A DNA stretch of 35,410 nt from an uncultured Lachnospiraceae bacterium (GTDB lineage Bacteria > Bacillota > Clostridia > Lachnospirales > Lachnospiraceae): positions 1-35,410 of the forward strand of contig CANQIW010000003.1 of the NCBI GenBank assembly GCA_947624055.1, written 5' to 3'. Position numbers and translations under genes: made by a program. How positions within the stretch are numbered: the first letter of the stretch is position 1; every line of letters begins with the position of its first letter. Below, piece after piece: positions 1 through 35,410 of this stretch. The notes beneath the pieces are model-generated. The model was not told the DNA's origin. It saw nothing but the letters and a program-made list of their open reading frames with translations, and did not search any database.

Positions 1-212
1 ATCCCTACTCCGTCTCCTGTCTTTCCCTCGGCGTCTTTGCCAGCTCTGTGTTCAAGATTTTCTACAATACTGAGTGCATTCTCTACTGTCTGGTGAGTCT
101 TGATCCCTTTGATATTGACGACCGCGCCGATGCCGCAGTTGTCGTGCTCAAACTCTGGCCGATACAGCCCGGGACTCACGCAGGCAGGATTGGAATCCTT
201 TCTTACTTCCAT
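1..212 (-). CDS. gltB: Glutamate synthase large subunit / class II glutamine amidotransferase domain protein, N-terminal fragment running off the window
   Basis: Manual minus-strand translation from ATG at 212: MEVRKDSNPACVSPGLYRPEFEHDNCGIGAVVNIKGIKTHQTVENALSIVENLEHRAGKDAEGKTGDGVGI. Matches the GltB N-terminus (NCGIG nucleophile, NLEHRGA-like and GDGxGI motifs). GGAGGAG lies upstream of the ATG. Not in the ORF track because no stop falls inside the window. Confidence 0.85.
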   Translation of the reverse strand, partial: MEVRKDSNPACVSPGLYRPEFEHDNCGIGAVVNIKGIKTHQTVENALSIVENLEHRAGKDAEGKTGDGVG

Positions 213-243
213 CCTGGCTCCTCCTGTCCACTATGATAGGCTC

Positions 244-362
244 AAACAGCAGAAATCCCTGTCTGCTGTTGATCGTACGGATGCGGGCACTTCTCCTGCT
301 GTCTGCAGGCTGCCCTGATGCGCCCTGTACGCTATGGCTACTATACACCCATTTCCCGCATC
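244..362 (-). promoter_or_regulatory. Structured 5' leader of gltB with competing stems
   Basis: GATGCGGG(280-287)/CCCGCATC(355-362) 8 bp; alternative GATGCG(317-322)/CGCATC(357-362); nested GGGCA(285-289)/TGCCC(311-315) plus CCTGC(295-299)/GCAGG(305-309); separate 9-bp hairpin AACAGCAGA(245-253)/TCTGCTGTT(262-270). Confidence 0.45.
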
Positions 363-499
363 TGTAAATAAAAACTTTTTGTATAATTATCTGATAATTT
401 GATTTTTATTATTTTTCATTTATATTTTCTGTCTATTTTCAGTATTATCTTATGTCTGACACGATCTGAAAACAATTACAAGTGTTTTCTTCTCTTCTC

Positions 500-1261
500 T
501 CAAAGCCAAATCTGCAAAAAAATCGCTGTCAGATTGCTTCCCATATGGAATAGTACGGGGAAAATGAACAATTTCCCATGCTCGTATACGAGTGCAAGCA
601 CGACTGCCATCGGAAACGCGAAGATCATCTGGATCGGATTCCCGTGATACACCGCAAACAGAAGCGCAGACAGAACGACCGCCGCCCACACAGGGAACAT
701 CCGCCGCATTCTGCGGTACGTAAGCCCCCGGAAGATCAGCTCCTCCGCGACCGGCGCCGCGATCCCAAGCCCGACAATCTGCAGGAGAAGGTTTGCCGCC
801 AGCAGCTGTTCCTGCGTCTGGTTGGAAAAATGAGCCTGGATATGGAGCAGATTCAAAATGCCGCTCCAGGCAACGTTGAGCGCACCTCCGCCGATAAAAC
901 AGGCTGCGCCGAACAGGAGCATATGCCGCTTCGCTCCTCTTGTCAGCCCTTCCATCGACCCGGCCATATCGCCCGATGCTCTGTCTTTTTTCCCGACCAC
1001 AGAGCGCGTCCCCTGCACAGATGCCGGCTCGAACACAGAGCCCCCGCCAGACGCGCAAGCTATCCTTTCGTCCCTCCGATACATCCGCGCCGCGATCGGA
1101 AGTACGAGAAGATTCCCGGCCAGAACGGCAAGCGTCGCGTTGTATTCCAGCCCATACCGATCCGCGCACACGCGAAACAGAAAGACCGCTGCCAGCGCGG
1201 TCGCCTGATGCAAAAGCACCGGTGTCAGAAGTGAAATGATTTTCCGAAGCTCCGCCCGCAT
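500..1261 (-). CDS. CPBP family intramembrane glutamic endopeptidase (CAAX protease / bacteriocin-processing type)
   Basis: 253 aa, multiple hydrophobic segments, EELIFRGLTYRRMRR motif and downstream YHGN; GGGGAGG RBS upstream of the ATG. Confidence 0.85.
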   Translation of the reverse strand: MRAELRKIISLLTPVLLHQATALAAVFLFRVCADRYGLEYNATLAVLAGNLLVLPIAARMYRRDERIACASGGGSVFEPASVQGTRSVVGKKDRASGDMAGSMEGLTRGAKRHMLLFGAACFIGGGALNVAWSGILNLLHIQAHFSNQTQEQLLAANLLLQIVGLGIAAPVAEELIFRGLTYRRMRRMFPVWAAVVLSALLFAVYHGNPIQMIFAFPMAVVLALVYEHGKLFIFPVLFHMGSNLTAIFLQIWL

Positions 1262-1308
1262 ATCTTCCTCCCCTGTCTCTGTCTTTCCTGCATAAATGCA
1301 TCAGCCCA

Positions 1309-1337
1309 ATTGTATCAGATGCATGCACCTGATGCAA
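1309..1337 (-). promoter_or_regulatory. SigmaA-like promoter for the CPBP gene with a palindrome in its spacer
   Basis: Minus strand TTGCAT (1332-1337), 17-bp spacer, TACAAT (1309-1314). 20-bp near-perfect palindrome ATCAGATGCATGCACCTGAT at 1314-1333. Confidence 0.6.
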
Positions 1338-1408
1338 CCGGGCCGATTCCTGTCACCTTGCGGCTTTTCTTCTGTTATTTTTCTGTTATAACAAGGGATT
1401 TTCCTGTG

Positions 1409-2581
1409 CTACTGGTTTCCCTTGATCACCGGGATATCCGCGGAGACAATACTCCACGCTCCCTGCCGATATGCCATCACGAACGTCGCCGTATTGTCGC
1501 CGGCTGTCTGCCTTCGCTCCAGCTCCCGGCTCTCGGCTTCGCCATCCTGCGTATCCTCTCCATCCGCGGTTCCGTCCTCCGGCGTCTCCTCTGCGGCGAC
1601 AGCGACGTCTTCGCTCACCAGATAATGATATCCGAGCGTCAGCTGCACTGTGACTGCTCCGTCCTCGCCCTCTGTGAATACAGGCATGCCATAGGACGTC
1701 ACAAATTTCGAAACCGCAACACTCTGAAACGTACGATTCTTTTTGTGGAATTTGTTGCCCTGCTTCTTCACAAACTGCTCCGCCTGCTCCATACAGGCTT
1801 CGAACAGCTCAAGTCCTTCTGTTTTTTCCTTTGCCGCAGCCGCATAGAGCTGCTTGAGCGCCGAAATTCCGAGCTCCATGCACTCACTCTGTGCGGATTT
1901 TTTCAAGCTCATCTGCGCGCTGTAATCCTGATTTCCTTCATTTGTGTCCAGCGTCGTATTCACAGATTCAAGCGCCGGATGGCGGATAACAAGGCTTTTC
2001 TTCCCCGGAAGCATGCTTGGAATCCTGTAGCAGTCAAGTGAATACGGGACATTGTCGCGCACGATCCACGAGGTATCCGCCGGCTGAGTATCCAGATATA
2101 CCTGAGCGCCTGCCGGAACCGTGATCTCAAGATTCTTTACCATACAATGACCGGACAATATCCGCCACTGGTCAAAAACTCCGAATGCTGCTTTCGCCTG
2201 TTTTTTCGCCGTAAGCTCCTCCGTAAGCTGCACCTTGTCCTCGGCATCTTTGAACTCCACATGAAAATCCACGTACTCGCTGCCGTTGTTATCCGTACGG
2301 CTTCCCGTCTCTTCAAGCGTGTAGCTCGAGTTGAGGCTGTACTGTCTGCCCTCCAGCGCCGCAGTGTACTCTGCCTCGTCCATCGTGATACCCTCTGACT
2401 GATCCAGCAGCGCAAACGCCTTATCACTGTCGTTCTCAATCAACGCAGTCAGATACTGATTCATGATGTATCCCGGCTCGCTGCGCTGATAGCTCCTCCA
2501 GCCTATCGCCGCTCCGGCTGCCGCCGCAATGAACAGAAGCAGCAGGATTATTTTTAAGAGAATTCTGGTAAATGCTTTCAT
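1409..2581 (-). CDS. Membrane-anchored NTF2-like / TcaA-like envelope protein
   Basis: 390 aa, N-terminal TM (ILLKIILLLLFIAAAAGAAIGW) followed by EPGYIMNQYLTALIENDSDKAFALLD-type NTF2-like sequence and a PEGA-like stretch (ITVPAGAQVYLDTQPAD). Family assignment from motif memory only. Confidence 0.55.
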   Translation of the reverse strand: MKAFTRILLKIILLLLFIAAAAGAAIGWRSYQRSEPGYIMNQYLTALIENDSDKAFALLDQSEGITMDEAEYTAALEGRQYSLNSSYTLEETGSRTDNNGSEYVDFHVEFKDAEDKVQLTEELTAKKQAKAAFGVFDQWRILSGHCMVKNLEITVPAGAQVYLDTQPADTSWIVRDNVPYSLDCYRIPSMLPGKKSLVIRHPALESVNTTLDTNEGNQDYSAQMSLKKSAQSECMELGISALKQLYAAAAKEKTEGLELFEACMEQAEQFVKKQGNKFHKKNRTFQSVAVSKFVTSYGMPVFTEGEDGAVTVQLTLGYHYLVSEDVAVAAEETPEDGTADGEDTQDGEAESRELERRQTAGDNTATFVMAYRQGAWSIVSADIPVIKGNQ

Positions 2582-2595
2582 GTCCTGCCCCTCCT

Positions 2596-3504
2596 TTAAT
2601 ATCCGCCCAGCGCGGCTTCATAGTTCATGATGACGTTGAGGTTTGCCTCCTCATAGTCATTCAGGTAATCGAACATGTTCGCATCGAATTCTTCCGGCGA
2701 GTACATCGGAACATACCACGACTTCTGGCTGAAGTAATCGATCAGATCCTGCGAGACAAAGATCCGCCCATGCAGGGCAAAAATCTCATTCCGAATCAGG
2801 CGGAGCGTCGCAAGATCGTAATTGTAAAGCTCCTCCTCTCCTATATAGCGGCTGCTGATCCCCCAGAGGATCACATCGTCCGGAGTCGTCGCCGTACTGT
2901 CGACGATGATGTCAGAGCTGCCTCCGCCCCCACCGTCATAAGAATACCCGCCATTCCCGGGATCCTGTATCTCAATCGCCTGTCCTCCGGAGCCATCCCC
3001 ATAGCTGCCGTCCGAATAGCCGCCATCGTAGGAACCGTCGTCATAGCCATAAGAGCTGCCGTCATCGTAGGAGCCGTCCCCCTCATAGGAACCATCGTCT
3101 CCACTGTAGCTGTCACCCTCATATGAGTCATCTCCGGACATACCGCCTGCGGCGTCGCCCTCCTGTCCGTCGTCAGCAGAGGCCTCTGATTCACCTTCCG
3201 CGTCCCCGTCCTCTTTCTTCTTTTGCTGCGGCGCCTCAGACTCCACTCCTTTGATCACATTGCCGGAAGCAGTCACCGTAAACGGATCCGTCTCAAACGT
3301 GCGGTCATCTCCCGTCTCCGGAGCCAGCGTCTCCGCTGTATCTGTCTGCAGAAGCTGCTGCGTCTCCGGCTCGTCCTCACGCAGCATTGAGAGCAGATCC
3401 CTCGTCATGACGGCATCCGCAGTGAAATAAGACGCTCCTGCCGCTAACAGGCAGCCGACAATAAAGCCACTGTTTCGCTTCAGTACATTTCTCTTCTTAT
3501 TCAT
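2596..3504 (-). CDS. YARHG domain-containing membrane-anchored protein with acidic Gly/Tyr/Ser/Asp linker
   Basis: 302 aa; C-terminal LRLIRNEIFALHGRIFVSQDLIDYFSQKSWYVPMYSPEEFDANMFDYLNDYEEANL is YARHG-like; N-terminal TM; low-complexity GSYDGG linker. Confidence 0.75.
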   Translation of the reverse strand: MNKKRNVLKRNSGFIVGCLLAAGASYFTADAVMTRDLLSMLREDEPETQQLLQTDTAETLAPETGDDRTFETDPFTVTASGNVIKGVESEAPQQKKKEDGDAEGESEASADDGQEGDAAGGMSGDDSYEGDSYSGDDGSYEGDGSYDDGSSYGYDDGSYDGGYSDGSYGDGSGGQAIEIQDPGNGGYSYDGGGGGSSDIIVDSTATTPDDVILWGISSRYIGEEELYNYDLATLRLIRNEIFALHGRIFVSQDLIDYFSQKSWYVPMYSPEEFDANMFDYLNDYEEANLNVIMNYEAALGGY

Positions 3505-3567
3505 TGTTTATACTCACCCCTTCATCGGGCATCATATCATAACTGTCGAAAAATGTCCATGAAAAGT

Positions 3568-6309
3568 CTACTTTTTCTTACGGATAATGGGCAGAACATA
3601 GGCCGCAGCCGTTGTCGCCAGCATCAGAAATCCCAGTATCAGAAGCACGATTCCTTCCTTCTTTTCCCGCTTCGTCCTGCTTCCCTCAGGTACTGCCTTC
3701 GTCGCTATCCCAGCCGCGCGCGCAGTCTTTTCTTCCGTTCTCATCTCTGCCTCCTCTGTCGTTTCCTTTTGTCCTCCATCCGCCCTGTCGCTTCGCATAT
3801 CCATCAGCTTTTCCTGCGCACTTGGTCTGACCTTCGCATAAACCGGCACCTGTTTTGTCTTTTTGGAGATATAGACCGGAATTTCATCTGTCCAGAATTC
3901 GTTTCCGGCCATATCGCACAGATACGCCTGCAGCGTCTGCCAGTCTCCGGATGCCTCCAGCGGAATTTCCAGCGTCTCGTCCGAGAGCTGTCCGGACTTC
4001 CTCTCCAAAAGCAGTTCGCTGTCGAGATACACCTGCACCGTTTTCAGATCCATGTTATCGTACGCCGTGAGATACGCGGTAAGTGATTCCGCCTCATAGA
4101 TCTGTCGTTCAATCCCCGTCAGAGTACAACCAGGAGCCGTCCAGTCCAGAACGAAGCTTACCTTCTTCTCCTGCATTCCGGTATCGCTTTTGTTCTCTGC
4201 AGCATCCTCAGAGGAGAGAAGAAGTTCATAGACTCCTTCTTTTGAAAAATAATCCGCCGGGACTGTATAGCGATACTGCTTCCAGGAGTCTTTGCTTCCC
4301 TGCATCGCAACCTGATAATCCTGTCCTCTTTTCAGTTCTTCAAGAACGCCGTCCCTCCTGCAGAAAATTCTGGATTCCCCCACGTAGTCAATATTCGTCT
4401 CATAGAACGTCACATCCTCCGCCTTCGTAAGATAACGCTGCTGCAGACTCTGTTTCGTGGATTGGGCAAGCTCATACACCGATCCAAAGCGGTTAACGGA
4501 AAATTCTATTTCCCTTGCCGCGGCATTTCCCGCCATGTCCTCTGCCTGCACACTGAGATGATATATGTCATCGTATTCGCGCTGTTTCGGAATATCAAGA
4601 TATTCTGCCCGCGCGCCCTCTGCCGACTCCTGCCGACTCTTGATCGCCGGCGTCCTGTTTTCATTCACTCCAGCAAGTTCAATCTTCATGGAATCCTTCT
4701 TATAATTGACATCCTTCACAGCGACACGGATCCGTACCGTCCCGGAATTAGCCGTCTGATCCGCAACGCCCTCAATCGAAACCTCCGGCGGCCTGCGGTC
4801 AATGCAGACAGGGCTGCTCTTCGCAAACGCCAGATTCCCCACCTGATCCTCTGTACGGACAAATACCTGAAAAACACCTTCCTCGCGGATCGTGATCCTG
4901 TCTCCGTTCTGGCATGCCGTCCATGCCGCATTTTCCGGACTCCCCTGAATCTCTCCGTCCTGACTGCAGGGCAGGATCGTATACGACGCCGTTTTCAGCC
5001 CGCTTTTCCCGTCCGGCTCTATCGCCAAAGATATCTCTGCAGACTGTGGCGCATAGCAGAGCCCGTTCTCAAGCAGCCCGCTGATCGTTATTTCCGCCTC
5101 CGGCGCCTCTCCGTCCACGAAATATTCCTCCTGAACGATCTCAGATTCCTTCAGAACCCTGCCGTCCCCGTCTACGCTCCGCAAGCTGAACGTCAGGATC
5201 CCATCCTCCCTTACTTCCTTTTTCCCGGAGCCCTCACTGTAACCGCCTGCCTCCGTCGTACATATGTAAAGGCCGGTGCCGGCACGAATCCACAAGCGGT
5301 CGTCCGGATCCCGATACCATGCGCCCTGATCTCCGACTATCTCATAGTGCTCGCCTCTTCGGATCTTCTCCGGCTTTTTTTCTGTCTCCGGAACAGGTTC
5401 CGTCTCCGGCGTCGGTTCGTTTTCTGTGGCGGGCTCTGTCTCCGGCGCCGGCTCGCTCTCTGCCGGCTGTGTACCTTCCGGGATTGGTTCCGTCTCCAGC
5501 GCCGGCTCGCTTTCCACTGGCTGCATACCTTCTGGAATCGGCTCTGTCTCCGGCGCCGGCTCGCTCTCTGTCGGCTGTGTTCCTTCTGGGATCGGCTCCG
5601 TCTCCGGCGCAGGCTCACTCTCTGTCGGCTGTGTTTCTTCTGTGACAGTCTCCGTCTCCAGCGTCGGCTCACTCTCTGTCGGCTGTGTACCTTCCGGGAT
5701 CGGTTCCGTCTCCGGCGCCGGCTCGCTCTCTGTTGGCTGTGTTTCCTCCGGGATCGGTTCCGTCTCCAGCGTCTGCTCACTTTCCGCTGGCTGCACACCT
5801 TCCGGGATCGGCTCCGTCTCCGGTGATGTCTCACTCTCCGGCGCTGGCTCACTCTCTGTCGGCTGTGTTTCTTCTGTGGCAGTCTCCGTCTCCGGCGCCG
5901 GCTCGCTCTCTGTCGGCTGTGTTCCTTCCGGGATCGGCTCCGGCGCCGACTCACTCTCCGATTCACTCTCGCTCTCTGTCTCGCTTTCGCTCTCCGACTC
6001 GCTTTCACTTTCCGACTGCGGCGTCTGTTCCTCCCCGTTCGTGCTCCCTCCGAAACTTGCCTCCCCGCCTGCATTTTCTCCGACATTCAATCCCATATCC
6101 GTCTCTGCTCCGGCAGCCAGTGCGGATCCTCGTTCAAAGGCCAAAATGCCTCCTCCCATACCGGCGGTTCCGACCGCCAGCGCGCAAAGCACGACTGCAA
6201 GGCTGCGCGCCAGATATTTCCTGTAATATTCCTTTTTCTTGTATGCAAGCTTTCTCCTGTAATCGTTTCTTCTCTCATCCTTGTTCTTTCTCTTTCTTGC
6301 CAAATTCAT
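3568..6309 (-). CDS. Large surface protein: N-terminal TM, SE-rich and (PIPEGTQPTESEPAPETE)n stalk, Ig-like domains, C-terminal TM
   Basis: ORF 3568-6321 (917 aa); N-terminal RKRKNKDERRNDYRRK followed by a TM; 18-aa tandem repeats; repeated DxxGN / APxxxL Ig-like motifs; C-terminal GIVLLILGFLMLATTAAAYVLPIIRKKK. Exact start codon uncertain. Confidence 0.7.
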   Translation of the reverse strand: MNLARKRKNKDERRNDYRRKLAYKKKEYYRKYLARSLAVVLCALAVGTAGMGGGILAFERGSALAAGAETDMGLNVGENAGGEASFGGSTNGEEQTPQSESESESESESETESESESESESAPEPIPEGTQPTESEPAPETETATEETQPTESEPAPESETSPETEPIPEGVQPAESEQTLETEPIPEETQPTESEPAPETEPIPEGTQPTESEPTLETETVTEETQPTESEPAPETEPIPEGTQPTESEPAPETEPIPEGMQPVESEPALETEPIPEGTQPAESEPAPETEPATENEPTPETEPVPETEKKPEKIRRGEHYEIVGDQGAWYRDPDDRLWIRAGTGLYICTTEAGGYSEGSGKKEVREDGILTFSLRSVDGDGRVLKESEIVQEEYFVDGEAPEAEITISGLLENGLCYAPQSAEISLAIEPDGKSGLKTASYTILPCSQDGEIQGSPENAAWTACQNGDRITIREEGVFQVFVRTEDQVGNLAFAKSSPVCIDRRPPEVSIEGVADQTANSGTVRIRVAVKDVNYKKDSMKIELAGVNENRTPAIKSRQESAEGARAEYLDIPKQREYDDIYHLSVQAEDMAGNAAAREIEFSVNRFGSVYELAQSTKQSLQQRYLTKAEDVTFYETNIDYVGESRIFCRRDGVLEELKRGQDYQVAMQGSKDSWKQYRYTVPADYFSKEGVYELLLSSEDAAENKSDTGMQEKKVSFVLDWTAPGCTLTGIERQIYEAESLTAYLTAYDNMDLKTVQVYLDSELLLERKSGQLSDETLEIPLEASGDWQTLQAYLCDMAGNEFWTDEIPVYISKKTKQVPVYAKVRPSAQEKLMDMRSDRADGGQKETTEEAEMRTEEKTARAAGIATKAVPEGSRTKREKKEGIVLLILGFLMLATTAAAYVLPIIRKKK
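5435..5960 (-). repeat. 54-bp (18-aa) imperfect tandem repeats encoding PIPEGTQPTESEPAPETE-type units
   Basis: Recurring ggctcgctctctgtcggctgtgt blocks at 54-bp spacing; protein shows about ten PE/ET units. Confidence 0.85.
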
Positions 6310-8044
6310 TTCCCCTTTCATTTTCTGTCAATCGTTCCAACGTCTCCCATGCTGCCCGATACTGCTCCCAGCACGTTCCCACAACCTGCTCCGCTTCCGG
6401 AGTGCCGCTCAGGAACTGCTCGACCGACAGCATCGTTTTCTCCATTTGTTCTATGCTCACTCCTTCTTTCTTCAATTCGGACGCCTGCATGATCAGAACG
6501 GACAGCAGCTCCTGCATGACCTCACACTGTACTCTGACAGCCTCCCGTCTCAGACTGTCCAACCGCCAGAGTCTTTCCAGATCCTCCCAGTAGACTTTGG
6601 GCTTCACCGCCTCGCCTCCTTCCGGATTCTGCTTCCCGAGCGTTTCATAATAGCCCCCGATCTTCCTGTGAATTCTCGCGGATTCCAGCCATGCTGCGGA
6701 TTTCTCCTGCTTTTCCTGCCATGCAAGCGCGCGTCCAAACCAGTTCGCGGCAGCGCTCCTTCCGCCGGCTTCTTCGTAAAAATACCAGTACATGATGCCG
6801 ATACGATATGCCAGCTCTCCATACACGGCAGCCTGATCCTCCAGCAATTCCTCCTCTGTCGCATCCATTTCAGGCGGCACGGAAAACATCAGTTTTTTCA
6901 GCGCTGCCTCCTCTTCCGGGCTGAAGACATAATCCGCTCCGATACGCTCAAGCAGCTTTTCACACCACGCTCCGTCCTTTGGACACAGTCCGATCGCCTG
7001 CTCATAACACGAGACAGCCTGTTCAAAACCCAATCCGTCCGCCTGTTCCAGAAGCGCGTCATAATCGCGCTGTGTCTGCGCCTCCATCGCCGCAGCTGAG
7101 TCATTTCCCCGAAGATTCACGGACGCAAAAGCCGTCGCCGCAAGCAGGAAAAGAATCGCCGCGCTGCTCCTGCATAACTTTTTTCGTGTGAGATACCTTT
7201 TCTCCGCTCTCAGCACACTGTGGTACAGCGTCAGCGTATCCGAAAAACGTTTCTCCCGATCCTCCTGCATACATCGCCGGATCAGGGATACTTCCTCCCT
7301 TCTCCGCCAGACTGGTTCCATGTCCTGTTTCCTGTGCTCACAGCCGCGCGTCCTATCCCCGAATTTTCGGTTTTTCTTCTGTATTCCGTCTTGCTTCCCC
7401 GGCACGGAACCGTAGAGGCAATAGTAGAGTACGGCGCCAAACCCGTAAAAATCCGCCCTTGCGTCCGGCTCTGCGTCAGGTTTCCACTGCTCCGGCGCGG
7501 CAAACCCAGGCGTCCCGAAGCAAGACGACGTTCCCTCCTTCGTATCCGCACGGACAGCCGCTCCAAAGTCAATCAAGACAACGCTGCCATCCGGCCGGAT
7601 CATGACGTTGGACGGTTTGATGTCCAGATGAAGCACAGGCGGTTTTCTGGTATGCAGATAGACAAGAGCCTCCGCGAGCTGGCGTGCGATCGAAAAAAAA
7701 CGTGTCGTCCCGATCCTTTCCTGTCCGCGCAGTTCAGACAGCGTCCTTCCCCTGATGAATTCCATGATAATCCAGAGATCTCCCTGTTCCTCCAGCACAT
7801 CATAGACCTGCGGCAGTGCCGGATGTCTCAGGCGCTTCATCATACTCAGTTCATGTCTGCGCCGCCCGGGCACGTCTGCTTTCAGCAATTTCGCGGCCCG
7901 CAGCTGCTCCGTCGGTTCGTGCCGTACCAGATAAATCGTCCCGTCCCCACCGTGACCCAATCTTTTTATGATACGATAATTGCGGCCGATTCGGCGTCCG
8001 GCCTCCTGTAATCCCTCCTCCGCCAGACATACTCCTCCTCTCAT
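6275..8044 (-). CDS. Transmembrane Ser/Thr protein kinase (Hanks type) with C-terminal TPR-like extracytoplasmic region
   Basis: GHGGDGTIYLV glycine loop, AAKLLK, HLDIKPSNVM catalytic loop, LIDFGAA, FAAPEQW; TM at RSSAAILFLLAATAFASVNL. The track ORF extends to 8200, but the kinase domain begins near MRGGVCLAEEGLQEAGRRIGRNYRIIKRLG (ATG 8044); start codon uncertain. Confidence 0.85.
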   Translation of the reverse strand: MRGGVCLAEEGLQEAGRRIGRNYRIIKRLGHGGDGTIYLVRHEPTEQLRAAKLLKADVPGRRRHELSMMKRLRHPALPQVYDVLEEQGDLWIIMEFIRGRTLSELRGQERIGTTRFFSIARQLAEALVYLHTRKPPVLHLDIKPSNVMIRPDGSVVLIDFGAAVRADTKEGTSSCFGTPGFAAPEQWKPDAEPDARADFYGFGAVLYYCLYGSVPGKQDGIQKKNRKFGDRTRGCEHRKQDMEPVWRRREEVSLIRRCMQEDREKRFSDTLTLYHSVLRAEKRYLTRKKLCRSSAAILFLLAATAFASVNLRGNDSAAAMEAQTQRDYDALLEQADGLGFEQAVSCYEQAIGLCPKDGAWCEKLLERIGADYVFSPEEEAALKKLMFSVPPEMDATEEELLEDQAAVYGELAYRIGIMYWYFYEEAGGRSAAANWFGRALAWQEKQEKSAAWLESARIHRKIGGYYETLGKQNPEGGEAVKPKVYWEDLERLWRLDSLRREAVRVQCEVMQELLSVLIMQASELKKEGVSIEQMEKTMLSVEQFLSGTPEAEQVVGTCWEQYRAAWETLERLTENERGNEFGKKEKEQG

Positions 8045-8170
8045 TGCGATTTCACATCTCTGCTGCGCCGCGAGAGCGACAGCCTTCTCTCTTGTAAAAA
8101 TGGACTCTGGGCGAATCGCCCGGACAGGAAATCGGCTCCCTGCGAAGCCGTTCCTGTGTAGATAAAAAGA

Positions 8171-8253
8171 TAAGACGCATATTATAGCCTGACTTAACAT
8201 GCGTCTTAAATAATATGTGATTACATTATGACTCTTTTTTTAGAAAATGTCAA
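8171..8253 (-). promoter_or_regulatory. SigmaA-like promoter and leader hairpin upstream of the kinase gene
   Basis: Minus strand TTGACA (8248-8253), 17 bp, CATAAT (8225-8230). Downstream 10-bp perfect inverted repeat TAAGACGCAT/ATGCGTCTTA (8171-8180, 8199-8208) followed on minus by TCTTTTT. Confidence 0.55.
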
Positions 8254-8373
8254 GTATTTTTTTGCAAATTGTTTGTTTAAATTTGCTCTTTATATCAGCT
8301 GGTCATTTCTTCCGCTCAGCGACTCGTTTGAATCTGATCCTCATCTGCTTCTGTCTCAACTGAGCAGCTGCTC

Positions 8374-9324
8374 TCAGTTCTCCGGATCCGTCCTCTGCGC
8401 AAAATACGCATCAATCCCATCCGCGATCCCCTCTGCCATCAGCTCCTGTACAGCTTCGTCCGCCATGCGCAGATCGTCCGACTCATTCGTCATAAAACCC
8501 ATCTCCAGGATCATAACGGGCAGCCTGCTCCAGTTGATCCCGGTCATATCATCATAATACTGGATTCCCAGCGACGCAAACTCCGCCTTCTCGCAGTAAG
8601 CATTCAGGACGCAGTCCGCGAGTGTGTACGACTCCTCCGAAAGATTCCCCACGTAAGGATTTTGCGGGGACGGCACCATTGCAAGCGCCCCGCTCACCGT
8701 AGAGTCATCCAGTCCATTCGCGTGAATCCGGAGGAAGACGTCGCCTCCCTGGTCATATGCCATCAGCGCACGTTCCGCATTGCTGACTGCGGTGTCATTG
8801 TCCTCGCGGGTCATGATCACCTCGTAACCGCGCGCTTCAAGCTCGTCGCGCAGCAGAAGCGATACTTCAAGATTCAGCTCGTACTCCGGCTTTCCGCTGA
8901 ATCGTCCCTGCGTACCGGTCGCCGCCTTTGCCTTCATCTCAGAAGCTCCCGGCCCGACCGGCTCCGTACCGCTCATGTCGACGCCGCTCCCCTGATGCCC
9001 AGGGTCGATCGCGACCACGAATTTCTCAGGCTCAGACTCTGCATGCTCAGCCGCAAATGCCGAATCTGTCTGAAATTCAGACTCCGCCCGCTCTTCCTCA
9101 TCCTGCCGGATCTGTTCTGTACGAGAAACTGCTCCGCTCTCCTGCTCCTGAGTATTCTCCGCATAACAGACGAACATCCGAAGCTGCGTGCTCCGGGATC
9201 GTCCTCCCAACAAGACAGCCGCACAAATTACAGGCAGCAACCATACGGACGCCAGACTCCCCTGCATCGCTTTTTTTACAGTGTTCCAGCATCTTTTCCC
9301 TTTTTGCCTCATAGCAGCCTGCAT
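8374..9324 (-). CDS. N-acetylmuramoyl-L-alanine amidase (Amidase_3 family), exported
   Basis: VVAIDPGHQG, YEVIMTREDN, FLRIHANG, PVMILEMGFMTNESDD motifs; N-terminal hydrophobic segment. Confidence 0.9.
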   Translation of the reverse strand: MQAAMRQKGKRCWNTVKKAMQGSLASVWLLPVICAAVLLGGRSRSTQLRMFVCYAENTQEQESGAVSRTEQIRQDEEERAESEFQTDSAFAAEHAESEPEKFVVAIDPGHQGSGVDMSGTEPVGPGASEMKAKAATGTQGRFSGKPEYELNLEVSLLLRDELEARGYEVIMTREDNDTAVSNAERALMAYDQGGDVFLRIHANGLDDSTVSGALAMVPSPQNPYVGNLSEESYTLADCVLNAYCEKAEFASLGIQYYDDMTGINWSRLPVMILEMGFMTNESDDLRMADEAVQELMAEGIADGIDAYFAQRTDPEN

Positions 9325-9387
9325 CTCCTATACTAACCGCTTCCCTGCCTCTTTCTTTGTCTGATCATCTGCTGTCGTTACGATCAA

Positions 9388-9978
9388 CTATTCTGTGATC
9401 TCCTCCAGCTCTTTCGCAATCGATTCCTCACAGGAACGCATCGCCAGAATCGTCCGCTCCATCAGCTCCTCCAACGTCCATCCGAGCCGCTCGGCTCCGG
9501 TGCGGATCACATCCCTGGAACAGCCCGCCGCGAACCGCTTATCCTTGAACTTCTTCTTCAGGCTGGATACCTCCATATCCATCACGCTCTTCGATGGCCG
9601 CATTTTCGCCGCCGCACCAATCAGCCCGGTCAGCTCATCCGCAGCAAACAATACCTTCTCCATCTCATGCGTCGGCTCAACGTCACAGCAGATCCCGTAG
9701 CCGTGGCTGCAGATCGAATGGATCATATCCTCTCCCACGCCGCCGTCCCGCAGAAGCTCCGGCGCCCTGACACAATGTTCTTCAGGGTACAGTTCAAAGT
9801 CTATGTCGTGCAGCAGGCCTGTGATTCCCCAGTAATCGACCTCGTTCCCATAGCCGAGCTCCTGCGCGAACCAGCGCATCACGCCCTCAACCGTTAACGC
9901 GTGCTGAATGTGAAACGGCTCCTTATTGTACTTTTGCAGAAGCGCGAGCGCCTCCGTCCTCGAAACTGTGCTTTCCAT
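9388..9978 (-). CDS. HD domain-containing phosphohydrolase
   Basis: 196 aa; HIQHALTVEGVMRWFA, GLLHDIDFELYPEEH, ICSHGYG: HD-domain pattern. Confidence 0.85.
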   Translation of the reverse strand: MESTVSRTEALALLQKYNKEPFHIQHALTVEGVMRWFAQELGYGNEVDYWGITGLLHDIDFELYPEEHCVRAPELLRDGGVGEDMIHSICSHGYGICCDVEPTHEMEKVLFAADELTGLIGAAAKMRPSKSVMDMEVSSLKKKFKDKRFAAGCSRDVIRTGAERLGWTLEELMERTILAMRSCEESIAKELEEITE

Positions 9979-10190
9979 AAAATCGCTCTCCTTTTACTAT
10001 CTGCCATATTACAGTCAAGGGCAAAACATCCCAGAATTGCCTGTTTACCGCAATGGCATATTCTTTTTTCAGTTGTGCTGTCATTATATCCGATTACTTA
10101 TTCAATTACAAGAAGTACCTTCTCCTGCCGACAAACAAAACCTGCCTAAAATAACTATTGCTGAAACCGCATTAAATATCCTTTATCAAA

Positions 10191-10236
10191 GAGGGCATCC
10201 CTCCAGTCATATCAATTTGACTTTTGGGACACCCTC
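10191..10236 (-). terminator. Hairpin downstream of the BspA-like gene (possible terminator or small repeat element)
   Basis: On minus, GAGGGTGTCCC pairs with GGGATGCCCTC (11 bp with two G-U wobbles) and an inner AGTCA/TGACT stem; weak U-tract (TTTGATAAAGG). Confidence 0.4.
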
Positions 10237-10258
10237 GGACTACGCTACTTATTAAACT

Positions 10259-13200
10259 TTACTTTTTAATCTTCACTTTCTTTACCGCCGAATATTTCCC
10301 GTACACCTTTTTCCCGGTGGAATCAATCCTGTATGCTCTTGCCTTAACGTAATACGTCTTTTTCTTTGCAAGCTTTTTCAGCGTTACGGAAAGCTTCTTC
10401 GTCGTTATTGTTTTCGTGTTTTTCTTTAGTTTCTTATTCGTGCCATATACGATTTCGTATCCCTCCGCCCCTTTTACCGCTTTGAGTTTCAGGATGACTT
10501 TATTCTTTTTGCTGTTCTTAATGGATTTGATCCCGGTTTTCCCGACTGTGACCGTTTTCTCATTCACGTTCGCTGTCCCGCTTATCGACGCCCCTGCTCC
10601 GATATCCGGACTCTGATCCGGCGTCGGCGGCTGTCCCGGGGTCGTCACAGACTGAGTTCCCTGAGTTGGCGTAGTAGTCGGTGTCTGCTGTATACCGGGC
10701 GTCGGGTCTGTGCTCGGTGCAGGCTGCACACCCGGAGTCGGCCGAACGTCCGGTTTCACCTGCTCGCTCTCCGAGAGCGCCCTGCCGCTTACAACAAAAG
10801 TTGAATTATGCGTCAGCTCGAATTCACACCAATGATCCGAGCCGTCCAGAATATACCGCGGCATATCCTCCAGAGACAGCGTCCCATCTTCTTTCAGAAA
10901 ATAGAGATACAGCGTATTCGAAATATTATACATATTCAGAATATAGTCAGACTTTATCCGCACGGTTGCTTTCCCGGGCAGAATACCATTCGGTGCAAAC
11001 ACAAGCCTGAGATCCGCTTCGGATTCTTCCCAGAACATGTATGAAGTACCCACCGTAACCGCGCAGTCAATGTCCTTAGTATCCAGAATGTCCTTTCCGT
11101 AGAATACCCACTGAATTCCATCGTTAGAAAGTATGAGCGTCTTGTCTGTTCCCTTGATAGCCTCAAACCATTCTTTTTTCACGATATGATTGCTGCTGTC
11201 AAAGTTGAGCATCGCCGCAGATCCATCTGGCATCTCCTCCAGTTTCGATGTAACGGACGAATTTGCTACCGAAGACTGAAAAGCAACCTCATATTCATCC
11301 TCAACGGTGAGACTGTTTCTGCCGTCATTCACATTGACATTTGCATAATAGATCTCGTCCTCCGCACTATGGCTCCAGCTTCCCTCATCGTAATTATAAT
11401 AATAATTGCTGCTGTTCCCCGCCTGATCTGTAAGGTATATGCCGCTCAGATAATATTCACCGGATTTTACATTAAACGGCACTGACATCTTAGTGGTATA
11501 TGTCCCGGAGAACATCAGCATTTCTGAGTTATAAAAGTCAAAATTGATCGAACGTGTACTGTCAGAAATATGCCGAAAATAGCCGTAGCAGGAAGTGATC
11601 CCCGTGTTCTCTTCGATCAGATCCAGACTGATCGTCACAACGCCCGGCTTTATCATTGACTCCTGAAATCTAGCTCCAGTAACTGCAGGAGCCACAGTAT
11701 CATAACCATTGGATTCTTTTGCAAGAATCCTGATTTCAACGCTAGTCTCACCGCCATCATATGAGATTGCTGTAATCGTCGTTTTTCCTGCTCCAACCGC
11801 CGTCACTTTTCCATACGCATCCACCCGCGCAATACTCTCATCGCTGCTGTTCCAAGTCAACAGAGGATAGGGACTGTTTGCGTCAAGCTTCCATTCCTTG
11901 TTCGGGTTATCATAGCTATATCCACAGACTTCCAAAACAATACTCTCACCGACAAAACACTCGGTTATCGCATTCTGCTCCATTGTGATATATTCAAAAA
12001 ATGCATTTTTCCCTAATTCAGTGACTCCTTCCGGCACAGCTAATTTCCCGGTGAAATAATTTCCGCCTAAAAATGCGCCGGTTCCAATGCTCCTGAGGCC
12101 TTTCGGCAGCGAAAGTTCGCCTGTAAATCCGCATCCAGAAAAGGCATTATCTCCTATGCTTGTCAAGTTTTCCGGAAGAGTCAGTTCTCCTGAAAATTTG
12201 CAATTAGAAAATGCATGATCCCCTATCTTTGTCCAGTCTTTCGGCAACTTCAGATTTCCTGTAAAACTGCAATTATTGAACGCATCGCTCCCCATGCTTT
12301 CCAGACCATCCGGCAGTTTTAAGTCCCCAGTAAAGCAGATTCGCGCATCCCAGCTTCCGGCAAAGGCGCTTTCACCTATGCTTTTCAAACTTTCCGGCAG
12401 TATCAACTCACCGGTGAATCCACACTCAGAAAAAGCACTGTTCCCTATGCTTATCAGACCTGCAGGCAAATCCAGACCACCCGTAAATCCACTCCTGTAG
12501 AAGGCGCTATTGCCTATACTTGTCAGTCCCTCGGGCAAGGTCAGATCACCCGAAAACCCACACCACGAAAAAGCACTATTTCCTATACTTGTCAGACCCG
12601 TCGGCAATGTCAGCTTACCCGTAAATCCACAATCAGAAAAAGCGTTGTCCCCTATACTCGTCAAACCCTTTGGCAAGGTCAGATCACCCGTAAATCCACA
12701 TTTAGAAAAAGCATTGTCGCCTATGCTCTTCAAACCCTCAGGCAATGCCAGATCACCTGTAAATCCGCACTCAGAAAAGGCGTTGTTCCCTATGCGCGTC
12801 ATTTTGTCCGGAAGAGTCAGTTCTCCTGAAAATTTGCAATCAGAAAATGCATAATCTTCTATCTCCGTCCAGCTCTTTGGAAGCTTTAGACCACCTGTAA
12901 AACTGCAATTATAAAATGCACCTGCCCCCATACTCTCCAGACCGTCCGGCAGTTTTAGATCCCCTGCAAAAATCCGTTCTTCCCAGTATCCGCCAGAGAA
13001 GGTATTTTTTCCTATACTTTTCAGGCTTTCCGGCAGTATCAGTTCACCCGTAAATCCGCATCCTGAAAAAGCGCTGTCCCCTATGCTGGCCAAACCCTCA
13101 GGCAAGGCCAACCTACCCGTAAATCCGCATCCGAGAAAGGCACTGTTTCCTATGCTTGTCAGTTTTTCCGGAAGAGCCAATTCTCCCGAAAATTTACACC

Positions 13201-14608
13201 CATAAAATGCATTATCACTTATTTCTGTCCATCCTCCTGGCAGCCTTAAACCACCCGTAAAGCTGCAATTATCAAACGCATCAATCCCCATGCTCTCCAG
13301 AGCATCCGGCAGCTTTAGGTCTCCTGTAAAACAGACTGGCTTACTCACGGCTCCGGCGAAAGCACCTCCACCTATTTTTTTCAGGCTTTCCGGCAATGTC
13401 AACTCACCAGTGAATCCACTACTGCCATAAAAGGCGTTGTTCCCTATACTTAGCAGACCTTCAGGCAAGGTCAAACCACCTGTAAACCCACAGCCTAAAA
13501 AGGCGCTGTCTCCTATTTTTGTCAGACCCTCATGCAAGGTCAGCCCGCCTGTAAACTCACACCCTGAAAAAGCGTTGTCCCCTATCTTTATCAAACCTGT
13601 CGGCAAGGCCAGACTGCCTGTAAATCCGCATCCGGAAAAGGCACTGTTTCCTATGCTTGTCAGTTTTTCCGGAAGAACCAATTCTCCCGAAAATCTGCAG
13701 TCATTAAACGCATTTTCATTTATCTCTGTCCATCCTCCTGGCAGCTTTAAGCCTCCTGTAAAACTGCATTTTCTAAACGCGTCTGTTCCCAGGCTCTCCA
13801 GACTATCCGGCAGTTTTAGGTCTCCTGTAAAACAGACTCTCTCATCCCCTGTTCCGGCAAAGGCACACCCACCTATACTTTTCAGGCTTTCCGGTAATGT
13901 CATATTCCCTGTAAATTCACTATCGATAAACGCGGCGAATCCTATACTCGTAACCTTATGTCCATCCACCTCATCCGGTATATTCAGGTCTCCTTTTTCT
14001 ACTCCAGTATATCCTGTTATCTCAGCAGTCCCATCCGCCAATACCTCATATTGAAAATAATTATCTTCTGCTACTCCCGCTGTGTTTGCAGACACAATAT
14101 CTGCCTCATCTATATTGATAACCTCTATATCAGCATCTGACACAGCTATTCCTGTGAGAAGCGTCCCTGTCTCAACGCCAGATTCCAGTTCTTCTGTCTT
14201 AGGCTGCTCTGATACTGCTTCGAAAAGATCGTCCTGCTCCTGTCCAAGCGGCTCCGCAGAAGCCTCTGTCTGCGGCAGTTCTGTTTCAGTATTTCCTGTT
14301 TCTATTTTTTCCGTCTCTCTTCTCTCCGTCTCCTGTGAATCTGTTTCTGTGCATTTCGTCACCATATCCTCTGCTTTTGCGTCCCCGTCTTCCGCACTTT
14401 CTGTCCGCATCGCATCTGTTCCATCTGTCTCCATGGCAACACTTTCTGCCGGTTCATCAACAACTGCGCCATCAACAGCTGACTCCTGTGCCACATCCGC
14501 TTCAGCATAATCCTCCACCAGGATTTCCTCCTCGAAGCCTCGCACCGGAACAGATGCCAGCACAAGCGTCGCTACCATGATCATACTGACTACTCTCTTC
14601 TTTTTCAT
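10259..14608 (-). CDS. BspA-type leucine-rich repeat surface protein with Big_2-like and C-terminal Fn3-like Lys-rich domain
   Basis: Signal peptide MKKKRVVSMIMVATLVLASVPVRG; about 26 LRR units (LTLPEGLTSIGNSAFSGCGFTGE); WNSSDESIARVDAYGKVTAVGAGKTTITA Big_2 motif; TP-rich linker; C-terminal KAVKGAEGYEIVYGTNKK...KTYYVKARAY. Track ORF begins at 14614. Confidence 0.9.
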   Translation of the reverse strand: MKKKRVVSMIMVATLVLASVPVRGFEEEILVEDYAEADVAQESAVDGAVVDEPAESVAMETDGTDAMRTESAEDGDAKAEDMVTKCTETDSQETERRETEKIETGNTETELPQTEASAEPLGQEQDDLFEAVSEQPKTEELESGVETGTLLTGIAVSDADIEVINIDEADIVSANTAGVAEDNYFQYEVLADGTAEITGYTGVEKGDLNIPDEVDGHKVTSIGFAAFIDSEFTGNMTLPESLKSIGGCAFAGTGDERVCFTGDLKLPDSLESLGTDAFRKCSFTGGLKLPGGWTEINENAFNDCRFSGELVLPEKLTSIGNSAFSGCGFTGSLALPTGLIKIGDNAFSGCEFTGGLTLHEGLTKIGDSAFLGCGFTGGLTLPEGLLSIGNNAFYGSSGFTGELTLPESLKKIGGGAFAGAVSKPVCFTGDLKLPDALESMGIDAFDNCSFTGGLRLPGGWTEISDNAFYGCKFSGELALPEKLTSIGNSAFLGCGFTGRLALPEGLASIGDSAFSGCGFTGELILPESLKSIGKNTFSGGYWEERIFAGDLKLPDGLESMGAGAFYNCSFTGGLKLPKSWTEIEDYAFSDCKFSGELTLPDKMTRIGNNAFSECGFTGDLALPEGLKSIGDNAFSKCGFTGDLTLPKGLTSIGDNAFSDCGFTGKLTLPTGLTSIGNSAFSWCGFSGDLTLPEGLTSIGNSAFYRSGFTGGLDLPAGLISIGNSAFSECGFTGELILPESLKSIGESAFAGSWDARICFTGDLKLPDGLESMGSDAFNNCSFTGNLKLPKDWTKIGDHAFSNCKFSGELTLPENLTSIGDNAFSGCGFTGELSLPKGLRSIGTGAFLGGNYFTGKLAVPEGVTELGKNAFFEYITMEQNAITECFVGESIVLEVCGYSYDNPNKEWKLDANSPYPLLTWNSSDESIARVDAYGKVTAVGAGKTTITAISYDGGETSVEIRILAKESNGYDTVAPAVTGARFQESMIKPGVVTISLDLIEENTGITSCYGYFRHISDSTRSINFDFYNSEMLMFSGTYTTKMSVPFNVKSGEYYLSGIYLTDQAGNSSNYYYNYDEGSWSHSAEDEIYYANVNVNDGRNSLTVEDEYEVAFQSSVANSSVTSKLEEMPDGSAAMLNFDSSNHIVKKEWFEAIKGTDKTLILSNDGIQWVFYGKDILDTKDIDCAVTVGTSYMFWEESEADLRLVFAPNGILPGKATVRIKSDYILNMYNISNTLYLYFLKEDGTLSLEDMPRYILDGSDHWCEFELTHNSTFVVSGRALSESEQVKPDVRPTPGVQPAPSTDPTPGIQQTPTTTPTQGTQSVTTPGQPPTPDQSPDIGAGASISGTANVNEKTVTVGKTGIKSIKNSKKNKVILKLKAVKGAEGYEIVYGTNKKLKKNTKTITTKKLSVTLKKLAKKKTYYVKARAYRIDSTGKKVYGKYSAVKKVKIKK
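12050..13960 (-). repeat. LRR-encoding tandem repeats (about 69 bp per unit, with longer inserted units)
   Basis: Direct recurrence of gtcagaccttccggcaaggtcagatcacctgtaaatccacactcagaaaaggc-like blocks. Confidence 0.85.
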
Positions 14609-14894
14609 TCTCATTCCCTCACTTTCATTCTTCTATGCCATCTAACCACAGGATCTGATCGCTTTCATTTCTAATCATAAAAATTGGACACCATCACTCT
14701 GAAAAATATTTTTTAAATGCTTTATAATCTATAAATTACACCCATCATCTCCTCTTACTTATTTAGGCTTCCATGGCAAATAACTCATTTTAAATTATAT
14801 AGGCAAATTATGTCTATATAGTTTATGGAATTATAGCATATTAGCCTATACAATTCAAGTAATATTGAATCAAACAGGCAGGTCTGGTAAGAAT

Positions 14895-15233
14895 ATGAAT
14901 ATGGATTACTATGAAATCGGACAGAGAATACGTAAAACCAGAAAATTGCGCGGTCTGTCACAGGAAAAGCTGGCAGAGATGGTCGGCATATCAACGACTC
15001 ACATGAGCCATATTGAAACCGCAAACACTAAGATGAGTCTTTCTACGTTTGCTGAAATTGCTTTTGCTTTAGAGGTAAGAACTGATGAGTTGCTTTATGG
15101 AAACAAACCAAGAAATCCAGACATTTCTATAACCTATATTGCAGAATTATTAGACGACTGTACCATCCAGCAAATACGGATTATCGAAGATATTGTAAAA
15201 ACCGTTAAAGAGACATTGAATAGAAATTTATAA
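14895..15233 (+). CDS. XRE-family HTH transcriptional regulator
   Basis: MNMDYYEIGQRIRKTRKLRGLSQEKLAEMVGISTTHMSHIETANTKMSLSTFAEIAFALEVRTDELL: classic HTH_3; only clear plus-strand gene. Confidence 0.85.
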   Translation: MNMDYYEIGQRIRKTRKLRGLSQEKLAEMVGISTTHMSHIETANTKMSLSTFAEIAFALEVRTDELLYGNKPRNPDISITYIAELLDDCTIQQIRIIEDIVKTVKETLNRNL

Positions 15234-15239
15234 TTTTCT

Positions 15240-15406
15240 TCTGTTTCCTGACGGGCTTCTTCTACATGGGCGTCTCCCTGTCTTATACCGTCCTCATAAC
15301 TGATTTTCTTCTCACAGGAGATATGAAATTCCTCATCGTACTCCTTCAACAGCATATCTGTCATCTTCGCCCTGTGTGCACGCAAAATATCTGCCAATAT
15401 TCCTTC
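15240..15406 (-). pseudogene. C-terminal remnant of Rpn / PD-(D/E)XK nuclease-transposase family
   Basis: FEGILADILRAHRAKMTDMLLKEYDEEFHISCEKKISYEDGIRQGDAHVEEARQE resembles the C-terminal region of this family as I recall it; an in-frame TAA lies just upstream and no catalytic domain is present. Confidence 0.4.
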
Positions 15407-15593
15407 AAAATTTGTTTAAAGATATTAGGAAACATTAAATATTTTTGCTGTCGGTGAAAAAAACAGGACTCCCGCCCAGCCAGCATCTCCAGCCAGAGCG
15501 AAAGCCCCTCTGTTATGATTTGTATATACCCGACCTTTGCAGGCCGTTTCCCTTTCGAACCGGAAAACGCTCTCTCGTTTCGCAAGAAGTCTC

Positions 15594-17324
15594 TTAGAAG
15601 AAATCGTCTCCCTGCAGCGCGTCGAAGCCTTCCTCGCCGGTACGCACCTTCACGACGTTCGCCACGTTGTAGACGAAGATCTTGCCGTCGCCGATGTGGC
15701 CGGTGTACAGCGCCTTCTTCGCGGCCGCGATCACGGCAGCCGGGGAAACCTTGCTGACGACGACGTCCACCTGGATCTTCGGAAGCAGGTTCAGATCCAT
15801 CTGTACGCCGCGGTAGTACTCCGCCTTGCCCTTCTGTGTGCCGCAGCCGAGTACATTCGTCACCGTCATGCCCATGACGCCGATCTTGTTCAGCGCCTCC
15901 TTCAGCTCGTCGAACTTGCTCTGCTTTGCGACGATTGTAATCTTCGTGATGTTCGTATCGCTCGCAATCGTCTCGGTCGGCGTCTTCACCTGCACCGGAA
16001 CCGCGTCGTCCACATGAACCGGATTTTCCGGAAGCGCTGCGTCATACGTATCGCGCACGCCGCCGAAATTGTTGATGCTGGAGGTCTGCGCAAAGTCCGC
16101 GTACGCCGACGCAAGACCATGCTCGTGAATATCCAGGCCCTCGATCTCCTCTGTCACGGAAGCACGCAGGCCGATCGTGTGCTTCAGCACATTGAAGATG
16201 ATCGTCATCGTCACAGCCACCCACGCGATCACGCAAACAACACCGAGCAGCTGCGTGAGGAAAAAGTGGAAGCCGCCGCCGTAGAACACGCCAAGCTTTT
16301 CGCCTGTACCGAAATCATAGTAAGCAAACAGGCCGGTCAGCAGCGTACCTGTCATACCGCAGATGCCGTGAACGCCGACCGCACCCACCGGGTCGTCTAC
16401 CTTCAGCTTCTTGTCCACGAACTCGATGCCGAGCACGACCGCGAAGCCTGCCACGATACCGATGATCGCCGCGCCCACCGGGGTCACAGTGTCACAGCCT
16501 GCCGTGATCGCCACAAGGCCGGCCAGAGAGCCGTTCAACGTCATGGATACATCCGGCTTCTTATAACGCACCCAGGTGAAGATCATCACCGTCACGGTGG
16601 CAACCGCCGCCGCCAGGTTCGTGGTGTAGAAGATCCTTGCCGCCGTCGCCGCACTGTCTCCGGACATCGCCAGCGTCGAACAGCCGTTGAATCCGAACCA
16701 GCAGAACCACAGGATAAATACACCGAGCGCCGCAAGCGTCATGCTGTGCCCGAGGATCGCGTTCGGTTTGCCGTCTTTGCCGTACTTTCCGATACGAGGG
16801 CCAAGCACCGCCGCACCCACGCACGCAGCCACGCCGCCGACCATATGTACCGCCGTAGAACCCGCGAAATCATGGAAACCGAGCTGTGCGAGCCAGCCGC
16901 CGCCCCAGATCCAGTGTCCCGAGATCGGGTACACGAACAGGCTGATCAATGCGCTGTAGATGCAGTATGCAGAAAACTTCGTGCGCTCCGCCATCGCACC
17001 AGAAACGATGGTGGCCGAAGTCGCGCAGAATACCGTCTGAAAGATCATCGTCGCATAGTCGTCCGTCTTCATGCAGAACAGGTCGAGTCCGCCGATCAGC
17101 GCTCCCGTGCCGCCGAACATGATGCCGAAGCCGATGAACCAGTAGATCGGGGTACCGATACAGAAATCCATCAGGTTCTTCATCACGATGTTGCCCGCGT
17201 TCTTCGCACGCGTCAGACCGGTCTCCACCATCGCGAAGCCCGCCTGCATAAAGAACACCAGCGCCGCTCCGACCAGCACCCAGGTAGTGTCCAGTCCGGT
17301 AATCAAGGTTTTCAGTTCATCCAT
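15594..17324 (-). CDS. amt: Ammonium transporter (Amt) fused to a C-terminal PII (GlnK/GlnB-like) domain
   Basis: Amt motifs: MQAGFAMVETGLTRAKNAGNIVMKNLMDFCIG, DFAGSTAVHMVGG, GVHGICGMTGT. C-terminal PII: GVMGMTVTNVLGCGTQKGKAEYYRGVQMDLNLLPKIQVDVVV...GHIGDGKIFVYNVANVVKVRTGEEG. RBS GGAGAGGAGG precedes MDELK at 17324. Confidence 0.93.
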   Translation of the reverse strand: MDELKTLITGLDTTWVLVGAALVFFMQAGFAMVETGLTRAKNAGNIVMKNLMDFCIGTPIYWFIGFGIMFGGTGALIGGLDLFCMKTDDYATMIFQTVFCATSATIVSGAMAERTKFSAYCIYSALISLFVYPISGHWIWGGGWLAQLGFHDFAGSTAVHMVGGVAACVGAAVLGPRIGKYGKDGKPNAILGHSMTLAALGVFILWFCWFGFNGCSTLAMSGDSAATAARIFYTTNLAAAVATVTVMIFTWVRYKKPDVSMTLNGSLAGLVAITAGCDTVTPVGAAIIGIVAGFAVVLGIEFVDKKLKVDDPVGAVGVHGICGMTGTLLTGLFAYYDFGTGEKLGVFYGGGFHFFLTQLLGVVCVIAWVAVTMTIIFNVLKHTIGLRASVTEEIEGLDIHEHGLASAYADFAQTSSINNFGGVRDTYDAALPENPVHVDDAVPVQVKTPTETIASDTNITKITIVAKQSKFDELKEALNKIGVMGMTVTNVLGCGTQKGKAEYYRGVQMDLNLLPKIQVDVVVSKVSPAAVIAAAKKALYTGHIGDGKIFVYNVANVVKVRTGEEGFDALQGDDFF

Positions 17325-17347
17325 AATAATTCCTCCTCTCCACAAAC

Positions 17348-17379
17348 GAAAAAGGCGCCGTGGAAATCCACAGCGCCTT
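17348..17379 (-). terminator. Terminator-like hairpin in the amt 5' leader (candidate attenuator)
   Basis: Minus: AAGGCGCTGTGGATTTCCACGGCGCCTTTTTCGTTT; about 12-bp stem (one G-U) followed by TTTTT, about 25 nt upstream of the start codon. Confidence 0.65.
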
Positions 17380-17394
17380 CGCTTGATTGACTGT

Positions 17395-17424
17395 AGTCTA
17401 CACCTTTCTTTTGCCAGGTGTCAA
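17395..17424 (-). promoter_or_regulatory. SigmaA-like promoter of amt
   Basis: Minus: TTGACA (17419-17424), 18-bp spacer, TAGACT (17395-17400). Confidence 0.65.
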
Positions 17425-17477
17425 CCGCAAATCTAAAAATTTTCTAAATTTGGAAGCATTATAGAAAATGCACAAAT

Positions 17478-17615
17478 TCATTCTCTGATTTTGTAAAATA
17501 TACACAACAAGTCTTTCTCATTATATCGCATCGGCCGCACAGTCGATATCACCAAAACATCTGCCTCCACGATGCCATATGCCGCTGCCCGCATCCTCTC
17601 CTGAAAACCGATCAC
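17478..17615 (-). CDS. Possible 45-aa small protein overlapping the preceding ORF
   Basis: GTG start overlaps the upstream TGA stop (GTGA); AAGGAGGAG upstream; VIGFQERMRAAAYGIVEADVLVISTVRPMRYNEKDLLCIFYKIRE. Confidence 0.3.
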   Translation of the reverse strand: MIGFQERMRAAAYGIVEADVLVISTVRPMRYNEKDLLCIFYKIRE

Positions 17616-18109
17616 GCGGCAATCCTCTCCTCCTTGCTGTCGCGTCCCCCACCCAGCGCAGCGCGTGGAACGGGCGCTGTCTTTGCACATCTGTACTCCG
17701 GCGCGCACTGCGGATCCGGGCGAAGGCCTGCAAGACAATCCGCCAGCCAGCTCACGCCGATCAGCGCGGCCGCTGTCAGGATGACAAACAGCACCCACAG
17801 AAACGCCAGTACCGGAAGCGGCGACACGCTGACACGAATCCCAAAGGCCGCCAGCACAATGACCTCCTCCACAAGCCCTGCTGCCGCACAGAACCTCTGA
17901 CCATCCTTCGACAGCTCTCTGTATATATTTTCCTGATTGATCCTTCCGCTTTCGCCATAATCTTTTCTATGGATCCTTCTATAGTCTTCTCTATAATCTG
18001 CTCCATAGTCTTTTCGGCAATCTTTCCTGTATTCCTTCTTGTTGCCTCCTGCGTACTCTCTCGCGCAGGCTCCTCTGTTCTCCGGTCTGATATTCTCCGT
18101 ATTCCTCAT
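17612..18109 (-). CDS. Putative LexA-regulated small membrane protein, unknown family
   Basis: 165 aa from ATG 18109 with GGGGAG 9 nt upstream; N-terminal (DYRx)n repeats; hydrophobic PVLAFLWVLFVILTAAALIGVSWLADCLAGL. Supported by a strong promoter upstream; no family recognised. Confidence 0.5.
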   Translation of the reverse strand: MRNTENIRPENRGACAREYAGGNKKEYRKDCRKDYGADYREDYRRIHRKDYGESGRINQENIYRELSKDGQRFCAAAGLVEEVIVLAAFGIRVSVSPLPVLAFLWVLFVILTAAALIGVSWLADCLAGLRPDPQCAPEYRCAKTAPVPRAALGGGRDSKEERIAA

Positions 18110-18141
18110 CTTCGTACTCTCCCCAAATCTCCTTATTCGTT

Positions 18142-18226
18142 CGAACGCAAGTTCAGAACACTTGTTCTTTTTGCATTCTACTACAACTTCGGAAATTTTG
18201 CAAGTACTTTTTCGAACTTTTGTTCG
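18142..18226 (-). promoter_or_regulatory. SigmaA-like promoter with three LexA (SOS box)-like palindromes
   Basis: Minus TTGCAA (18198-18203), 17 bp, TAGAAT (18175-18180). Boxes: CGAACTTTTGTTCG 18213-18226; AGAACACTTGTTCT 18155-18168; GAACGCAAGTTC 18143-18154. Confidence 0.7.
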
Positions 18227-18260
18227 TTTTTTGAAGAACAGATCGTTTCCCCAGCCGTAT

Positions 18261-18320
18261 GCGGCATCAGAGAACATCAGAGATCATCAGGGAACGTCAG
18301 GAAGCGTCAGGAAAGACAGG
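18261..18320. repeat. 10-bp imperfect tandem repeat (about 6 units)
   Basis: gcggCATCAG agaaCATCAG agatCATCAG ggaaCGTCAG gaagCGTCAG gaaaGACAGg. Confidence 0.75.
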
Positions 18321-18328
18321 TCCGCAGC

Positions 18329-19693
18329 TCAGAATACGGCAAGGCTCTCCCCGTTGCTTCGGATCACCTCGCGGTACCAGTACGCGCTGTCCTTCAGGAT
18401 ACGCTCCTGCGTGCGGTAGTCCACATAAATAAGCCCGAACCGCTTCTCGTACCCGGCCGTCCACTCGTAGTTGTCCATGATCGACCAGTACTGATAGCCG
18501 AGCACCGGGATTCCCTCGTCCACCGCCTTTTTGAGCGACAACAGGTAGCGATGTTCAAAATCCTGCCTGCCCGGGTCGTGTACCTTCCCGTCGAGCGATA
18601 CGAGATCCGGGAACGCCGCCCCGTTCTCTGTGATCATCAGCGGTTTCCCGTAGCGCTCATACAGGAAGCGGCAGCACCAGTACAGCACGTCCGGCGTGAT
18701 GTTCCACCCGAGCGCCGTCTTCGGACTGCCCTGATAAGAATAGCGGTCATACGCGTACAGATCGTGCGGCTGTGGGACTCCGCTCGCCTCGTAGACATTG
18801 AAACCGTAGAAGTCCAGCGGCTGCGCGATCAGCTTCCACTCCTCCGGCATGATCACCGGCAGCCGATCCCCGAACACCTCCTTCGCCTGATCGGCAAAGT
18901 CTCCCTTAAAGATCGGATCCGCCCACCAGACATTGCTGAACATATAGTCCATCTCATTCATGGAGAAGCTCTCCTGCCGCGCCTTCTCGATCCCTTCCTC
19001 CGAAAGTTCTGCCGGGATCACACAGCCGCCGGTCGGCGCCATCCCGACCTTCACCCCGTCCGGGCAGTTCCTGCGGATCACCTTCACCGCTCTTCCGTGC
19101 GCGAGAAACACATGCTTCGTGACCTGCATCAGGACGTCCGTCGGATTCTGCTCGAACGGCGCGTGAAATCCCGCCGTCAGCCCGCCGCCGACAAAGAGCT
19201 GCAGCTCGTTGAACGTCATCCAGTATCTCACCTTGTCTCCCAGCGCCTTCGTGACGACCTCCGCGTACTGCGCGAACCATTCGACACTCTCCGGGTTCTT
19301 CCATCCGCCCCTCTCGTACAGAGCCGTCGGCAGATTCCAGTGGTAGAGCGTCACCATCGGCACAATATCCGCCGCGAGCAGCTCGTCGACCAGGTTTCGG
19401 TAAAACTGCAGACCCTTTTCATTCACCTCGCCCACGCCGTTCGGGATCACCCTCGGCCAGCTGACAGAAAATCGGTAACTCTTCAATCCGATCTCCTTCA
19501 TGAGCGCCACGTCCCCCTTGTAGCGGTGGTAATGGTCGCACGCGACGTCCCCGTTCTCTCCATAAGCGATGCGTCCCGGCGTCCGGGTAAACGTATCCCA
19601 GATGCCCGGCCCCTTTCCGTCCGCATCCCATGCGCCCTCGACCTGATGCGCAGCCGACGCGGCTCCCCACAGAAAATCCTTTGCAAATGCCAT
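18329..19693 (-). CDS. Glycoside hydrolase family 1 (beta-glucosidase / 6-phospho-beta-glucosidase)
   Basis: FLWGAASAAHQVEGAWDADGKGPGIWDTF N-terminal signature, WMTFNEL, LMITENGAAF nucleophile motif; AAGGAGG RBS. Confidence 0.95.
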   Translation of the reverse strand: MAFAKDFLWGAASAAHQVEGAWDADGKGPGIWDTFTRTPGRIAYGENGDVACDHYHRYKGDVALMKEIGLKSYRFSVSWPRVIPNGVGEVNEKGLQFYRNLVDELLAADIVPMVTLYHWNLPTALYERGGWKNPESVEWFAQYAEVVTKALGDKVRYWMTFNELQLFVGGGLTAGFHAPFEQNPTDVLMQVTKHVFLAHGRAVKVIRRNCPDGVKVGMAPTGGCVIPAELSEEGIEKARQESFSMNEMDYMFSNVWWADPIFKGDFADQAKEVFGDRLPVIMPEEWKLIAQPLDFYGFNVYEASGVPQPHDLYAYDRYSYQGSPKTALGWNITPDVLYWCCRFLYERYGKPLMITENGAAFPDLVSLDGKVHDPGRQDFEHRYLLSLKKAVDEGIPVLGYQYWSIMDNYEWTAGYEKRFGLIYVDYRTQERILKDSAYWYREVIRSNGESLAVF

Positions 19694-19801
19694 CTCTCGT
19701 CCTCCTTATTTTCGCCGGCGTTTCTTCCTCCGCCGTAATGTGACCTCGTTGTATATCATTATAAAACATGCTCAGCCGGAAGGAAAGGAAAAAATACGCA
19801 C

Positions 19802-19839
19802 AAAAAAAGAGCTGCCGGTTCAAACTGAACCGGCAACTC
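19802..19839 (-). terminator. Rho-independent terminator downstream of the CarD-family gene
   Basis: Minus: GAGTTGCCGGTTCAGTTTGAACCGGCAGCTCTTTTTTTG; strong stem and T-tract. Confidence 0.9.
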
Positions 19840-19848
19840 CATCTTTCT

Positions 19849-20349
19849 CTACTTCTCCAATGTCTTCGTGATGAAACCCTTCACCTCGCCGGGTGCGATC
19901 CCCAGCGCGGACGCAAGCTCGTTGTGGAGCATCTCCTCCGCCCGCTTCATGCTGCGCTCATCCACCTGGCTTAAATGGCGTCCCATGCGCGCGGCCCTTT
20001 TCCCCTTCAGGTACACGGCCCGGATCAACCGGACCAGATCCGTACAGTCTCCACTCTTTAAGTACCCCTGATAACGCTCGTTGAGCACGCGGGGATTTCT
20101 GTCCTCACAGATCTCACCCTCGATCTCCGGAATGTGCTCGATGAAGGTCAGCGCCTCCTCCTTCGTCATCACCGGACGGTTGTAGACCGCCGTATCAACC
20201 GGAATGAAAAGCCTGCCGCCCTGATAGACCGGGGAAAGCGTATAATAATCCACGTCTTCTCTCGCTCCCTGCATGTCCAGAGGACCGACCGCCTCGACCC
20301 GGCACACGCCTGTCGTCCCGTAGACAATCTGTTCTCCTACCTGATACAT
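19849..20349 (-). CDS. CarD/CdnL/TRCF-domain family transcriptional regulator
   Basis: MYQVGEQIVYGTTGVCRVEAVGPL...YYTLSPVYQGGRLFIPVDT; the track ORF has an unlikely N-terminal extension to 20433. Confidence 0.9.
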   Translation of the reverse strand: MYQVGEQIVYGTTGVCRVEAVGPLDMQGAREDVDYYTLSPVYQGGRLFIPVDTAVYNRPVMTKEEALTFIEHIPEIEGEICEDRNPRVLNERYQGYLKSGDCTDLVRLIRAVYLKGKRAARMGRHLSQVDERSMKRAEEMLHNELASALGIAPGEVKGFITKTLEK

Positions 20350-20612
20350 CTTCCCTAGCCTCCTTCTGATCTCACGGTCAAACACCCTGCGACAGCCAGC
20401 ATGACGACAACGCTCGTCATGACAGCATCTCAAACTGTCCGACCCGCCGCTTTGCAGATAAAAACGGACATTCTTCTACACAGATATCATAACAAATCGA
20501 TGTGTTGAAATCAAAGGGAGTTTTGAACAAAATTATTATCCATTCCTGTCATGCAATCTGCCAATCTACACAGAATGCTGCACAGCAAACGCTTTCCGTC
20601 AAATCTTTTATT

Positions 20613-23600
20613 TCATTCTCGCTCCCTTCTCTTGAAGATCCCTGTCCACATCACCGCAAAGGATACTGCCAGAAGCAGGAGATATATGCCGATCGGAGTC
20701 CCATCCCCAGTCTTTGGAGTTTCTGCTCCCGCAGGCACATTTTTCGTCTCCGGCTCATCATCTTCTGTTCCAATCTCTGTCTCAGTCTCCGGGCTCTCCT
20801 CCACAAAGTCATTTGTGATTACGACCTCTCTCTGGAAATCCGTCACAGACATCTGGACAGATTCATGATCCAGGCTAATTGTAAATGCCAGACCGGAGTC
20901 CGGATCGAGCACATTTCCATGCTCATCTGTCTCTGCGACATAATATGTGACTGTTTCTGTCCCTGATGTACCCAGATGCACCGGCAGGATCTGGCTCGCC
21001 TTGCTGGCTCCTTCCATCCAGAGAGCAATCACATCGCCTTCGCGCTTTGTCAATGCAGCGTCAGTGAAAACTCCGGCATAGAACACTTCATCTGTGGCAT
21101 GATCCTTACCGCCTATCTGTACTTTCTTTGTAATCGTCAGTTCCCCACCATAGTAAAAGCCCTGCGGAATTTCATAAAATGTATTGTGGATCGCCACATG
21201 TCCATGATTGTGTTTTTTGGTCATCTGAACTGCATATCCGTCCGGATATTCCGCCAGATATGTCGCATTGTCAATCACACCGCTTCCTTTCAGTATTCCG
21301 TATTCATCCGTCTCTCCGACATAATACGTTGTATCCAGCTGCAGGTTATCGAATGTGACGGTTTCCGCAGCACTGTCAGAATAGTGCAAAGTTTTTACTT
21401 CCGATATACGCTGTGTCCTCGCCTCGTCGGAGAACAACGCAACGTAAAACCTGGTATCATTTGCGATCAGCGGATGACCCTCTGATGCATACAGGAGCTT
21501 CGTCACATCCAGATTTCCAAAAATATGTTCCTCTGTCTTCTCGGACTTTTTCGGAGTATACACATTTTCGAACGTAACTCCTCCTTCCGGATATTCTACC
21601 TGCGTGTTTAAGGTGCCGTCAAAATTATCTGTCACTATTACGCGCACAGTGAACGTCTTCTCGGAATATGTGACACGTTTTTCATTCTCCTTATCCTCCG
21701 CAATCTCATAAACATGCTCACCAACATCTGCAAGCGTATAGTGGAGTTCCGAGAAAGTAATACTTCCGTCCGCATGATTACCTGCCTTCTCTATCACATT
21801 TCCATTCTCCCGCAAGATGAAATGGAACTCATTGTCATGCATCGGCTCCTCTCGGCCACCGGTCAGGAGCTTCGTGCCAGAAAGGATTACCCCGCCTTCC
21901 GCTGTATAAGTGTTCGTAAATATGATTGCATCAGCAGGCACATCATTCTTTGCCACAGTACTGCTGACAGCGAGTTTTCCTTCTCCATCATCTGTCACGG
22001 CCACGGTTACGACGTAAACCGAAGTGTCTGCCGTGATGCCTTTACCGGAAGGACTTGTCTCCCTGACTTCATAGGTGTGCACATACGGCTCCGTATACTC
22101 AAACGTACCGAAGTTAAAGTCTTTTGCTGCCTTCGTCGCCGTCGCCTTCCTTGTCTCGGTCAGCTTATCCGGAATCTCCGTACCATTCCCGCTTCCATCC
22201 ATCGACGGCTGTGTCGTCTCCGTCAGCTCGAACGTAAATGCATCCGTATCCGTCCACTCACGACCCGTCAGCACCTTCGTACCTGCCACCGTCGCCGTCG
22301 TGCTGCCCGTCGTGTAGACATTGGTGAATGCCGCCTTCCCAGCCTCGGTTTCGGTCTCCTTGCCTTCCGCGTCCGTCTCCGTCCGCAGGTATGCTGTCTC
22401 CGCACTCAGCGTGCCGTCCCCGTTGTCCTTCACCGTCACGGTCACCTTGTAAACTGCTGCATCTTTCACAACGCCGCCAATCGCCGTATCTTTCTCCGCC
22501 ACCCTGTAGGTGTGTGTGCCCGGAACCGTGTATGGAATCGGCTCGAAGCTGAAGTTCTGGCTGTCCATTGTCGCTTCCGCAGTCAGAGAATTCTTCAGCG
22601 CATCCGGGATCTCTTTCTCTTTCCCGCTCGCGTCCTTCTCAGGCTGCGTCGTCTCCGTCAACTCGAACTCGAACTTGTCGTCCTCTTTCCACTCACGCCC
22701 TGTCAGCACTTTCGTGCCCTCGATCGTTGCGGTTGTGCTGCCCGCCTTATAGATGTTTGTGAACGTCATGCTGTCCGCCTTGGCTGTCGTCTCCTTGCCC
22801 TCTGCGTCCTTTGCCGTCCGCTCGTAGGAGACCACCTTCGCCTCTAATGTGCCGTCACCCTTATCCGTCACAGTCACGGTCACCGTGTAGACCGCCGCGT
22901 CCTTCGTGATGCCGCCGATTGTTGTATCTTTCTCCGCCACTTTGTAGGTGTGTGCACCCGGAACCGTGTATGGAATCGGCTTGAAGCTGAAGTTTTGGCT
23001 GTCCATTGTCGCTTCCGCAGTCAGAGAATCCTTCAGCGCATCCGGGATCTCTTTCTCTTTCCCACCTGCGTCTTTCTCAGGCTGCGTCGTCTCCGTCAGC
23101 TCGAACTCGAACTTGTCGCCCTCTTTCCACTCACGCCCCGTCAGCTCCTTCGTGCCCCCAATCGTCGCGGTCGTGCTGCCCGCCTTATAGATGTTTGTGA
23201 ACGTCATGCTGTCCGCCTTGGCTGTCGTCTCCCTGCCCTCTGCATCCTTCGTCGTCCGCTCATAGGAGGTCACCTCCGCCTCTAATGTGCCGGTACCTTT
23301 ATCCGTCACGGCCACCGTCACCGTGTAGACCGCCGCGTCCTTCGTGATGCCGCCGATTGTTGTATCTTTCTCCGCCACTTTGTAGGTGTGTGTACCCGGA
23401 GCCGTGTACGGGATCGGCCCGAAGCTGAAGTTCTGGCTGGCTTTTGTCGCTTCCGCAGTCAGAGAATCCTTCAGCGCATCCGGGATCTCTTTCTCTTTCC
23501 CGCTCGCGTCTTTCTCTGGTTTCGTCGTCTCCGTCAGCTCGAACTCGAACTTGTCGTCCTCTTTCCACCCACGACCCGTCAGAACCTTCGTGCCCTCGAT

Positions 23601-26600
23601 CGTCGCCGCTGTCGGCTCCACTGTGTAAGTATTCGTGAACGCAAGAGCCGTATTAAACTTCGTTTCTGAGCCCTCGCCGCTTACGATCTGCCCACTGACT
23701 GAATTCATTTTCACACCGCCGACTTTCACCGTATACCCTGGTGTCTCCGCCTCTGTCACCGTGTAAATCAAATCATAAGGAAGCTCTTTCAATATGATCG
23801 TCTGTCCATCGGCCAGCGTTATGTTTTTCTTCCCTTCGTCTCCTTCTTTAAATTCGAGAACTTCAGGAACTCCACTTTCAATCTTCGAACCGTCATTTGA
23901 CTTAACCTTTTCATAAGAAATAAAACCAACAAACGGTTCGTCGCCTTTCTTCAGCTCAACTGTAAAGGTAAATTCTTTTCCTTTGTCCTTCGGCGAGATG
24001 TTGTTGATTGTGGTCTTACTGATGCTCAGCTCGCCGACAAGCTGATTATCAATCGTATATGATGTAGCCGCGTCATCGAGAACCGTACTCTTATAATGCG
24101 GAGCATCGTCCTCCGACAATTCCTCCTCCACGGTATAAACATATGTTTCCCCTGCACTGTCATTAATCGGAAGATCTGTAAAAGTAACACCTGGCCAGCT
24201 TCCATCTTCCTGTTTTTTCACAGTCTGATACTCAACCCTCTCTTTGTTGCGCAGAAGCCAGATGTCAATGGAATCAGGCCGTATCTGCTCATAGCCGGTA
24301 TCAGTCCATGTCTTTGTCACAGAAATACTTGTAGTTTCCGGTTTACTCCCAAAATAAACTGTTCCATTGCTGCCAATACCGCCTCCGCGCGTATCGGATG
24401 TATTTCCGCTTATTAGCACGGAACCGTTTTCCCCCGGTTTCGCGTCCGTGTGCAGAACCAGTTTAGTCTGGTTATTCTGATACCGGGATGCAGAAAGTTC
24501 ATTTCCGTCTGCATCCTTCCAATGATACGGCGTTCCATCATACATAAATCCGGAAACTTCATACACAGGATTTCCCGGCTGAGAAGGATCCTTGTCTAGC
24601 AGGACATCATTGCTGCCGCCGTAGGCAGTGTTTGCGTAAATCGCTGTGCTGTTCGGATAAACATAGGTCATGGACGTCTCGCAACCCGCAAATCCGCCGC
24701 CATTATTGAAAATATCACCAGCCTTTACCGAGTTGCCTGTAATTTCTGCATTGTACAGGTAAAGTTTCGCGGACGGATAATATTTTCCCAGCACTGTACG
24801 AGGCCCGTTCACATAAAAACCGCCGCCGCCAAAACGTCCCCCATGGCTCTGGTTTTTTGTTATGGAACCACCGCTCACTTCTGCAGTATTCGCACTCTGT
24901 ACATAGATACCGCCGCCCTCATGCTCCGCAATATTCCCGCTTACAGTGCCGTTCGTCATGGTCAGCTTCGCTCCACCGTTTCCAACAGCACTTGTTACTT
25001 TTCCTCCCACACAAATACCTGCGCCCACATATGCGGTATTGTCGGAAATGGAGCCTCCGCTCATTGTCATGATTGCACCGGATAAGACTGCGACTCCGCC
25101 TCCGGCATTGTCCGGCTCCGCTCCGGAAATTGCCGTGCCTTCCACTCCGTTTCCGGTGATCGAACCGCCACTCATTTCAAACGAACAGCCTTCTCCAAAC
25201 AGACAGATTCCGCCGCCATGCCATGCATGGTTGTCGCTTACGCTTCCACCCGTCATCGTTACATCAGCATTGTATGCCTCCACGGCTCCCCCGCAATCTG
25301 CGCTTAACGTTCTGTCATTATTTGTAAGCGTCGCACCTGCCCTGATGTTTAATGTTCCGCCGCTCAGATAAATCAGCGCCGATGATACTTTCAGAAGATC
25401 GTCTTTGCCGTCTATCGTGATATTTTCCAGATTCAGCGTACCGCCGCTAATCCGGATCAACTCCCCCTTAAAGAGCGGATCACGCATCAGCTTCGCATCC
25501 CCGTCGAGGCTCCAGTTTGCACTCCCTGAAACCGTAACCGTATCCATCACATAAATGCCGTCCAGCTTTTCTCCATCCGAAAGTTCTTTATTCTTTTCCT
25601 CCAGAATCTTCTTCGCCGCTTCAAACGTCTTCACCGGATAATCTCGTGTCAGTCCGAGTTCAGAACCATTATTCTCCTCCGAAGGATCCGTGCCGTGAAT
25701 ACCGTCCAGATATACGCCGTTCAAAGTCAGCCTCACAGCCACAATTCTATCTTTCTCACCGCTCCGCTCAATCTTTTTTACGATCACCAGACCATTTGCC
25801 CCCGGAAGGGTAATCTTCCCCGGCAAAGTCTCGTCAAGGTTATATCCCTCAATGAGAGTTACCATCGGCTCCGGATCTGCAGCTTCCGTAGAATTAAGCT
25901 TTTTTAGTACATCACCCGCTAGAATGATCGTCATTTTGTCCGAGATCTCAAAGCCTTCACCGGCCGTTATGAATTTTCCTTCTGCCAGTCTGACCTTTTT
26001 TACCTGCGTTTTCCCATTAAGTATCAGGCTGTCGCCCGAATGATCGACACTGGGAGCATTTACTCCATCATCAATCGTCAGGGAACCCTTGTTTAATATG
26101 GCATAGGCGCCTGTTCCCCGCGCCAGCACAGAGCCATCTCCAGTCAGCTTCAGCGAAGCATTTTCCGACACCGTTAAAGCTGTTCCGGACTTTCCCTGAA
26201 GCGTATGTCCTTTGTTCAGATCGATTGTAATATCCTTTCCTTCAGGAATCACAACATCCTCTGTGATCGTCTTTCCTGTATTGTCCTCGTCGCCCGCCGT
26301 CAGCAGGATCGTATCGCCGTCTTCTGTATTTGTCACTGCCTTGGTAACCGTTTCACAGAGCACATCTGTATCTTTGTTCTTTGCCACGGTCCGGTTCTCC
26401 GGACCGGCCGTGAGGTAAAACTTATACGTTCCATTGTCGTATGGAATTGTAGCATTCCGGTAGAGATCGTATCCGTCCAGATCCTCCTTGATCACGATAC
26501 CATTGCGTGTATCGTTCCAACTGTATTTGCTGAAATCCTTGTCGCCGTCATGCATCTTGGCGGCTCCCGGTATCCAAATCGAGCATTTTTCCGCATACCC

Positions 26601-28442
26601 GGCGTCATAGGGAAGCCACAGGTCATTTCCATTATTGCTGTCCGTCGTCGTATTGCCATAGATTGCACTGTTTTCGTCCACGGTAAGGTGTACGTAGGAC
26701 GCTGATGTATAGTCAGCATACTCATCATACGCCAGAATTCCGCCTGTCAGACTGCCGCTATTGTCCGTTATTACTGTATTATTCAGTTGTACATCCACAA
26801 ACATATCATAATAGGAGCATCGGTAACCATTGCTTACAACAGCGAGACCGCCCGCGCTGTATCCGTCGCCAAACAGACTTTTCGCTATATTGCCCTCGAT
26901 CCTGCAGTTCGTAAAAGTCGTGTTTGCCCCCAGCAGTATGGTAGAGCCGTCTGTCGCCGTATTGCCGGTAAAATTACAGCCAGTAAATACAGCGCTGCCT
27001 GAGCTGATATAAACAACAGCGCTTGTACTGCTGTTATCCGTAAACGTGCAGTTCTCCGCATTCAAAACCGCGTCATTATCCCACAGGCAAAGCGCGCCAT
27101 ACGCACCTGTATATTCACTACCGGTATGTCTGTTTTCGCTGAATTCGACCCCCTTTAAGTCCGCGCTGCCTTCAAGATACAGACCAGAAGTTCTGTTTGT
27201 TGAAGTGTTCCCTGATACCACCAGACCATTTACCGCCGTCAGCTTGTTTCCTTTAAAATAAATTCCGCCTCCCTGGGCGCAGCTGTTGTCCTTCACCTGA
27301 CATCCAACATGAAATGTCACTTCACACCCTTTTCCGGCATAAAGGCCGCCGCCTTTATCATCGCTTCCATTACCTGTATTTTCGTTACCGTTGATTGTGG
27401 TATACTCCGCCACAAACGAGCTCTGCTCCAGATAAATGCCGGCACCGCTTCCGTCTGCTTTGTTACCGCTGATCACGGTTCCCGCCTCTGTCTTCAGGCT
27501 TCCGCCTCTCACATAGATACCACCGCCGTTGCTTCCAGAACCGCTGACCACATTATCCATGATCTGCACACTGCTCAGCGTGACATTGGCATTCTCCGCA
27601 TAAATGCCGCCGCCATTACGGTTCCCTGTAATGGAAGCCCCGGTGATCGTGCCGTTTCTCAGCGTCACATTTCCACCCGTTATTTTGAATATACTGTCGG
27701 TGGTATTCCCCTCTTTCGGAGATACCGTATGTCCTCCCATATCCAACGTAAAGCTCTTATTATCGCTCGTATTATCGACCGACACATTCTCATTCACATC
27801 GTCGAGCAGTTCAATCGTCTCACCGTCGCTCACCTCTGCAAGTGCATCGCCCAGCGTCGGATAAGTCTCTTCCCCAATCTTCGCCACGCCGTCAGACGCA
27901 TACAGCGCGATATTGTTTGTTACCCTGCGCCCGGCTTCTTCGCTCCACTTTACGCCGGCATATTCCGGGTGCTCTTCCTGCAGCTTCTTGATCTGCACGC
28001 CCAGCCTGGTATTGTACTCCACGCCCGTGTACTCTTCGATCAGATTATTCTCCGGCGCGTCCTCGCTCTCCGGATCCTGCTGATAAAAGCTGACCGTATA
28101 CGGTCCCATCAGGCCAAGCGGAGAAAACACCGTGCCGACGTCCCCGTTTTCTTCTACCTCGTCATCCATCGGTACATTGATCGGCGTCCCGCCTGCAGAG
28201 ATCACGCTGACCTCTGGCTGTGCGGAATCCTTGTCCCCGTCCGACGTTCTATCTGCAAATTCTGTATTTGCATCGCTGGTAAGCGCCGCATCCGAAGCCG
28301 GTGCGTCCGCCTCCTGCGCGATCGTGATCGAGTTCCACGGAACGCTCAGGACAAATGCGAGAACCCACGCAAGGATCCGCATCTGTAATGTTGTTCGCGT
28401 TCTTCTATTATTCTTTGTTTTCCCGTTCTTCACCTGTTCCAC
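20613..28442 (-). CDS. Giant sortase-anchored adhesin: right-handed beta-helix region, Spy0128/FctA-type isopeptide pilin modules, SpaA/Cna_B-like domains, TPKTG sorting signal
   Basis: 2609 aa; signal peptide; GGGIYVRGGSL / MSGGSITGN repeats; TIEGTKVLTGREWKEDDKFEFELTETTQP...MTFTNIY modules; C-terminal ETPKTGDGTPIGIYLLLLAVSFAVMWTGIFKRRERE. Confidence 0.92.
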   Translation of the reverse strand: MEQVKNGKTKNNRRTRTTLQMRILAWVLAFVLSVPWNSITIAQEADAPASDAALTSDANTEFADRTSDGDKDSAQPEVSVISAGGTPINVPMDDEVEENGDVGTVFSPLGLMGPYTVSFYQQDPESEDAPENNLIEEYTGVEYNTRLGVQIKKLQEEHPEYAGVKWSEEAGRRVTNNIALYASDGVAKIGEETYPTLGDALAEVSDGETIELLDDVNENVSVDNTSDNKSFTLDMGGHTVSPKEGNTTDSIFKITGGNVTLRNGTITGASITGNRNGGGIYAENANVTLSSVQIMDNVVSGSGSNGGGIYVRGGSLKTEAGTVISGNKADGSGAGIYLEQSSFVAEYTTINGNENTGNGSDDKGGGLYAGKGCEVTFHVGCQVKDNSCAQGGGIYFKGNKLTAVNGLVVSGNTSTNRTSGLYLEGSADLKGVEFSENRHTGSEYTGAYGALCLWDNDAVLNAENCTFTDNSSTSAVVYISSGSAVFTGCNFTGNTATDGSTILLGANTTFTNCRIEGNIAKSLFGDGYSAGGLAVVSNGYRCSYYDMFVDVQLNNTVITDNSGSLTGGILAYDEYADYTSASYVHLTVDENSAIYGNTTTDSNNGNDLWLPYDAGYAEKCSIWIPGAAKMHDGDKDFSKYSWNDTRNGIVIKEDLDGYDLYRNATIPYDNGTYKFYLTAGPENRTVAKNKDTDVLCETVTKAVTNTEDGDTILLTAGDEDNTGKTITEDVVIPEGKDITIDLNKGHTLQGKSGTALTVSENASLKLTGDGSVLARGTGAYAILNKGSLTIDDGVNAPSVDHSGDSLILNGKTQVKKVRLAEGKFITAGEGFEISDKMTIILAGDVLKKLNSTEAADPEPMVTLIEGYNLDETLPGKITLPGANGLVIVKKIERSGEKDRIVAVRLTLNGVYLDGIHGTDPSEENNGSELGLTRDYPVKTFEAAKKILEEKNKELSDGEKLDGIYVMDTVTVSGSANWSLDGDAKLMRDPLFKGELIRISGGTLNLENITIDGKDDLLKVSSALIYLSGGTLNIRAGATLTNNDRTLSADCGGAVEAYNADVTMTGGSVSDNHAWHGGGICLFGEGCSFEMSGGSITGNGVEGTAISGAEPDNAGGGVAVLSGAIMTMSGGSISDNTAYVGAGICVGGKVTSAVGNGGAKLTMTNGTVSGNIAEHEGGGIYVQSANTAEVSGGSITKNQSHGGRFGGGGFYVNGPRTVLGKYYPSAKLYLYNAEITGNSVKAGDIFNNGGGFAGCETSMTYVYPNSTAIYANTAYGGSNDVLLDKDPSQPGNPVYEVSGFMYDGTPYHWKDADGNELSASRYQNNQTKLVLHTDAKPGENGSVLISGNTSDTRGGGIGSNGTVYFGSKPETTSISVTKTWTDTGYEQIRPDSIDIWLLRNKERVEYQTVKKQEDGSWPGVTFTDLPINDSAGETYVYTVEEELSEDDAPHYKSTVLDDAATSYTIDNQLVGELSISKTTINNISPKDKGKEFTFTVELKKGDEPFVGFISYEKVKSNDGSKIESGVPEVLEFKEGDEGKKNITLADGQTIILKELPYDLIYTVTEAETPGYTVKVGGVKMNSVSGQIVSGEGSETKFNTALAFTNTYTVEPTAATIEGTKVLTGRGWKEDDKFEFELTETTKPEKDASGKEKEIPDALKDSLTAEATKASQNFSFGPIPYTAPGTHTYKVAEKDTTIGGITKDAAVYTVTVAVTDKGTGTLEAEVTSYERTTKDAEGRETTAKADSMTFTNIYKAGSTTATIGGTKELTGREWKEGDKFEFELTETTQPEKDAGGKEKEIPDALKDSLTAEATMDSQNFSFKPIPYTVPGAHTYKVAEKDTTIGGITKDAAVYTVTVTVTDKGDGTLEAKVVSYERTAKDAEGKETTAKADSMTFTNIYKAGSTTATIEGTKVLTGREWKEDDKFEFELTETTQPEKDASGKEKEIPDALKNSLTAEATMDSQNFSFEPIPYTVPGTHTYRVAEKDTAIGGVVKDAAVYKVTVTVKDNGDGTLSAETAYLRTETDAEGKETETEAGKAAFTNVYTTGSTTATVAGTKVLTGREWTDTDAFTFELTETTQPSMDGSGNGTEIPDKLTETRKATATKAAKDFNFGTFEYTEPYVHTYEVRETSPSGKGITADTSVYVVTVAVTDDGEGKLAVSSTVAKNDVPADAIIFTNTYTAEGGVILSGTKLLTGGREEPMHDNEFHFILRENGNVIEKAGNHADGSITFSELHYTLADVGEHVYEIAEDKENEKRVTYSEKTFTVRVIVTDNFDGTLNTQVEYPEGGVTFENVYTPKKSEKTEEHIFGNLDVTKLLYASEGHPLIANDTRFYVALFSDEARTQRISEVKTLHYSDSAAETVTFDNLQLDTTYYVGETDEYGILKGSGVIDNATYLAEYPDGYAVQMTKKHNHGHVAIHNTFYEIPQGFYYGGELTITKKVQIGGKDHATDEVFYAGVFTDAALTKREGDVIALWMEGASKASQILPVHLGTSGTETVTYYVAETDEHGNVLDPDSGLAFTISLDHESVQMSVTDFQREVVITNDFVEESPETETEIGTEDDEPETKNVPAGAETPKTGDGTPIGIYLLLLAVSFAVMWTGIFKRRERE
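22320..23630 (-). repeat. Three near-identical 438-bp tandem repeats encoding isopeptide-type modules
   Basis: Landmark gttYtggctg occurs at 22554, 22992 and 23430 (exactly 438 bp apart) with long flanking near-identity. Confidence 0.9.
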
Positions 28443-28559
28443 CCGCCTTTATCATTGCTTTTTGTTGCCTTATGTTTCGCTTTTATATCCTTTTATTTCT
28501 CTTTCGCTGTTCTTATGCTTTGTTTCGATGTTCTTTTACTTGTCTTTTATGTTTCTGCC

Positions 28560-29444
28560 TTACCCGGCGGAAACCGCACGATACGTCAGGGTGCAGTTTT
28601 CTTCCGTCAGCTCATACTGATACTCCGCTCCGTCGGCGATTTCCTCCCATTCTCCGTCCTCCGTGCAGATTTGCCATTCCACCAGCGCATCGGACGGGCA
28701 AAGTGCTTTCATCGTGATCACGTCGCCTATCCCAAGGGTATCGCCCTCCCAGAACGCCTGGATCTGATAAATCTCAAGGACATCCGCTACTTCCGGCCGC
28801 GCTGTCTCCGCTTCGGCCGCCGTCTCGCTTCCGGGTTCTGTGTCTTCCGGCATATCGCTTTCTGGCTCCGTCTGTCCGGCCGAAGCCGCCTCCGACTGTA
28901 TTCCCGCCGCGTCCCCTGAAGAACTTTCCTGCTCCGATTCCTGCGTATTTTCTCCCATCGTCTCTTCCGTCTGACCGGATGCGTTCTCCGGACTTTCCGC
29001 GGATAGATCCTCCGATTTCTCTGTAGAGAGTTCTTCCTTGTCATCTATGGGAGTCTCTGTTTGCTTCTCCGCGGCAGCCTCTGTCTGGACTTCCTCAGGC
29101 GCTTCCGTTGGCTTCTCCGTCGGAACCTCCGATGAAGCCTCTGCCGGAGCTTCCGTTGATTTCTCTGTTGGGGTTTCTGTCGGGGCTTCCGTCGGCTTTT
29201 CTGTCGGGGCTTCCGTCAACATTTCTGCAGACGTTTCTGTCGTGGATTTCTCTTCTGACGGTTCCGCAGCAGGCAGTGATTCACTCGCAGCGCTGGATTC
29301 CACCGGCACTTCCTCGCTTGTCATAACCGTTTCTGAGGACAGTGCTCCCTCCAGCTCAGCGCCTGCGCCCGATATACCCGCTCCCAGGCAGCCTGCTGCC
29401 AACATAGAACCGACCATACCAGCCATCCATTTTTTGTTTCTCAT
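28560..29444 (-). CDS. Exported T/E/P-rich protein with short C-terminal Ig-like segment
   Basis: 294 aa; signal peptide MRNKKWMAGMVGSMLAAGCLGAGISGAGA; TEKPTEAPTETPTEKSTE stalk; AAGGAGGGATCATT RBS. Confidence 0.75.
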   Translation of the reverse strand: MRNKKWMAGMVGSMLAAGCLGAGISGAGAELEGALSSETVMTSEEVPVESSAASESLPAAEPSEEKSTTETSAEMLTEAPTEKPTEAPTETPTEKSTEAPAEASSEVPTEKPTEAPEEVQTEAAAEKQTETPIDDKEELSTEKSEDLSAESPENASGQTEETMGENTQESEQESSSGDAAGIQSEAASAGQTEPESDMPEDTEPGSETAAEAETARPEVADVLEIYQIQAFWEGDTLGIGDVITMKALCPSDALVEWQICTEDGEWEEIADGAEYQYELTEENCTLTYRAVSAG

Positions 29445-29646
29445 AATGATCCCTCCTTGCCAGAACTAACATATTTCTTCCAAAGTAATTCAATTTCATT
29501 GTTCATTATATACAAAACATATAGTGTATACCTCAAACCATCTCCCGTCCCGCAAATAAAAATCCTGTTTTCATTAAATCTCATATCATATCCCAGCAGG
29601 CACAGATTGTGAAATTCTCCAGAAATAATCATCTATGCTCTAAAAT

Positions 29647-29673
29647 ATTGTACGCTGTTTACAAATTTTTGCA
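29647..29673 (-). promoter_or_regulatory. SigmaA-like promoter of the exported protein/adhesin unit
   Basis: Minus TTGCAA, 16-bp spacer, TACAAT (29647-29652). Confidence 0.5.
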
Positions 29674-29793
29674 ACTGAAGATTTTATGTGGCTTTATTTT
29701 TGCAAAATAGAATCAACCTTTTGATATGTATGTCTTGCAGACAATATATATCCCCTCCAAATCTGACTGACAAAGAGAAAAGTTGAACACAAC

Positions 29794-29848
29794 AAAAAAA
29801 GAAGACAGAGTATAAATCTTATCCTTAGTTATCTCTGTCCTCTTTTTA
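29794..29848 (-). terminator. Rho-independent terminator downstream of the 108-aa membrane protein gene
   Basis: Minus: GAGGACAGAG ... CTCTGTCTTCTTTTTTT; 10-bp stem (one G-U), 22-nt loop, T-tract. Confidence 0.7.
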
Positions 29849-29940
29849 AATTCTTGTCAATCGCCTGTTTCCCATGATGGACGTACCATAAATAGCATAT
29901 CAGGCACTTCCCTCCAATTTTCCGGCTCGCAGCATATGCG

Positions 29941-30267
29941 TCATTTTTTCACCAGATATTTTTTCGCCATAAGAATATAAATGATCACGGCAACGATGAG
30001 CACGGCGCTCGAGATCCACTCCATAACAGGCGGCAGCGGACCTCCGTCCATGCTGAAGCCAAATCCGAGAATACTCAGCCCAAAAAGTATGGAGATGACG
30101 CCGGACGGCCTGATAAAGCGTTCGACCGACTCCGGGGTATACTTCCGAACCAAATTGGAATAATTGGGCATCTTTCCCGCCAGCAGCTGAACCAGTCCCT
30201 CGATCAAAAAGATGGCTCCCAATACCACGTCTGCCATGATTGCCGGGTTTTCAGTTATAAATTTCAT
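29941..30267 (-). CDS. Small integral membrane protein, unknown function
   Basis: 108 aa with three hydrophobic segments (VVLGAIFLIEGLVQLL, GVISILFGLSILGFGF, AVLIVAVIIYILM); followed by a terminator. Confidence 0.7.
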   Translation of the reverse strand: MKFITENPAIMADVVLGAIFLIEGLVQLLAGKMPNYSNLVRKYTPESVERFIRPSGVISILFGLSILGFGFSMDGGPLPPVMEWISSAVLIVAVIIYILMAKKYLVKK

Positions 30268-30503
30268 ACTTCTTTCCTCCTACTTGTTTTGCCATTTATC
30301 GTTCCCGTCCATATCTGCAGTATTTTTCACAGACGGCAGGCCTTTCGTCTCTCAGGCCTTTTTTATTATACCACCTCCAATCATAGAATGTCTATCCTTT
30401 TCGTGTTATTGAACCGCCCGTTCATACCATGCCTGCCATTCGGATTCGCGTCCGTCCCCTCACGCAAACCGCAGCGTGTACAAGCGGCAGCAGCTCATTT
30501 ATC

Positions 30504-32348
30504 TCATTCAAACTGCGACGCATACAGCCGATAGTAGAAGCCTTTCCGCACCATCAGCTCGTCATGCGTGCCTTGTTCCACCACATCGCCGTGGTCGAGC
30601 ACGAGAATGCGGTCCGCGTTCTGGATCGTCGAGAGACGGTGCGCGATCACGAAGCAGGTTCGCCCGGCCATAAGCGAACGCATCGCCTGCTGCACCTGCC
30701 GCTCCGTGCTCGTGTCCACGTTGCTGGTCGCCTCGTCGAGGATCAGCATCTGCGTATCGTAGAGCATCGCGCGCGCGATCGTCAGCAGCTGCTTCTGCCC
30801 CTTGCTGATGTTCGTGCCGTCCTCGCTGATCACGGTCTGATACCCCTCCGGCAGACGCATGATATAGCTGTGGATGCGGGCGGCCTTCGCGGCGGCGACG
30901 ACCTCCTCCATCGTGGCGTTTTCCTTTCCGTACGCAATGTTTTCGTAGATCGTGCCGCGGAACACCCAGGTCTCCTGCAGGACCATCGCGTAGGCGCGGC
31001 GCAGGCTGTCCCTCGTGAGCGCGCGGATCTCATGCCCGTCCACCAGGATTTCTCCCGCATCGACGTCGTAGAAGCGCATCAGCAGATTGATGATCGTGCT
31101 CTTGCCCGCGCCGGTCGGCCCGACGATCGCGATCGTCTTTCCGGCGTCCGCCTTCAGATCCAGATGATGCAGGATCGTCTTCCCCTGCACATAGCCGAAC
31201 GAGACGTCCTTCATCTCAACATCGCCCTGCACGTCCGTGAGCGTCTTCGCGCCGTAGATGTCCTTCACCTCTTCCGGCTCATCGAGCAGCCGGAACACGC
31301 GCTCCGCCGCGGCAAGCGCCGAATAGATCTCGTTGATGATGTTCGCGATCTCGTTGATCGGCCCGGAGAACTTGCGGGAGTACAGTACGAACGAGGAGAT
31401 CGGCCCGAGATCCACGATCTTCCACAGGTAAAGCAACGCGCCTACCAGCCCGATCAGCGCAAGCCCCAGATTGTTGATAAAGCCGACCGTCGGTCCCATC
31501 GTCATGCCGAGTGTGTCCGCGTCCCGATAAGCGTCCGCGGCAGCGTGGTTGATCGCGCTGAACTCCTCACAGACCCCATCCTCATAAGCGTAGGCGAGGA
31601 TCGTCTTCTGCCCGGTGAACATCTCCTCGACGAAACCGTTCATGCGCCCGTAGGCCGCGCTGCGCTTCGCATACAGCGGCCGGGTCCTGCGCCCCATCCG
31701 CGAGGTATATAGGACAGCCATCGGAATCGTCACGAGCATACACGCCACCAGCGGCAGCGAGATCGCGCACATCATCAGGAAAGAACCGACTACCGTCACG
31801 ACGCTCGTGATAATCTGCACGACGTCCGTCGACAGACTGGTCCCGAGTACGTCAACATCGTAGCTGACACGGCTGATAATGTCGCCCGCCTGATTGCGGT
31901 CAAAAAATCCGACCGGCAGCGTCATGAGCTTGTCAAAGACATCCCTGCGCATCTTCTGCGCCACACGCCGGCTGACGCGCATCATCCCGATATTCACAAA
32001 GAAGGTCAGAAGGCCGCTCGCCACATAGGCGATCAGCATGCACCGGCCGTAAAAAAACACAACGCCGAAATCCACTTTTCCAACGCCGGCTCCGGCGGCG
32101 TGGATCGCATGTCCGGCAAAGCCCGGCCCCAGCAGGTTGCCGAAATTGCTCAGAAAAGCGCAGGCGGTCAGACCGGCCACCGCCCAGCGATAATCCTTCA
32201 GATAGGACAGAATGCGCCGCAGCGTCCCCTTCGTGTCCTTCGGCCGCTCCTTTTTTCCTCCCCGGTCTCCCGGTCCCGGCATCGTCCCCGCCTCCTTTCC
32301 CCCTGGCTTTTTCAGATAACGACTTGCTCTTTCTATTGCAACAGTCAT
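30504..32348 (-). CDS. ABC transporter, permease/ATP-binding half-transporter (subunit with canonical Walker B Glu)
   Basis: GPTGAGKST Walker A, ISKGQ signature, MLILDEATSNVD Walker B, IAHRLST H-loop; N-terminal TMD. Start codon uncertain. Confidence 0.93.
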   Translation of the reverse strand: MTVAIERASRYLKKPGGKEAGTMPGPGDRGGKKERPKDTKGTLRRILSYLKDYRWAVAGLTACAFLSNFGNLLGPGFAGHAIHAAGAGVGKVDFGVVFFYGRCMLIAYVASGLLTFFVNIGMMRVSRRVAQKMRRDVFDKLMTLPVGFFDRNQAGDIISRVSYDVDVLGTSLSTDVVQIITSVVTVVGSFLMMCAISLPLVACMLVTIPMAVLYTSRMGRRTRPLYAKRSAAYGRMNGFVEEMFTGQKTILAYAYEDGVCEEFSAINHAAADAYRDADTLGMTMGPTVGFINNLGLALIGLVGALLYLWKIVDLGPISSFVLYSRKFSGPINEIANIINEIYSALAAAERVFRLLDEPEEVKDIYGAKTLTDVQGDVEMKDVSFGYVQGKTILHHLDLKADAGKTIAIVGPTGAGKSTIINLLMRFYDVDAGEILVDGHEIRALTRDSLRRAYAMVLQETWVFRGTIYENIAYGKENATMEEVVAAAKAARIHSYIMRLPEGYQTVISEDGTNISKGQKQLLTIARAMLYDTQMLILDEATSNVDTSTERQVQQAMRSLMAGRTCFVIAHRLSTIQNADRILVLDHGDVVEQGTHDELMVRKGFYYRLYASQFE

Positions 32349-32443
32349 TCGCTGCAGACTCTTATTCAGTCAGATCCCCGCTCTTTCCTTCCAGCCTTCC
32401 CGCAGTGACAGCAGCATGAAGTACCCGTCACTTTCGGCTCTTT

Positions 32444-34309
32444 TCACGCAAGCGCGCCCATCTGTGTGTGAAAAATTTCCTTATATTCCGGGCAGGCCGC
32501 AAGCAGATGCTCATGGCTGCCGTAGCCGATGCAGCGCCCGTCGTCCATCACGAGGATGTTCGTCATGTTCATCACCGAGCTGACGCGCTGGGCGATCAGG
32601 ATCGTCGTCGTATTTTTATGACGCTCCAGAACGGCTTTCCTCAGCGCCGCGTCTGTCTTATAATCCAGCGCGGACGAGGAATCGTCCAGAATCAGGATCT
32701 CCGGATCGGCCGCCAGTGCGCGCGCGATCAGCAGCCGCTGCTTCTGTCCGCCGGAGAGGTTCGCGCCCTTGATGTCCGCGACATAGTCCAGCCCCTTCTC
32801 CAGACCATCGATATATTCTGCCGCCATCGCGTCCTGCACTGCGTCCCGCAGCTCCCCCTCCGTCACAGCTCTGCCGAATGCAATGTTCTGCCGCAGCGTG
32901 TCGTTGAACACCATGTCGTTCTGGAACACCACGCCGAACCTGCGGTGCAGCTCGTCCTTCGGATATGTGCGCACGTCGCGTCCGTCCACGAAAATACCGC
33001 CCTCCTGCGCGTCGTAGAAGCGCATCAGCAGGTTGATGACCGTCGTCTTCCCGCAGCCGGTCGGCCCGATGATCCCAAGGCTCTCGCCGCGCCGGATCGC
33101 GAAGCTGATGTCATCGAGGCATTTCTCCCTGACGCCTGCTGCGCCGGTCTCCACCGCGCCGTCCCTTTCGCCGCTGCCTTCTCTTTTCTTTGCCGCGCTG
33201 TCCCTTCTGTCTTTCTGTTTCTGTGTCATCCGCCTGCCGTCCGTCGGCTCCAAACCCCGCACAGCAATATTCTCATCCTCCCCGTAGCGGAAGCTGACGT
33301 GCTCGAAGCGGATGAACTCGTCCCCGGACGGCCGCCTCGCCTCGTCTTCCCCGATCACCTTCAGATCCTCCGGAGTCTCCAGCACCTGCGCGATGCGGTC
33401 CGCGGATGCCGTCGCCTTGCTCAGCATTGTGAAGATGCGGTTCAGCCCCATGACGCCCTGCAGCACCATGTTGAAATAGGTGAGGAAGGCCAGGATCACG
33501 CCCGGCTGCGCCGCCCCGCTGTTCACGCGGACCGCTCCGAGAAAGACCACGAGCGTCAGCCCGACGTTCAGGCACAGCTGCATGATCGGCCCCGGCAGCG
33601 CCATGACCGTCCCGGCCGTGATGTCGCTGTCCGCCATTGCGTCGTTGTACCCCGCAAAGCGCCGCTTCTCGTACTCTGTCTTTGAGAGCGCCTTGACCAC
33701 GCGGATCCCGCTGATGTTCTCGCGCATGACGCGCACGACGTCGTCCAGCCTCTGCTGCACCCTGTTGTAGAGCGGAATCCCGTAGCGGGAAACCCCGAAG
33801 ATCACGAGCAGCAGGATCGGCAGCATCACGCAGAGGATCGAGGCGAGCACCCTGTCCATCATCAGCGTGACGACGATGCCGCCGAGCAGCATGATTGGCG
33901 CGCGCACACACAGCGTCTGCAGGGTCTGCGCGCAGGACTGCACATTGTAGCTGTCGCTCGTCATACGGCTGATCAGGCTGGGGAGTCCGAATGCGTCAAA
34001 CTGATTCCCGGACAGATTCGCCGTCCTGGAAAACAGATCCTGCCGAATATTGTAGGAGACATTGTGGGCGTTCTCCACGGCCCTTTTGTTGCCCGCGATA
34101 TTCAGCGCGCGCGTTACAAACGCCGTGGCGATCATCAGAAAGCCCCACAGGAAGATCTCATGCAGGATCCCTGTGGGAACCGTGACGTCAATGATATGCT
34201 CCAGAATGTACGGAAGCAAAAGCTCCGTCATCGTCGCAAGGAGCTTCAGCAGCACAACGATGCCAATCGACTTTCGGTATGGTTTCATATATTGAAAAAA
34301 GAGCTTCAT
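32444..34309 (-). CDS. ABC transporter, permease/ATP-binding half-transporter (subunit with degenerate Walker B and H-loop)
   Basis: MKLFFQYMKPYRKSIGIVVLL start; GPTGCGKTT Walker A, LSGGQ signature, LILDDSSSALD Walker B (E to D), IAQRVSS (H to Q). Track ORF begins at 34402. Confidence 0.93.
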   Translation of the reverse strand: MKLFFQYMKPYRKSIGIVVLLKLLATMTELLLPYILEHIIDVTVPTGILHEIFLWGFLMIATAFVTRALNIAGNKRAVENAHNVSYNIRQDLFSRTANLSGNQFDAFGLPSLISRMTSDSYNVQSCAQTLQTLCVRAPIMLLGGIVVTLMMDRVLASILCVMLPILLLVIFGVSRYGIPLYNRVQQRLDDVVRVMRENISGIRVVKALSKTEYEKRRFAGYNDAMADSDITAGTVMALPGPIMQLCLNVGLTLVVFLGAVRVNSGAAQPGVILAFLTYFNMVLQGVMGLNRIFTMLSKATASADRIAQVLETPEDLKVIGEDEARRPSGDEFIRFEHVSFRYGEDENIAVRGLEPTDGRRMTQKQKDRRDSAAKKREGSGERDGAVETGAAGVREKCLDDISFAIRRGESLGIIGPTGCGKTTVINLLMRFYDAQEGGIFVDGRDVRTYPKDELHRRFGVVFQNDMVFNDTLRQNIAFGRAVTEGELRDAVQDAMAAEYIDGLEKGLDYVADIKGANLSGGQKQRLLIARALAADPEILILDDSSSALDYKTDAALRKAVLERHKNTTTILIAQRVSSVMNMTNILVMDDGRCIGYGSHEHLLAACPEYKEIFHTQMGALA

Positions 34310-34421
34310 TGTGCACTCCATTCTTTTAAACTCAGAGAAACCTTCTGTGTGACAAAGCACTTCCGGGCCGACACCCCTGCAGGCGCCTCCCGGAAGCGGC
34401 AATTCTTACCTTTTTTGCAGC

Positions 34422-35410
34422 TTATATTTCTTCCAGCAGCTCGATCAGCCGCGGCATGTTCACTGGCTTCGCCATGTGCGCGTTCATCCCGCTCCGGATC
34501 GACTGCCGCCTGTCCTCATCAAAGGCGTTCGCCGACAGCGCGACGATTGGAATAGCGGAGAGCTCCGGATCCGGAATGCTGCGGATCAGCCGCGCCGCCT
34601 GATAGCCGTCCACCACCGGCATCTGAATATCCATCAGGATGAGCGCGTACTCGCCGGGCAGGGAATTCCGCATGGTGTTCGCGGCCATATTTCCATCAGA
34701 CGCCGTGTCTACCAGAAAGCCGGCGCAGCGCAGCAGCTCCACCTCGATCTCGCGGTTGATCTCGTTGTCCTCGACGAGCAGGATCTTCTGTCCCTTTCTC
34801 AGTCGATCCAGCGTGCTCTCTCGGCGCCCCTGCTCCCTGCCGTGCAGACGGTTCAGCCGGAAGCTCAGCGTGACCGTGAAACGGCTCCCTGCTCCCACCG
34901 TGCTGTCGACCTCGATCGTGCCGCCCATGCGGTCGACAATGTTCTTCGTGATCGCGAGCCCGAGACCCGTGCCCTGCACGCCGCTCATCGTCGTATTCTT
35001 CTCGCGCTCGAACGGTTCAAAAATATGCGGAAGGAAATCCCCTCCGATCCCGATCCCGGTGTCCTCAACGACAAAGCGGTAGATCGCGTAATCATCTGAA
35101 AGCTGCCGGATCTCCTCTACCGTGATCCAGATGTTTCCGCCCTCCCGCGTGTATTTAACCGCGTTGAAGAGCAGATGGGACAACACCTGCGACAGCTTTT
35201 CCGCATCCGCAAAAACGTCAAAATGCCTGACCCCGGACAGGCTCAACGACAGAGAGATATTCTTCGCAAGCGCGCGGGCTTTGGCGTCCTCTGTGACCTT
35301 TTCGACGATATCCGCCAGGCTCCCCTCTGTCTCCTCGATCCGAACCTGCTCCGACTCGATCTTCGTGATCTCCAGCACATCGTCGAACAGCTGAAGCAGC
35401 AGCTTCCCGG
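34422..35410 (-). CDS. Hybrid sensor histidine kinase, C-terminal part (HATPase_c + REC), 5' end beyond the window
   Basis: HLLFNAVKYTREGG N-box, VEDTGIGIG, GTGLGLAITKNIVDRMGG; REC: ILLVEDNEINREI...LILMDIQMPVVDGYQAARLIR...AHMAKPVN. Reading frame stays open to the window end. Confidence 0.92.
   Translation of the reverse strand, partial: GKLLLQLFDDVLEITKIESEQVRIEETEGSLADIVEKVTEDAKARALAKNISLSLSLSGVRHFDVFADAEKLSQVLSHLLFNAVKYTREGGNIWITVEEIRQLSDDYAIYRFVVEDTGIGIGGDFLPHIFEPFEREKNTTMSGVQGTGLGLAITKNIVDRMGGTIEVDSTVGAGSRFTVTLSFRLNRLHGREQGRRESTLDRLRKGQKILLVEDNEINREIEVELLRCAGFLVDTASDGNMAANTMRNSLPGEYALILMDIQMPVVDGYQAARLIRSIPDPELSAIPIVALSANAFDEDRRQSIRSGMNAHMAKPVNMPRLIELLEEI

What the first reader, a model, noticed from the sequence alone, without database searches (positions are those of the whole stretch)
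17478..18226. Triple LexA-box promoter driving an unrecognised small membrane protein: candidate SOS-induced checkpoint unit
Seen: on minus, TTGCAA-17-TAGAAT with CGAACAAAAGTTCG just upstream of -35, AGAACAAGTGTTCT at the expected start site, and a third GAAC-TTGC-GTTC directly after it. All three fit the Firmicutes LexA/DinR pattern GAAC-N4-GTTC. The first ORF encodes 165 aa with a (DYRx)n cytoplasmic-type segment and a strong hydrophobic segment. Its TGA overlaps GTG of a 45-aa ORF. Known SOS-induced division inhibitors (YneA, SosA, SidA, DivS) are small, often membrane proteins under LexA and share little sequence. Inference: this could be an undescribed inhibitor or another damage-response membrane effector.
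Basis: partly seen in the sequence, partly recalled or inferred. Interest (0 to 1): 0.72.

Follow-up and report, generated by a model that had tools for sequence, protein, structure and literature searches.

The report
DNA-damage-controlled small membrane protein family
This gut bacterium carries a small membrane protein gene, found so far only in its genus, behind three copies of the DNA-damage repressor's binding site; the sites and the gene have been kept together across the genus, and the genus lacks the usual division-blocking gene beside lexA, so this protein is a plausible unrelated substitute that pauses division while DNA is repaired.

Summary
Three exact GAAC-N4-GTTC sites lie within 83 bp (18143-18225) around a sigma-70-like promoter, and they are the only ones in the window. 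The host LexA motif is confirmed: the same site precedes recA, dinB and a DNA-repair radical-SAM gene in this genome. The 165-aa product belongs to an undescribed family found in 29 of 47 genomes of this Lachnospiraceae genus and, by profile, in no other genus sampled. Upstream, 21 of 28 orthologs keep exact LexA boxes (26 of 28 relaxed; control motifs 0 of 28). The 64-residue core is under purifying selection and is predicted as a two-helix membrane hairpin, not a single segment. The 45-aa ORF is not conserved. In many relatives a phosphoglycolate-phosphatase-like gene follows. Most other Lachnospiraceae genera (22 of 27) have a YneA-type TM+LysM gene divergent from lexA; this genus has none there (0 of 26). 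Best reading: a LexA-repressed membrane effector, most likely a non-homologous SOS division inhibitor replacing YneA. Regulation is close to certain by comparative evidence; the division function is inferred (about 0.45). Against it: 18 genus members lack the gene, and those examined lack lexA-linked YneA too.

The parts
18213..18226 (-). LexA box 1, CGAACAAAAGTTCG, just upstream of -35
   Evidence: exact consensus; conserved position across orthologs
18198..18203 (-). -35 hexamer TTGCAA
   Evidence: CTTGCA conserved in the ortholog promoter alignment
18175..18180 (-). -10 hexamer TAGAAT
   Evidence: TGTAGTAGAAT element conserved in close relatives
18155..18168 (-). LexA box 2, AGAACAAGTGTTCT, over the expected start site
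   Evidence: 58-60 bp from box 1 in most orthologs with both boxes
18143..18154 (-). LexA box 3, GAACTTGCGTTC, 13 bp after box 2
   Evidence: also present in the closest orthologs L018-L021, L067, L068 and in L026, L028
18117..18124 (-). likely ribosome binding site GGGGAGAG
   Evidence: sequence; conserved before the ATG in close orthologs
17612..18109 (-). CDS, 165-aa SOS-controlled two-helix membrane protein
   Evidence: orthologs in 29 of 47 genus genomes; core dN/dS mostly 0.03-0.33
17843..17908 (-). predicted helix 1 (residues 68-89), membrane segment with a near-invariant acidic residue
   Evidence: AlphaFold pLDDT about 90 or above; hydropathy; alignment
17726..17818 (-). predicted helix 2 (residues 98-128), hydrophobic segment with invariant W105
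17478..17615 (-). 45-aa ORF of the finding; probably not a gene
   Evidence: no open counterpart in L018-L022, L067, L068
17351..17424 (-). separate promoter (17424-17395) and terminator-like hairpin (17380-17351) before amtB, ending the unit

Best explanation
A LexA-repressed SOS gene. LexA sits on two or three boxes that bracket the promoter. RecA-driven LexA cleavage after DNA damage releases a strong promoter and produces a small membrane protein with a variable charged N-terminal tail and a conserved two-helix hairpin, both ends predicted in the cytoplasm. The hairpin most likely acts inside the membrane on the septal wall-synthesis machinery (for example FtsW/PBP2B/FtsL) to delay division, doing the job of YneA, which is missing from its usual place beside lexA in this genus. 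Shown comparatively: LexA boxes, their conservation, a real protein-coding gene, hairpin prediction, absence of lexA-linked YneA. Inferred: induction by damage, membrane insertion and topology, division target.
For: Three exact boxes around a promoter. The host has lexA. The same motif precedes recA, dinB and TIGR03916, and recA and TIGR03916 in genus members G025 and G016, recA also in G012. Orthologs in 29 of 47 genus genomes, none convincing in 295 order genomes. Exact boxes at 21 of 28 orthologs, relaxed at 26 of 28, four control motifs at 0 of 28. Box spacing 58-60 bp largely held while protein identity falls to 20-35%. Genomes without the gene have no double-box promoter. Core dN/dS mostly 0.03-0.33. 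Two hydrophobic segments in all 26 orthologs; helix pair predicted for two members. YneA-type TM+LysM gene divergent from lexA in 22 of 27 other genera and in 0 of 26 members of this genus.
Against: No experiment. 18 of 47 genus genomes, including complete ones, lack a detectable copy, and those examined also lack lexA-linked YneA, so the function is dispensable or met in another way. Known Gram-positive SOS division inhibitors have one TM segment and an extracellular C-terminus, most with LysM, and sit beside lexA (PMC6851548); this protein fits none of these. Orthologs L034 and L036 show no recognisable box. A YneA moved elsewhere in the genome was not excluded by a whole-genome search. The comparison of genera reflects one lineage, so its p-value overstates independence.
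Confidence: 0.47

Rival explanations
1. SOS-induced membrane effector that is not a division inhibitor, such as a modulator of a transporter, protease or cell-wall enzyme in the damage response, possibly linked to the phosphoglycolate-phosphatase-like gene that follows it in many relatives.
For: In 16 of 25 orthologs with an identified downstream neighbour, a HAD phosphatase closest to phosphoglycolate phosphatase models follows, overlapping the stop in two. HD and amidase genes follow directly or next in others. The conserved acidic residue in helix 1 could serve a transport or binding role.
Against: The phosphatase is below equivalog cut-offs and is no longer beside the gene in this genome. 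No known partner or domain.
Confidence: 0.28
2. SOS-induced membrane toxin that lowers membrane potential and slows growth, like TisB or DinQ of Escherichia coli.
For: Small hydrophobic product, LexA control, fast-evolving tails.
Against: TisB and DinQ are single short TM peptides with RNA antitoxins; this one is 73-192 aa with two segments, a conserved motif (YRELT, FLW) and no RNA family detected nearby. An antisense RNA was not specifically tested.
Confidence: 0.14
3. Phage-derived or holin-like gene left in the chromosome under LexA control.
For: Two-helix hairpin; three members match the Pfam family Phage_holin_3_6 weakly (best E 0.0006).
Against: No relatives in viral contigs, phage or plasmid records; no PHROG family; conserved chromosomal neighbourhood.
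Confidence: 0.04
4. The boxes are chance palindromes and the ORF is not a damage-response gene.
For: About 26 exact GAACN4GTTC sites occur in the genome and many lie inside genes.
Against: Conservation at orthologs and empty control motifs, clustering, purifying selection.
Confidence: 0.02

Closest known systems
YneA (Bacillus subtilis, Listeria) and the lexA-linked YneA-type proteins of other Lachnospiraceae
   Same: LexA-controlled small membrane protein; likely same role
   Different: No LysM, no extracellular domain, two helices instead of one, not beside lexA, no sequence similarity detected
SosA (Staphylococcus aureus)
   Same: LexA-controlled small membrane protein without LysM
   Different: SosA has one TM and an extracellular C-terminus and lies beside lexA (PMC6851548); this is a predicted hairpin at another locus
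SidA (Caulobacter)
   Same: Acts essentially from within the membrane, which is the mode proposed here (from established knowledge)
   Different: 29-aa single TM, alphaproteobacterial, unrelated sequence
TisB / DinQ (Escherichia coli)
   Same: LexA-controlled hydrophobic membrane peptides
   Different: Single short TM toxins with RNA antitoxins; no similarity

Membership tests
LexA/SOS regulon | Host LexA and its cognate box at the promoter | tested here: met
   lexA found; three boxes at the promoter; same box at recA, dinB, TIGR03916
LexA/SOS regulon | Box conserved at orthologous promoters | tested here: met
   21 of 28 exact, 26 of 28 relaxed, controls 0
LexA/SOS regulon | Induction by DNA damage and LexA binding | not testable with these tools
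   needs EMSA and RT-qPCR
YneA family | Single TM plus extracellular LysM | tested here: not met
   no LysM by Pfam; two hydrophobic segments
YneA family | Gene adjacent to lexA | tested here: not met
   own lexA lies on another contig beside a DUF1002 gene
SOS division inhibitor (functional class) | Blocks septation when produced | not testable with these tools
   needs expression and microscopy
SosA family | One TM, extracellular C-terminus, lexA-adjacent | tested here: not met
   hairpin prediction and location
Phage holin | Relatives in phages, lysis cassette context | tested here: not met
TisB/DinQ-type toxin | Short single TM toxin with RNA antitoxin | tested here: not met
   two segments; no RNA family, though a novel antisense RNA is not excluded

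The most novel reading that the evidence does not exclude
A new, two-helix class of SOS division inhibitor that replaced YneA in one Lachnospiraceae genus by non-homologous displacement, under a promoter bracketed by LexA boxes.
Probability: 0.4. Interest if true: 0.74.

Novelty: new variant of a known kind. Interest (0 to 1): 0.6.

Why it matters
SOS-induced division inhibitors are known from few model species and share little sequence, so homology searches miss them. Here conserved regulation, not sequence, reveals a candidate in a major gut family, together with evidence that the usual YneA gene is missing beside lexA in that lineage. If confirmed, it would show that the damage checkpoint effector is swapped for unrelated proteins while LexA control is kept, and would add a hairpin-type effector whose target can be tested directly.

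Tried and rejected
Homology by Pfam, NCBIfam, PHROGs, PADLOC, PDB sequence and PDB fold: nothing significant. Relatives outside the genus by profile in 295 order genomes: only marginal hits, several with stops inside. Phage, plasmid and viral collections: none. The 45-aa ORF as a second gene: not conserved. Operon with amtB: rejected, since a separate promoter and a terminator-like hairpin intervene. Loss of the gene as one event: absences are scattered on a weakly supported LexA tree (7 changes).

Full report
What is there. On the minus strand, three exact GAAC-N4-GTTC sites lie at 18214-18225, 18156-18167 and 18143-18154. They are the only exact copies in 35.4 kb; dinucleotide shuffles give a mean of 0.44. 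Box 1 lies just before the -35 (TTGCAA), box 2 lies over the expected start point after the -10 (TAGAAT), and box 3 follows at once. The gene starts at 18109 and encodes 165 aa. The downstream 45-aa ORF has no open counterpart in the closest relatives. A separate promoter and a terminator-like hairpin precede amtB, so the unit in this genome is probably one gene.

Does the host use this motif? Yes. The genome is a 2.5-Mb, 78% complete MAG with one lexA. The same palindrome lies 18 bp before recA, before dinB and twice before a TIGR03916 radical-SAM DNA-repair-type gene. It also precedes recA and TIGR03916 in genus members G025 and G016, and recA in G012. The lexA promoter itself carries weaker variants: AAACATTTGTTT is conserved across the genus, and GAACATATGTGC in close relatives.

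Family and conservation. The single protein and then a profile found orthologs in 29 of 47 genomes of the genus. In the search of 295 genomes of the order, the six hits other than the window's own gene were marginal, and I judge them not to be homologs. The named relatives are uncultured Lachnospiraceae MAGs. The alignment shows a variable, charged, low-complexity N-terminal tail and a conserved core: (Y)RELTxxGxxxCAxAGLLEE..GI..P..VLxFLWxLFxxLTA, with L66 and W105 invariant in 26 sequences. All 26 have two hydrophobic segments with a loop of 3-10 residues. AlphaFold gives helices 68-89 and 98-128 with pLDDT near or above 90 in the window protein, and the same helix pair with lower confidence in an 85-aa member. 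Fold search gave nothing significant. Core dN/dS is mostly 0.03-0.33, and tails evolve faster. This is a genuine gene.

Regulation is conserved. Of 28 orthologs, 21 have at least one exact box upstream and 26 have at least a relaxed one; four control motifs scored 0 of 28. The spacing of boxes 1 and 2 (58-60 bp, bracketing CTTGCA and the -10) is kept in most members although the proteins are down to 20-35% identical. In the 18 genus genomes without the gene, no double-box promoter exists. Two members (L034, L036) keep the gene without a recognisable box.

Neighbourhood. Close relatives share the upstream GH1 gene and downstream amtB. In 16 of 25 orthologs with an identified downstream neighbour, the next gene is a HAD phosphatase closest to phosphoglycolate phosphatase models but below their cut-offs, overlapping the stop codon in L027 and L040. 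In L032, L038, L039 and L041 an HD-domain gene and an amidase follow. This suggests that the gene once headed a small operon, with the phosphatase lost beside it in the window's lineage. A link of phosphoglycolate phosphatase to repair of 3'-phosphoglycolate ends is background knowledge and was not tested.

The YneA comparison. In other Lachnospiraceae genera the gene divergent from lexA is usually a YneA-type protein with one TM segment and LysM: 22 of 27 by a LysM signature (LysM confirmed by Pfam on one). In this genus the count is 0 of 26, and the neighbour is mostly DUF1002. Exact-box scans with inspection of fetched regions in four genus genomes found no LexA-boxed YneA elsewhere, but not every listed site in G025, G016 and G012 was inspected and weaker boxes were not searched. 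Fisher p is 2e-10, but the genus is one lineage, so this counts as one evolutionary event.

How it most likely works. Damage triggers RecA, LexA is cleaved, and the bracketed promoter fires. The hairpin inserts with both ends predicted inside, because positive residues flank both ends and the loop is short. YneA needs its TM domain to reach FtsW and its LysM domain to block synthesis (PMC13396833). The present protein has no room for such an outside domain, so an intramembrane mode, as for SidA, is more likely if it blocks division. Function is inferred from regulation, size, location and the missing YneA.

Limits. Eighteen genus members lack the gene; those examined also lack lexA-linked YneA, and the absences are scattered. 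So either other effectors exist or the checkpoint is dispensable. No wet-lab evidence exists.

Verdict. Regulation: about 0.95. Division inhibitor: about 0.45. The finding is a new variant of a known kind, with no described family to file it under.

Noticed in passing
L107, L109, L111, L113, L116, L117, L121, L122 (other Lachnospiraceae genera); L014/L015 in the own genome: Paired LexA boxes bracketing the promoter most often precede a radical-SAM gene resembling TIGR03916 (rSAM_link_UDG; family match confirmed for the own-genome copy), an uncharacterised DNA modification/repair protein; it looks like a core member of the SOS regulon in this family.
   Followed up: partly
L020-L028, L030, L031, L033, L035, L037, L040, L042: A phosphoglycolate-phosphatase-like HAD gene follows the SOS gene, overlapping its stop in L027 and L040.
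   Followed up: partly
L171 around 1539 (G025:C31:31138): A 102-aa unknown ORF has a LexA box pair (GAACAAACGTTC plus a weaker AAACGTATGTTC) at its promoter.
   Followed up: no
window 15594-17345 (-): Ammonium transporter fused to a C-terminal P-II domain, behind its own promoter and a hairpin leader.
   Followed up: no
window 10259-14614 (-): 1451-aa BspA-type leucine-rich repeat protein with a Big_2 domain.
   Followed up: no
window 20613-28442 (-): 2609-aa surface protein with beta-helix, Cna_B and five FctA isopeptide domains, several of the repeats closely similar.
   Followed up: no
L022, about 130-220 bp after the SOS gene stop: Tandem KEKQ-coding repeats (AAAAAGAAAAGC) just before the HAD gene in G003.
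   Followed up: no
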